A stretch of DNA of 64,000 bases from Isoetes taiwanensis (taxonomy: Eukaryota > Streptophyta > Lycopodiopsida > Isoetales > Isoetaceae). The position numbers and the translations under genes were made by a program. The stretch is from positions 4,604,224 to 4,668,223 of the forward strand of contig JAJEKV010000035.1 in NCBI GenBank assembly GCA_021234155.1, written 5' to 3'. Below, piece after piece: positions 1 through 64,000 of the stretch. Under the pieces are notes generated by a model that worked only from the letters and a program-made list of their open reading frames with translations, ran no database searches and was not told the origin of the DNA. The first letter of the stretch is position 1. Every line of letters starts with the position of its first letter.

Positions 1-176
1 CATAGTTGTTTCTTTTGTGTACATGCTTGCTCTGCAATTTTTTCCTTCTATCACCTGTCTTTGGAGGATTCCTAGTTGGCAATTTCGGTTGCTTGTCCCT
101 ATTCGGAGTTATGATTAAATGGCAACAATGATGCATTCAATTAAATAATACAAACAAAGAACATGGAACTAGCTTC

Positions 177-216
<40 letters not shown>

Positions 217-726
217 AATGATCATGGTCTTGACCTGACCTGAATAAAACAAGATAGCCTAAGGAAAGATCGTACCGGGCAGATTTGCTGGAAGAAGATA
301 TAGGTTCCATGTCGGATTCCTTGCTTACACAGGCACTTGCAAATCGAGAATAGGGGTTTGTCGGGCTGGAAATTGTATTAGGGGATAGTAAGATTCTCTA
401 AATATTATAAAAGGAAGAAGGAAGTAAGAATACGGTAAAGCAGATGGAAATTACAAGTTCAGTGGTAAAAATAGTGCCTTTTGAGACTATAGCGGCCTTG
501 GGAGGACTCAATGTACGCAAAAACTTCGGCGCTGGATGCGTCACGATCCGTCGACCGGGTGGCTGTCATAAGAATATGTCACTTTCCACGACATGATGCT
601 CATTGATTGTATTGCTGTCACATTTGCTTGATGTGATTATGGAATACTGATGCACGAAAGAATTTGTCTCAGATATCTCTTGCTCAGCTGTGCTTATAAG
701 TAAATTTGGAGCCATTTACCACAAAT
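1..726. other. No gene seen; low-complexity flank
   Basis: I recognise no coding region here. The only distinct structure is a pure run of 35 A residues at 181-215. The rest is AT-rich sequence without a long open frame, and probably belongs to the decayed 3' flank of the MULE pseudogene that follows on the minus strand. Confidence 0.5.
181..215. repeat. Poly(A) tract, 35 nt
   Basis: An uninterrupted run of 35 A. It could be the tail of a retroposed sequence on the plus strand ending here, but I see no matching target duplication or upstream element, so it is recorded only as a homopolymer. Confidence 0.9.
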
Positions 727-845
727 TATCTCCATCAATTCTTCTAGTATAGAACCAAGTCACTAGCTTGTTAAGCCATTTCCTACGCAGTATCTCCATC
801 AATTCTTCTAGTATAGAACCAAGTTGCTAGCTTGTCTTGGATCAG
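727..845. repeat. 64-bp tandem duplication in the MULE remnant
   Basis: The segment beginning TATCTCCATCAATTCTTC at 727 is repeated from 791 with only a few changes (offset 64 bp). Because 64 is not a multiple of three, the duplication breaks the transposase frame. Confidence 0.85.
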
Positions 846-1700
846 CTCCAACATAGCAAACATACGCAGATTCCTTGCCTCTAACACACAAGCATTTAAG
901 GACTCTGCAATGTTAGAGGTCAGATATCCAAAGCATTGGTAAAAAAAAGGGGGGCAGTTGCCCAATGCGATTTATCCACTCAACTCAAGTAGCAGCATGT
1001 GGATTAATCTTGTGAATCTCGGCTATGGTATCATTGAACCCAGATTCAGTAAGTGCTCTAGCTAGCAGCAACCCACAACAATTGTACTATTGGAATGTTT
1101 TTGAATGCCTTTCGAAGTTTTTCAGCCAGATGCCTTAAGCAACATGAGCTGTCCCATGCCAAACATAAGTGAAACACCATCCACTAGTCCTTTCATCCTG
1201 TCTGAGACAAATGTCAAATGCTCTAAAAGATGCACATAATCCTTTAACACTGCATAAACCACACACAGTTATCATCACTCTCTGCATTTACTACAACAAG
1301 AGCTAACGATATTAGTTGACCCTTGGCATCTATTCCTATGGCTACCATTAAAATGCTAGATACTTGCCTCTTAAATGGATGGCATCCAACCCAATTAAAG
1401 GATGACAATGGGAAAAACCTGCAGTACTAGCTCCGGGAATTACCGTCTGGATTCCGTTGAATAAATGCGACATTTCTAGGATTAGTTTCCAAAATTTGCA
1501 AGCAATATGTTGCCTTTCCATTACCATGTGATTCCTACATAGCTATCTCATATGTATTCCCTGCTTTCTTATAGCCCATTTTTACTCCATGATCTCATCG
1601 AACGTCTCCTATCATATCCTTTGGCATGTAATCTGGTTGTTCTAGGAATTCTTACAAGTATGTGCGGCTCAATTCATTGAAGCTTCCTTGTTGTCTAAAT
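727..1700 (-). pseudogene. MULE (MuDR-type) transposase remnant
   Basis: The minus strand between about 783 and 965 encodes a peptide with the core TSNIAESLNACVLEARNLR, followed by a MLELI..KLATWF segment. This matches the plant MULE transposase signature (NIAESxNxxLxxAR, then a MLExIR helix). Further upstream on the same strand, about 1315-1395, another frame gives VAIGIDAKGQ, the usual (A)xGxDxNxxxxP strand of the MULE DDE core, preceded by a hydrophobic ILM. Stops and frame changes separate the blocks, and a 64-bp internal tandem duplication near the 3' end (727-845) also shifts the frame. It is therefore a dead fragment. No terminal inverted repeats were identified. Cut-and-paste transposition would have been its ancestral role. 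Confidence 0.65.
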
Positions 1701-1959
1701 GATTCACACCTGCATAAGTGTGCTCCTTGGCATGGTTTTGATTTGATAACTATTGCCCCCCATTAATAATGAGGCATGCATCCTCCAAGGGCAACCATCC
1801 ATCTGCCATTTTATAGTATGTCTAGTGCTATCAAACTTTAGAACATAATGCTCCACATTTGTTCCATGGCCGCTTGACTGTATGCCTTTTATAGCTCGTG
1901 GATACAGTCACCAATAAGGATTGCCATGATGAGTAAGAACCTGTTTTGAAAATTCGATT

Positions 1960-2025
1960 GTTACTGCTAGTTATAGCTACAATGCAGATAAAGATATCTT
2001 AAATTGTTACTGCTACTATATATAG
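1960..2025. repeat. Tandem 49-bp repeat that served as insertion target
   Basis: A unit containing GTTACTGCTA, TATAGCTAC and ATGCAGATAAAGATATCTTAA begins about 1960. A second copy starts about 2006 and is interrupted by the chromovirus at 2026; it resumes at 15163 with TATAGCCACAGTGCAGATAA. The TATAG at 1972 recurs at 2021, giving a period of 49 bp. The last five bases (2021-2025) are the left target-site duplication. Confidence 0.7.
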
Positions 2026-3665
2026 TGTGACGGTCCAGGGGAATATACGCTATAAATACGTATATTCCTGGATCCGTCACTATACAAGTCTATCATTCAT
2101 AGCCTTGTATACCATAAGGGTGGCACTAGGGGGCATGGCCAAGTTATTCTCATAACTTAGCCAACCATAGGGTAAGCCATTATCCACGTGGCCTTAACCT
2201 ATTGGGGCACCGCCACACAGGACTCACCCGATTGGTGCCACGTGGCATCCTAGGTGGACCTAACTTATATAGGCATAAACCCTAACCCTAGACCTCTTTC
2301 CAGCCCTAGCACCCAGAGACTCACCTACTCGTTCGAAACCCCGCGTTTGAACATCGCTCGCAATGGCATAGGGTGGTGCGGCAGCCCCAGCCAGGTAGAC
2401 CCGCTCTTGGAGGAGGAACAAGAAAGTTGTGAGTCGGCGACTATGGAGGCTGGATCCGGAGGGAGAGCATCGGGAGCAGGTATGTAGGGTAGTAGTTGTG
2501 ATAGCTCATCTGGAATTAGCATTCCAGGTGTGCTAGTATTTTGTATCTAGAGTAGAGCCATCCTAGAACCCATATTCAACATCTTGAACCCTAATCAAGG
2601 AACCCTAACTATTAGTTAGTTGTATGATTAGGTTAAGATGTTCTTCTTATGATTATTCTCATGATGTGATGATTATATGTTGATGGTTGATCATGTTTGC
2701 TCCTCTTGTATTGGGAAGGGGGGTAGAGACCTAGGGCCATATGTAGTATGTTCCTAGAGTAGATCCCTTAGTTCCTATTAGATGCGGCCTGTGCATAGGA
2801 GCCCACCAGGCTATCGAGGCTATGATGTGACTCAGCACCACATAACGGGGCTAGAGGGAATGTGGAGGGAGGATCCCTGCCGAGTGGGGGCTTCGGGGGA
2901 TCCCATAGTGGGCTAGGCCTATGGTCGGTCACTTCGTGTGGGCCGAGCATGGGTCTGACACCTCCTGGGGCAATGGTGTCGCCCTGCCTCTCGAGAGCTG
3001 CAAGTGTTGGCTTGGCTCGCTTTGGGGGTTAAGTCGGTGCGAATCGTGGTGTCGCCACGCGATTCTCTAGCCGCCCACGGAACCTCTAGACCCTGGGAAG
3101 GGGAGATGCAACCCTTCCTGCCTCATCGGACCAGGGAGATGCAACCTGGAGTAGTCCTGATGGGTGATGCCATGGGATTGCGTCTCCGGAAGGCTAGAGT
3201 CATGCCAGAGCCTGATTTAGCCCATCCGCAAAGTATGCAATGTGAGGGGCGGATGGAGTGGTCAACCCTAGCCATTGTCTATAGCCAGCCCCGCCATTGT
3301 TATGACTCGGTCTGCTCTATCTTGAGGCCTAGCCCCGTCGGTCACCCTCCCACGAGCCCGGAGCCATGGGTAGGAGCTCTTATGTTTTATGGCTTAGGAT
3401 TATCTTCCTTGCATTGGTTGTGGATATGTGATGGACTACCCTTCGAGGTAGTATGTTGTATTGTTATTGCTAGTTCTCGACGTTGTTTATGCTTCCGCTG
3501 CGATAGGAGCCCATAGGGAAGGGCGCAAGACACCTTCAGTGTCCCCCCCCGCACTGTGATTCTCTCGAGTGCGGGTTAGATCGAGGGCCCATGCGGTTGA
3601 TGGACCGGATGGGGATTTCTGCCGAAAGTGTACGGCCGGCCAGATATTTAGCGGGAGGAGCCACA
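2026..3665 (+). repeat. 5' LTR of the chromovirus
   Basis: 1640 bp, TG...CA termini, paired with 13520-15162. Large blocks (for example about 2480-3010) are nearly identical to the 3' LTR, while short stretches near 2341-2460, 3020-3080 and 3540-3665 differ by clustered substitutions and indels. The 3' end here reads GAGCCACA where the 3' LTR has GAGCGTCACA, so the terminal inverted repeat TGTGACG...CGTCACA is damaged in this copy. Confidence 0.95.
2184..2272 (+). promoter_or_regulatory. Putative U3 promoter: two G-boxes and TATA
   Basis: Two copies of CCACGTGGC lie at 2184-2192 and 2238-2246. A TATA-like TTATATAGG follows at 2264-2272, about 20 bp downstream of the second. The same three sites are conserved in the 3' LTR (13678-13686, 13732-13740, about 13758-13766). 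CACGTG is the core bound by plant bZIP/bHLH factors in abscisic-acid, light and stress responses. That this drives the element is inference from spacing. Confidence 0.5.
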
Positions 3666-3666
3666 A

Positions 3667-3683
3667 TGGTATCGAGCGATGTT
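3667..3683 (+). other. Primer binding site, initiator-Met tRNA type
   Basis: One base after the 5' LTR the sequence TGGTATCGAGCGATG resembles the initiator methionyl-tRNA complement TGGTATCAGAGCC, with one base missing inside CAGAGC. Position and match identify it as the minus-strand primer site. The small lesion may weaken priming. Confidence 0.75.
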
Positions 3684-4236
3684 CTTGGTTGACCAAGAAC
3701 CAGCACCCACCACAACCATGAAGTAGTCTAACAGCCTATAGGGGTGTGAAATAAACGTTTCCACCATCGAACCGCCAAAAATGGGGGAAAATTTTCTCCT
3801 AGGTAGTGGGTCGACTTAGGTTAAGTGTTAGACGAAAGTTAAGTGAGTCAAACTCATCTTCTAGTAAAATTGGAGTGAAAATCATGCATCTGCATCAAAT
3901 TTCACCTACAATGGGTCGAAGAATCATCCCAATCGGAGACCCAGGTGAAAAATGGCGCAAATCCATAATTCACACTTCAAACCATTAGGAAATTGGAAAT
4001 TTCAAAGGTATAATACGAATTTTTAGGTGTATTAAGAATTAAACATATATTAAAATTAAGGGTACTATGGGGTAATTAATAAGGGGGGCTAATAAATAGG
4101 GGTAATTATGGTAGGAGAATATTCTCAGGGACCCTCCTCTTTAAATATCCCTGACACCTCATTTTCTCTCTCCAACCCTACACCTCCACCTCTCTCTTGA
4201 CCAGCCTATCCCCACCCGTTTTCTAGACCGTTAAGT

Positions 4237-4845
4237 ATGGCCAGGACCAAACAGACCTACAGGAAGCCAGGACAGCGCCCCACACTTTCGATGGCGAACC
4301 TAGCGGCGGGACGCCATGTGAAGAAGATCCCGGAGCACCTCCGACCCAAGAAGGGGGAAGAGGAGCTCCCCCCTACCAGCAGCAGCAGCGACGGCACCTA
4401 TCACGATGCCGAGAGCAGCCCTTCGTCGGCAGGAACACAAAGAACCGACGAATCCCGCCACTTCGGGGCCACAGACACCGAAGTGGAAGAGGAGGAGGAA
4501 GAGCAAGTCCAGCAGCAGGTGGACGAAGCGGGGCCTTCGGTGCCCAAGAAAAAGGGCAAGGAGAAGGTCACTGAGTGGCCAGAGGAGAGGGCAGCTAGGA
4601 GAAAGAGGGAGCGTGAGGAGGAGTTGCGGCGGCAGGAGCGGAGGACGAAAAGAAGGAACGACGGTCCCCGCCGAACCGTCGTCATCGAGGAGCCTCCCCG
4701 CCGGGAGGAGGAGCAAGTGGAACAAGTGGAGGAGGAGGAAGAAGAACAGGAGGAAGGGGCAGAACCGAGACCACCTTACCCAGTGTGGCCCACGCCACCT
4801 AAGGTGGTAAAGAAGCGTATATGGCGAAGCTGGCCTTCGCTTTGA
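4237..4845 (+). CDS. Chromovirus 5' ORF1 with histone H3-like N-terminus
   Basis: 202 codons in the leader region of the retrotransposon. The ATG has a strong context (A at -3, G at +4). The protein opens with M-ARTKQTYRKPGQRP. Residues 2-10 match the histone H3 tail ARTKQTARK at eight of nine positions, keeping the equivalents of R2, K4, R8 and K9; similarity ends there. Residue 2 is Ala, so methionine removal would expose an H3-like alpha-amino end. The remainder is low complexity: Ser-rich (about 47-75), Glu runs (about 82-92, 155-175) and Lys/Arg-rich stretches with nuclear-localisation character (about 104-150). After the stop the reading sense seems to continue in other frames to about 5070 (segments YMAKLAFALKEDRFYRR and YNDWYCRQNVQRTVEGG), so the 3' half is frameshifted near 4800 and 4870. 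I know no family for it. A chromatin-targeting or reader-decoy role is only a hypothesis. Confidence 0.7.
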   Translation: MARTKQTYRKPGQRPTLSMANLAAGRHVKKIPEHLRPKKGEEELPPTSSSSDGTYHDAESSPSSAGTQRTDESRHFGATDTEVEEEEEEQVQQQVDEAGPSVPKKKGKEKVTEWPEERAARRKREREEELRRQERRTKRRNDGPRRTVVIEEPPRREEEQVEQVEEEEEEQEEGAEPRPPYPVWPTPPKVVKKRIWRSWPSL

Positions 4846-5092
4846 AGGAGGACCGCTTCTACCGGCGCCCTCCAAGGCATACCAAGAATACCTTCGTCGG
4901 TGGACAAGGTATAATGATTGGTACTGCCGGCAGAACGTCCAGCGCACCGTGGAAGGAGGCCGACCGCCAAAGAACCAGCCGAAGCCACCGCCGCCACAGC
5001 CCGAGAAGCCGAATAAGACCCACCATGGGCCTAACTCGGGTACACACCTTGGTGTCCGAGATTAGACACTTTCAACAAAGGCACTAATCTCC

Positions 5093-6093
5093 TTATTAGA
5101 AGGCACCCTTTGAGCCACTCATGCGGGAGGTGATGCGCCAGCCACACCGACCACAGAGTGACGCCCCTCACAACTCCTGTGTTGCAAGTAGCCGAGGCCG
5201 AGCTCACCCAGCTTGTTTGAGGAAGGGAACCTCTGCGCATCCACGCCAAGAGGGTGACTTTGATGCCCAAGGATATACACTTATGCCACCGCATCCGCAA
5301 AGGAATACCCTTGAGGATGCATTTTGTCCAAAGTAATGTAATCATTAAGTCTCCCATAAATATAAAATTTTGTTGTAAAGTGACTTCAATTTTGTATAAA
5401 AATGTGTTTGGGTTGCTCAAATTTTAGTTTAGTTGTAGCCATCATGACCGTAAAGCATCCAAATAGAAAAATTTAGTAAGAGTACTATAGGCAAATTAGT
5501 CAAATTTAAATGAAACACCAAAATCGGAAGGGTGTCTTGAAACAGCCATTCCGTCCCCTTGACCTGAAGAAGGCCCAAATTAAACATAGCCATCCGGTTT
5601 TCGCCATGTTTGCCCAGATTTTGCCAAATTAGCCCAAGTAAACATCCAAATTAGGTTAGAAAATCCTAATTAAGCATGCTAGGACCTTCAAATTTCCCAA
5701 AATTGATTATAGAACTGCCAAACACCCGAAATCGGAAGGGTGTGCGAAAACAGCCTTTCCGTCCTTGGCTAAGGCCCAAATTGCATAGCCACCCTAAGCC
5801 ATTCCGCTTTTGCCTAGAATTACCAATTTTCACCCAACAAACCGCCATGTAGTATTTCTTGCTTTGCTTTGTCTAGAATTGCACTTCATGGTAGCTCATT
5901 TGGACACCCAGGGCCATAGATTTGGAGTCTTCCCCATCAAGAACCTTTGTGTGCACTAACCCGAGGCACCCTTAGTCTATAAAAAGGGCCCTCATTTGTC
6001 ATTTTCTCCCCATCAGAACTGCTCCTAGCTCTCTTGGCGATTTTCTAGCTCCTTGCTTATTCTCCTTAGCCATTTTTCATACTCCTTACAACT
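5093..6093 (+). other. Leader/spacer between ORF1 and ORF2 with a diverged duplication
   Basis: No convincing coding sequence. Two related blocks, about 5517-5610 and 5713-5815, share AATCGGAAGGGTGT, AACAGCC(A/T)TTCCGTCC, GGCCCAAATT and CATAGCCA in the same order, offset by about 205 bp, so this spacer contains an old tandem duplication. About 5975 onward (TATAAAAAGGGCCC near 5979) resembles a core promoter ahead of the ATG at 6094, which could give ORF2 its own transcript; this is inference. Confidence 0.5.
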
Positions 6094-7617
6094 CAATGGC
6101 GCCATCAAGCTTTGTTAGATGGTACAATGAGGCAAATCACATCCGTGAATTCCCCGCTGAGCAAGCCTTCCATGTCTTCGATCATCACTTTGACCTTCAT
6201 GCCACCCTGACCAGAACTCCCTACTACACCGATATAATTTTGCCAAGATGATCGCCAGGTCTTACCACAGGAAGTTAGCTTGCCACCTAGGGGAGGGAAA
6301 TGGGTTTCTCTAGATTCTCTTGCTCAAGCCATAGGTGGGGGATCCAGGGGCAAGAATAAGTTATGGGATAGAACCAGAAACATGCCAGACTACATGACCT
6401 GTAAGCATCATAGGCATAGGTACGTCTCAAACCAAGCAGCCTTAGCTTTGTTCATGCAGTACAGGGCAGTTAACCAACCAGGAGAACCGTCAATTCAACC
6501 TTTGGATTTGGCACCTCTCGACACTCGGGCAGCACAGATAAGCATCCAGGAGATCCAGACCACAGCATACGAACACTACGGCTCCACATCAGAGACAACT
6601 GTGTGGCAGAGGGAGCAGGATTATGAGGAGGAAGAAGAGGAGAACCCAAGTTGGGAGATAAGGGAAGCAGAAAGGATGGAGAGGCGCCTAGCTCGACAAC
6701 AAGAAGCGCTGAGGCGAGACTTCGAGCCACCAAGGGGCATCACGAGCCTCACTCCGGTGATCATCGAGGGTGAGGAGTACATACTCGCCAACGACATCCT
6801 CAACCTCCCCTATTGTCAAGAAGAAGGCCTCAGGGTCGACGAACTCCTAAGCCTAATGGCGAAAGAGCAGGGCAGCGACTTCATCGACTATGATTATCAA
6901 GAAATTCCAAGGGAGGTGGCGGAGCGACACTCCTATGCAGGGGATACTATGTCAGACATTCAAGCCTACCAACAGATAAGGCAGATGTACCAGCAGCAGC
7001 AACCCATCATCCCAGAAGAGGAATTCCAAGAGATACAAAGCAGGTTGTACAAGCCAGGGAAAAGGCCAAGCTCAAGCTCAAGTCGACCAGTGCGCTCTAG
7101 AAGCATGCGGGAAGCACCTGGTAGTATCAATCTGGAGAACGCGGCAACAATGTGGAGGGACCACGAAGATCTCGTCGCACTAGATGTTTTCGGTGAAGCT
7201 GCTCAGAGGAGGGGTACGGGAACTGCGACTGGGGGCAGGGATAAATCACTTAGGTACTATCTCCCGGTCCTTAGCCAGGGGCAGATGGTAGTTCTTCACA
7301 AGGAGTTCAGCCCAAGAGGGGAAGAATCCGTCGCGCTCCTAATCGCACTCTCAGGGTTCGGTCAGCACGCTAAGATGGATTATGGAGTAGACCATGTCAT
7401 CCTCTTCAAGAGATCAGTAGCACTTCACGCTCTTGACTTCGCAAGGGGCCACCTCAGGGACGCGCACTTGTCAGTAGTGGCGGCAACTGCACCAGAACTC
7501 CCAGCACCACAGGTAGCAAGAGCATTGGAGGGAGGATCGGCGGCTAGAATCCTGCAGAACATGGGAAAGGGCACAGCATACAAGAAAATCAAGAACTTCT
7601 TCAAGCGACATCATTGA
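6094..7617 (+). pseudogene. Chromovirus 5' ORF2, unknown protein, frameshifted near its start
   Basis: The longest open stretch is 6238-7617, with no usable ATG near its beginning. An ATG at 6094 opens a 52-codon frame starting MAPSSFVRWYNEANH that ends at 6251, where the downstream frame takes over. A single-base lesion near 6245 best explains the pair, giving an original product of about 510 residues. Visible in it: an acidic run (EEEEEENPSWEIREAE) followed by an Arg/Glu helical segment, Gln-rich stretches (QQIRQMYQQQQ), a Ser/Arg patch (SSSSSRPVRSRS), an Ala-rich C-terminal third and a basic tail ending KKIKNFFKRHH. There is no zinc knuckle, protease or polymerase motif. It lies sense-oriented between PBS and gag, an unusual place for an extra ORF in chromoviruses. 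I do not recognise it; a captured host sequence or a second structural protein are both possible. Confidence 0.6.
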
Positions 7618-7939
7618 TGGAAGAATTGTCTCATAAGATTTAAGTATATTGTAATTCTTTCTTAAGTATTATCATGAAGTCTATTAAATGTATTCCTATA
7701 TACTAATTAATGTATCACTATGATTTTGACTTGTAAATGAAAATTTCATATGATTTCTTTCGTACCTAACAACAATTTACTTGTAAGCAAAAATGATCGT
7801 TGCCTAACCTAATAACATATATTAATGATCAATCCTTGCAGCAAGGAACTCAAGTGCAGGGTCTCAGGACCAGCACCGACCACGCAATTGGGTACCAAGG
7901 AACTTGTTCGGCAGAGAGCAGGAAGACTTTGAGCAGGAT

Positions 7940-10849
7940 ATGTCACCAGAGGCAGTTAATGCAAGGTTGGTACAGATGAGGAATCAGATGCAACACCTCA
8001 TCAACTGGGCGACACCTCTCATGAATGCACAGGAAGATGGTCCTCCGCCTCCACCTTGTGTTCCGGGTGGTGACGAAGTCCCTCAGCAGGAAGGGGAGGG
8101 CAACCACGGCAACGTCAGGGACAAGAGACGAAGAAGGAGAACCAGGAGTCCATCATCATCTAGTTCCAGCTCATCAGATAGTTCTTCCAGTGACGACAGC
8201 TCTAGCTCCGACAGTGAGTCTGACACACCTAAGGCAAGAAAAAGGGCAAGAAAGACGGATGACTATCAGAAAAAGGTGGATAGTGCTATGAGCAATGTGT
8301 GGAAGACAAGGAAGCTGGGCCAGTTTTCAGGGAAAGACAGATCAGGCATGGAGGCTGAAGCATGGCTGGATGAAATGGAAGAATTTGGCAACTCATACGG
8401 TATGAAAGACAAGGACATAGGGAAAGTTGCTACAGCTAACCTTATTGGACCGGCAAGGATCTGGTGGAAGGGATATGCTAAGTCCAACAAGCTGAAGAGG
8501 AATAATTGCAGGTTTAAGACCTTCAGCAAGGCTTTCCGCAAGCACTATGTGCCGAGGTCTCATACTAGTAGACAGATTCAGCAGTTTTACAGGTTGAATC
8601 AGGGTACCTTATCAGTGGCTAAGTATACCGAAGAATTCATGAGACTTAGACTTCATGTCCCGGGAGTATCAGAAAGGCAAGCAGTGGACACCTATATTGA
8701 GGGGTTGAACAGCAATATCAAGAGGCTTGTTAGAGCAATCAACCCAAGGTCAGTTGCAGAGGCCGAAGATAAAGCTATAAGTTTGGAGGAGGCACCAGCA
8801 ACTCCAGCAGAGAAGCAGTCAACCTTCAGGGGTAAGAGTTCAGGGCAGTATCAGGGACAATATCAGGGTAAGCAATCAGCAGCTACACCATCAGGGAGTC
8901 AGCAGCAAGGTAAGGATAAGAGCAAAGCTTTTGGGGACCGTAAGCCACAGAATGCATCAGGAGGCAGTGCTCTCAAGCGTCTCCTAGACAGTCTGCCGAA
9001 GGAAAAGAGACAGGAATGCATTGAGAAGAAGTTATGCTTCAGGTGCTTCCAGCCAGGGCACAGAACACATGATTGCCCATTCGTCATGCAGTCAGCCTTG
9101 GCAGAGCTTATGGATTGGGACTCCCCAACAGAAGCGGACGAGGACGATGAACAGCAGGAGGCCCAGGACTTCATAGATGGTGAGTGTCACATATGTGCAA
9201 ACATTGAGTCAGGTGATATAGAGAATCAGTCAACGGTCATTGCGGCTGAGGGAATCATAGATAGTAAGCCATATGTAGTCCTCATAGACACAGGTAGCTC
9301 TCATAATTTTGCATCTCCTAGATTGGCCGCTCTAATGAAGAACAAGGTATTGAAGTCTAAGCCAAGGCCAGTAGCTATGGCAAACGGCGCCATCCGGCAC
9401 ACTAAGGGGAGGAGAATCATCTTTGACATAGACCTTAGTGGGGCTAAATGGCCGATGGGAGCAGAAGTCATGGATATTGGAAGGTATGATCTTATTGTGG
9501 GGATGGAATTCTTGAAGCCAGCTAAAGCAGTAATTGATTGTGACCGGAACGAAGTCACCATGACGGCACCGGACGGCAACAAGTTGATAGTCAAAGGTAA
9601 GAAGCTAGATTCTCCCATGCAGTGTATTTCTTTGAAGCAGCTAAGGAAGAGTATAGAAAGGAATAAGGTGGATTACATCTTGAGGATGGAATCAGTTGAG
9701 CCAGGCAAGCAGGATGGAAGTGACACAAAGGGAAATCAGCTGCCCAGGCAGATAGCAAGGCTTATTTCAGAGTTCAAGGATGTATTTCCGGATGAAATCC
9801 GGCAGCTGCCACCTTATAGGGGTGTGGAATGTGAGATCACATTGGCTCCAGATGCGAAGCCTACCAGTAAGGCGCCATATAGAATGAGCATCCCAGAATT
9901 GACGGAGCTCAAGAAACAGCTGAAGGAATTGCTCGAGCTTGGATTTATAAGAGCAAGTGTGTCTCCTTTCGGAGCACCCATACTCTTTGTCAAGAAGAAA
10001 GATGGGAGCTTAAGAATGTGCATAGACTATCGCCAGCTCAATAAGCAGACGATAAAGAATAGGTATGCATTGCCAAGGGCGGATGACCTAATGGATCAGC
10101 TACAAGGAGCAAAGGTATTCTCTAAGATTGATTTAAGATCAGGATACCATCAGATAAGAATAAAGGAAGAGGACATCCATAAGACTGCTTTCAGAACGCG
10201 GTATGGTCATTTTGAGTTTACAGTAATGCCCTTTGGATTGTCAAACGCTCCCGCAACGTTTATGCGCCTCATGAACGATATCTTCAGAGACTTCTTGGAT
10301 GAGTTTGTCATTGTCTTCTTCGACGACATCCTAATCTACAGCAAGTCCCTTGAGGAGCATTGTCAGCATCTCAGGAAAGTGTTGGAGAAGTTGAGACGTC
10401 ATCGGTTGTATGGGAAGCTCTCTAAGTGCCACTTTGCAACAGGCCGGGTGGAGTACTTGGGGCATGTAGTAACATCCGAGGGAATCTCCACAGATCCATC
10501 TAAGATTGAGGCAATAGTTGATTGGCCAGCTCCAAGGAATGTGGCAGAAGTAAGAAGCTTTCTCGGGTTGGCGGGATACTACAGAAAGTTCGTGAAGGAC
10601 TTTGCTAAGTGGGCGTCCCCTTTGTCGGACCTCACTAAGGCCAAGAAGATTAAGGATTGGGCTAGCCATTGGTTAGAGGAAGTCCAAGCTTCTTTTGAGA
10701 AGCTTAAAGAGGCCTTAACAACAGCACCAGTGCTTGTTCTCCCGGATCCGAGTAAGGATAAGTTGATAGCAACAGATGCAAGCAAGATAGCAACAAAGGC
10801 GATCTTGATGCAAGAAGGAAGGGTAGTCGCCACGACTCAAAGAAGATGA
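7940..10849 (+). CDS. Gag-protease-reverse transcriptase polyprotein, truncated by TGA in RNase H
   Basis: First in-frame ATG is at 7940. The frame is open back to 7829, where a TTGCAG splice-acceptor-like site lies at 7835-7840, so a spliced start is possible. From ATG 7940: Ser-rich acidic linker (about 70-110), retrotransposon gag domain (about 125-270), CCHC knuckle [14 protein letters not shown] (about 366), aspartic protease with [11 protein letters not shown] (about 445), reverse transcriptase from about 600 with FFDDILIYS (about 793), and the RNase H start LIATDAS (about 945). It would make virus-like particles and copy the RNA. The frame stops at 10847. Around the stop another frame reads SKKMNDAA, part of the conserved RNase H segment before QRYPTHDREL, and the original frame resumes after about 10858. 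A one-base loss near 10830 and a one-base gain near 10858 therefore bracket the lesion. Confidence 0.95.
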
Positions 10850-11335
10850 ACGACGCCGCAGCAACGCTACCCAACCCATGATCGGGAGCTCCTAGCCATT
10901 GTCGGGGCATTGAGGATATGGAGGCATTATTTGGTCGGGAAGGAAGTTTCGGTTAGATACTTCATCACCGAGCCTTCAAGATCTTTTCACCCAGCCACTC
11001 TCAACTTAAGGCAAAGGAGGTGGATGGAATTCCTTGAGGAGTACGATTTTGATATTATATATAAGCCTGGTAAGCTTAATGTTGTAGCAGATGCCCTCTC
11101 TAGGAGGCCATTTCAGACAAGGACGCATTGTAATGCGATTTCCACTCTTTCGAGTGAGTTTGGCAAGAAGATTGAGGAGTCCTTGCCAACCGATGTGGAC
11201 TTCAAGGAGGTGTGGGAAAGCCTCTCCAAGGAAGCCAGAACAGACAAGGAGCGGGAAGCCTTCAAGCATTTTAAAAAGGAAGGCAACCTGTTGTACCACA
11301 AGCATAAGTTGTGTGTGCCCGAATCTTCGGGGTAA
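10850..11335 (+). pseudogene. RNase H C-terminal part and linker of pol
   Basis: Same frame as the upstream polyprotein, separated from it by the TGA at 10847. It contains QQRYPTHDRELLAIVGAL, then RYFITEPSRSF, WMEFLEEYDFDIIYKPG and VVADALSRRPF, the standard Ty3/gypsy RNase H end (the last D of the active site lies in NVVADALSR). It continues into the linker before integrase and ends at 11335 just after KLCVP, where the frame must shift by one base to enter the integrase frame. This marks a second lesion in pol. Confidence 0.9.
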
Positions 11336-12657
11336 GGAAGTTAATTCTTCATGACACACATAATGTTCCAATAGCGGGGCATGCTGGCTTCATGAAGACC
11401 TATTTCAAGATTCGAAGTAGTTACTTCTGGCCAGGAATGAAGAGGCAGATAGCTGCATATATTCGGGATTGCCAGTTATGTCGTGAGACCAAAGGCGAGC
11501 AACCTGGCGATTCCGGTGCTTTAGAGCCATTGGGGGTGCCAAATGCAAAGTGGGAGGTCATAAGCATGGATTTCATCACAGGACTCCCTAGAACTCTTCG
11601 AGGCAAGGATGCATTGATGGTTGTCGTAGATAAGTTATCTAAGATGGCACATTTCGTGCCTTGCAAGACGACAGACACCGCATTAGACACTGCCAAGTTA
11701 TTTGTAAGGGAGATTTTTAGACTCCATGGCATGCCTCGGGAGATAATATCTGATAGAGATTCTAAGTTCATGAGTGCCTTTTGGCAGGATCTCTTTAGCA
11801 CCATCCAGACGAAACTCTCCATGAGTACGGCGTATCATCCTCAAACAGATGGCCAGACGGAAAGGACCAATCGGATCATTGAAGACATGCTTCGAAGCTA
11901 TGTGTGGAACAAGCAGTCCAAGTGGGATGAGTACATTCACTTGGTGGAATTCGCCTACAACAGTGCCAAGCAGGAGTCATCTCAGATGTCGCCTTTCATG
12001 GTGAACTACGGCTACCAGTGCTTAACCCCGGATACCTGGCACAATCCTGTGTCCAAGGTAGAAGTGTCCCAACAGATGTTAGGGGATATGCAGCAACTAG
12101 TAGAGGAAGTAAGGGGTTATTTATTGGCAGCAAGAAGTCGGCAGAAGAGTGTAGCCGACAAGCACAGGACCGTAAGGGAGTTTAAGGTGGGAGATACCGT
12201 TTGGTTGAAGATCAAGGTGAAGCAAGCCAAGCTGCGGATTGGGAGCTGCAAGAAGCTTGCCCCTAGGTGGGCTGGGCCGTTCAAGATTTTAGAGAGAGTG
12301 GGCTCTCAAGCCTATAAGTTGGATCTTCCAGCCCATCTTAAGGTCCACAAGGTCTTCCACGTAAGTTTATTAAAAAGGCACAATCCTAACCCTGAGGAGG
12401 TTTTGGATACTCCAACCTTGTTGGAAATGACGGAGGAGCAAGTAGAAATAGTGCCTGAATTGCTTCTTGATAAGTCATTCAAGAAGACTAGGAGGTCTCA
12501 GTTCCTCCAATATTTGGTTAAGTGGAAGCACTTACCCGTGGAAGATGCGACATGGGTATTGAAGCAAGACTTGGAGAAGCAATACCCAGAGTTTATGAAG
12601 GAGTTTGATGGGCGAGTCGTCTCCGACTTGGTCGACCCCGACTTGCCAGGTGGTTAG
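11311..12657 (+). CDS. Integrase with C-terminal chromodomain
   Basis: 448 codons. The first few residues are probably out of frame; homology begins about residue 9 (RKLILHDTHN). Zinc-binding HHCC: H17, H24, C54, C57. Catalytic DDE: D87 (ISMDFITGLP), D148 (IISDRDSKF), E184 (HPQTDGQTERTN), with a D-x35-E spacing. GPF module: LAPRWAGPFKILE (about 320), then HPVFHVSLLK-like VFHVSLLKRH. A chromodomain follows in the last 75 residues (YLVKWKHLPVEDATW). Integrase inserts the cDNA; chromodomains of chromoviruses recognise methylated histone H3 and direct insertion to heterochromatin. All catalytic residues remain, but the protein would need the broken upstream pol frame. It ends at a TAG at 12655. 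Confidence 0.95.
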   Translation: MCARIFGVRKLILHDTHNVPIAGHAGFMKTYFKIRSSYFWPGMKRQIAAYIRDCQLCRETKGEQPGDSGALEPLGVPNAKWEVISMDFITGLPRTLRGKDALMVVVDKLSKMAHFVPCKTTDTALDTAKLFVREIFRLHGMPREIISDRDSKFMSAFWQDLFSTIQTKLSMSTAYHPQTDGQTERTNRIIEDMLRSYVWNKQSKWDEYIHLVEFAYNSAKQESSQMSPFMVNYGYQCLTPDTWHNPVSKVEVSQQMLGDMQQLVEEVRGYLLAARSRQKSVADKHRTVREFKVGDTVWLKIKVKQAKLRIGSCKKLAPRWAGPFKILERVGSQAYKLDLPAHLKVHKVFHVSLLKRHNPNPEEVLDTPTLLEMTEEQVEIVPELLLDKSFKKTRRSQFLQYLVKWKHLPVEDATWVLKQDLEKQYPEFMKEFDGRVVSDLVDPDLPGG

Positions 12658-12683
12658 CTAGTATGTTGTTAGTTAGCTTTGAG

Positions 12684-13100
12684 CCTGGCGCATGCATTCT
12701 AGTTAGAAGGGTGCATGTGCCAGAACCTTGGATCGTGTGGGCGATGATGGGATACGCCTTTAGGGCATTCTCTAGGCCACACGCACCAATAGGTGCGCAT
12801 GACCATTAGGGTCATGTGAGTGAGGAATGAGGCATAGTGGGCGATGATGGGACATCGATCGGATAATCTCTATGCCACGATGCGGGATACGCACACCTGG
12901 CCGTAGGAGGGTCATGGTGAAGCTTAAGTGATCATGCGCGATGATGGGATCGTGAGACGTTCCCTAGCTGAAACCCTCGGGGCATGATGCACTGGGGTGT
13001 ACTCGATCCAGGGGGGATCGTGTACAAGGTAGCACTCGATCATGGGCAATGATGGGAACATCTTAAATGATCCCTAAGCTCAAATCCGAAAGGGCCATGA
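12684..13100 (+). repeat. 3' noncoding array of four ~100-bp imperfect repeats with hairpins
   Basis: The motif GCGATGATGGGA or GCAATGATGGGA recurs at 12741, 12841, 12938 and 13046, spaced 100, 97 and 108 bp. Each is followed by a diverged segment carrying short inverted repeats, such as TGGCGCATGCA...TGCATGTGCCA at 12688-12722 and CATGACC-atta-GGGTCATG near 12798. No coding frame runs through it. It sits between pol and the polypurine tract, where packaging or RNA-stability structures are conceivable, but no function can be read off. Confidence 0.7.
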
Positions 13101-13503
13101 TCTTGGGCAAGGTAGTAGGACAACCTTGAGCCAGTAGTTCGGCTCAAGGAGGTAAGGGGGGTGGTCCCCTAAAACCACAAATTATTAACTAAACTAACGT
13201 AATGTGCTCCTTTGCGTGCAAGTAGAAGGGGGGGACTTCAAACGGGAGCGTATTACGAGAAGATAGGGGAGCCATAATTTAGATTATGAACCCTAATAAC
13301 ACTTATAATAGTATTTTGTATTATCGTAAAAAAATATGATGTTAAGGCTATATAATTTTGTATAAGTACAAATATAGCCTAAATTTTGACTTTTTACTAA
13401 TAAAACTTGATTGCTAAAGTAAACTAAAGGTTATGACATGTTGTTGTTTTTGCAGGCATAAGGTAGGTTCGTCACCTTAGCGCAATGCTGAGGACAGCAT
13501 TGT
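13101..13503 (+). other. 3' untranslated region upstream of the polypurine tract
   Basis: AT-rich, without ORFs. Part of it (GGTGGTCCCC...ACCACAAA, about 13160-13200) and the segment just before the polypurine tract reappear in reverse complement at 54610-54970, which ties the 53-55 kb element to the same family. Confidence 0.7.
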
Positions 13504-13519
13504 CCTAAGGGGGGGAGAA
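13504..13519 (+). other. Polypurine tract
   Basis: CTAAGGGGGGGAGAAT directly precedes the TGTGACGG of the 3' LTR. This is the expected plus-strand primer of an LTR retrotransposon. Confidence 0.9.
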
Positions 13520-15162
13520 TGTGACGGTCCAGGGGAATATACGCTATAAATACGATATTCCTCGATCCGGCCACTATACAAGTCTATCATTCATAGCCTT
13601 GTATACCATAAGGGTGGCACTAGGGGGCATGGCCAAGTTATTCTCATAACTTAGCCAACCATAGGGTAAGCCATTATCCACGTGGCCTTAACCTATTGGG
13701 GCACCGCCACACAGGACTCACCCGATTGGTGCCACGTGGCATCCTAGGTGGACCTAACTTATATAGGCATAAACCCTAACCCTAGACCTCTTTCCAGCCC
13801 TAGCACCCAGAGACTCACCTACTCGTTCGAAACCCCGTTTCGAACATCGTTCGTTGTGGCATAGGCTGGTGCAGCAGCCCCAGCAGGGTAGACCCGTTCT
13901 TGGAGGAGGAACAGCAGGTTGTGAGTCGACGACTATGGAGGCGCCTGGATCTGGAGGGAGAGCATCAGGAGCAGGTATGTAGGGTAGTAGTTGTGATAGC
14001 TCATCTGGAATTAGCATTCCAGGTGTGCTAGTATTTTGTATCTAGAGTAGAGCCATCCTAGAACCCATATTCAACATCTTGAACCCTAATCAAGGAACCC
14101 TAACTATTAGTTAGTTGTATGATTAGGTTAAGATGTTCTTCTTATGATTATTCTCATGATGTGATGATTATATGTTGATGGTTGATCATGTTTGCTCCTC
14201 TTGTATTGGGAAGGGGGGTAGAGACCTAGGGCCATATGTAGTATGTTCCTAGAGTAGATCCCTTAGTTCCTATTAGATGCGGCCTGTGCATAGGAGCCCA
14301 CCAGGCTATCGAGGCTATGATGTGACTCAGCACCACATAACGGGGCTAGAGGGAATGTGGAGGGAGGATCCCTGCCGAGTGGGGGCTTCGGGGGATCCCA
14401 TAGTGGGCTAGGCCTATGGTCGGTCACTTCGTGTGGGCCGAGCATGGGTCCGACACCTCCTGGGGCAATGGTGTCGCCCTGCCTCTCGAGAGCTGCAAGT
14501 GTTGGCTTGGCTCTCGTTTTGGGGGGTTAAGTCGGGTACGAATCGTGTGTCGCCACGATTCTCTAGCCGCCCACGGAACCTCTAGACCCTGGGAAGGGGA
14601 GATGCAACCCTTCCTGCCTCATCGGACCAGGGAGATGCAACCTGGAGTAGTCCCGATGGGTGATGCCATGGGATTGCGTATCCGGAAGGCTAGAGTCATG
14701 CCAGAGCCTGATTTAGCCCATCTGCAAAGTATGCACAGGAGGGGCGGATGGAGTGGTCAACCCTAGCCATTGTCTATAGCCAGCCCCGCCATTGTTATGA
14801 CTCGGTCTGCTCTATCTTGAGGCCTAGCCAGTCAGTCACCCTCCTTACGAGTCGGAGCCATGGGTAGGAGCTCTTATGTTTTATGGCTTAGGATTATCTT
14901 CTTTGCAGTTGTGGATATGTGATGGACTACCCTTCGAGGTAGTATGTTGTATTGTTATTGCTAGTTCTGACGTTGTTTATGCTTCCGCTGTGATAGGAGC
15001 CCATAGGGGAAGGGCGCGCAAGACACCTTCGTGTCCCCTGCCCGCACCAGGATTCTCTCAGAGTGCGGGTTAGACGGAGGGCCCATGCGGTTGATGGACC
15101 GGATGGGGGATTTCCTGCCGAGTGTACGGCCGGGCGCCGTATATTTAGCAGGGAGCGTCACA
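13520..15162 (+). repeat. 3' LTR of the chromovirus
   Basis: 1643 bp, TGTGACGG...CGTCACA with an intact terminal inverted repeat, followed by target duplication TATAG at 15163-15167. It keeps the two CCACGTGGC boxes and TATA of the 5' LTR. Differences from the 5' copy include small indels near 13837-13970 and 14515-14560. Confidence 0.97.
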
Positions 15163-15167
15163 TATAG

Positions 15168-15436
15168 CCACAGTGCAGATAAAGGTATCTTAAATGTAGG
15201 AACAAAATTCTTCTTGAAATCCATTTACAACCTAATGCAAGAATTGTTTCAATACACTAGAAAAGCTTAAAGAAATTACAGAGGGCTCGCCTCCAAACTA
15301 CTGGAAATTAATTTTGGAGAATGACATTGACAAATTGGAGTAGAGTTCTTTCTATAGCACTCTTCCCCTCCACATCATCTTATAAACAAAACCAACAAAC
15401 ATGTGGTACCAGTTTCCCATTTAATCATTTCTTGTC
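15168..15436. other. Flank without recognised features
   Basis: Begins with the continuation of the 49-bp tandem repeat interrupted by the retrotransposon, then non-repetitive AT-rich DNA with no open frame of note. Confidence 0.5.
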
Positions 15437-15758
15437 GGGTAAAAGCATGCTACGGTGTACCACTTTTGGAACCCTCAAAAGTACCTACACTGGGTACTTT
15501 TAAAACTGGTACTTTCTGGTTTTTCTTTCCATTAAAATCAATCGAAAACTTTTGAATTCAAGGTCAATAACATGTTAATCTATAGTATTACAAAATAACA
15601 ATACTATTAGAGACTAAAATAGATGAATTAACTCTCAAACTTATTGTTTATTGTGGCATTCATGCAAGTTTCCAGTACCCAGTGCTGGGTACTTTTCTGG
15701 GTAGTTTTGCACTACCTAAAAAGTACTTTAAATGGTACACCGTAGCATGCTTTCACCC
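15437..15758. mobile_element. 322-bp MITE with 27-bp TIRs and 4-bp TSD
   Basis: Left end GGGTAAAAGCATGCTACGG and right end CCGTAGCATGCTTTCACCC are inverted repeats over about 27 bp with one mismatch. TGTC at 15433-15436 and 15759-15762 forms a 4-bp target duplication. Subterminal palindromic GGTACTTTT/AAAAGTACC motifs recur inside. There is no coding capacity. TIR and TSD length agree with the ends of the 18.7-kb element at 18771-37490, so this is a non-autonomous relative of that family. Confidence 0.88.
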
Positions 15759-15903
15759 TGTCCATTAAAATGCATTCATTTGCAACCTGGGAGAATCGAA
15801 GACAAATGTTTTATTGAGTAGAATTAGTTTTGTGGTTTCTTGTGAAAAATGGAATACAAGAATTTAGGAGTGCAGGAATTGGGAACAGCACCATTAGAAA
15901 ATT

Positions 15904-16560
15904 GCTTGACAAATAAGGATGTGACAATTGCTTTTATGTCCAGGTTGGATTCTTGCCAGAGTGTAGAAAGTGTGCAAATTGTGAAAATGATTTGAAATTG
16001 AGAGGTGATACTATGGAAACACATGAAGGGCCCACGTGCAAGTGCAAGGGTAGGCATTGCAATTACAGTTGTTCGCTTTGCAAGAACTTGTTTTACTGGT
16101 AGTAAGCTTACTTTATCTCAGATGCTCATGGTCATGTACTATTGGAACATCAAGATGACTCGAGAGCAAGTAAGGACGGAATACAAGATACAGAGTAAAC
16201 ATATTATGGCAGAATTAGGTTGTACATGGTCCGGAGAAGATTGATGAAGTTGATGAGAGCAAATTTGGAAAGCAGAAATATAATAGAGGGAGATGATTGA
16301 GGATCAAAGGGTTTTTGATGGCATCGAGCGAGGTTCTGACAGAATGCTTTTTTTTTTTGTGCCTGTAGAGAATAGGATAAAAGAGACTCTTACAGTTATT
16401 ATTTTTAAGGTACAACCACAAAAGGATACGATTCTGAGTGGTTTGGACATTGAATTTTGAGTTCTATAACGTGGAAGAGATTGCTTCACAATGTGGATTT
16501 AATTTGGTTCGTGTGCTCTGAAGCGGTCTTTCCATGTTATGGAACTCAAAAGACATTGTA
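15904..16560 (+). pseudogene. Merlin/IS1595-like DDE transposase pseudogene, copy A
   Basis: From 15944 the plus strand reads VGFLPECRKCANCENDLKLR, then CKCKGRHCNYSC, a zinc-ribbon of the ISXO2/IS1595 type. After frame changes come SKLTLSQMLMVMYYW and a segment with REQVRTEYKIQSKHIMAELG (helix-turn-helix-like). Next is EKIDEVDESKFGKQKYNRG, the hallmark IDESxFGKRKYxRG strand with the first catalytic D. QRVFDGIERGSDRM and VPVENRIKETL follow in shifted frames (about 16300-16400). This order matches Merlin-superfamily DNA transposons. The last DDE strands (ISDCWKAY-like) are missing and there are at least four frame lesions. An AG at 15942-15943 before VGFL looks like an intron end. A poly-T run at 16350 interrupts the frame. 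Confidence 0.75.
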
Positions 16561-17899
16561 TGAATAGTATTTTTTGAATTACATGTGGAGAAAAGGTTTG
16601 TTCTTTGTAAAAATGATGCATTCAATGTCCTTTGTAAGCATATTTTCATATAATAAAGATATTATGAATGATCCTAAATAGGAAAAAATGATTTGTGAAC
16701 AAATTTAGGGTGCTTGTTCTAACATATACTTGTTTGGTCGGATTTTATGCTGACAATGATCCAACTTGGGTTTAGTAGTTTTTTTTTTGTTTTTTCAGTG
16801 TACTAATATTTCCTGATTTAGTGATTTTCAGTGTGCAAAAACCCTGTTACTTTGTGTTTTCTCATCTTTGTGTTTGCTTCCAACGTGGAACGACATTAAA
16901 ATACTATCCATCCATCCATCCATCCATCCATCCATATGTCTATCCCTATGTTACAGTAAAAAAAAGTAGACGAATGAATATAAGAATTGCGGAAGAAGAC
17001 ATTACAGCCAAAAAAAAAAAAAAGAAAAAACAAAATAAATCCGGACGACTTTATTGATGGGGATTTGCTGCTTATTTGGGAGCTTGGGGGGAGGGACTAG
17101 GCTGTATAATGCACATGTCGCAAAAATCGATTTTAAACAACATACCTCCCTGATGCTCGCTCCCGATTCTTTCCTTGCATACTAGTCCAAACTCACTTGC
17201 TTCCATGTATGGCAAAATTTCCCTCTTGCAAATTCCACTATTTATCCAGCGATTACGAAATCTCCCTTTCATGAAGGACAAAAAAAAGGGTGGTGTTGGT
17301 TTCTCCGAAATCCTAATTCCAAGAGCTTCCAAAGAGATTGAGGGCATTTTTTGGTAATTTCGAAAATGTTGGAAGGGCATTTCAGTAAATACCTTAAACT
17401 GTGGTTGTATTTCGTTGAATAAAGGCCAGGAGCTTTTTAGTAATATACGTGTATTACAAGGGCATTCAGGTAGAATCTATGTTTATCATCATCAAATGGC
17501 ACACTATATGATGTTCCCTCCAAGAAAATACATGCTAGACATAAGTCACCACTCAAACCTTCATGGCTTAGGGTGGGTTTCCCACATATCGACTATCTGT
17601 CAATTTTCAGCTACACTGACTGACAGGTGCCCAATGAAGCTTTGTCCAGCATTGGCTAGGGATGTCGCATTATATGATGTTCCCTCCAAGAAAATATGAA
17701 ATGATATTCTATTACATTTGTTCAAAAACTTTATCATTTCACTCTCGTTAAAGTCATTCTCGCTTATAAAATTTAGTTATGACTCATAGCTATTTTACAC
17801 AAACCTAAAACCCTCCATGCAAGTTATAATTTTGATATAAAGACCTATTAACTCTATGCTACTTTATGCATGCCGAAAGTTCTATTATCACTTCTGAAG
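16561..17899. other. Noncoding part of copy A, with (ATCC)n
   Basis: No convincing gene. An (ATCC)7.5 microsatellite lies at 16906-16935 and poly-T/poly-A runs at 16780 and 17011. The block 17200-17480 matches 45310-45600 in copy B, where part of it has been duplicated in tandem. Confidence 0.6.
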
Positions 17900-18565
17900 T
17901 TGTGTTACGTAACCTACAGGACCCTAAAATTCCCGAAGATTTCAGGCTTTGTTTTTTTTTAAGGTAATTTTGGGATTTAAGTTTCTGGCAGCGGTTTAGT
18001 GCCACCAAGGTTTTTTCTTTGGACCAAGGTTTCTGTTCCAAGCTATAGGCTTTGTAAGCTTTGTTCCAGGCTGAAGCTCTGTAAGATCTGGAAGCTCTTA
18101 AGGCCGAAGCTCTGTAAGGCAGAAGTTGTGTAAGCTTTCTAAGGTAATTTTAGAGTCTTTGTAGGCAGACTATTTTATGCCATGTACCATCTAGAAGCTT
18201 TGTAAGTTCTGTTCCAGACTATTTTATGCCCCATGGCATGGCCGGAAGCTTTGGGAACCTTTGTTCGACAAAGTAGCATGATTTCTTTCCCTGAAGTGCC
18301 TAATCTTATCTACCATTTATCTTGTTCAAGCATTCCTCTATTTTCTTCAACGACAAGATATGTCTCATTTCCTACTCTGGACGATCTTTAGCAGGAATGA
18401 GGAAATTTCGGGCCCCCTAGGTTACCGCAGAAAATTCTGCTCGCAGGAGGTTTCCAAGAAGAAACCCCTGGCTTCGCTGCCGCTCACGGTTGTTGTTGCT
18501 CTCGGTGTCGTCGCCAGAGGTTTCTTCCAGGAAACCTCCTGCTTACGGAAGTTTCCCTTTCAAAA
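17900..18565. other. Copy A-specific segment of about 660 bp
   Basis: Absent from copy B, where sequence equivalent to 17899 joins that of 18566 near 46395. It is made of degenerate short repeats around GAAGCTCTGTAAG and AAGCTTTGTAAG (about 18045-18200), then GC-richer DNA. Insertion in A or deletion in B cannot be decided from this window. Confidence 0.5.
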
Positions 18566-20209
18566 TAGTTGCAAGCACGCACGACCAGGATGAGCATCAT
18601 TTCAATAGTGCTTCTAATTTGTATATGTGCAAAGAGTCACTACTCTATACCATTTCATTGACACCAGGCCTTTCTGAGTTAAACTAGACAATGAATCATT
18701 AATCCATCCAAAAGAATAAATAATCATGTTTTGAAAAATAAACTTTAAAATGAAAAAATAACAGTGCAAAGGGTAAAAGCACGCTATGGTGTTCCAATTC
18801 GACTGTCCCCCCTGTCCCCCCAAAATGTGGCGTTGCATCCACCACTTTTGTGGTATGAAAGTATAATTATGGCACCGCTCAGCTGCCGGTATTTAAGAAT
18901 AGAGTCCCGCTCAGCTGTGGGGGGAATTCTAATTTCAAAAACTAAAATTCAAATTCAAATTCAAATTCCTATTCTTTGGCCCCTTCCTGTTCTTTGCCTA
19001 CGTCCTGTTCTTTGGCTCCCTTCCTGCTGCGAGCTCCAATCCATTGTGGATATGGATGTTAATGAGGTAATCTGTACACAAACCGGCATTTCAGACGGGA
19101 GAAAACGAAGAAGAACCAAGGAACAAGAAATGTTGAAGAAAAAAACGCCCGAGGAAAAAAAGAAGAAAGAAAAAAATGGAGCTTAGAGAATTGGCGTAAG
19201 GATCCGGTTCATCAAGAAGTGCAAGCGATGCGCGCGTATTGTCCTTAATTTGCTAACGTCTTTCCATAAACGGACCAAAAAGAATGGAGGATAGCACGAA
19301 GAAAGAAATTTTACTTGATTTTTGAGGGATAAAACATTGGAAAAATTCATAGGTGAAGAATTAAAGGATTTGGAAGCCAAGAGCATCTTTATAAGGAGCC
19401 TCACGGGACTCCATGCGCGGTATCAAACTCTCTACCAGCAATGACTGCCTAGCAGCCAAGAATAGCTGCCTTGCAATGTCTGTACCACGCCGTGCAGATT
19501 CTGAAACAAGTGACAAAATCAGCCAGCGAGATCTTGGAAAGGTATTAGGTGTTCACCCAAGAAACCTGCAAAAGGCAAAGAAAAAGAGGGAAGAGATCGA
19601 TTACAATGGTGGGAAATGGGTTTTTACAAGAGGGCTAAAAGATTCGATGCAATTTCAGATGAACATATAGAAAAGATTCAAAAATTTTGGATTGAGAACA
19701 CCAGAGTGTCTCCTAACACAAAGGATGTTAGAACTAGAAGATTGGAGAGAAATGTAAGAGAAGAACATGCTGCCCACTATCTGGAGGAATCACAGGTTAG
19801 TTTATTTCTATTAATCATGTTTTCTTAGTTATGGTGCTTAGTATGGTGGTGCATGTGGTGGTTATTGTGTTGTACAGTGATTGTTGTGGTGTACTGTATG
19901 CAGCATATGAATTGTGTGTAGTTAACTCTAGTCTGAAATGCAATTATATTTAATGTTTGGAATATTATTAGAACATGACAGAATTGAGTACTCCTTTACT
20001 GGGTGTGTGTACAGTCTAAAAATATTTGAGCTATAACTAACTGATCCTGAGATACAAATTTTTGTTGAATAAAGACAATCAGATTCAAGCACAGCTCTGT
20101 TGGAAAGTATGATATATTAAAAAAAGGATCTTACAAAATTTGGCTTTACAAAATTTGGCTTTCCATTGAAAGCTCTGTACCCGAGAACTAAATTTACATG
20201 CATGATTTC

Positions 20210-20698
20210 CTAAGCAACAGGAAATGCTGGTATGACTGGCTCGAGAACTGGTGCATCCAAAATTATTGTTTTCTGCACTAAAGCATCTAAGCTTTCTGCA
20301 GTCATCCCAGAATTTAACAGGATGAGGTTTGCCAGTGCTTCCTGCATCCCCTGGTGGTAAGTACGCAATTCTGCCAGTAAAATCCGCTGTTGCAGAGTCA
20401 GAGCGGACAAGTGACAGAGAACAAATATACCAGCTGCCCTTGCAGCAGCATGTAACATAAGCTCATGAACTCTGTCTAAGAGCTCTCTTCCTGTCAATCT
20501 GACTCCAAGCATAGCCATTGAAGGCCCAGCATCCAGTCTGTTGTATGCCTTTAGGTTGGATTCGAAATCAGCAAAGAAGGTGGATTTAGGCATATCCACC
20601 TTCAGAGATTTATCACGAGCCCTGTTTAACATGTGCCGAATGCCCTCCTCGGTCACCCTACAATAGCCGTAGTGATCTCTGAACATGGATCCTACCAT
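20210..20698 (-). CDS. Uncharacterised 162-aa ORF inside the transposase intron
   Basis: An open minus-strand frame starting MVGSMFRDHYGYCRVTEEG. The frame is open upstream to about 20795 without another ATG (…NPVPTSDFWRFIPNSRQFEEV), so this may be the 3' exon of a longer gene. The C-terminal half is strongly helical (HELMLHAAARAAGIFVLC, LQQRILLAELRTYHQGMQEA) with hydrophobic heptads. No zinc, nucleotide-binding or catalytic motif is visible, and I recognise no family. It lies antisense within the intron of transposase copy 1 and could be transposon cargo or host sequence trapped in it. Lack of stops over about 195 codons amid decayed sequence is the reason to keep it. Confidence 0.4.
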   Translation of the reverse strand: MVGSMFRDHYGYCRVTEEGIRHMLNRARDKSLKVDMPKSTFFADFESNLKAYNRLDAGPSMAMLGVRLTGRELLDRVHELMLHAAARAAGIFVLCHLSALTLQQRILLAELRTYHQGMQEALANLILLNSGMTAESLDALVQKTIILDAPVLEPVIPAFPVA

Positions 20699-20884
20699 GT
20701 TGCCGGAATGAACTTCTTCGAATTGGCGCGAATTGGGAATGAAACGCCAAAAATCAGACGTAGGAACAGGATTTAGGACCCAGATCCTTTTCTAATGATT
20801 AGAAGAGGAATGTAATTATTATCAGGGTGTACGAATTTCAGAAGTGTTTATGAGAGCAGGCTAGGCAGATTTTTTATGTCAGAC

Positions 20885-21835
20885 GAAATAGGATAAAAGT
20901 GATGTGATGTGATGTGTGGTGTCGTGATGGTGTGGTGTGGTGTGGTGTCGTGATAGTGTGGTGTGGTGTGGTGTGGTGTGGGTTGCGTTATGTCCATGGT
21001 GTCATGTGGGTGTGTGCATGTTAATGTATGATCTGGAGAATCTCCCCCCTCACCCCACCACACCCCATCTATCCCACCACCATAGACTACCACCACATCT
21101 TTAAGACCACCACCACACCACCACCACATGCACACACATCCCACCACATCCCACGCCACACCCCTCCACCACCACCACCACACTCCACCACCACCACATC
21201 ACACCACAATCCACAACACCACACCACACCACCACCACCACTACCCCCCACCACACCCACCACCACCACACTCCACCACACACCACCACCACCACCACAC
21301 CCCACCACCACCACACCACATCATAGCACCACACACCACTACACACACCACCACCACCACCCCCACCACCACACACACACACCACTCCACCACACTCCAC
21401 CACCACCACGCCCCACCACCACACCACACACCACTCCACCACACTCCACCACCACCCCCCCACCACACCCCCCCCACCACCACCACACACCACTCCACCA
21501 CCCCCCCCACCACGCCCCACCACCACCACACCACACACCACTCCACCACACCCACCACCACCCCCACCACCACCCCCACCACCACCACACACCACTCCAC
21601 CACCCCCCACCACCACAATCCACCACCACCACCCCCCACCACCACACTCCACCACCACCACACTCCACCATTTGGTGTATGGTGTGTGGTGAATGGTATG
21701 GTGTGTGGTGGGGTGTGGTGTGGTGTGTGGTAATGTACACAGCACTAAGGTGCTCGTTCTGGTGAATATGATGAGTGTGGGGCATGGTATGGTGCATGGT
21801 TTGGTGTGGTATACACATCCTAACAGTTTAGTGTT
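20885..21835 (+). repeat. CCA/TGG satellite array, left copy
   Basis: TG-rich GTGGTGT repeats (about 20900-21015), then 620 bp of CCACCACCA/CCACACCA repeats (about 21050-21670), then TG-rich sequence again to about 21810. It lies in the intron between transposase exons ending at 19795 and starting at 21848. The long Pro/His/Thr or Gly/Val/Trp translations of this array are meaningless. A mirror-image array lies at 35770-36470. Confidence 0.95.
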
Positions 21836-22981
21836 CATTTCATGCAGATGCTATTGTTCAAGAGGTTTCTGGACCAACATCCAGAAATTAAGATTCGTCT
21901 TCGAGCTTTTGAGAAGCTAAAACCCTGGTTTGTTGTGAAATTGAAGGACTTCAATAGTTGCTGTTGCATTCAGCACGTGAGGATGCAAATGCTAGTGGAT
22001 GGACTCAATGGGATGAGAACCAAACATCCGAAGAATTGCACTTGCACCTGCGATGTTTGTAGATCACATGAACTTGGTCAATGCAGGGGCACACCAAAGA
22101 TAAAATTGCAAGTCTGAGGAAGCTTGTGGAGATCTATATTGTGTCCAAAGAGTGAATTAGATGAGTTTCACAAGAAGGCGTGCATCCTTGGAAATTGTGA
22201 GTTGTATGGAATCAAGAAGTTTCAGACCTGTCCCATGGAAGGAAGTGGCAGTAGGAAAGTGAAATGGGAGTACATTGACTATGAAAAAAGACAATGTCTC
22301 GAAGTTCGGTAGGAGACCCGACTCATCAAGACAATGAGACGAACCCAAGGAGCTTCGGATAAACCGAAAGAGCGTCTAAAAATCTTTCCAACGCATAATT
22401 TCAAACCAATGGCGGGCAAAACAGGTTTAAAGAAGCTTCGAGAATCTCCCAGCCAGATGCATGTCTCTCGGTAGTGGATTTTGCGAGAGAACTATACATT
22501 CAAGGAACAAGAGGAGGTGCACGACGATCTTGGCGGTGGGTCAATAACCGATTACCATTTTGGTTCAAATAACATATCGGTATGACTTCGGGGCGGATGA
22601 GATTATCAAGGAAACACATTACTATGTATCGGATGATAGGGAACACGATACTTTGTTCGGTGCAACACCGCTTCATGAAGCACCACAAATATCTGGGAGC
22701 GCGAAAGGAAGGGTTCCAAAGAGACATTATGTGTTTTCGGATGGTGCAAAGATCTCAATTCAAGGCTTCTAGACCATTTTACAAGAAGGGCGCAAGATCA
22801 ACCGTCGGCTATGATCTTTGCGAAGAAAGACGCCTTTAGGCATAGTATTCACAACACGATGCGTGCAATCGGACTTCACATGCCACCAACTAAACGTCAA
22901 AACAGATCAGTATATAGGCTAGATCCTTTAGATGAGGAGAGAATTTTCTGAAATTTGCCGAAGTTCTTTACGATGATGATG

Positions 22982-23345
22982 AAATGTAAAACCATTCTCA
23001 GTAGTTTTCAGAACTCATGTGAAGTTTTGTGCTTCAAATTGTGAAAATGAGTTTGTCTTGATTTCTTTTGAAGATTTGAATTCTTAAAAACACTTGATTC
23101 CTTTGTTTGTGAGATGAATTGAATATGAATTTTCATTGAAATGAATCGAGGTTACAATAACAATTATGTACATAAGAAAGATATACAGTGATTTAAGTAC
23201 GAGGTGACTCATGCACCTACATACTTCCCAATACATATGTTCCTCTCAGTTCCAGCTTTTGTTGCTTCTAATCTTAAAACTTCAAGCATGAACACTCTAA
23301 CATCAACTAGATCCCAGGTGCAGTAAATGTCCACAAGCTCAGAAG
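22982..23345. other. Convergent intergenic region
   Basis: About 360 bp of AT-rich sequence between the 3' end of the plus-strand transposase and the 3' end of the minus-strand ULP1-like frame. No features seen beyond likely shared 3' regions. Confidence 0.5.
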
Positions 23346-24180
23346 TTAACCACACTTTGTCAATAACGAGTTTGGTTTGTCTGCTTTACATTTAAGTTGA
23401 CTTACTAGATCGGGCAACAATATATTCACTCCTTTTAAGTACCCCCTCACAAATTTGTGCATAAACGAACATACGGCAGGGCCACATGAATGACCATCGG
23501 TTTGAAGAGGCGTTCTGGAAATTTTCACAACATCTGAGGTTGTAAAGCTGAAATTATTGTGTCCAAGCAATTCCGTGAACACTCGCACTCAAAGTTTGTT
23601 GTCATTGTGCCACAACAAAGAAAATGCAATGAGCAAGCATTAACCTCTCAATATGTTCCTTACGCCATGCAAGCCCGAAGCTATCAAAGTGATATATCCC
23701 CGGTTTATATCTCTATCACGAGACACGCTGCGGCTTTACAATCGAAAACAGTCCGGATGTCCATCACAAGCGGGCAAAAACATGTAATCGGCACTTATCC
23801 GTTCACATGTTTCCTTATTGTTTTGTAACTATTTGTGTCCTTGGACAATGTCGAAAGTGAAAAAGAGGGTCAAAGAAATGAAAGGGATGGCTCATTCCTT
23901 GGAGAATCAAGTAGTATTCCATGTATCTCGCAAACATATGCATATCATCCGGCACAATCCTCGATGATCACAAATCGATGAAAGTATCACCTTGAGAAGA
24001 GGAGGATCAATTGATCATTGAACCAATCTGCATCGCCTTCCAAAATTTTGATGTCGGTGGAGCTAATCATGACAGATTTCAGTTCCACTCGGACCACTTC
24101 CGGATGTGTATTTGGCTTTAGATAGTCGGGACCGCCGAAGCTCTATCATCTCTAGTTCTAAACAAACACGAGAACATTTG
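23346..24180 (-). pseudogene. ULP1-like (C48) cysteine protease remnant
   Basis: The best conserved block, 23346-23588, reads FSFTTSDVVKISRTPLQTDGHSCGPAVCSFMH. It contains the Gln (oxyanion hole) and the catalytic Cys of the ULP1 family in Q-TDGHSCG-xxVC. Upstream on the same strand at about 23660-23700 another frame gives IYHFDSFGLH, matching the YhxDS strand with the catalytic Asp. The His-containing HW strand is not clear. C48 proteases remove SUMO-like proteins. Related domains are often carried by MULE, CACTA and KDZ-type plant and fungal transposons, so transposon cargo is expected. It lies downstream of, and in line with, the FCP1-like region, so both may come from one minus-strand gene convergent with the transposase. 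Confidence 0.65.
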
Positions 24181-24269
24181 CTCACAATCCATTCAAATAT
24201 GTTAAATTGAAAAAGTACAACACATATCATAGAAATTCTTTTTTACTTATATTGACTTTCAAAGAGTTT

Positions 24270-25310
24270 TACAAGATTCATTTATGAAAATACTTGTCGA
24301 GCATTTTCATGCAGTTCTTGCGACTCTTGAGAATCCCACATGTTCCACATTTGATGTTCCTTCACATAAGCGGCACACTTTCGCAGCCGTAAGTCCCTCC
24401 ACCATGGTTTGAGTTGCTCCAAAAGGAAATTGGAATCCAACCCGTCGGGAAAAACTATTTGGACATATCATTGTGTTCTACCGGTTGGCGTAACCCTTAT
24501 ATCTCATTGTCATCTATCAACAATGTGTTTGTCACCTGGTATCTCCAAAATTTCTGGTACACTTTGGACAGATCCTTGAGGAAAATTGGCTTATTAACCA
24601 CTTTTAATTTTGTGTTGGTGCGCTCATCCCGATTCCAAATAAAAAAAAAATCGCCCTTATATTCCTGCGGCAACTTTCTCGCCAACAAGTCAACATTACT
24701 CTTAGCCATCTTTGGACCACAATGCAATCTCAAATTTTGAAAAACACCATTCTAAGAACTCCTGAAATCCGGGCACGAAACCGCGAACTTTTGATGGTTC
24801 AATTTACGATGGTCACTTACAAACTCGACCGTGCGGGGATCCTCTCTTTCAAGTCATAAAACTTGCCTAAAACCCCATTAAAATCCGAGAACAAGGAGAA
24901 TTTCAGTTAACCTCTTGGTTTTGTTGGTTGAGGTTGTATTGGACTCGTTGAGCGATCAGATCTTGTCCGGGATCCGGGGGTTTCTTTGTCAACTTCATCA
25001 CCGCATCCGCATTTGGCTCATATTCAAGACCAAAACTTTTTTCGGTGAAGGACCCGTCTGCATTTAATGAATCTCAAGGGAATTAATTTTCCCCCCTAAA
25101 TCAGATGCACTAGGAATCTCTTCGTCATGGCTTCCAGTTGCAGTAGCATTTATCTCTGCAACATAATTGAAATGAGGAAGACCACAGAAAAATACAAAAA
25201 AATAAATCATGTATGTGGCATCAGTACTTACTTGATACGACTGCATTCAGTTGACTATCCAAATTTTGTTTTGGACTCTCCACGCCGTCAACAGCTGGGT
25301 GTAAATATGG
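24270..25310 (-). pseudogene. FCP1/NIF-like phosphatase-domain gene, copy 1
   Basis: Minus strand, in order: a 5' exon reading HPAVDGVESPKQN that ends at a GTAAGT donor (25239-25234). Its acceptor TTGCAG precedes INATATGSHDEEIPSASDLGG; then GSFTEKSFGLEYEPNADAV. The domain starts with the degraded SDFNGVLGKFYDL (the family's LDLNGxL box, about 24880), followed by PGFQEFLEWCFSKFEIALWS (about 24780-24720). After a frame change come FFFIWNRDERTNTKL, KPIFLKDLSKVYQKF and NTLLIDDNE (24640-24500). A C-terminal FLLEQLKPWWRDLRL and YVKEHQMW complete it. This is the order of plant FCP1-homology (NLI-interacting factor) HAD-type phosphatases, here with LDLNG instead of the catalytic DxDGT. Several lesions make it a pseudogene. 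A second copy lies at 31400-32180. Confidence 0.68.
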
Positions 25311-25326
25311 TAATGCTACCCAAAAA
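25292..25326 (+). repeat. Left inverted repeat of inner element
   Basis: CAGCTGGGTGTAAATATGG and the following TAATGCTACCCAAAAA match, in reverse complement, 34466-34502. They enclose 9.2 kb containing transposase copy 2, FCP1-like copy 2 and other frames. Because the similarity runs outward into CAGCTGG on both sides, exact ends and a target duplication cannot be fixed. Confidence 0.6.
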
Positions 25327-25878
25327 GCACTGTCCGGTCCCACAAGTCTTTGTAAGTGCTTTAGGTGCTTTACCCTCGAGTGCTTTTTCGCTCAACGACA
25401 TCGCTTGATGATTACTCCGTAAATAGAACGGATCATCCCGCGGGAGGTAGGGATCGATGACATGGATGATCCCGCCAATTGGGAGATGAATTTTCATGTT
25501 TGGCGGGATTTCTAGATGGCCGGATTCTTGGAGGGAAATTCTTGGTTGTCATTCTTTCAAGATTTCCTCAGAATCGAGATTTTCCCTCGGCTGTCTTCAA
25601 TTCCAATCCACTTCAATCTTTGATCTGCTTCTCATGGCTGATAATTCACTTGCAATTCTCAATCCTAATGCCAATCCCAATTCTAATTCGAGAGCATTGC
25701 TGATCGTGAAAGGAGAATTTATCCGATTTTGAAGCCAAGAGGAAGAAAGAATCCGTAAAGAGATTGAAACTAAAGGAAAAAGAAAACATTGCACCAAATG
25801 AGAAGAAGAGAAAACATTTTCTCGATAGAAGGTTGCAAGAGTCGCCAAAAGAGCTAACTCGACTCTTTTAATCACATT
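25327..25878. other. 5' region of the inner unit
   Basis: Contains the motif AAGTGCTTTAGGTGCT at about 25353 and decayed sequence. The stretch 25735-25878 may be the first exon of transposase copy 2 (KKR/KEKEN-like basic frames). No clear promoter can be assigned. Confidence 0.4.
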
Positions 25879-28800
25879 GTGAGGAATGTTTCGGAGGATT
25901 TAGACAAAGGGAGAATTCTTCAAAGACTTTTGAAGAAAAATACACATTTACCATTGCAAGGAGAATTACCGATCCCAAGAACCCGGGCTGTAATGCATAC
26001 CATGATTTCCAATGTCCGAGAGACAACGCAGCCCAAAAATGCAAAGAAAAAACTGATATTTTGCAAGCAAGAAAGAGCACTCTACAAATGGCAGCCTGTT
26101 TCGGCCCGTGGATCAATCAATCTGCAATTTCAAGGGTTCTATCTATTCCACGAAAAACCTGCTGCCATGGCATTTAGAAGACGCAATTTTTTGCGTAATC
26201 AAGTCGGCCCCGGTCAATGTTTGGAAGGAAGAGAAGAAAAGATGCCTTCACAAATGAAGAAATAGCCACAAATCGGGAAGTATTGGGATGAAAATACCGT
26301 GAGTATCACCTTATAAGAAGCATGTGAGGAAGCATTTGAATGATAAAGGTGAGAAAATTGATCATCCTATTCATCCGCTAGAGATGACACAGTATAGTTT
26401 CGACCATACATTTTGAATGCTTTCTTTCTTTCTTTTGTTTAGAAAGTAACTAAATTTTTTCATTGTGCGTGTTCAACTATATCTTGGTTTCAAGAAGGAA
26501 CATCCAGATATGAAGATGTCCCAAAGAAGCTTTCGAGAAACCGGGCCAAGCTACATTAGAAAATTAAAAGAAAGAGAGACCTCGTTGTCGCCAATACCAT
26601 TTGCATTTAGAATTTGTAAGGCAAAGCCATCAATAATATGAGGACAGATCCTCATGGTGTTCACAAGGGATGTAAATGTAAGTGCAAAGTTTGTGGCCCA
26701 GTCGATCTCAGATGGCCAAGGAGAACACCATTAAATCAACTAGTGATTATTGGAGAATGGTGGTGTGCCAAAAGGATGAGAGTGAAGATTGGCATAAGCA
26801 CGCAGTGTTTGATGCGCACTTGTACAAAGTGTGGGTTAAAGAAGTAAGTATGGTTTCCTTTTGCTTGTACATTACTTTTAAGTAGTATCTAATCTAAACC
26901 TCGCTTTCCCTATCGATAGTCTTGCTCATCTTTTCCTCAACAGAGTTATCTTGTCCAGGTTGTATGTGAGTGTCCCTCGCTGATAGGAATGCTCACCTTC
27001 ACTCAAACACAGAAAAGATTGAGTGTTCATGCCCTGCAGATTTATGTTCTCCGAAATTTCAAAGTCCGCTACCTTGAAATAACTAAGTCTCAGAACTAAA
27101 TCACATTGTGCCTTGCTTTTATTTGAAGCACTAAGGTTTGCGTGTATTCTACGAGTTGTCGAGTCTAATCTAGGTGATAGAATTCCAAAATTATCCTATT
27201 AGAGTGATGTGCAAAATCTTGATTCTCGCCAGGGACATTGACCAATTCTTGACCCTTGGCCAAGGATCATTTTCAACAAGCTCGATGCAAGACTTCAGTC
27301 GCATCGAATCCACATATTCTCAGCCCCTTTGAGTTCATGCCAAGATTAAAATCATTTGCAAAACCATTAGGTTCTGGGCTGTAAGGAGTCTTAGAGTCTA
27401 GACTGTTTTCTCTTGAATTGGGAAAGTTATCAGAATCGATACATCCGCCATTATTGTTTTTGTATTGCAGGTTGCCAACATGTCCTAAAGAGAGGAACAA
27501 GCAAAAGTCTATCAATGTCCAATGGAAAGTATTTGAAAAGGTACTAACTATCAAATTCAAGCATATTACTTTTTTAGGAGTTGAGCTAATCATTTGACAT
27601 TGAACCGACAAAGAAGAAGTCCAAAGAAAGAATACTTGCCAAGCTATCTAAGAAACCCCAGCAAAGGTTACTAGATTGGCCTACAAGACGGGCAAGGCTT
27701 TTGAATTTAATGAGCATGCAAAAAGACTATGAAATCTTTTGTTCCACATAATTATAAAGCTCATTGGCAAGCTAAGGAATTCAAGAAATGCTTGGCAACC
27801 ATACCGTGATGATACTATTGTTTCGGCATAGACTTTGCGTAAAATTACGGATTTAAGATCCAACAGAAGCTCAATCCTGCCATTGGCATACCGATCAGTG
27901 TCAATTCTAGTGCATATTACTTACAGGAGGATGAAGAAAGAAGAAGAAGAAGAAAGAAGGAAGAGAGAGGAAGAGAGCTTGAACAAGAAGAACAAGGACT
28001 CCTACCAAGGAGAAGAGAAAAACAAACTCTCAAAGGTATTGTGAAGGAGACTCATTTCTATATTAGTGATGACAAAACACATGACACAGAATTTGTCCAA
28101 CATTGTCTACAAATGCATGCTGATTGGTTGCAAAGTATTGGAGTTGAATATAAGAAACATGTATTTTGGAGTGATGGTTGTTCTTCACAGTTCAAGTCTT
28201 CAAGACCATTCCATTTTCTTGGTAGATTTTATGGGAGAAAGGGTAAGGATCTCCTATGGAATTTTTTTGCTAGCTCACATGGCAAAGGTGAGCATGATGG
28301 TGCTGGTGCAGTTATAAAGAGGGTACTAACTCAAGAGCAAATGAAGTACAATGGATGCAAACTGCAGTGTGCACATGAGGTTGTTAATTTTCTCCAATTG
28401 TACTTTCAAAATCATCCATCTGATAATGATATCAAAAGGTATTATTCCTTTTTTTTTGTTGTTTTTAGACAGTGCTGAATTCTGCTGCCCAGCACTTAAA
28501 GCACTTACAGCACTTGATGTTACAGGTTATTCTGGGAGGTGGAGTCTTCAAACATTGACAGATCTGAAAGAATTGAATGCCATACCTTGAAGGGAACAAC
28601 AAAGATTCACTGCATCAGGCCATGTGACAAGGAAAACTCTTTGAAGGTAGCTTATAGACCATTGTCATGCTTTTGCAACTATTGCATTCAATTCAAGTGG
28701 GATAAATGTGTGTATATGAGTCGAATTGGTGATTGGGAGAACAGTGAGTTGAGGTTAAAGGAACCTAGGAATACAGGTGACAACATTGAAAATGAAGAAG

Positions 28801-29215
28801 AGGCCGAGTTTGATATTGAGGAAGAAGAAGAGGATGAAGATGATGTAATGAGTTCCATGATAGAAGTGGGGGATAATTTTGCTGTAAATGCTGAAGAAGG
28901 TAATGAAGAAGGGGTAGATTTTTTATGTGCTTAGGTGCACCAAGCAAAAAGAATACTTTGCTAGAAAATTATAAGGATGGATGGGGGAATGTGTTTGGGG
29001 TAGAAGAAGTTATTGTCTCGGGACTTTATTACAAACAAATTCCAGGTAGTCTAAATTTTGAGCTGATGGAGGACAAACCTGAGGCTAGTGTTTATAGCCA
29101 TCTTGTAAGACTGTCAAAGTTTGACATGTATCTGGATGAAGATGACTCTAACATGTATACCATGGATGAAGACACTTGCCAACAAATCATGAGTAGTATT
29201 CCAACTACCTCATAG
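25879..29215 (+). pseudogene. DDE transposase, copy 2 (inner unit), better preserved
   Basis: Blocks in order: basic N-terminus; HVRKHLNDKGEKIDHPIHPLEMTQ split by frame (about 26320-26392); GFKKEHPDMKMSQRSF (26490-26530); QYHLHLEFVRQ and CKCKCKVCGP (26610-26700); CLMRTCTKCGL (about 26810); LPTCPKERNKQ..VQWKVFEK (27470-27540). The catalytic region starts SFVPHNYKAHWQAKEFKKCL (about 27740), then a DFAENYGF-like strand (about 27830). Next, 28041-28478 is open: IVKETHFYISDDKTHDTEF, HVFWSDGCSSQFKSSRPF, NFFASSHGKGEHDGAGAVIK. The end carries YRPLSCFCNYCIQFKWDKC (Cys cluster) and an acidic tail, and in a shifted frame VSGLYYKQIPGSLNFEL..SHLVRLSKF to 29215. DFAENY, SDGxxxQFK and GKGEHDG supply the probable acidic triad. 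The motif set is widespread in plant and animal elements; superfamily assignment (Sola-like) is tentative. Confidence 0.75.
27220..27425. repeat. ~205-bp dispersed direct repeat (also 30885-31088)
   Basis: CGCCAGGGACATTGACCAA, CCAAGATTAAAATCATTTGC and TTCTTGAATTGGGAAAG occur in the same order and orientation at 27230-27425 and 30890-31088. One copy lies in a transposase intron, the other beyond the 3' end. A minus-strand frame, DFNLGMNSKGLRICGFDAT, crosses the first copy, so both may be fragments of one exon. Confidence 0.7.
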
Positions 29216-29600
29216 AAGGTAATGGATGAAGTATAATGGATGCAAACTGCAGGATCACAAGGTATTTTCCCCTTTTTTTAGTTGTTTTTAGGCATGTTCT
29301 GATAAGTGCTGCCACAAAGACTTAAAGCACTTTACAAAGACTTATCGTTACGTGTTTTTCTCGGGAGGTTTTTCTCGCCCGCAGATCATGAGTAGCCTTC
29401 CAACTACCTCATAGAAGGTAATGGATGAAGTGTAATGGATGCAAACTGCAGGATCAAAAGGTATTTTCCCTTTTTTTAGTTGTCTTTAGCATGTTCTGAA
29501 TTCTGCTGCCACAGCACTTAAAGCACTTAAAGCACTTACAGCACTTACTGTTACAGGCTTTTCTGGGAGGTAGAGTCTTCAAAATTTGACTCAGACCGAG
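28342..29600 (+). repeat. Threefold reiterated transposase 3' exon/intron segment
   Basis: GAAGTACAATGGATGCAAACTG lies inside the transposase ORF at 28342. Closely similar copies at 29228 and 29428 are followed directly by a GTATTTTCCC...TTTTTTTAGTTGT...TTTAG intron-like stretch that in the first copy lies about 60 bp further on. All three continue into TTCTGCTGCC(A)CAGCACTTAAAGCACTT. The last two are truncated tandem copies about 190-200 bp long. Confidence 0.75.
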
Positions 29601-29601
29601 G

Positions 29602-29856
29602 TTAATTCCCAATTCGATGTTTGGGAGGTTGGTGAAGGGATTGGAGGAGATTTGAACAAGAATTGTTGGCGAAGTTGACAGAATTCTTCAAGGCTGAGAG
29701 AATTCTCTGTTTCAATTGCCCTTTGTTGTTTTCTCCCCGCCCATTCGCCAGCCTTAATGGCAAATTCTTTAAACCCGAAAATGCATTCGTAATTCTTTTT
29801 AACCTAGAAGCCGCCATCTCCGCCTTTGATCTACCCGGTCTCTCCGCTTGATCCAT
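29602..29856 (-). CDS. Small basic ORF, unknown, doubtful
   Basis: 84 codons beginning MDQAERPGRSKAEMAASRLKR on the minus strand, rich in Lys/Arg/Leu. It faces away from the plus-strand ORF whose ATG is at 29882, leaving a 25-bp gap, so the two would share a bidirectional start region. No family recognised. The plus-strand reading of the same bases is also open, so it may be a shadow. Confidence 0.2.
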   Translation of the reverse strand: MDQAERPGRSKAEMAASRLKRITNAFSGLKNLPLRLANGRGENNKGQLKQRILSALKNSVNFANNSCSNLLQSLHQPPKHRIGN

Positions 29857-29881
29857 CTCACAGTCGCTTTTGTCAAGAAAA

Positions 29882-30616
29882 ATGGCTTATTTCTCCTTTT
29901 ACCCTCCTCCTTGGGATAATTTAACCAAAGACCCGGCCCCATGGGTGTGTTGTCGCCTCGATGATCGAGGAGTTCGTGTACCACAGGGGTCCCCACGCAT
30001 CGAGGTATGTGATCAAGACAAATGCTACATTTGCTCGTGAATTGATTCCCTTAAAAGGCGCTGGGCCTCCCACCGCTAGGCTTTTCAAACAATACCTAGA
30101 AAGCTGCAAAAAACTTTGGACACAAAGTTGTGACTTTGTAGAGGCAAGGTTGCTTGCAATGCTCAAGAAATCTAGAAGTGGGTCGGTTTGCTAGTTCTTC
30201 GTGAACTAGTAAAGGCAAAGGAAAAAGACTTTTGAGAATCTTCTAGCGATATAGATCATGTCTTGAAGGAAAGTGATAAGAGCAGTGTACAATTTAAGGG
30301 GCCGAAGCAGCCGAGAAGGAGAAAAAAATGGGCGCTTGAATTTTGTCAAGCAACTTACCGGTTGGCGATCTTTGTACTACTTCATAGAAAGGAACAACCC
30401 TCTCATGACTTCGCCGCTTTGATCATTACAGAATGCTATTACTATCATAGAGGTCGGGCAGATGCTTATGGTAATTTGATTCTCGCTAAATATGGCAACC
30501 CGCAATCCCGAAAATACCTCATTGACATGTGTTGAATGGTGGAATCACCTGCCAGTGACTATAATCCACCCGATTTACGGGAAGACTTCAAGTACTTAGA
30601 CACCTACCAATTTTGA
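29882..30616 (+). pseudogene. Unknown frame with CxxC motif, inner unit cargo
   Basis: ATG at 29882 opens MAYFSFYPPPWDNLTKDP, reaching CDQDKCYICSR and a stop near 30037. A neighbouring frame continues with RELIPLKG, TARLFKQYLESCKKLWTQSC and DFVEARLLAMLKKSRS. A third (30263-30535) reads PRRRKKWALEFCQATYRLA, ITECYYYHRGRADAYGN and PQSRKYLIDMC. The continuity of protein-like sequence across frames suggests one decayed gene of about 240 residues. I do not recognise the family. CYIC could be half of a zinc site. Same strand as the transposase and downstream of it. Confidence 0.35.
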
Positions 30617-31399
30617 GTAGGCCATCCATCTTCATCCTTTTTGTAATTTTGTCTCCATTTTGTAATTTTGCAGGCTCGAAACTTTTTAAATTCGAGCTGC
30701 GGGGCTATTGTGTTATTAATGTGAAAAATTTCTTTTTTTTTCAATTATCTCAGCACCACAAAGATTTGATTACTATTCACATTTGTTCTTCAAAGATGGA
30801 TTACTTTTCAAATTAGTTCTACATATCTTGCTTTTTATTCAGAGTCCAAAAATTCCCAAAGACTAACATGTCCGCAAAAAATTGACTTCGCCAGGGACAT
30901 TGACCAAATTTTGACCTGGTCAAGTCATCAATATGAACAAGGTCCGATGCAATACTTCAGTCCAAATTCAATCCACATCTTCTCAACTCCTTTGAGTTCC
31001 CGCCAAGATTAAAATCATTTGCAAAAGGTTTGGGTTGTGGTCAAAGGAGTCTTATAGTCTAAACTATTTTTTCTTGAATTGGGAAAGCATAACATCTCAG
31101 ACAGCTTAACTTTGCAATTTCAAGAAAATACATAATGAGAACACATAATGAAAGAGAATGAAGATATATTATATTGCAAGATGGTACAAAATTCTGGTGT
31201 AGTTACAAAATGGAGGCAAATCTGCACTCTCATAGTATCTCAGACAAAATGGAGGCAAATCTGCACTCACATAGTTACATGCCTCTGTAACAAAATTGAG
31301 GCAATTTACAAAGTTTATACCAGATCGGAATCTAAAAACTTCGTAGATGAACCAACCGACCAAGACCAAGACATTTCGATGTGCATCAACTAACCATCA
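30617..31399. other. No gene recognised
   Basis: AT-rich. It includes the second copy of the 205-bp direct repeat (30885-31088) and two near-identical copies of AAATGGAGGCAAATCTGCACTC at about 31208 and 31248 (offset 40 bp). No supported coding frame. Confidence 0.5.
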
Positions 31400-32180
31400 A
31401 TCGCCCTTGCAAGTATGCTTTGACCAAAGAGCTTCTTATCCGCCCAATGTCCTGCTTGAATAATTCTTCAAGAACACCCGTGGAAATCCTTGTATAACAT
31501 TCTCGCTCTAGTGTTATTCTTGAAGACAAACTAAAGTATCTTCAAAGATGTGACACCCGCCTAAGTATTGGAAGCAAATAAACATCCGTAATTTTGTCGG
31601 TTGGTCGACAGTGAAAGTAGGCACCATGATGGAAGTAAATGGTGGGGACAAAAATGTCTTGTAAACCTCATCATCCGCAATAATTACATTTCTGCCATAC
31701 TCAGGGAAAGCTGCATATACCTTATGGAGTGGCTTCATAAAAATAGGATTAGAAGACTCCAAAGGATACTTGAAAGGTTTTTTTCATCACAGAAACTCTG
31801 GTCCCAAATGAATATGAATTTGTCTTTCTTAGCAGGACATAGGACATCAAGCACCTCATGAACATTAAATCTGTTCATAGAGGACCAAATGGCTAAGTCA
31901 TACCAAGAAGATGCTTCCCCGCAAGAAAGCATGTACTCCTACCAATACAACTACTTTGTTAGTTGTTGATGATTTTAATAATTGAGGGTTTATCTTTTTA
32001 AGATCATCCCTCAATTGATTGCTTCTTCTAAAGGTCTTCACGAGAACACCATTAAGATCTAGAATCAGCAATCTCTTTTGCTTAATAACAATTGGCAGTG
32101 CAGTGGAACTTGAAGCTACATTTACACTTTGTACTTCAGTGGACCTAACATTCACAACATTAATCAAGTGAATACACACC
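31400..32180 (-). pseudogene. FCP1/NIF-like phosphatase-domain gene, copy 2
   Basis: Minus strand, in order across three overlapping frames: KQKRLLILDLNGVLVKTFRR (about 32090-32030), NKVVVLVGVHAFLRG, then SSWYDLAIWSSMNRFNVHEV and LDVLCPAKKDKFIFIWDQSFC (31910-31800), then KPLHKVYAAFPEYGRNVIIADDE and FLSPPFTSIMVPTFTVDQ (31740-31600). These are the LDLNGxLV box, the WSS (T/S motif II) strand, FxWDQ, KPLxKVW and the acidic xxDD box of plant FCP1-homology proteins. The first Asp of the DxDGT catalytic motif is present (LDLNG) but the second is Asn, as in copy 1, which suggests a catalytically altered subfamily rather than two independent decays. At least two frameshifts. Upstream (32738-32490) lies a Lys/Arg-rich then acidic linker frame that may belong to it. 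Confidence 0.72.
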
Positions 32181-32489
32181 CAAATTCAAGTACAAATATT
32201 GAGATTAAATTAAAAAAGCACAAGACCTGGAAGTTAATTGGGATACATTTAAGTCCTCATCACTTTGGACTACTTGGTCACTCCCTGAAGATTACAGAAG
32301 ACAACTCAAATAATGAATACAATAATCTAAGAATTCAAATTAAACAATCAGGAATGAATTATTCTGCTCAAGGGGATGTTGTTATTCCCCATCATGGATC
32401 CAATCATTGCTGCAAGTTTTGTACCTTTATCTTGTACAGATAGTGCTGCAGCTTGTACATTTGGTGCAGGTTCTTTTATTGGTCGCTCT

Positions 32490-32738
32490 TCATGAACTTC
32501 TTTGAACTTTCAAACCTTGCACCTGCAATATCGCAAGGGTTGAGTTTATGTTGTCCATGACATCCTTCTCAACCTCTTCTTCATTGCCTTGCAAGTTCTG
32601 TTGCCCCATCGCATCATTCCCATCATTCTTTTGACCTCTCCCTCTCAAAGGATACTTTCTAGTAACCTTGGCTTTGGTCCGAACAATTTGCTTTGGCCTT
32701 GCCACCTCCTTTCTTTTGCTAGTCTCTTCTTTATTCAA
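32490..32738 (-). pseudogene. Basic/acidic linker frame, likely upstream exon
   Basis: 82 codons beginning MNKEETSKRKEVARPKQIVR, with RKYPLRGRGQKND and then QGNEEEVEKDVMD. Charge-patterned, no domain. It stands 300 bp upstream, in transcription order, of the FCP1-like region on the same strand, so it may be its N-terminal extension. Open reading could also be chance. Confidence 0.35.
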
Positions 32739-33403
32739 TGTCTTCTTTTCCTTCCCTCGCCTTCTTCACAACCACATCAACTTTTTCTTCTTGATCTTGC
32801 TTCTCGCTTCTTCCCCGGTTGGAGTGTCTAAGACATACCGAATCTCCTCATCTAAAAAGCAGCCTTTTGTTTCTTCCCTCGATTTTATCGCCAATTCTTA
32901 ATCGCATTGGGGTCACCTGTCCCCGAAAAATTCTCTTTCAATATCGAATCATCCCCGACATGTCTCAACCTTCTTCTCTTCGTGCTAGTAGAAGGGGACT
33001 TCAATTGGTCGGATTGCACATCTACTACATCTTCAATTGCCCGACCACATATTTGATCCCAAATCTGATTTCCTGAAACTTAATCTAGGATCAAAGGAAG
33101 CAACCTCGCTCAATCCCAACAGAATGCTCAAGCCAAGCTCAACATAAAGGTCTTCGTGAACTAGACATTCACATTTCAAACATTTGCCTTCCTTTAACAA
33201 GGCAAAGACACATCACATGATATTCATGTGAGCAATCAAGAATTAAAGAAAGCTTGTACTTATCGTGAAATCCCAAACCACAAGCATTACAAAAATTTTG
33301 TAAAAACCCGGAAGATTTCTCTTGATGGTGTTGATGCGAGAAAGTTGAATTCGTGATGTCTTCTAGATCAAGGTTTTTTGCATATTCCTTGGTCGCCTTG
33401 ATG

Positions 33404-34334
33404 TCACCATCCAGTTGAATTAATTCTCGCCTCCAAATTTCCCTTCTTCAAAAAATCAGATCTGGATCTCCGTGTCCGCATAATGACTCCATGGACTCTG
33501 CAAAGATACTCCTCAAACATTAACTTTCTCTCCAACTCCTTTATTTCATGTTCTACTTCACAAGTCATGAATGGGCCCCTCTTTTCAACAAGCAAAGATT
33601 TCAATTGTTCCATCTTTGTGTCTTTTTTTCGGTTAGCCTTTTAAAAATTTTGTCATTTGACTTTTCTTCACCGCCAGGGCTAACAACTATATCCTCGCAT
33701 TTCTTTTTCCATCCGAAGTTTTCTTGATCATAAGTTTTTCCAGATTCTCTGTCACTATCTGCAGATTCATTCGTTTCAAGTTTGTCCGATCAAGTTTACT
33801 ACTTGCTACCTCTTTTGCTCGAAAACTGAGGCTTTGAATCAATTTCTTGTTTCTCTTTAAAACCCCGAACTCTCGGCCGCTATGCACAAAACCAACCCGT
33901 TGCACCATATGCAGCCCAATTGATTTGATGGCCTTCAGGATCTTCAAGACCTTCTTGGCAATTTTCCCAAGCAAATGCAAGGGCAAATTGCTTCCTAACT
34001 TCATTGTTTGAAACCCCATCTGGATAAAGAATCCTTAACAAACTGTCCAATTTGGCCTTCGATGTGGTGAATAGCAAAGAACTTTAGTGCCGACCTTCGA
34101 CTTGAAATTGAGGGGTTCTTGCCAAACCGATTCCCACTGTTCTTGTGTAACATTATTTGCCGCCCAATTGAATCTGCTCCTCGAGGTCGCAAAACCATGG
34201 TTTGAAAGGCCGTGTATCCTTTCGAAATCATCAGCTGTAACTGCCTCCTCTACCATTGTAATCGATTCACGAATGTAAGTTCCGGATAATTGATCTATGA
34301 TGTGAGCGGGAGAAAAACAGAGCAAAAGAAACAC
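33404..34334 (-). pseudogene. Unknown multi-frame coding remnant, inner unit
   Basis: Minus strand, in order: ESITMVEEAVTADDFERIHG, RSRFNWAANNVTQEQWESVW, then in another frame KAKLDSLLRILYPDGVSNNE and FALAFAWENCQEGLEDPEG, then basic GVLKRNKKLIQSLSFRAKE, ENLEKLMIKKTSDGKR and finally KSLLVEKRGPFMTCEVEHEI with ELERKLMFEEYLCRVHG (coiled-coil character). Protein-like sequence persists across frames over 900 bp, which argues for a real decayed gene. No family recognised. Same strand as, and upstream of, the FCP1-like frame, so it may be the 5' part of the same cargo gene. Confidence 0.4.
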
Positions 34335-34465
34335 AAATTGGGATCAAAAAAAAAGGAAGGTGCCTGGAAGCTAGGTGCGCGCGGGAACCGAGGTCGAGAT
34401 TGTGGGAGGTACAACTACGGGTTGCTAAGTGCTTGGAAGTGCTTTAGGTGCTAAGTGCTTTCGCG

Positions 34466-34502
34466 TTTTTTTGGGTAGCATTACCATAATTACAACCAGC
34501 TG
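34466..34502 (-). repeat. Right inverted repeat of inner element
   Basis: TTTTTGGGTAGCATTACCATA followed by ATTACAACCAGCTG is the reverse complement, with few changes, of 25292-25326. AAGTGCTTTAGGTGCT at about 34437, just inside it, is also found just inside the left repeat but in direct orientation. Confidence 0.6.
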
Positions 34503-34964
34503 GGATTGACTTAGGAGTATCAAATGGGGTGAATTCTAGGTACAACCGGGAGGTATCTTGCAATCTCATAACTGATCGAGGCGTGGATAACTGTTGGATA
34601 TCCTTGGTCCCAAATTTCTGCAATTCTGCAAACACTAAGTCAGTAGACCTGTGACAACATCAATAAACATTAGTTAAGGCACTTGTTTGCAGCGAATCTA
34701 TATTGTTTGCAGCGAACAATATCAAGCCTGGTGAGTTGACAACCATTCAAGAGGGTCATGCACCAGGCTTTTTACTCTCTTTTCGATGTTCCTGTTTATA
34801 TATATCTAAAGTGCCCCCTAAAATGAGCGAAAGGATCTCATCCTGTGGGGCACTTTAGATACAATAAACAGACAAGCAAAAGAGACTAAGCCACCAGATG
34901 GAAGAGACTAAGCCAGGATGAAAGAGACCTGAGTACAAGCATCGAGACTTCCCAAACCTTGCTT

Positions 34965-35720
34965 TCACCCCTCTTTGGACTTACTTGTGTCTATTGGTTC
35001 TTGTGGTACCACTCGAACACCAAAAGCCAAAAGCCATGTCTTAGTCATAATGTGGCCACAACTGGGGTTGCAGCAGATTCTAGAGTGTCTGCAAAACAAA
35101 TTCAAAATCAATAGAGTCTTTAGACGAGGGTTAGAGATGATAATATTTACCTCAAATGGTGTGATAGACATGGAATGTGATACTGGTGACTGCATTCTGC
35201 TATCACAACTGGCAACATTTTACCCTCCCATTTCAGACAACGTCCACAAAATGGACAACCTTCATCACCCTCTTCTTCTGCCTCAGGAAGCATTGGAAGT
35301 GCAGGATCTAAAGGAGTGTCATGACCACTACGCTCAGAAAAAATCTCAAATCTTTGCATTCGAGGTAGCAGCTCCAGCAGTTAGCAGTAAGTCTTCACAT
35401 GCCTTTAGCTCAATTTCAGTTTCTTTTAATTCCTTATTTAATTGTTTCAGCCCAGGCAACACTGTACCATTTAGCTCTTCATCCTTTGTTTAAACACAAC
35501 CCTAACACCCTCTGCTTTGCTTTCGATTTGCTGTCATGATTGATTGCCATCCATGCAAATCAGCTCTAATTTCTCGATGTTTTATGCTCCATCAACTCAA
35601 TCTTTCTTTTAATATCATTTTTCCTATCCTCGTTTGCTTGCAATCGTTGCTTGCATCTATCAAACCTAGCTGATGTTGTAGCCAACCATTCCTTCACAAG
35701 TCTGCCATAGTCTGCAAAAC
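34965..35720 (-). pseudogene. Coiled-coil/RING-like zinc-finger protein remnant
   Basis: In transcription order: RLVKEWLATTSARFDRCKQR and KNDIKRKIELMEHKT (35700-35570), DEELNGTVLPGLKQLNKELK and ETEIELKACEDLLL (35490-35400) give two coiled-coil segments. GCPFCGRCLKWEGK..VIAECSHQYHIPCLSHHL (35270-35150) then has the C-x2-C...C-x-H-x2-H-x2-C pattern of a RING-type finger. After an intron-like gap, ICCNPSCGHIMTKTWLLAFG (about 35090-35030) could be its last C-x-x-x-C pair. RING proteins are usually ubiquitin or SUMO ligases; with a ULP1-like frame elsewhere in the element, a SUMO/ubiquitin theme is possible but unproven. Frame changes make it a pseudogene or multi-exon gene. Confidence 0.5.
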
Positions 35721-35769
35721 AAAACACTACGTATATGTCAGCCTCCTAACATAGTAAGCCACGTACTGA

Positions 35770-36470
35770 TGGAAAACCACAATCATACACCACACAACAC
35801 AAGGTAGTCTCTACACACCACCACATACCACACACCACACAACATACGCTGCACAGTACACACCACACAACACACTGTGGTGGTGGTGGTGGTGTCTGTG
35901 ATGGTGGTGGTGGTGGTGGTGGTGTGGTGGTGGTGGTGGTGGGGTGTGTGGTGGTGGTGGAGTGTGGTGGTGGTGGAGTGTGGTGTGGGACATGGTGGAG
36001 TGTGGTGATGGGGTGTGGTGTGGTGGTGGTGGAGGTGGGGGTGTGGTGGTGGGGTGTGGTGTGGTTGTGATGGAGTGTGGTGATGGTGGATTGTGGTGTG
36101 GGACATGGTGGAGTCTGGTGGTGGAGTGTGGTGTGGGACATGGTGGAGTGGGGGTGTGGTGGTGGGGTGTGGTGTGTGGTTGTGGTGGAGTGTGGTGGTG
36201 GTGGATTGTGGTGGTGGATTGTGGTGTGGGGACATGGTGGAGTCTGGTGGTGTAGTGTGGTGGTGGTGGAGTGTGGCGGTGGTAGAGGAGTGTGGTGGTG
36301 GTGGTGGAGTGTGGTGGTGGTGGAGGAGTGTGGTGATGGTGGTGGTAGAGTGTGGTGGTGGTGTGTGGCGTGGGAGTGTGGCGGTGGGAGATGGTAGAGT
36401 GTAGTGGTGGGAGATCGTGGGGTGTGGTGTGGGACATGATGGATGCCAACAACTCACCACCACCACACAT
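35770..36470 (-). repeat. CCA/TGG satellite array, right copy (mirror image)
   Basis: ACCACAC-rich sequence (35780-35865), then about 590 bp of TGGTGGTGG/GTGTGGTGG (35870-36460). It is the reverse complement in arrangement of the array at 20885-21835. It probably lies in an intron of the minus-strand coiled-coil/RING frame, so in both arrays the CCA strand is the sense strand of the host gene. Confidence 0.95.
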
Positions 36471-36669
36471 ACCTCATCTATCATTCTGGCATCCATTGCA
36501 CGAAATGCCCCACAGATGGCATCATAGAGACACAACATGACAATACAGCCAACATGATGCAAAATGGTAGTAGACATACCTGATTCTTGAAGTGGATTTG
36601 ATGTTACCTTTTCTATGTTGATAGAAACAATCTAGATCAAGCTTGAGATTTTTTTCTGTTGTAACACAA

Positions 36670-37080
36670 CTAATAATTGAACATACCTGCAATGGCATGT
36701 TTTGGTCTCAGAACATTGCTCTGCTTTTCTGTTTTGATTGTGAGTTCAGATTGAATGTGTGGTCTAGAGGAACCTGATTTGGTTATTTCCCTATCATCTT
36801 CATCATCCCTGTCACTTTTACTATTTTCTTCCTCGTCAGGTTGGATTTGCCTATGCTTTCTCTTGGGTCTAGAAGAACTGGCCTCGGCTTTCTCATCGGG
36901 AGTTTTATAATAATCCAAGAAGCTCTTCCAATTAATGCCTCCCCCCTTTATATGCATAATAATGTCATTACTTGCCGGGTTCCGTAAGCCATTCCACCCC
37001 ATGTATGTGGCTTCCCCAGAATTCTTTTGTAAATTTGCATGAACTCTTTGTATTGTTCATTGCTTAGATTCTTCAACCTG
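36670..37080 (-). pseudogene. Charged unknown ORF near the right end
   Basis: Minus strand. LSNEQYKEFMQIYK at about 37060 precedes, after a frame change, MGWNGLRNPASNDIIMHIKG (from 37002), NWKSFLDYYKTPDEKAEA, a nuclear-localisation-like RPKRKHR, an acidic DEEENSKSDRDDEDD stretch and a C-terminal RPKHAIAGMFNY. It is probably an upstream exon of the coiled-coil/RING frame, separated from it by the TGG array. No family recognised. Confidence 0.4.
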
Positions 37081-37490
37081 TACAAGAAAACATATGCCTT
37101 AATTTTTCAGTTTGAACAAAACATTTGGGGGAAAATACACAGTGCCAGATTTATTTGGAACTCTGTCACCCCAAAGCTTCTTTAGATCTTAAGTGGGGCA
37201 CAATCTCTTGTTTGAGGAGAGATTTCATCGTGTAACCAGTGGCGTTCAATTCCGACTCCATTAGGGTTCAATCGGCAAGAAGCGGCAAAAAAACAGAGGA
37301 AGAGGTGATTCTTTCTTAATTCAAAAAGGTGGACAATGACGTAGCATAAAATTCAAAATAACCGACGCTCATTAATTCGCACTCCCGCAATCTCCGCTTC
37401 GGTATGCACCACCCGATTCTACCACAAAGGTGGTGCCAAAATGTGGCGTCAAAATGCACGTTTTTGATACACCACAGCGTGCTTTTACCC

Positions 37491-37553
37491 CAAATGAAAT
37501 CTTGTACAATAAAGATTCACCAACATGAATTTAAAGCTCCATGCATCAACATG
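37491..37553 (+). repeat. Segmental duplication, copy A (right end)
   Basis: Starts with the right CAAA target duplication. CAAATGAAATCTTGTACAAT and CACCAACATGAATTTAAAGC match 46614-46676 in copy B, after which the copies diverge at CATCAA. This is the 3' boundary of the duplication. Confidence 0.85.
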
Positions 37554-38740
37554 ATGGCAGTTGATCTGGCTCTCTCTTAGTGATCTTGATCCCGTTATTA
37601 GGCGTACTCTTAGTCCTCCTTTTTGGTGCCTTATCTGGGAGCAGGTCCTTGCCTTTTGCCTCTCTTTGCTTCTTCGGTTCCTCCCTTTTCGGCCAAGCTT
37701 TGTTGCCTTTCTTTTTTTTTCTTCTTCCTCAGTTTTCGGATGCCCCCCTTCTGCTCCTTTGTATCTCGCTGAGCTTTCTTCTTGATCCACCAGTTCGTCC
37801 CGTTGCTGTGTTTCTTGGTTGTGCTCCTGCCTCTGTTCTATGTGCTACTCCTCATGCTCTTTGGTGGAGTTCTCTTGATTCTCTATTCTCGTCCACTTCT
37901 TGGCCTACCACAGTCGTCGGATCTGCCAATCCTATGGCCCAGACTGTATGTTGGAGCCTCTGGGCACCTTTCGTTTCACTTATGCTCATTTATGATTGGG
38001 GGTGCCTATGATTTTGAGATGTCAAACTGATGGTATATCGAACCTCTATACGGCTTCGCTTAAGATTTTAGAATATGAAATATGGGAGCTCGAACCTCTA
38101 CCAAAATAACTCAATGTCCTAATAAAACTATTTTAACCAATTTAACCAATGAGCTAACGTGACTATTTTTTATTTTTATCTTAAATTTATGTTTTTTTTT
38201 GTAATAACCCATTGAATTGTTTTGGGGATATGGTCTATGGTTTCGGGAATTATATCCATATTAAATTTCCTTGGAACCCCCTGTTATTTTGCTACATATC
38301 CTAGCCTTGTGTTCCACGGCGAGGACTTGGATGCTTTTCTTTCTGTCTTTGTTTGGCTTCCTCACCCATTATTTGGTGCATGCCATGTCTGGCATCCCCT
38401 CAATCACCTCACTGGCGCCAAAAATCGGCTTGCAAGTTGGAGCTAGACAACTAAGAAGGAAGAATACAAATGGCGAACCCTAAGGTGTCTATTTATAGAA
38501 TATAATAGAATAGAAATTATTGTCCCTTGTGCCCTGAGGCCCATGGACTTATGTAGCATGGGCGAGCTCCCTAAAGGGTGCTACTAGCACATCACGCTGG
38601 TTTATTGTAGTCTTTTCTGAAGGCTTCCTTGGTTCCTATTAGTAACGGCACCCCGCTTAGAATCGGCATCACGGCCGTGCGGTGGTGCGTCGTTATCAAT
38701 CAGCTTTAAGCTGAGAATTTCTTGGGCGACTATGACTCGC
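37554..38740. other. No gene recognised
   Basis: Pyrimidine-rich on the plus strand (37570-37900). The minus-strand reading starting MDQEESSARYKGAEGG (37790-37485) is Lys/Arg/Glu-rich and might be a LINE ORF1 relic, but nothing confirms it. The remainder is AT-rich and featureless. Confidence 0.4.
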
Positions 38741-39482
38741 CTCTTGGGCGGTTCATATTACAAGCCCTTTTTCTTTGTGTATTTCCCTATGTCTGATCAT
38801 CATCTCTTGTATTGCATCTGCCAGATCTTTCATTGTTTCTGTCCTTATCATTAGGGTGTTTACTGGCTGACCCCATCTTATGTTTCTATATTTGTTTCTG
38901 ATGTCTCCGTACATTGGGCACTCATTGAGTAGGTGATTCTCATCCTCCACTTTCCCGGTATCACAGATTCTGCATATCCGGTTGTCCTTTTCTACTTTCC
39001 TCCATCTGTCCTTCTCAATTCTTAGATCGTGGCTCCCCATCCTAAATTTCGCTAGGGTATCTCTTCTTGCCTTTCCTAGCAGATTGTCTCGATACATTTG
39101 TTGCCGTATCTGCTGTTCTGGATTGGAGACTGTCATAAGCCAAAGTGTTTTGGGTCCTGCGTGTTTTTGCAGCCAGGCCCGCGTAGCCTTGTCTGCCTAG
39201 TCCTCATTCCATTTCCCCTCATCTACTAGGTTGCTCAGGTTCATTCCCGTTTCTCAAGTCCACATTGCCACATCCTTAAACCATCCACTGCCTGTGATGA
39301 TGTGTGATTTTGTTGACTCGCTGATTGCAATAGTCGACAACTTCCCTGGTTTCCCCCCTGCATTGTCTTTTATTAGGTATCTGATAGTTTTCTTCCATGC
39401 TCTCACCTCCATTGGTTTCTGCCCTGTCTCGTATATCATGACTGTTAGCGGTGTGTTTGTCCGCACTCCCGTTTATGCCACT
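38741..39482 (-). pseudogene. LINE ORF2 C-terminal fragment
   Basis: Minus strand, 39466 down to 38753, in two frames. First block: TPLTVMIYETGQKPMEVRAW and STIAISESTKSHIITGSGWF; second block: PEQQIRQQMYRDNLLGKARR, LAKFRMGSHDLRIEKDRWRK, then RICRICDTGKVEDENHLLNE and CPMYGDIR. The RICxxCxxxxxEDExHxLxxCP finger after (A)KFRxGxHxLxIExxR is the usual C-terminal end of certain non-LTR retrotransposon polymerases (L2/CR1/Jockey-like as well as some plant groups). RT and endonuclease are absent, so this is a 5'-truncated copy. It ends at TAA near 38752 and is bounded upstream by the LTR-element remnant. Confidence 0.6.
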
Positions 39483-39648
39483 GTCTGAGTTCTAGCTAAC
39501 TCTTTGTGCTATAATATAATTTTTTTTTCCATTTCGAGGTTCATGCTTGGGATTTCAACTCCAAGATTGAAGATCTAGACTGTTAGTGCTACTTGAAAAA
39601 TGGCCAGTGCTCGAGCTTGGTCAACTAAGATCATGGCTCTGATACCAT
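39483..39648 (-). other. Internal remnant and PBS of a minus-strand LTR element
   Basis: GGCTCTGATACCA at 39635-39647 is the exact reverse complement of the 13-nt initiator-Met primer site TGGTATCAGAGCC and abuts the LTR at 39649. Only about 150 bp of internal sequence remains before LINE sequence begins. Confidence 0.8.
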
Positions 39649-40912
39649 TGTGATGCCCCTGCTGACACGTATAGAACTGGAGTCCATCCCTCCTATCAGT
39701 GCAAGCCCGCTAAACATGAGGCCAACTACCTATCATCGGGCTCTTGATGGTGAGGAAGAACCCATCAAGGCAGAATAGACGTGTTGTTCGTCCCATCTCC
39801 CTTGGGATCTACCTAGTTGTGGAAGCACATAAAACATGAGCACATGGCATCTCATAGAATACATATCCACTTCGAAGGGTGACTCACCATAACACAACAT
39901 CTGAAACAACAACATCAGTAGCATCAACAAAGAGGAGAAATCCTACCCAAGGCTCAGACTCATGGGGATCGACTGACGGCTTGGGGTCTCCAAAAGTCAA
40001 TGCAGACAGAATTCATAAGAATGGATTTGGTTGGCACAGAACATGGTCGTTGGGTAGTCTACTCTGTCCGCCCCTCCTGTAAATACTTTGCAGATAGGCT
40101 GCTAAGTATTGGGAATGTGACCGTAGCCTGCCGGATGCATAGTCAGAGGGACTACTCCTGGGTTGCATCTCCCCATTCCCGATGAGGCAGTCAGGAGGGG
40201 ATTACTTCCCCCCAAAATTTATATGCCAACTACAGGCGAGCTAGAGAGCCACTGCTCGTACACGATTTGAACCTCACTAAGGCGACACATCACCCAGGAG
40301 GCCCATACCTTGCACACTCAATGGCAAGCTATTAGGCCTAGCCCACAACATTTCCCGGCCATCGCTACGCACCAGAGGGATCAACTGTAGCCGGACAAGC
40401 CTTCCTTTTCAGCCGATCTAACCCTGTCACCCACAACTAGGCTATCTAGACACATCATCTATGAAGGCTCTAAGGCTCTAGAGCCTTTTTAAGGCTCTAG
40501 AGCCTCTAAGGCCTCTAGAGCCTTTCTAGATCCTCTAAGGCTAAGAAAGGACGCAAACTCGGCTTAATGCTGGTCAAGAAACTAGCATTGCATAACAGAT
40601 TCTTGGCTCGCTCCTCTGATGACATCCATGCTGGCGGAATGGCTCGAGATGGTCGAGTCTTGACGATCCGCTTGGGAATGCAAGCTCCACGGGTTTCTAA
40701 CATGACGCTTTTAGGCTTGGAATCTAAAAGGTCACTTAGGGCTCTGCCACGTGGCAAAGGGTATATGCACATGTTAATGGGGACGTGTACAATATAATGG
40801 TTCCATCGGTTGTACCCTAGTTGCCGTGTACATGTCGTTGGGGTCGAGATGTACTAGTGATGCAGTAATATAATATATGTTTTCATACCATATATTATGT
40901 TGGGACATCACA
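39649..40912 (-). mobile_element. LTR (1264 bp) of a truncated retrotransposon, minus orientation
   Basis: Bounded by TGTGATGCCCC on the left and GGGACATCACA on the right, the inverted termini of an LTR. The PBS beside the left edge shows it is a 5' LTR transcribed right to left. Its partner LTR and coding region are missing. Layout and short shared strings suggest a distant relation to the 53.2-kb LTR. Its right edge lies exactly where homology to copy A starts (40913), so the element interrupts the Merlin remnant of copy B. Confidence 0.85.
40464..40540. repeat. Palindrome cluster AAGGCTCTAGAGCCTT
   Basis: Within the minus LTR, AGGCTCTAGAGCCT and near copies occur about four times in 77 bp, each self-complementary. 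They could fold into hairpins in the LTR transcript (terminator-like or polyadenylation-associated), or simply be an expanded palindrome. Confidence 0.85.
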
Positions 40913-41480
40913 ATGGGAACACGTGATGGGTTCAAGTGGAAGTCCAAGGGCAACCATTGCAATTACAGCTGTTCACTTTGCAAGAGAACTTAGTTTATTG
41001 GTAGTAAGCTTATTTTATCTCATATGCTCATGGTTATATACTATTAGAGCATCAAGATGCCTCCAGAGCAAGCAAGAATGGCATACAAGATACAGAGTAA
41101 GCATATTATGGCAGAATTAGGTTGTACATGGTCTCGGAGAAGATTGATGAAGTTGATGAGTGTGAATTTGGAAAGCAAAAATATAATAAAGGTACACGAA
41201 TTGAGGATCAGAGGGTTTTTGATGGCATTGAGCGAGTTTCTGATAGAATGTTTATGGTGCCTGTAGAGAACCGGACATAAGAGACTCTTACAGATATTAC
41301 TTTTGATTATATAGCACTAGAAAAGGATATGATTCTGAGTGGTTAGAACGTTGACGTTTGAGTTCTATAACGTGGAAGAGATTACTTCACAGCACCCCAT
41401 GTGGATTCAATTTGGTTCGCTCTGTCCTTGTTATGGAACTCAAAAGACATTGTACGAATCGTATTTGTTTTCATATAATA
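40913..41480 (+). pseudogene. Merlin/IS1595-like transposase pseudogene, copy B
   Basis: Paralogue of the copy A remnant. It begins inside the zinc ribbon (FKWKSKGNHCNYSCSLCKR), followed in other frames by PPEQARMAYKIQSKHIMAEL and EKIDEVDE-like sequence, then an ESKNIIKVHELR/GFLMAL region. The 5' part was removed by the LTR at 40912. Distinct substitutions from copy A show long independent decay. Confidence 0.7.
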
Positions 41481-43265
41481 AATATATTATGAATGATCCT
41501 AAATAGGAAAAAATGACTTGTTTGAACAAATTTAGGGTGCTTATTTCTAAGCGGATTTTAGGGTGACAGTGATCCAACCCGGGTTTCCTATTTTTTCGTT
41601 TTTGGGTTGCCCCTAGGGGGGCAAACCCTTGTTTGGATGGGGTTGTGGCATATCCTGAGTATATGCTGGAATATACTCAGAATATCTTGATGACTGCTCC
41701 AAACTGATTGTACCCTATAAACTCTCGGTCGTTTGCGTTCTAAATCTAGGATGGTCCAACCGGTTAACCGGCATGGCAGACAGAAGCTGGCTCAGGCTGT
41801 AGCTTCAGCTTCTTCCTTGGTCTTTAACTGCACAAAGGCCGCCTGCACTCCTGGGTTCTGGGTTCTTGTCGGACTTCTAGGAATTTTTTGCAAACCTGTT
41901 TTCGAGCAGGGGCAGCGACCAGGGCAGAAATCCGCTCTCCTCCAAATGGCCACGGCCTGGCAGATCAGCCCTGATTCGACATGGCAGATAACCATTAGCA
42001 GCAAATCAGCCAATCCCTCCTTCTTTTGATTTTCCAGGTCCAGTCTTCATACAAATGGGGTTTTCTGGCAAAGAATAGACCTAGCTTGGCATGATTAGGC
42101 TCGATTCTACTCCTTCCTCGTCTCTATTTTGTTCTTTGCAGGTTAAGCTTCAAGCCCAAGGGGGTTTTCTGCGGAGAACAGGCCGAAATCGTAACTGGCT
42201 TAGGGTAAGATCTGGGTTTTTCGCAGGCTCAATCTTCCAAGCATAGGCAATTTCCTGACAAAGATCCAACAAATCCGAGCACTGGGCAAAGTCCTTTCTA
42301 ACTTCTTCCTTATTTTTGTGTTTTTGTTTTGTTTACAGGTTAAAATTTCAAATTATGTCAGTTGTTTGCACAGCTCTTGGATTCGGATTCGGAGGTTCAG
42401 GATGTAGCCATGGCGGATTTACAGCAAAAAACAGGGTTCAAACACAAGAACATATCCCCTTTTTTTTTTCTCTAATTCTTTTCATTCCATTTACATCCTT
42501 GTTACAGCTTAATGCTCTCACAGATTCAACAAGATACGATTTCTCTATGCTATATTTGAATTTAATTTGCTTTTAATTCTCAGATGCATCATAGTGCTAT
42601 TATTATTAGACTCCCGATTGATATTTCATAGCAAGTATTCCAATGACCCAGAGACTACACAGAGAATTTCCTTCCAGGTGAACCCCTGTTAGAGACTGGC
42701 TTCCAAAACAAACAGACAGGATTTTTTAATGGGATTTCCTCACCACAGACATAAACAAAAATTATTCACTCTCACAAATTATCATATAATCTGAAACAAA
42801 AGGCATCATGCATAAGCATTGATGGACCAGATCCATACCATTATCCTCAAGCAAGCAGCAGAGAGCAGACGAACAGGCACGAAAAAGGGTAGTTTTTCCA
42901 TTCCAACCAATTCATCTTTATACAATATTAGTTCAATCTTGACCGTCGATAAAATAAATCTAAATCATCCAAAAACTGCTTCAAACCTGCTGTGGGCTGT
43001 GTGGAAACTGGCTAACCGGAACAAGATATGGCAGATAATACTCCACTCAGTTGGATTTCCTTAGTGCATGTAGTTGCCGAGGAGCCAAAAATATGGATAA
43101 CGGAAGTGCCGATTAGTCATGATAGTGAAAATACACGGCCGAAATCATTCAAGGGAGATCTAGAAAAGTGATTCGTGTTAATGCCGAGCTGAGTAGTGTA
43201 GATCTGGAGATGCAACTGCAGGCAAACAATATGCCCGACCGAAAGAGGTCTAGGGTTTTGCAGCT

Positions 43266-43685
43266 ATGGTAGCGGACAAATACGACGACATTGCGCCTCT
43301 CACAGATATGGACGACTTCCGTGCTATGGGGCTTAAAGAAACGGGTATGAATGTTGCCCTTATCCAAAACCTTTCTAAATCTCATTCTTCCTCAGGTTTA
43401 GACAGAAGAACACCCCTCATTGCAATTTCTCCGTTGAAAAATCTTTCTATTCCAAGATCAAATGAAACAATGCATATTCCCTCTTCTGCTAGTTCATCCA
43501 AATTGCCAAAAATTTCTACTGCTAGTGTCTCATCTTCTGTACAACATAAAGAATCTAGTCTAGAGTCTTCTTCTCCTCATCAATTCATTTTGATGTTAGG
43601 AATAATCCAAGCAAGAACAAAACCCCCAACATTAGGCTTGCTACGCTACCCCCTTCTGATTGTATTTTCTATATTTCATCGATAA
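43266..43685 (+). CDS. Unknown ORF, possible captured exon
   Basis: 139 codons, MVADKYDDIAPLTDMDDFRA..., Ser-rich middle (SASSSKLPKISTASVSSS) and a hydrophobic C-terminal end. The N-terminal half looks like genuine protein, the C-terminal part may run into an intron. No family recognised. It lies inside the gene-fragment insertion. Confidence 0.3.
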   Translation: MVADKYDDIAPLTDMDDFRAMGLKETGMNVALIQNLSKSHSSSGLDRRTPLIAISPLKNLSIPRSNETMHIPSSASSSKLPKISTASVSSSVQHKESSLESSSPHQFILMLGIIQARTKPPTLGLLRYPLLIVFSIFHR

Positions 43686-43902
43686 CAAACTTGGCTAAAA
43701 CAACCTTACAGGTAGTCAGGATCAATTTCTTCACAGGATGCAGGTGATGGTTTTTTTTTATGGAATGACTTGGGCCTTATGTTAATTAGTATCATAATGT
43801 AGACTTCAGATACATGTTAATGTTATATTTGCCTTCTAAACTTGTATATATTGGTGATCTGATACAGATTTTCTATTGCTTGTGTGAGCATATGCATTTC
43901 CA

Positions 43903-44157
43903 ATGATAGCAATTTCTGTAGTCGCTCTTCGATATGCACATCAAGTACAACATCCTCTCACAAAAGCAATGGCTCTTGTACTCTCTCTGGCATCAACAAC
44001 ATCAGTCATTGCCCTCTTCATCTCAACCTTGGCCAACTTAGTGTTTTGGGGTACACTATTTCCAAATGATTTGGCAATTGCGATAACTAGCAGGAAACAG
44101 AAGATCAAAATTCTTCATAAAAAGGCAGATCTGAAAAATAACGAGACTAGGCGTTGA
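43903..44157 (+). CDS. Unknown membrane-protein exon
   Basis: Begins MIAISVVALRYAHQVQHPLT and holds two hydrophobic segments (KAMALVLSLASTTSVIALF and STLANLVFWGTLF), ending in a basic tail. It ends at TGA 44155. It could be a last exon of a captured membrane-protein gene. No family recognised. Confidence 0.3.
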   Translation: MIAISVVALRYAHQVQHPLTKAMALVLSLASTTSVIALFISTLANLVFWGTLFPNDLAIAITSRKQKIKILHKKADLKNNETRR

Positions 44158-44489
44158 AGTACCGTGGTTGCTTTAGAAGCAGAAAGGTTCCCATCAAGTG
44201 GAATACAAATTACAAAGAAAACTCCTTGAGTTTGTACATATAGACTATCTTGAGTCTGTAACATATGCATATGGTTTTGCCTAAAACTGGATAGCCCGGC
44301 ATTGACGGGCCGACGCCTGCATGCGTCATAATTGTTTCATTTTTTTGTGGTGTAGCCATTTGGACTTAGCTTTTTCAAGGACTCGGTATTATTTTTATCA
44401 CAGTACATATAAAATTATTGCCTGGATTCTCCGGCATCCAAAAGTTAAAAAAAGGGAAAGCCCTGTGCTTACGTGTTCGATAGATGTCG

Positions 44490-44816
44490 TGGGAAGCATG
44501 ACATCGCTCATACAGTTGCGGCTCCAAGTGAATGAAATAACAGGTCCAATCCCTGCTGGTTTACACAATGTTGTTACTATGGCCTGAACCTGAACGACAA
44601 TCAATTAACTGGTACTATTCCCCCTGGCTTGTCAAGTTTGCCTTTGAAAGTATTTGCAGTGGATGATAATAGACTAATAGGCCCCATTCCAGTTTTTGAT
44701 CCTTCTGTAAATTTCAAATATGTCCACAATAGTTTTTGTGATGCTGTTCCTGGACGTAGCTGCAGCCCAGATGTTATGGCCTTGTCATTCATTGGGGTTG
44801 TGGGCTTTCCGTCCAT
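44490..44816 (+). pseudogene. Leucine-rich-repeat receptor fragment
   Basis: Plus strand, two frames: LIQLRLQVNEITGPIPAGLH (44505-44570), then LNDNQLTGTIPPGLSSLPLK and VFAVDDNRLIGPIPVFDPSV (44590-44705), then NSFCDAVPGRSCSPDVMAL. These are plant-type 24-residue LRRs (LxxNxLtGxIPxxL) with the N-x-LC-PG cap that follows the repeats in LRR receptor proteins and kinases. No kinase domain follows. It is truncated and frameshifted (about 44586), consistent with capture by a mobile element. Confidence 0.75.
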
Positions 44817-44963
44817 TATCATGTCTCCAAGTTCAAACCATTAATAAGCCCCGACACATCAAATGACCCAACAAGAACCATGAAACAAAAGGAGAACAAG
44901 AAACATGAAAACACACTCTCTAGCCACCGGAGGGCAACCCTCCGTGCGCAGCACCTTGTTTTT

Positions 44964-46613
44964 AGTGTACAAATAATTCCCGGTTTAGTGATTTTCAACG
45001 TGCAAAAACCCGGTTACTTTGCATTTTCTCGTCTCTCTAGACGACCAAAAGTAACAAATTGTAGACGAAGACATTACAGCCAAACAAAAAAAATAAAAAT
45101 TCGGACGACTTTATTGATGGGGATTTGTTTGCTTACTGGAGGTTGGGGACTGGGTCAGATATAATGCACATATTTCAAAATTGATTTTAAACAATACACC
45201 TCCCTGATGCTTGCTCCCAATTCTTTCCTTGCATACTAGCCCAAACCCTCTAGCCACAACCACAGTTACTCACCCTCAAAGGAAGGATTGGAAATCCTCT
45301 GTTGCTTCCATGTATGGCAAAATTTCCCTCTTGCAAATTCCCCTATTTATCCAATGATGAGGAAATCTCCCTTCGGTGGAGGGAAAAAAAAGATGGTGTT
45401 GGTTTTTGTAGAATCCTAATTCCGAGAGCTCCGAAAAAGATTGCGGGCATTTTTGGTAATTTCGCAAATGGGAAGGCCATTTCAATAAATACCTTAAACT
45501 GTGGTTGTATTTCGTTGACCAGAGGCGTCTTCAGAATTAATCTAAATACCAAGGGCTTTTTGGTAATATACGTGTATTACAAGGGCATTTAGTTAGAGTC
45601 GTCTTCAGAATTAATCTAAATACCAAGGGCTTTTTGGTAATATACGTGTATTACAAGGGCATTTAGTTAGAGTCTATGTTTATCATCATCAAATGGCACA
45701 CTATATGGTGTTCCCTCCAAGAAAATACATGTTTAGATATAAATAACCACTCAAATCTTCATGACTTATGCTCTATTCACATGCATAAAAAGCAAAAAAC
45801 GCTGGCTGCAACAGAGCGTGACATTCTGGTGACATTCGGCACGTGGCTGCCGAATTTCATAGCAAAGATCGCAAAATTTTTAGCAAATCCGGCTATACCC
45901 ATCAAATAAACTACTTGCAGGTGGAAGAGAAATCGATTCTCACTGCCGACCCGGCCCACGCCCACCCTTTTCTCGCCGCTATTTTAGGAGCTCATGTGAA
46001 TCTTCCATTAGGGGTGTGTCAATTTTCAGCTACACCGATTGGCAGGGGCCCAACGAGGATTTGCCCTACTCCTCAAGCAATTGGCTATTCCCTCCAAGAA
46101 AATACGAAATGATGTTCTATTGCCCTACTCCTAAAGCAATTGGCTGGGGATGGCTATTCCCTCCAAGAAAATACGAAATGAAATGATGTTCTACTACATC
46201 TGTTCAAAAACTTTATTATTTCACACTTGTTAAAGTCATTCTCGGTTATAAAATTTAGTTATGACTCCTAGCTATTTTACACAAACCTAAAACCCTCCAT
46301 GCAAGTTATAATTTTGGTGTAAAGACCTATTAACTCTTATTAACTCTATGCTACTTTATGCATGCCGAAAGTTCTATTATAAGTTTTGAAGTTGTGCTAC
46401 AAAAAAGTTGCAAGCACGCACGACCAGGATGAGCATCATTTCAATAGTGCTTCTGAATTGTTTATGTGCAAAAGAGCACTACTCTATACCATTTCATTGA
46501 CAGCAGGCCTTTTTGAGAAACTAGACAATGAACCATTAATCCATCCAAAAGAATAAATAATCATGTTGGATCAACGGCTATAGAGAACTCCATAAATGAA
46601 AACAATAACAGTG
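44964..46613. other. Noncoding part of copy B with tandem duplications
   Basis: No gene. It contains a perfect 74-bp tandem duplication (45527-45600/45601-45674). A second, imperfect duplication of about 75 bp around TTGCCCTACTCC (46062 and 46121) also contains GCTATTCCCTCCAAGAAAATAC twice. Confidence 0.7.
45527..45674. repeat. Perfect 74-bp tandem duplication
   Basis: GTCTTCAGAATTAATCTAAA...TTAGTTAGAGTC occurs twice back to back without a mismatch. Copy A has one related unit (about 17415-17475). The duplication is therefore recent and specific to B. Confidence 0.95.
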
Positions 46614-46919
46614 CAAATGAAATCTTGTACAATTAAGATTCACCAACATGAATTTAAAGCTCCATACATCAAACCAAGAAATATTAAGAATGCAACACAT
46701 GCAACTACATGTGCTCTAGAAAAAAAGGGCAGAGATTCTGTTCAACCTTCCAGAAAAGAATTACACATGCAGGTAAGCAAATCAAGTTCCAAAACTGCCA
46801 AAATGCAGGCGAGAAATGGCGAGACAGACAGAGGCAGAAAAGGTGTTCATGTTGAAGTTCCAAAAACAACAAAATGCAGAGGCGCCCAACAAGTTAAAAA
46901 GACATTGAAATACTCGGGT

Positions 46920-47384
46920 TCAGGCTGGAGGAGGGCCCTGGTAGATATTGCAACTGTAAGGCCCAATAGTCAGCATTTCGGAGCCAAACTGCAGCAGACC
47001 AGAATCACGGAAGAATGGGAAGCCCAAAAGCATGTCATGGTGAGGAAGATCCATGACAGCAAAGTCCATGGTGCTCTTGTAGCCGCAGTCAAGCTCGAAC
47101 TCAAGATTGGGGAGCAGGGAGTCGCCACAGACTGAGTCAGACACATGGAATGGGGTCTCGATCTTGAACGGCTTGCATTTGAGGGTTGAAATCCCCAGCC
47201 TTTCCACCAGATCGCGAGTGACGAAGTTGTCCGAGTTGTTGCTCAAAGCTACTGTCACATTTTGCCCCTGAACCTTGCCCTTCACCCAAATCCCATAGTC
47301 ATTTTCTCCCGCATAAACCACAAAGCACCGCCGAACATCCACATCTTTTGGATCTGCCATGATTTCTGATGCATCTCTTCCCAT
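46920..47384 (-). CDS. Retropepsin-like single-exon ORF without catalytic DTG
   Basis: 154 codons without interruption, starting MGRDASEIMADPKDV. The pattern GIWVKGKVQGQNVTVALSNN, NFVTRDLVERLGIS, FELDCGYKSTMDFAVMDLPH and HDMLLGFPFF follows the retropepsin fold of gag-pol elements (ligand strand, NFISxxLxxxLGL helix, v.dL...D.ILGxxW). Where the active-site DTG/DSG should be (residues about 46-51) the sequence is LSNNSD, so no protease activity is expected. An intact frame with a lost active site fits a domesticated retroelement protein or a short conserved relic. The 3' side borders the end of copy B. TATA-like or regulatory sequence upstream (47385-47500) is not evident. Confidence 0.5.
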   Translation of the reverse strand: MGRDASEIMADPKDVDVRRCFVVYAGENDYGIWVKGKVQGQNVTVALSNNSDNFVTRDLVERLGISTLKCKPFKIETPFHVSDSVCGDSLLPNLEFELDCGYKSTMDFAVMDLPHHDMLLGFPFFRDSGLLQFGSEMLTIGPYSCNIYQGPPPA

Positions 47385-47729
47385 TTTCTCCTCCTTTCTG
47401 CTACAGCTTTTCTCTTTCTATTCCTGAACAACGGTTAGCTCTTGAGCCCGTTGCCAGATTTCAGTTATAGTAACGCCACGTGGACAGATGAACGGTCTTG
47501 ATCGAGCATCACTTCACACATCTGGAGATACAGGTTCCTTTGCTATTTCTAGAGAACAAGAGTTCTGGTGTTTTTGCTTCAACCTTGCTCGATTAGATTT
47601 GACCATCGATCCAGGTTGTGGAAGCTTGAGCCCTGCTTGACCCCATTTCCCCCTAGTAAAACAGTCCAATGAAAGTGGTCTAAACATGCCTATCATTGGT
47701 GACATATTTATGAAAAAAATATTTGACTC
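47385..47729. other. Intergenic between divergent frames
   Basis: About 345 bp between the minus-strand retropepsin-like ORF and the plus-strand DIRS-like remnant. GATTCTTTTACC occurs twice in succession near 47732-47760. No feature is supported. Confidence 0.4.
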
Positions 47730-49034
47730 TTGATTCTTTTACCCCATGATTCTTTTACCTATGATTGGCATCTCTTTAACAATTTTTGTTTTCCTCCACC
47801 ATCCTTAGTTCCCCGTTTTACACCATGCGGCCGGTGTCATGCTCGTATTACTTTGGTGGTTCTTCATTGGCCCTCTGCACTATATGGTGGCCCCTGCTCT
47901 GGACGGGATCGGCATGGGCGTCCTTTATTAGGGATTTTATGTTTTTTGATGCATTTTCGTTGGCTTTATTGCCCCATATATCGGCGCCCTTTGCGGGGTG
48001 TCGGCATCATGTGGCTCTTTATATTTTTCGTTGTCAATTTAATTAAATTTAACATGGTTTTATGTTTTTTTGTGGCAGCTACCTCTCGCTTACTTACTTC
48101 CCAGGAGGTCCCCTTGTTCCTCTCTACTTTACCTTTGGTGTTTTCCTCCCGCGCCCTATCCACCCTCACGGCTTACATAGCTATGTTCCGCCGCTTTATT
48201 GCTTGGTGCCGTATACATGATGTTTCCTATTCCCTGCTTCCCCATTCATCGTCGCAGCCTTTTTCGCCTCTCTTCATCATCTTGATATGTCGCCCTCGTC
48301 CATTACTTCGGCCTCAGCAGCAATATTTTTTTTCATCAAATTTTCAACCTTCCCTCCCCCGCGGTTTTACCTTTACCGTCCTTGGCTCATCAGTCTACCT
48401 CCCGTCGGGCCCGCCCCCTCCGCACCTTTCTTCCCCTCCTTCTTCAGCATGTACGCTCTATTGTTCTCCATTTCGCGCATCCCACGGCCCCATCCCCTCT
48501 TTGGCTCGCGTTGCCCTCATCGTGCTTTCCTTTGCAGCTTTTTTGCGCATCTCCGAGGCCCTTGCACTCAATTGGCGCGATCTCTCATTTTCCTTGTCTC
48601 ATGTTGATATTCTTATACGCCATTCCAAACGAGACCAACTTGCCCGCGGTCATACGATTACTTTAGCTCGTTTGCCGTCACTCGCATGCCCCGTAACTAT
48701 TCTCCAGCGTCTGATTTCCACGGGTTCTTATCATCTCCTAGACCCTCCGTCAGGCGGCCCTCTTTTTCGCACCTCTCCCTCCTCTCTGCGCCCCTTATTC
48801 TATTCGACTGCCCGCTTATGGTGGAGGAATTGTCTTCTCGCTATCGGCTTGGATCCATTCCAATATGGTACACATTCTGCTCGTCGCAGTGGGGCCTTGG
48901 CAGCTGCGGCTGGGGGAGTTCCACATGATGTTGCTCGCGCTCACAGTTGCTGGGACTCCTCTTCTTCTCACTCTCGCTACGTGCTTCGTGACCCAACTCA
49001 ACACTTGGAGGTTTCGCGGTGGCTGGGCTTATAG
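47730..49034 (+). pseudogene. DIRS/Ngaro-type RNase H end plus tyrosine recombinase
   Basis: 434 open codons. The first part (YDWHLFNNFCF, then RITLVVLHWPSA with WWP in a neighbouring frame) resembles the RNase H tail of DIRS/Ngaro retroelements. The tyrosine recombinase starts about 48080: SRALSTLTAYIAMFRRFIAW is the SAM-like core-binding domain, then a frame change (about 48260-48500) carrying DMSPSSITSASAAI. The catalytic domain is in frame: R273 (FAAFLRISEALALNW), K300 (IRHSKRDQLARGH), H382 and R385 (GTHSARRSGALAAAAGG), W in SCWDSSSSH, Y in SRYVL. All five catalytic classes (R-K-HxxR-W/H-Y) are present. Such elements integrate by recombinase rather than DDE integrase. The RT is missing and the N-terminal half is frameshifted, so this copy is dead. 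Crypton is an alternative for the recombinase alone, but the RNase H-like prefix favours DIRS/Ngaro. Confidence 0.75.
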
Positions 49035-49058
49035 TTCAGGAAGTTCTCTGGTAGTCGG

Positions 49059-49190
49059 CCGGTTTTGTGTTGCGAGTTCCTTCCCAGAATCGCATCGATC
49101 CAAGCCCTCGGATCGTCATTCTGGGCATCGGCCAGTTTTGTGTCTCTTGCGAGTCCCTTCCCAGAATGCCCAGCAATGCTGGGCACCGTA
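49059..49190 (+). repeat. Short direct/inverted repeats downstream of the recombinase
   Basis: CGGCC(G/A)GTTTTGTGT...GCGAGT(T/C)CCTTCCCAGAAT occurs at about 49059 and 49129. CCCAGAAT and ATTCTGGG are inverted between them, and TGCCCAGCAATGCTGGGCA (49168-49186) is a palindrome. Position behind the recombinase suits the split/terminal repeats of DIRS/Ngaro elements. Confidence 0.6.
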
Positions 49191-49294
49191 CTAGTTCCTA
49201 TATAATGTTTCAGATTAGATAACATTTCGGAGAAACTTACCTCGTATAGACTTTTCTTTGTATACAAGAATGGCCCTGCGACTTGAATTTTCGG

Positions 49295-50311
49295 TGAGGA
49301 AGGCTGGATGACGCGTGGAGGCATGGATGCGTGGCCTACTCGCTGGAATTCAAGCCGCATGGCCATCTGTGCAACATGAAGTCACAGGGGTCCTAGATCT
49401 AGGGCCAGGTGTTGGGCATCCAACGGCCGTAAAAAGAATCGCAGGTGTAATTGCATAATGTGAGGCAAAATGGCAAGGGCAACATTCTTGAAAAGAATTG
49501 CTGCCATGTGGTGTGGTGCCATTGATCACGTAGGCTGGATGTATGGGCCCCTTGACTTTACGTTTAGGGTTTTAAAGACAAATAGATAAATAGATAGTAT
49601 TTTTATGTCATGCCACAAGCCTAGATAGTAGTTTTAAAGCAACACGCTTAGTTTTGTCAAACTTCTATCCCATTGACAAGTGTCCTTGAGAAAGGAGGTT
49701 GAGCTCAAGTAGATGGAGCCGGCCCCATGTCTGGTGGTACAAAAGGATTGTACTAGATTGTCTAGCATAGAAATTATCTTCCTACGATGAACTTGAGGCA
49801 CGATGAGGAAGGCTGGATGCCGAGTGGAAGCGCGGAGGTCTGCCTGACTCGCCGGAATTCAAGCCGCATGGCCATCTGTGCAACATGAAGTCAATGGGGG
49901 CCTGTCTAGGGCCACATATTGGGTATCCAACGGCCGTAAAAAGGAATCGCAGGTGCAATTGCAGAATGTGAGGCAAAGTGGCAAGGGCAACATTCTTGAA
50001 AAGAATTGCTGTCACGTGGCGAAGCACCATTGACTGCGCAAGCTAGATCTAGGGCCCCCCCTGACTTTACGTTTAGGGTTTTAGAGACAAATAGATAGAT
50101 AGATAGTATTTTTATGTCATGCCACAAGCCTAGATAGTATTTTTAAAGCAACACGCTTAGTTTCGTCAAACTCCTATCCCATTGACGTGTGTCTCTGAGA
50201 AAGGAGGTTGAGCTCAAGTAGATGGAGGCGGCCCCATGGTGGTACAAAGGATTGTACTAGATTGTCTCGCATAGAAATCATCTTCCTAGGATGAACTTGA
50301 GGTAGGATGAT
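49295..50311. repeat. 509-bp tandem duplication
   Basis: Units 49295-49803 and 49804-50311 both run from TGAGGAAGGCTGGATG through CATCCAACGGCCGTAAAAA, TTTACGTTTAGGGTTTT and AAAGGAGGTTGAGCTCAAGT to GATGAACTTGAGG. There are scattered substitutions and small indels, so it is moderately old. No coding frame is shared. Confidence 0.9.
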
Positions 50312-50767
50312 GTAGTGTGAGTGAAATCACAAGCATCTATAGGTGGGCTAAGCTTTCTCGAAAGCTCTGCTTGTCATGTTCAAGGTGCATGAATACCTTT
50401 TCAAGCTTGGCGGTTTGCAAACAAGGTTGACTAAGGAGCACCTTTAAGATAGGAAAAGCAAGGGCCAAGCATGAACCTGGGCCGATGAGAAAGCTAACAC
50501 ATCACGGAATCGACAAGATGTAGTTGACAAATATCAAATGCAATTGAAGTTGTCTTTGTCGGGGAGTGACAAGTAGAAAAGGGAAGGAAAAAACTCACGG
50601 ACAAGGGCAATGAAAACGTGGACATCATATCCGTAGCCGGCGGCCACACATTAAGTACAATACTATGTACTGGCCTTTGACAAACCCATGTATAGATTTG
50701 CATTATTTATAAAGGGTCCAAGAGTCAGAAATGAGCTGCAACAAAGCGCTTTTAGTTTGATGCAGAG
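50312..50767 (+). other. Upstream region of the 50.8-kb gene
   Basis: No ORF. GTACAATACTATGTACT (about 50654-50670) is a near palindrome and CATTATTTATAAAGG (50701-50715) is a TATA-like site about 55 bp before the ATG at 50768, which could be the core promoter. Confidence 0.4.
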
Positions 50768-51421
50768 ATGGGTCTGGACATGAAGGTATTGTACTGTAGT
50801 CTTAAGAGGAGAAGTCCCGTTGATCTGAGTGCTAGAATCTGCCCCATGGCTTCTAATTCTAGCCTGCTGATAAACGGGTCTGAAATCCGCCCTCCAGAAT
50901 GCGCCACTATTCCATTCCGGCTGGATCAGACGGATTCTGGATCTCAAATACTCACTTACATTGCAACAGACCATATTCGTGCCTCGGGCTCTTTCCGGCT
51001 GGAAATCCGTTGCCAGAAAAAGATTCTGATGGATGTTGCGATTCTGCGCAGATCTGCGCCAAAGGGGTGGAGCTTGGAGTGCCAAGAGGGGCTTGTGAGA
51101 AGTTCGGGGGTTGAGGTATGCATTGTGGGGAATTTTGATGGCGCATGTTTGATTCTTACTTCTCCAGCTGAGAAGAAAAGTGTTTTAAGGACCGAAGAAG
51201 GTTTGGATGTTATTGTTGAGGATGATGAAGAGGAGGATGAGCATCCGCCGCGGTTTTGCTGGACTCCGAACACGCAATTGTTTCGGTCCTTTAGCACCAC
51301 CACCACCACCACCAGCACCACCACCAACACAAGCTCCAAAAAAGCCCCACTTTTGAGAAGCCTCTCTATGTCCAAACGTCCTCTCAGATTGCCTTTTCGC
51401 TCTAGGCGTCTCTCCATATGA
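50768..51421 (+). CDS. Plant-specific conserved protein (At1g19400-like family, tentative)
   Basis: 217 codons, intact, single exon, the only frame in the window that looks like an ordinary host gene. N-terminal VLYCSLKRRSPVDLS and RICPMASNSSLLINGSEI, then a middle beta-rich part ILTYIATDHIRASGSFRLEI, GWSLECQEGLVRSSGVEVCI and VGNFDGACLILTSPAEKK. From memory this order (YCSLxxRSP, ICPxASxxSxLxxGxEI, Y(V/I)xTDxxRxxG, E-V-x-V(A)G-x-x-G-x-x-x-LT) resembles a plant family misannotated as erythronate-4-phosphate dehydrogenase-like; its function is unknown and no dehydrogenase motif is visible. The C-terminal part is acidic (EDDEEEDE), then a Thr-rich run from an ACC repeat, then a basic Ser/Arg tail (RPLRLPFRSRRLS) with nuclear or phosphorylation-site character. 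No signal peptide or membrane segment. Start choice: an upstream in-frame ATG is absent. Confidence 0.75.
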   Translation: MGLDMKVLYCSLKRRSPVDLSARICPMASNSSLLINGSEIRPPECATIPFRLDQTDSGSQILTYIATDHIRASGSFRLEIRCQKKILMDVAILRRSAPKGWSLECQEGLVRSSGVEVCIVGNFDGACLILTSPAEKKSVLRTEEGLDVIVEDDEEEDEHPPRFCWTPNTQLFRSFSTTTTTTSTTTNTSSKKAPLLRSLSMSKRPLRLPFRSRRLSI

Positions 51422-53239
51422 GTTTACTCAAGCCTAGGCGCCTCTCCATATGTAAGAACCATCCATTCCATTTTTTGTGCTTGCCCTTGAAATGAGAACT
51501 TAGAACCGGCCCTTTTGGTCCTTCCTCGTCTATCCAAAGGTAGCTTTCCATCTCCCTTCTTCCTCTTTTAAGAAAAGCTAGATTCCCATGTTCTTCTTTG
51601 TTTGGTGAAGATGTGGTGGGGCGCTTTTGATCTTGTCAAACTATGCATCTCGAGACCTGTATATAAATTGACACTCATCTATATTTTATATGAAGCAGCA
51701 GTTTCAAATGTCAATGGAACATTCACTGGACAAGGTATAAGCTTAGATTCTAACTTGGATGCTAAGTTTTAATCTCAGATGATGATGTTCATAGTATATT
51801 GGAGGATCATAAATTACTCCAATCGTGGGTTAGAATTTTTAAAATATTTTTTGCATCTAACAACTTTTTACATGCAAGGCTTCATTCATTAAGAAAATTC
51901 CATAAAACGTAATCTTCTAGACCTAGAATTTTGTGAAAGGATAAACATCACAAATAGATTCCTTTCATTACAAGAGTAATTTCCAATACTAGTCCTCGTG
52001 TTCGAAAACCATCTTTACCATCCTCCAAGTTGCATAAAAGTTCACATATGAATTCCATTTTCTATCTTTCTTGGGATAAATAAGTACTTTTAAAATTGGT
52101 ATTCTATATATATATATACTCACACATTACTCAATAAAATCTACGGATTTGCTGGTTAGAATATTATAAATATGTACAAATAACCCATGTGTCAGTACAT
52201 CATCAAATGGTAAGGTGGGCAAGCTAGCATATAACATTTCTAAATTCCATGTCAAGTGGAAAACTAGCACTTTTAAAATTTCATTGAAAGATAATGTTGT
52301 GTGTTGGAAATAGAAATTAGTTACACATTTGAATTATCCAATGGTTTAGCAGTGAGAACAGAGTAGAGGTAAAGCTTAGCTTTTCTCCAGCCCTTCTATG
52401 AATGCGTGGCTTCTAAGCCTCCAAGCTAATCTTCTTTTTTCCTCCTTTTTCTAGAAGCCTTGAAACTTTTGCTCATTCGATGTTGTACATTGTTGTAAGC
52501 TCTTCTTCCTCTCAGCGCCTCGTAATTTTTTAATTTCAGTTATAGTTCCAAAGATAAAAAGTGGTTAGTTTACTGCTCCTTTTCTAGTCTTTTAAAGATG
52601 AAAGATTGGTGTATTTGTAAAGTAGGAATACTTTTTCGGGCTCGTCGATAATCAACTCGAGACACGCACAATCAATAGTTTATAGAGCAATAGCGATTCA
52701 AATGTCAAAAAACACATTGACGGAGAACAATGTCTAGATGCTCATTCAGATGCTAATGTCTAATCTTAGATGCTACATTGCCGCTCAATAATGTATGTTG
52801 TGCCTATTAAATAAAGATAATCATAAATATAAGGAAGCTTCATCATGGTAGAAAGTTTGAGATTGATTTAGCACCTAACAAACACAAAAAGTCTTCCATA
52901 AGAACAATTGATGTATGGTGTCCCATAAAAATTCGTTGTGCGTTCGGGATGGTCCATTGGTAGGATCTTATACCTGTCATATTGAGGTTACATATTCAAG
53001 TATGATCAACATTCTAATAATGGGAATTTTAAATTCCATTATGTAAATCTATCATCACGTGGGCCACATGTAATCTTATATCATTACATGGAGCTGCTCT
53101 AGATTGGCTTTCTTACATATATATAATAGAATAGAATAGAATTTTTATAATAGAATATATATATCAGCTTATGGGACCCATTTAGAGAGCGCAGCAGGGT
53201 TATTTCTGTCTAGGTTAAAAAACCCCACCCTGAAAAAAC
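51422..53239. other. 3' flank of the gene, no further gene
   Basis: AT-rich. A duplicate of GCCTAGGCGCCTCTCCATATG follows the stop (51401-51450), so the gene's last 20 bases are repeated with small changes. A (TA)n run lies at 52108-52120 and an AATAG repeat at 53126-53160. No other coding evidence. Confidence 0.5.
52925..53160 (+). mobile_element. Possible tRNA-derived SINE
   Basis: GGGATGGTCCATTGGTAGGA (52948-52967) resembles a polymerase III A box, and GAGGTTACATATTCAAGT, about 35 bp on, a degenerate B box. The segment ends in AATAGAATAGAATAG-type repeats, a common SINE tail. Without a second copy or target duplication this is only a candidate. Confidence 0.25.
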
Positions 53240-54609
53240 TGTGACAGTAATAATGTCAAACTGTACAAATATACATATTGTGTAGCATATTTACAAGTCA
53301 AGCTAGTGTTTGGGGACGCAGCTGATCCCGCACATCCATTACCTTTTAGAGGTATGATCCCAGCATTCGTACTGAAGACATGTGATGCTCCCCACCAAAT
53401 ATACGACGCCCCGTCGTACATCTCGTGGAAAATTCCCCATCCAGCACTCTGGCCGCATGGGCCCCCCGTTTACCCCGCAGCTAAGATATCCTTGTTGTGG
53501 GAAGGGGACATGCACGCGCTTCCCCTATGGGCTTCTATAATAACTGGAAGCATAACATAACGTCAGCACTAGCAATAACAATACATCTACTACCACGAAG
53601 GGTAGCACATCCATACAACCATAGATACATCAAAGATAATAACATATCGTCAAACATATGAGTCCCTATCCAGGCTCAGACTCGTATGGGAAGTCGATTA
53701 ATGGCTGGGCCTCAAGATAGAGCAGATCGTGATATAACAATGGTGAGGCTGGCTATATGGGTCCCCAGTAGCCGCGCTTAGCAGGGAACTCCCTCTGCTT
53801 TGCCACTAGCCCCGTTGTATGGTGTTAAGTCACTCCATAGCCCCATAGCCGGGGTTCCTATGCACATGCCGCATCTAGAGGAGGATCATCTAAATAATGG
53901 CTACTAGGTCCCTACCCCCCTTCTCAATACAAGAGGAGCAAACATGATCAACCAACATCATATATCCACAGAGCATGATACATAGAGAATAACATCTAAT
54001 CCTAATCACATGCATCTAACTTACAGTTAGGGTTCATTGATTAGGGTTCAAGACCTAGATTATAGAATGTCTCTACTAGAGATATGAAATGCTAACTCAT
54101 CTGGAATCCTAACTTCCAGATGATCTACAAAGGACTCTAATCCAAATACCTGCTCTTGAAGAACTCCCTCTTGCTCCCAGCGTCTCCACGGCCTTCCGGG
54201 GGTTTGAAGTAGCTCCCACTCCTACCGATGCGTGCACGCTCCGGGGGCTGTTGTGCTATGCTATACCACAGCAGAAAGTTCTCGAAACGGAGTCTCGAGC
54301 GCGAACAAAGTTCCAAGGCTGTTGGAGCCAGAAAAAATGGCCTAGGGTTAGGGTTTGGCCATTTATAGATTAGGGTTCCATGTCAGTGCCACATGGCTCC
54401 AATGGGGTGCTTCCATATGGAGGGGTGCCGAATAGGGTGAGGCCATGTGGAAATGGCCCTATGCCTAAGGTTGGCTAAGTTATACGAATAACTTAGTCAT
54501 GCTCCCTTTTCCACCTACTATGGTGTACAAGGCTACTAAAGTAGACTTGTACAGTGACGTGGCCCAGAAATATACGTATTTATAGCATATATTTCAGGGG
54601 AAAGTTACA
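53240..54609 (-). mobile_element. LTR of a chromovirus-related element, minus orientation
   Basis: Right edge, read on the minus strand, TGTAACTTTCCCCTG, is followed by ATATATGCTATAAATACGTA, matching the start of the 2026 LTR (GGGAATATACGCTATAAATACG). Interior strings such as GTTGATCATGTTTGCTCCTC and TGTATTGAGAAGGGGGGTAG correspond to 2685-2725. The left edge TGTGACAG at 53240 is the likely 3' terminus. About 1.37 kb, diverged from the 13-kb element, same family or sister family. Confidence 0.75.
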
Positions 54610-54970
54610 TTCTCCTCCCCTTAGGATAATGCTATCCTCAACATTATGCTAAGGTGATGAATCTGTAACAACCCTGCAAAAACTCACTTTATTGAAAAGA
54701 TCAACTTCCCCTTAATTACTTATTATGTAAATTATAAGGCTATATTTATAACTTATACAAAATTATATAGCCGTAACAAGTATTATTATAAAAGTTTGCA
54801 CACATAATATGGAGTTCATAGTTAAGTCTAAAATCTATGACTCCTATCTTCTCGTAACATGCTCCCTCCTCCACGCTCTCTTTCATTGGCCTGCACAAGT
54901 AGCACATTACGTTAGTTTAATTAATAAGTTTGTGGTTTTAAGGGACCGCCCCCTTAATCTTTTTTTTTTT
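54610..54970 (-). mobile_element. 3' internal end of the same minus-strand element
   Basis: TTCTCCTCCCCTTAGG (54610-54625) is the complement of a polypurine tract. The following sequence to about 54955 matches in reverse complement the 3' UTR of the first chromovirus (13150-13503), including CACATTACGTTAGTTTAATT and TTTGTGGTTTTAAGGGACC. The rest of the element is missing; a T-rich run (54960-54973) follows. The LTR at 53240 is therefore the 3' LTR of a truncated copy. Confidence 0.75.
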
Positions 54971-56789
54971 TTATTATTAAGTCCACAAATTTGTGGCATA
55001 AATGCATGAGTGTTTGATGGCTAGGTATCTAATTTGGCAGACATTTGTGATGGTTTATGGCCTTGAGCTATCGGAAAAAGACATGGCAATTAAGATCTGC
55101 CTCATAAGGTAAGTACTTTGCATTTGTACCGTAGAGTTGTCAGTGGCAAGGGCTTTGGCGATTGCATGTTGGTTCATGAGTAATAGTGCATTATGGAAAG
55201 GGATGTTTTAATGTGTTTACCATTAGTTGGGATATTGCAAATTGAATTTTAACCACGTAATCTTGACACATATGGTATGCAGTTGGTCGTATCAAAATAC
55301 AAATAATGTCTAAAACATGAAAGTTGTGGCAAACGGCCAGAAATAACTACTGTACACTAGCAAGGGCATTTGCGATTTTAGGGTTATGTGTATAAAGTTA
55401 GGGTTCGGCCATGGCATTCTACTGTAATAAGGTTCAATAGGGGCCGCATGTAAGGATTAAGATGGGCATACCAAGGCGATCTGCAGCTAGTTATACAAGG
55501 ATACGAAAATGCTATGGGCACAGTGAAGCAAATCTACTCACTGGCGATGGCAATAAGCAAAGGAAAAATGCTGTAAAAAATAGCATGGCTGATAGCAGTA
55601 TTGCTGGGATTATTGCTTGGCTTGGCAGCAAAGTACAATTATGATTCTCCCGCAAAATATAGCATTGGCTGGATAGTCTGAAGAGCTAAGGGCATGCAAA
55701 AAGAAGCTGGTCACTAGTCTGTAATAGGAGCTTCGCCACACTGGTAATAGTCTGCTTGGCTGTTCGCCACACTGGTGATGCTAATCTAACTGACGGCATT
55801 GGCAAGGATGCGAATCCCACTCAAGCTAATCAGGTTTGGGGTTGATTGCTTATTAAATGCATTTTTGCTTCAATAAGAAATGATCAGTAGATGTATTGCA
55901 TTTGTGGATGTGTTGTGAGTAGTTATAGCAGTTTGCTTTATATTCTATGTGAAGACTACGAAATTTGTTGAAACTTCTAGTTATGACATTTGTAGAGGCA
56001 TTTGCTGGCACAGGATAGTATTTGGAAAAGTGTGAGTAATAGGATAGAAAGGGATCTATTATTGGCTGCTGATGCATAAAATTAATGTTGATTAGTTGTT
56101 ACAAGGCACGATGCATGCTTTCTTTAAGCATTGAAAAATGTGGTATGCTGTAGACTAAAGGCTTATGCTATTATGCTGATAAAGTTGTTGCTGGAGCAGA
56201 CATATGGGATTTATTTGGATTGCATTATCTACACAAATGCTGCTATAAATCTAGTTACATTGTGAGGAGATTTAACCCTAATATGAGTGGCATTGTGTTG
56301 TTGAAAATAGGCCACATGTGCTGGACTGCACAGATAGAGCTTTAAGTTTTTATGTAAAGTCATTAATGTAGACTGCCAATAAATCAGAGTTAAACATTGA
56401 AAAGGGGAAATATAGGTTGGAATAAGCCTGTGTAAGATGCTATTTGCAGGGCTGTAAATAGACCATAGTGATTCCATAATTGTATTTTGCCATTGGGTAA
56501 AGATTGGTATGGCATTCTTTATGTATAATTCTAAGTATTTACTGATTGCAAGCAGTGTGAAGGGGGATAACCTTAGAGGACCCCATGACGCCTGCTAGTA
56601 GCTTAGGCTCTTACCCATGAACTTGGCTAACCGTCCTTTGGTTCTACCGCAGGTAACAGGGTCCTCTACTCTCTGTTTTGTTTTCTTTTAAACAAGTAAA
56701 TGGATTTACGCTTGTACTCTCATAATTTCATACGGTTGTAAGTTAAACTTGATGTGCTATTATGATAAAGGTGTTATACTTGCTCATAA
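54971..56789. other. No gene recognised
   Basis: No frame longer than about 80 codons and no family match. AGAGGACCC (56576) and GGGTCCTCT (56669) are inverted about 95 bp apart. TTCGCCACACTGGT(A/G)AT occurs twice (55732, 55774). Otherwise featureless. Confidence 0.5.
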
Positions 56790-57350
56790 CACTACAAGAG
56801 GAAGGGGGAATTAGAGTCAGTTTTAGAGTCAGACCTTAGTTATAAACTTAAACTAAAAAACATAAGACAAAACCCTGAAACTGACATTACAACTGACGCT
56901 ACAGCTGACTCTAAGCTCTGTCGTTTAAATGACAGAATTAACGTCAGGAGTTAACATCAGAATTAGAGTCAAAATTAGATGCAGAATTAGCATCAGAGTT
57001 AGCGTCAAAATCAGAGTCAGAGTTGGCATCAGCATTGCGTCAAAATTAGAGTCAAAATTGAGTCTGTTTTGTGTCAGACTTAGAGTCAAATCTAGCATCA
57101 GAATATAGAGCAGCCCTACCGTCAAAATTAGAGTCAGAATTAGCATCAAAATTAAAGTCGAAATTGAGTCGACTAAGTGTCAGACTTAGAGTCAGATCTA
57201 GCATCAGAGTGTAGAGCAGCCCTATCGTCAAAATTAGAGTCAGAATTAGCTTCAAAATTGCGTCAAAATTAAAGACAAAATTCAGTAGATTATGTGTCAG
57301 ATCTAAAGTCAGATCTTGCATCAAAATTTAAAGCAGACCTATCGTCAAAA
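56790..57350 (+). mobile_element. CACTA (EnSpm) terminus with subterminal repeats
   Basis: CACTACAAGAGGAAGGGGGA at 56790 has the CACTACAAGA start of plant CACTA transposons; TAA at 56787-56789 would be one target triplet. It is followed by dense repeats of GTCAGAATTAG, GAGTCAAAATTAG and GCATCA motifs. Three larger units of about 110-120 bp (from about 57000, 57121 and 57231) are each built as GTCAAAATTAGAGTCAG..., GTGTCAGACTTAGAGTCAG and AGAGCAGCCCTA. Subterminal arrays of 10-20 bp motifs bind CACTA transposase in characterised elements. The opposite CTTGTAGTG end is not seen in the window, so this is a fragment or an element extending out. Confidence 0.65.
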
Positions 57351-58199
57351 TGTTAAGTGTATATTAGATAGCCCAAAGGGGGCCAGGGATTTGAACCCTG
57401 ATATTGCCATTTAGCCTAGCAAAAGAATTACAAATCTATATAAACGAATTAAATTTTAACTTTTCGAATATAAGAGATCAATGGAGGTATTTCCGTTGTT
57501 CTTAAAGAAGTTTGTAGCATTTAAGTACCTGGTAGATTGCCTCCACGATAATAAACCAATGACGTTAACCATCTCCTATTTCTACAATCTTTTAGGGCTA
57601 CCTCCTCAAGCAGGGCTTCCAGTGATGCCATGTTATTAAGTACATAATAGTGCTTCTTGAAAAATGCAATCAAGTTTGTATTCCCCAGTTTACTCCATCA
57701 CTGCAATGCCAAAGACAAGAGCCTTTTCTATTTACAACAGCAAACTCAACCTGAAGATTGTAAACTTTGCTACTGATTTTGTAAACTCAAAAGTTTGTAT
57801 ACAGAATAATTCATAATGAAAGGCTCCAACCCCATAACAGTAAGGGAACAAATCACTGAGAATTCAGGGTGCAAGTCTCCTGAATACAGAAAATCATTGA
57901 GAATTAACTCATAACAGTAAGGGAACAAATAAAATGCAGAATGAGGAAAGTGGCATACTCTGATCTTAGGATGCCGGGGAGCTTAACATCTATACTTTTA
58001 TCTCCATACTTTTATCTGATGTAAATAAGAGATCCTGGAGAAATAAAAAATGCATGTTTAACAAAGAACATAGAGAACTAAAGAAACAAAATGATCCAAA
58101 CATTTTATGCAGTTTATCACCCTTCGCTTAAAATTACAGTAAGAGTAAGAATATGAATTAAACCAGAATATAAGATATTCTGCAGATGTTAGGAAACCT
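57351..58199. other. No gene recognised
   Basis: Possibly internal CACTA sequence. A short imperfect repeat, GAGAATTCAGGGTGC / GAGAATTAACTCATAACAGTA, occurs at 57858-57915. CAGGGATTTGAACCCTG (57383-57399) is a perfect stem-loop resembling a tRNA T-arm, but lacks the other arms. Confidence 0.4.
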
Positions 58200-58535
58200 G
58201 ATTGAGAGGGAGATCCCCCGGTCGATAATCTTCGTCCACTTCTAGTTGAGAGTCTTCAACAAGCTCGGGAATATTAGTAGCCATAACATTTCGATCATCG
58301 CTAGCACTTGTACTCTAGTCGGCCGAGTTTTTTTTATAGTATCATGCTTTCCCAAGCCATACAGATCCACCCGTGCTTTCACTAGCTTCTCATAAATCTG
58401 GAGCTTAGTGAGCTCCTTATTTGACATGCCCTCAGGTCTACCCATTTGCGAAATTCGCAGAAAGGTAGAAGAAACAAGACTAAAATGCGCTAGCAGGCGC
58501 TTGGATTTGAGAAGACAAAAATCCCATATGGGCAA
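58200..58535 (-). CDS. Hypothetical exon
   Basis: Minus-strand frame with FLRISQMGRPEGMSNKELTK and LQIYEKLVKARVDLYGLGK, charged and helical, continuing in a second frame as NIPELVEDSQLEVDED to about 58215. Protein-like over about 100 residues, but no family is recognised. It may be an exon of a gene or of the CACTA element. Confidence 0.3.
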
Positions 58536-60715
58536 TAAAAATGTAGCTCTGTTTCAAGTTCAATCTAGAGCAAACAGACCTGCAATGCAAATACAGGGCT
58601 ATGAAAAGACAGTAAAAGAAACAACAAAGCAAACATTGAGTTTACAAAATCAGTAGTCAAGATTGAGTTTACAAAATGAGTAGTTATTACCATTTCCTGT
58701 CACAGGAATGCCAAGATGTTGGACTAAAAATCTTCATAAAGAAGCAGACATGCATCTCACGCTTTCTAACAACCTGTAAAGATACAAATACTGATTTTTG
58801 CGATATCGCAATATGCATTATGTCTCAATATGCATTATGTCTCAGTTGAACGATGAAATGAGAAGAATGCCTCAAGAATAGAAATGGCAGATCCGACCAA
58901 ATCTAAGAATGCCCTAACTCAGCTTCACCAAGCAATCGAGGCCACCAAAATCGACGATAATTCTACCTCAAGCTCAGGGGATGGAGCAAAACATCCATTT
59001 GCTGGAAATCCCAGGGTGCTTTTGCAACGTGCTGCCATAACAAAAACAGAACAAAATAAGAAAGTGAAGTGGAAAAGGAGCTAAAATGGCAGAAAAGTTT
59101 GTGACAAATGCTGTATAAGCAAGATTAACCCTGTAGAACGTGAAAGCTCTTCCCTGAAATAAGAAATTCTAGATACAGATTAATGTCAGGTAACAAGACT
59201 CAATTCATAGTGATGAACTATACATGCATTTGGTCGGTAAGACATCAAGCCATTTGAAGCGGTTTCGTTATGGATGAATTGCAGAAAAGTATTTCAAGCA
59301 GTAAAGAGGCAAGAAAGAAAGGTATCGTAAGTTGATAACATGAATATCCAAACAACTTACATATTTAAACAAGCAGTTTGAGCAATAAAGCAAAAGCTTT
59401 GAGCTTTACAAAAGGACCTGCAAACTCTGTGATGTGCTTCCTTTGAAAGAAAAAATCCAAAGCCCTAAGAAGATATTTACCAAAAGCTATGCCCCACTAT
59501 ATGCTGCATTCTGCCAGAGGTCTTTCGGCACTGTTTTCCGATTCCTTCAATGCTGTAAATCCGATGTATACATATTCTTCAAGCGTCGATCCTACAGTTG
59601 TCTGATCTCGACACTGAAGGCTTTGCCGGATCCCTAACCTTTGCATCGTCCATTGCCTTCGAAACGCTTCGTAGTCCCGCCTATTTCATTTTAAAATTTT
59701 CTTACAAAATGCCCTTGTATTTTAGGGTATCTGGCAAAATTCTTTCGTATTTGCAGAATTTAAAGCAACAAATGACAAATAAATGGGCTACTATACTCCA
59801 ATTTTGAAGCAACAAAATGACAAATTCATGGGTTATGATACTACGGGCATGAATAAAAAATGCAAAAGTAAATCCATGGATATTAAGATCTCATCCCTAG
59901 GTAGAAAAATATATTACTCACTTGATCTTCTAGCAAAGGCTGATTTTATCCTAGGATGGCATATTCTAGCTACCAGGAGAGATAATCCTTGATTTGCTAT
60001 AGAATTGAGCTTGGAATAGTTCGACGATTGGATTAGGACAGAGGATGCAGCAGTGAATTAGGTAAAACTTAGCATTGATGGGTGAGTTTTTCCTCATTGA
60101 GTAGAGGTGGTACTCGCTTTGATGTGATCGCTTCAAAGGTAGCATTCATTTCTTAATAAGGGAAAATTGGTTGGAAGGAAGATAAACATGTTACAAAACC
60201 ACACACAGAATTAAATTGTGGTTTGATGTAGTCTTTATGGCCTGCTCCCCTAATCAACATGACCACACACCATGAATTAAAAACTCAAAATTGAAGGAAG
60301 TACTCTAAAATCGGGGTTGAATTGCATGAAACAGTTAATCCTATATGAGCCAGAAATTTGAGCTTAAAAGAACAATCTGAATTTTTAATCATAATTTTAA
60401 ATTTGGGGCAATTTGGCAATTCCAAGAAATGCATATGCATTTTGTCAAATACCCATAAATACAAGGGCATTTTTGAAAATTCCCTTCGTTTTTTCGTAAA
60501 CTCAACCATTGTTATACCAATTACTACTTGGGGCAACCACAAGGTTATACTACTATGCCTTAACAACTTAATAGTTAAAACGTGCATTTGCTCCATATTT
60601 GGTAATGCCGATGTTCGGCATACTATGCCAAATGTCATTAACAAAATAAACAAATAATTAAGTGCAATACAACAATGTCCTACAAGGTAAAACAACCAAA
60701 CTAGTGAACCATAAG
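58536..60715. other. No supported gene; one small ORF
   Basis: A 66-codon plus-strand ORF (58884-59084, MADPTKSKNALTQLHQAIEA, Ser-rich middle, Lys-rich end) is the only protein-like reading and is unrecognised. Short related strings (AAGCAACAAA(A)TGACAAAT at 59763 and 59807) mark a small duplication. Otherwise AT-rich. Confidence 0.4.
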
Positions 60716-60849
60716 TTTTTTTTTTTTTTTTTTTTTTTTTTGAAGGACGTCAAGCTTTATTCACCAACTAGAAACCAGAGCAACATAAATGCAAAGACAG
60801 GATTATAACCCCAGTGGACAAACCGATCCAACTGAGCACAACCACCTGC

Positions 60850-61987
60850 CTATGCAAAAGAATGAATCTGAAGGTAAGTATGCCAGATCAGTACTTTCTT
60901 CTCTTGATCAAGAGAAGAACAATTGTAAGCCATAACAATTTTATCTTGCGCCCACTGAAGAACAACCTCATCTGCAGTATCTATGCCCTTAAAGATAAAC
61001 AACCTCCTTCTCTTCCAGATTGACCATAAAAGCCAGCCGCATGCGAGATGAAAAGCTCGTTTCCGTTGTTTGGGCCAAGCATCAGGATAGATAGCAAGCA
61101 AAATTTGCTGGCTAGATCGAGACGTGCCAAAAAGGGTCAACAACCAAGACCATGCCTGCCGAAGCCTCTCACACAAGAAAAAACAATGCTCAATACTCTC
61201 AACCCTTTGCTGGCATAAAGGGCAGAGCTCTGAAATCCGATTATCCATTTTATGGACTAACCTGTTGACTCTGAGGCATCTATGGATCACTTGCCACCAC
61301 AAAACTACTACTTTGGGGTGAAGCAGCTTATCCCATACCCATATCCAAACACTTTTCCATTGTGGCTGAGGGACACAAGATGCCATCTATTAGATGGAGG
61401 CAGGATTTCGAATGCACAAGCAATTTATACACGTAAGACACAAAACCGCCTACTGGCCGGATATCCCGATGGCAACCCCATATGACTACCTCAATCGTGG
61501 GACCGTAATCCTGTGGCAACAATGCAGCAATATGATTCCAGATTACTCTGTCCCATCTGTACAACAAGAACTTTGTTCTAAATGCTTCCCATGACATGAG
61601 ATGATCAGACTCATACCAAGCTGCAATAGTATTGATACCAGCTGCTACCCATCGTCGTTGTGTCTTTGGATGAACAACCACACTTAGAGGCACATTCTCC
61701 GAGTGTCCCGCAAAGGAATCCACCAAATGGAGTGGACAACCAAGACATGCCTCGGGATTAATATGGAAAAGAGACCGACAAAGGTCCCAAGCCGCAAGCA
61801 ACCCCTTTAGAAAGGGAGAAGCATTAGGATACGGATGCATATGATAAAGCAAAGCCCAAGGAAGGAGGGGCTTAATGGAGGCCTTATGAAATGGGAGACA
61901 ATGCTGAATCGATTTGCACCAACAACCTCGGGCCAGAGAATCATCCTTACCAATGAAAATCCTCCAAATGAACTTTGATATCATCAC
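60850..61987 (-). pseudogene. LINE ORF2 C-terminal region with zf-RVT
   Basis: Two overlapping open frames. 61987-61328 begins MMISKFIWRIFIGKDDSLAR and includes WCKSIQHCLPFHKAS, PWALLYHMHPYPNAS and WGCHRDIRPVGGFVSYVYKL. 61386-60850 contains WDKLLHPKVVVLWWQVIHRC, the finger LCPLCQQRVESIEHCFFLCE and WSIWKRRRLFIFKG. The pattern LPpKvkxFxWxxxxxxLxtxxxLxxR...CxxCxxxxExxxHxxxxC...W is the zf-RVT module closing plant L1-like ORF2. One frame step near 61350 joins the two. The gene ends at TAA/TGA near 60850. Confidence 0.8.
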
Positions 61988-62099
61988 CTTGCTTTGGAGG
62001 TGAAAAAATCCAACATACCAAGACCACCAAATGCCTTAGGTCTAATGCATTTCGCCCAAGCTACCTTGACCATCGCTTGCTCCTAACTCATTTCCACCC

Positions 62100-63150
62100 C
62101 AAATAAAATTTCTGACGACGATACGCACAATCTCCTCCATCTTACATTGCGAGAGCTAGTAAAGCGACGCCATGTAGACATGAGTATTACTAAGAACACA
62201 TTTAGCCACAAATTCTTCTAGGGCATGGACCGGTTTAGTCAGTATTCCACCAAAACAAGTGCTTTTGCAACCCACTAATGATTTCATCCCAAGCATCTGG
62301 GCGTAGAGACATGAATTCCAACCGGGATACCAAGCAACTTTGTGGTATTGCCATGCAGAAGAATCTTCCAAGGATAGTCCAAAATACGAGGGAGGGATGG
62401 GACTGTCCCAACGTCCCACAAAGGCGTACATTTTTGCCACCCTACAAGAACTCCCCGATGCTAAGGAGAATGTGTCTAATAATAGCTTAGCATTACGAAG
62501 ATTCTCAGCCTCGGCAATTAGGAACAAAAAAAGTGTCATCGGCATATTGGTTACATACCTCTTGAGAACCATCGTCCATTGGGAGGCCTTGAATAACGCC
62601 ATCTTGGGTAGCCACGGAGAAGAGCTGGGACAAGACTTCTGCCACAATTGTGAAAAGCAAGGGTGCTAAGGGACAACCCCAATGCGAATTCCTCTACCCA
62701 CTACAAAAATATCCGATGGCTCGCCTCGAAAAGGACAAGAGATCCGGCTGATGTATGGAGCTTCATGACATTCCTTGTGAATGACTCCCCAAACCCAAGT
62801 GCAAGAAGACACTTCTCCAAGAAGCCCCAATCAACACTATCGTAGGCTTTAGCAAAATCAAGCTTAAGATACACTGCTCTATGACCCTGTAACCGGGCCC
62901 AATATATTCCTTCATATCAAAGCAGCCACGTTGTTGAGAATACAACGACGAGGGAGAAAGCCGTTGTGTTGACGAGATAGCGTCGGCCAAGATGTCTCGG
63001 ACTCTTTACTCGCCAATGTCTTAGCAAAGATCTTGTACCACGAGGGAAAGCAATGTAATAGGTCGCCAATCGAAATAGTCTTGGGTTCCTTGTTCTTTGG
63101 AATGAGAGATACAACCTTGTATTCAAAATCTTATCAAGGCTCCTAAATCT
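62100..63150 (-). pseudogene. LINE reverse transcriptase domain
   Basis: Minus-strand blocks in order: KIFAKTLAS (about 63030), FLPRRCILNN, YLKLDFAKAYDSVDWGFLEK (about 62870-62815), GIRIGVVP / GCPL-like turn (about 62690-62660), and NQYADDTF (about 62545-62520), which is the (Y/F)ADD catalytic box. This is the finger-palm order of L1-clade RT. Frameshifts lie between most blocks. Confidence 0.78.
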
Positions 63151-63345
63151 CAAAACTCACAAAAGGCATCATATATGTCATCCTCCAACCAGTCCCAAAG
63201 ACTTCCGAAAGAATTCAATAGGAAAGCCATCAAGACCGGGCATTTATCCCTTTTCAAGAGAACCACAAATTTGCTTTTAAGTCCTCCTTCACAATATTAG
63301 ACTCAAGAAGCAACCTCTCGCCTCTTCGAAACAATGCGACGCACC

Positions 63346-63579
63346 TTAGTCGACACGACCAATTGCATGTCCTTCCGAAAAGGGCAATGGGTGTCGTGCA
63401 AAGAATGAAGAAAAGTGATGATGAAGATACTGCTTAAGATTCACCGGATCGGAGATAAGAGCACCATCTGGCAGCACCAAAGAATGTATAGAAGTGGCGA
63501 GTTTCCTTCTTCTTGCAGCCGCAAAAAAGAACCGGGTACATCTATCACCGTCCTTGAACCACTGCAACCCTGCCTTCAC
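63346..63579 (-). pseudogene. LINE ORF2 segment before the RT
   Basis: MKAGLQWFKDGDRCTRFFFA followed by AARRRKLATSIHSLVLPDG is the WxxxGDxxTxFFHxxAxxRRxxNxIxxLxxxxG block that precedes RT in plant L1 elements. The upstream endonuclease-linker continues past the window edge. Confidence 0.75.
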
Positions 63580-64000
63580 TTTGGCTTGATGGCTTTTACG
63601 GTTTCTATAGCCTTGATCTGAGATAATAACTCCTTTTCTCTGACTCCATTAGTATGGCCACGAGCGGAGTACTTCTAATTCTGGTACAATGCGGTCAATA
63701 GCCCTCCGGCCAACTTCGGCAGCTCTCGACTCTCCCATATTCTTTTGCAAATGACTTCACCGCAGAACAACGCGCAACAACCCCGAACATGCCCCTCTGA
63801 GGTGAGAAGGCCCGAGACCAAGCCCGACTACAGACCAACTTTGAACTCATCATCCTCCAGGTACTTGCAATTAAGCTTAAAGTAGGTCCTGGTAGGTCGA
63901 TGACAATTAGCCACATCATTAGTTAGAAGTTGTGGATTATGATCAGACACAGAGCTATCCAGAAGATTTGAGCGACGAAAATCCGCTAGCCGAGCAGCTG

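Follow-up and report, generated by a model that had tools for sequence, protein, structure and literature searches.

The closest precedent for a histone H3 gene carried by a mobile element is H3L, an H3-like gene of Pyrenophora tritici-repentis that sits within a hAT DNA transposon and for which ESTs are reported (PMC3538342). H3-like ends also occur on other proteins. The ligands named for the UHRF1 PHD finger are the ARTK of H3 and the VRTK of PAF15 (PMC8034647), and the reported Kd is 1.5 uM for the H3 peptide and 2.2 uM for the PAF15 peptide (PMC7060239). As these N-terminal mimics bind, a free H3-like end can suffice for reader binding. Such an end is not always needed, since DPPA3 binds UHRF1 through an internal VRT motif (PMC11187062). 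As to the mobile elements, plant Ty3/gypsy chromoviruses have in common LTRs, a primer binding site, the gag-pol order and an integrase with a C-terminal chromodomain, and the element described here shares these features.

The locus in question lies in 64 kb of Isoetes taiwanensis DNA, termed the window. A 202-aa open reading frame, ORF0, opens at an ATG at 4237 and ends at 4845 (+ strand), beginning MARTKQTYRKPGQRP. The original prediction of a retrotransposon ORF that starts with the H3 tail in a strong start-codon context holds, as MARTKQTYRK is the H3 tail save for residue 7, and the ATG has A at -3 and G at +4. It was also proposed that similarity to H3 then stops. This is true of the damaged window copy only; sister frames continue into a complete H3 fold. 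ORF0 (4237..4845) represents the front half of the element's H3 gene, where the tail is followed by a charged insert and the frame shifts after about residue 194. A relic of the H3 histone fold is found at approximately 5021..5310 (+), with HHGPNS ... IHAKRVTLMPKDIHL... in shifted frames interrupted by stops. By itself, the truncated ORF0 has H3 similarity past residue 9 that is no better than that of shuffled sequences. AlphaFold predicts a coil at its N-terminus, with a mean pLDDT of 62. A protein search with the 202 aa gave no homologue among 569 candidates, which is weak evidence of absence because the tool takes candidates of up to 1.75x the query length, and the full-length protein (~370 aa) exceeds this.

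ORF0 is part of a Ty3 LTR retrotransposon that occupies 2026-15162 of the window and displays a TATAG target-site duplication at both ends. The 5' LTR (2026..3665, +) reads TGTGACGG...CACA and adjoins the duplication at 2021-2025; the 3' LTR (13520..15162, +) has the polypurine tract AAGGGGGGGAGAA just upstream and TATAG at 15163-15167. There are 39 mismatches in 1620 aligned sites between the two LTRs, plus 41 gap columns. The primer binding site TGGTATCGAGCG (3667..3678, +), read directly from the sequence, is presumably tRNA-Met-like, and TGGTATC[A]GAGC occupies the matching place in 7/7 sister loci with flanks. Gag-pol (7842..12657, +, the start being that of the splice model below) encodes capsid, protease, RT, RNase H and an integrase with SH3 and chromodomain motifs (Pfam Chromo 4.2e-11); its frame is disrupted between 10846 and 11311. 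All features by which a Ty3 chromovirus is recognized are found: LTRs, target-site duplication, primer binding site, gag, the PR-RT-RH-IN order and the chromodomain. A protein search with gag-pol produced a single close relative, P0002, 64% identical over 88% of the query, and IMG/VR yielded no relatives. The solved structures nearest to the chromodomain are Chd1-like domains. By eye, one of three HP1 cage aromatics is kept and the cage is incomplete, and binding of this chromodomain to the H3 tail is doubtful.

The gag start codon probably lies inside the LTR. A putative gag exon 1 of 37 nt (2443..2479, +; ATG GAG GCT ... CAG/GTATGT) would be in frame with gag once spliced to 7842, with a 5.4-kb intron whose acceptor would end at 7841. 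With gag spliced in this way, two ORFs, i.e. ORF0 (4237-4845) and a second one (6280-7617), would sit in the leader/intron. The H3 gene is placed between the LTR/primer site and gag, probably with its own promoter. A TATA-like box, TTTAAATA at 4140, and a pyrimidine-rich, ATG-free leader precede the H3 ORF (4140..4236, +). A TATA-like box and ATG-free leader are found before the ATG in 85 of the 90 copies starting MARTK, by a lenient rule that allows one mismatch to any of five consensus forms, one of which is the window's own. Within the window, under the rule applied to it, the + strand has such an arrangement once only, ahead of ORF0, and the - strand has one other, which heads a 56-aa frame. 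The LTR end, primer binding site and leader are carried by 7/7 sister loci with flanks at ~86% identity to those of the window. The second leader ORF, ORF2 (6096..7617, +), is open from 6280 to 7617, has its first ATG at 6096 in another frame and is preceded by a TATA box, TATAAAAAGG, at 5978. A Pfam scan gave no significant match and a protein search no homologue among 7,996 candidates. Its structure prediction is of low confidence, with the N-terminal 60 residues forming a small, fairly confident fold; residues 5-65 of the 6280 ORF are winged-helix-like at best, the best Foldseek E against the PDB, 0.12, not being significant.

Several other features were seen in the window. Remnants of related elements are present on the - strand at 53381-54953 (3' internal part and LTR, 71-75% identity) and at 39607-40190 (LTR end with primer binding site TGGTATCAGAGCC). 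After the latter, a relative of ORF0 was not seen and other retroelement-like code is found instead. At 47730-49034 (+), a 434-aa ORF is by eye tyrosine recombinase-like (HSARRSGA), as in DIRS or Crypton elements. Long CCACCA-rich, satellite-like stretches at 21028-21765 and 35783-36577, in opposite orientation, are open in several frames.

Is the tail a property of the family or of one copy? The window's own genome (1.658 Gb, 1,110 contigs) was searched for sister copies. From 11,383 first-look candidates the best 150 were scored, which are the copies closest to that of the window; all 150 matched, 139 of them from residue 1. The 101 copies read consist of the window's copy, 80 that align from residue 1, 11 that align later and 9 more from residue 1, with 49 of the 139 left unread; the 11 later-aligning copies were included to offset the bias of picking copies by N-terminal match. 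The expectation that related copies keep the motif is borne out, and the family does not lack it: MARTKQT is present in 96 of the 101 (88 in frame as expected, 8 a few bases off). Among the 11 later-aligning copies it is a few bases off in 8, mutated in 2 and lost altogether in 1. The exact H3 tail ARTKQTARK is in frame in 49/101 copies and ARTKQTYRK in 32/101. In 36 clean full-length copies, residue 7 is Ala in 17, Tyr in 18 and Gly in 1, and the Ala7-to-Tyr change of the window copy is a polymorphism of the family. Of the 90 copies that start MARTK, 86 retain R8 and 85 retain K9; the residue following K9 varies among copies. Many copies of the family are broken, the window's own among them.

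Copies with a frame open to the end encode ~360-380 aa, with an H3 histone fold at the C-terminal end. The layout in the 36 clean full-length copies consists of the H3 tail, a charged insert of ~230 aa (in copy L097, 232 aa with 21% K/R and 21% D/E) and the whole H3 fold. Pfam Histone (PF00125) was found in 4/4 full-length copies scanned (3e-29 to 7e-29), and a PDB search with one full-length copy gave H3 at 4e-31, the best 60 of 174 matches all being H3 chains. Over H3 residues 39-135, the 36 copies share 54-64% of their residues with host H3, 60% on average. All 36 agree with host H3 at R63, K64, R72, T80, D81, R83, C110-T118, M120-K122 and L126, 35 at D123 and 34 at R69; these residues include DNA and H3-H3' contacts. 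The canonical tail of ~44 residues (with K14, K18, K23, K27 and K36) joined directly to the fold is absent from the family. With its shortened tail and ~230-aa insert, the family therefore represents an H3 variant and not canonical H3. The earlier suggestion of a mimic of the influenza NS1 type, in which an unrelated protein bears a short tail motif, is dropped because the sister copies show the H3 fold: what the element encodes is an H3 variant that has a histone fold of its own.

Selection was assessed by all-pairs NG86 on the 36 clean full-length copies, which were left once two with a shifted start had been removed from the 38 that the filter let through. These values apply to full-length copies, the pairs are not independent and pS, at 0.53-0.64, is near saturation; so read, dN/dS is 0.114 overall, 0.017 for ARTKQT, 0.063 for residues 2-10, 0.127 for the insert and 0.087 for the fold. 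The 97 of 630 pairs with pS <0.35 give, in the same order, 0.115, 0.013, 0.043, 0.134 and 0.055. R8 and K9 show no amino-acid replacement in the 36 copies. The first codons are under purifying selection, as had been anticipated, and do not evolve neutrally. ARTKQT is not uniquely conserved, as pN is equal or lower in 44 of 363 other six-codon windows; with the two misaligned-start copies included, 249 of 361 nine-codon windows have pN below that of the tail. Constraint covers the whole protein, which counts against a story based on the tail only.

Other H3-bearing lineages are present in the genome. A search of the genome for the Histone family, with the best 150 of 8,705 candidates scored, led to 30 loci that were read. 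Half of these (15/30) are host-type H3, 97.8-99.3% identical to plant H3. The other 15 carry an H3 fold and form a near-canonical family, the 7 aligned ones being 83-90% like host H3. None of the 8 frames printed for this family starts with ARTKQT, and the longer ones have a long N-terminal extension; an exposed tail is thus not needed in every H3-bearing element. L143 has LTR sequence upstream (75% DNA identity to the window's) and gag downstream (63% aa identity), L148 matches the LTR upstream and gag downstream, L147 has gag downstream and L141 has neither match. In a DNA-only comparison with the window element, LTR or gag matches were not found in the 1.5-kb flanks of the remaining near-canonical loci. 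L140 has a 122-aa H3-like frame, which shares 75% of the residues in its matched stretch with plant H3, and branches first among the near-canonical transposon H3 rows of the tree.

A further lineage (L154, L155 and L156) begins exactly MARTKQTARK. L154 and L155 are broken; L156 encodes a full-length 397-aa protein (Pfam Histone 3.3e-23) with a fold 49% identical to host H3, and upstream of this one locus are an LTR match, a primer binding site and TATAAATAG. L156 and L097 have identical first nine residues, together with a fold identical at 51/93 positions (55%) and a middle identical at 82/239. The sequence LIPRA[PS]F of the L155/L156 lineage is reminiscent of CENH3. With the front part of L154 as query and the best 150 of 23,862 candidates scored, frames of up to about 490 aa were obtained. 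In a midpoint-rooted tree of 19 short rows, which leaves 9 of 16 inner forks open and has the partial L155 row as the sole one of its lineage, the L154-L156 lineage and the window family split from host H3 and the near-canonical family (100/98). This split suggests at least two acquisitions of H3 by elements.

The predicted feature is almost certainly the N-terminus of a selected, element-encoded H3 variant of a Ty3/chromodomain LTR retrotransposon. How might such a protein act? Removal of the initiator Met would expose Ala1, and the variant would pair with host H4 and enter nucleosomes, either on DNA of the element itself or where it inserts; the chances that it enters nucleosomes are about even. 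These nucleosomes would display a tail with K4 and R8-K9 but without the K14-K27 block, the K27 silencing site included. The tail that host K4/K9 writers and readers act on would in that case be one supplied by the element, and as an outcome the element may stay expressed or choose its insertion sites. That the element draws a specific benefit from the variant is a tentative idea and leans towards the doubtful. HP1-type K9 reading needs Ala7. As Ala7 and Tyr7 are both maintained, the free ARTK end and R8-K9 are more likely to be recognized than K9 is to be read in the strict HP1 manner. Taken as a whole, the explanation of a selected, element-encoded H3 variant, its nucleosome entry and a benefit from the K4/K9 tail is considered fairly probable. 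A broader view is that, within a single plant genome, an entire group of LTR retrotransposons carries selected H3 variants, acquired at least twice, that form element-specific nucleosomes with a K4/K9 end and without the K27 site, i.e. a transposon-encoded chromatin state; its prospects are somewhat short of even.

Could the likeness of a basic N-terminus to H3 have arisen by chance? The truncated ORF0, where 274 of 1000 shuffles are as good past residue 9, points in this direction, but the sister copies bear the full H3 fold, and a chance resemblance is ruled out by their Pfam Histone and PDB H3 matches; its probability is negligible. An empirical null also argues against it. A 30-base degenerate pattern for ATG-ARTKQTxRK, run over a 257-Gb prokaryote collection, gave 13 matches, 7 of which are H3 genes. 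The other 6 head frames with a stop inside the first 32 codons, and two of these appear to be one and the same place in related genomes. The H3 genes are on seven contigs classed as bacterial (L004, L005, L007, L008, L010, L012 and L013, the gene of L012 being cut by the contig end), which for this reason are probably eukaryotic contaminants. The viral contigs of IMG/VR gave 0 matches. A base-composition model predicts 9e-7 matches per window; genome-wide, the pattern has 1,385 matches, host H3 genes counted in, vs 0 for a reversed control. Capture of genes by transposons is common, and a host H3 gene might have been captured and then multiplied as a hitch-hiker that brings the element no benefit. 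The fungal hAT H3L genes may have undergone drift, as their authors suggest (PMC3538342). Such a passenger is nevertheless highly improbable here, as whole-protein dN/dS is 0.114 in 36 copies at pS about 0.5, the tail is identical in L097 and L156 although their folds are 55% identical, and two H3 types, split by the 100/98 branch, both occur behind an LTR.

Alternatively, the protein might function as a decoy outside nucleosomes, whereby a tethered tail occupies K4/K9 readers, writers, demethylases or H3 chaperones and weakens silencing. Models for this exist in PAF15, whose VRTK end is bound by the UHRF1 PHD finger, and in the SNAG proteins, which occupy LSD1; binding of readers by H3-like ends is documented (PMC7060239, PMC8034647, PMC5896174). 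The selection on tail-coding codons, the identity of the tail across lineages and the long charged insert, as in L097, would fit. A histone fold would be superfluous in a decoy, but here it is conserved (dN/dS 0.087), with many H3-H3' and DNA-facing residues invariant in 36 copies, and we regard a decoy as unlikely. A role inside the particle, where the H3 packages element RNA or cDNA or its tail baits the integrase chromodomain, is less likely again. It is attractive in that the chromodomain and an H3 tail with K9 are encoded by the same element, but this chromodomain is closest to the Chd1 type and short of HP1 cage aromatics, and Tyr7, present in half of the 36 copies, would be expected to clash with the HP1-type Ala7 pocket.

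The preferred reading, an H3 variant that enters nucleosomes, has wider implications. Histone marks are normally directed at retrotransposons, but these elements appear to provide a histone themselves. If the protein enters nucleosomes, it would make it possible to test directly whether a mobile element can write its own chromatin, and would bear on silencing escape, site choice and the divergence of H3 with its first nine residues fixed. In such plants, transposon-encoded H3 may confound counts of histone genes as well as experiments that use H3 antibodies.

How does this element compare with known systems? In the literature searched, with most subscription papers and preprints outside its scope, no report of a histone encoded by an LTR retrotransposon was found. 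Unlike plant Ty3/gypsy chromoviruses, the window element has two extra leader ORFs, one of which is a histone H3, and its gag ATG apparently lies in the LTR, ahead of the 5.4-kb intron. Orchid Ty3 elements with an m6A RNA demethylase domain likewise carry an accessory host domain, but the domain differs and a histone is not mentioned in the available text (PMC9289625). PAF15, SNAG-domain proteins and influenza NS1 also present H3-like tails, that of PAF15 at the very N-terminus as in the element H3 and that of NS1 at the C-terminus, and the available portions of the sources describe no histone fold for them. With core histone H3, the element H3 has the fold, the C-terminus and tail residues 1-9 in common; unlike core H3, it has ~230-290 aa between tail and fold. 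The H3L of the fungal hAT resembles the element H3 as a transposon-multiplied H3-like gene with insertions in the N-terminal tail. According to its authors (PMC3538342), however, H3L belongs to a fungal DNA transposon, with 26 very similar genes in the reference genome and a suggestion of drift, whereas here there are Ty3 LTR elements, several diverged lineages, an intact tail 1-9 and measured selection. The element H3 is far from this nearest known example.
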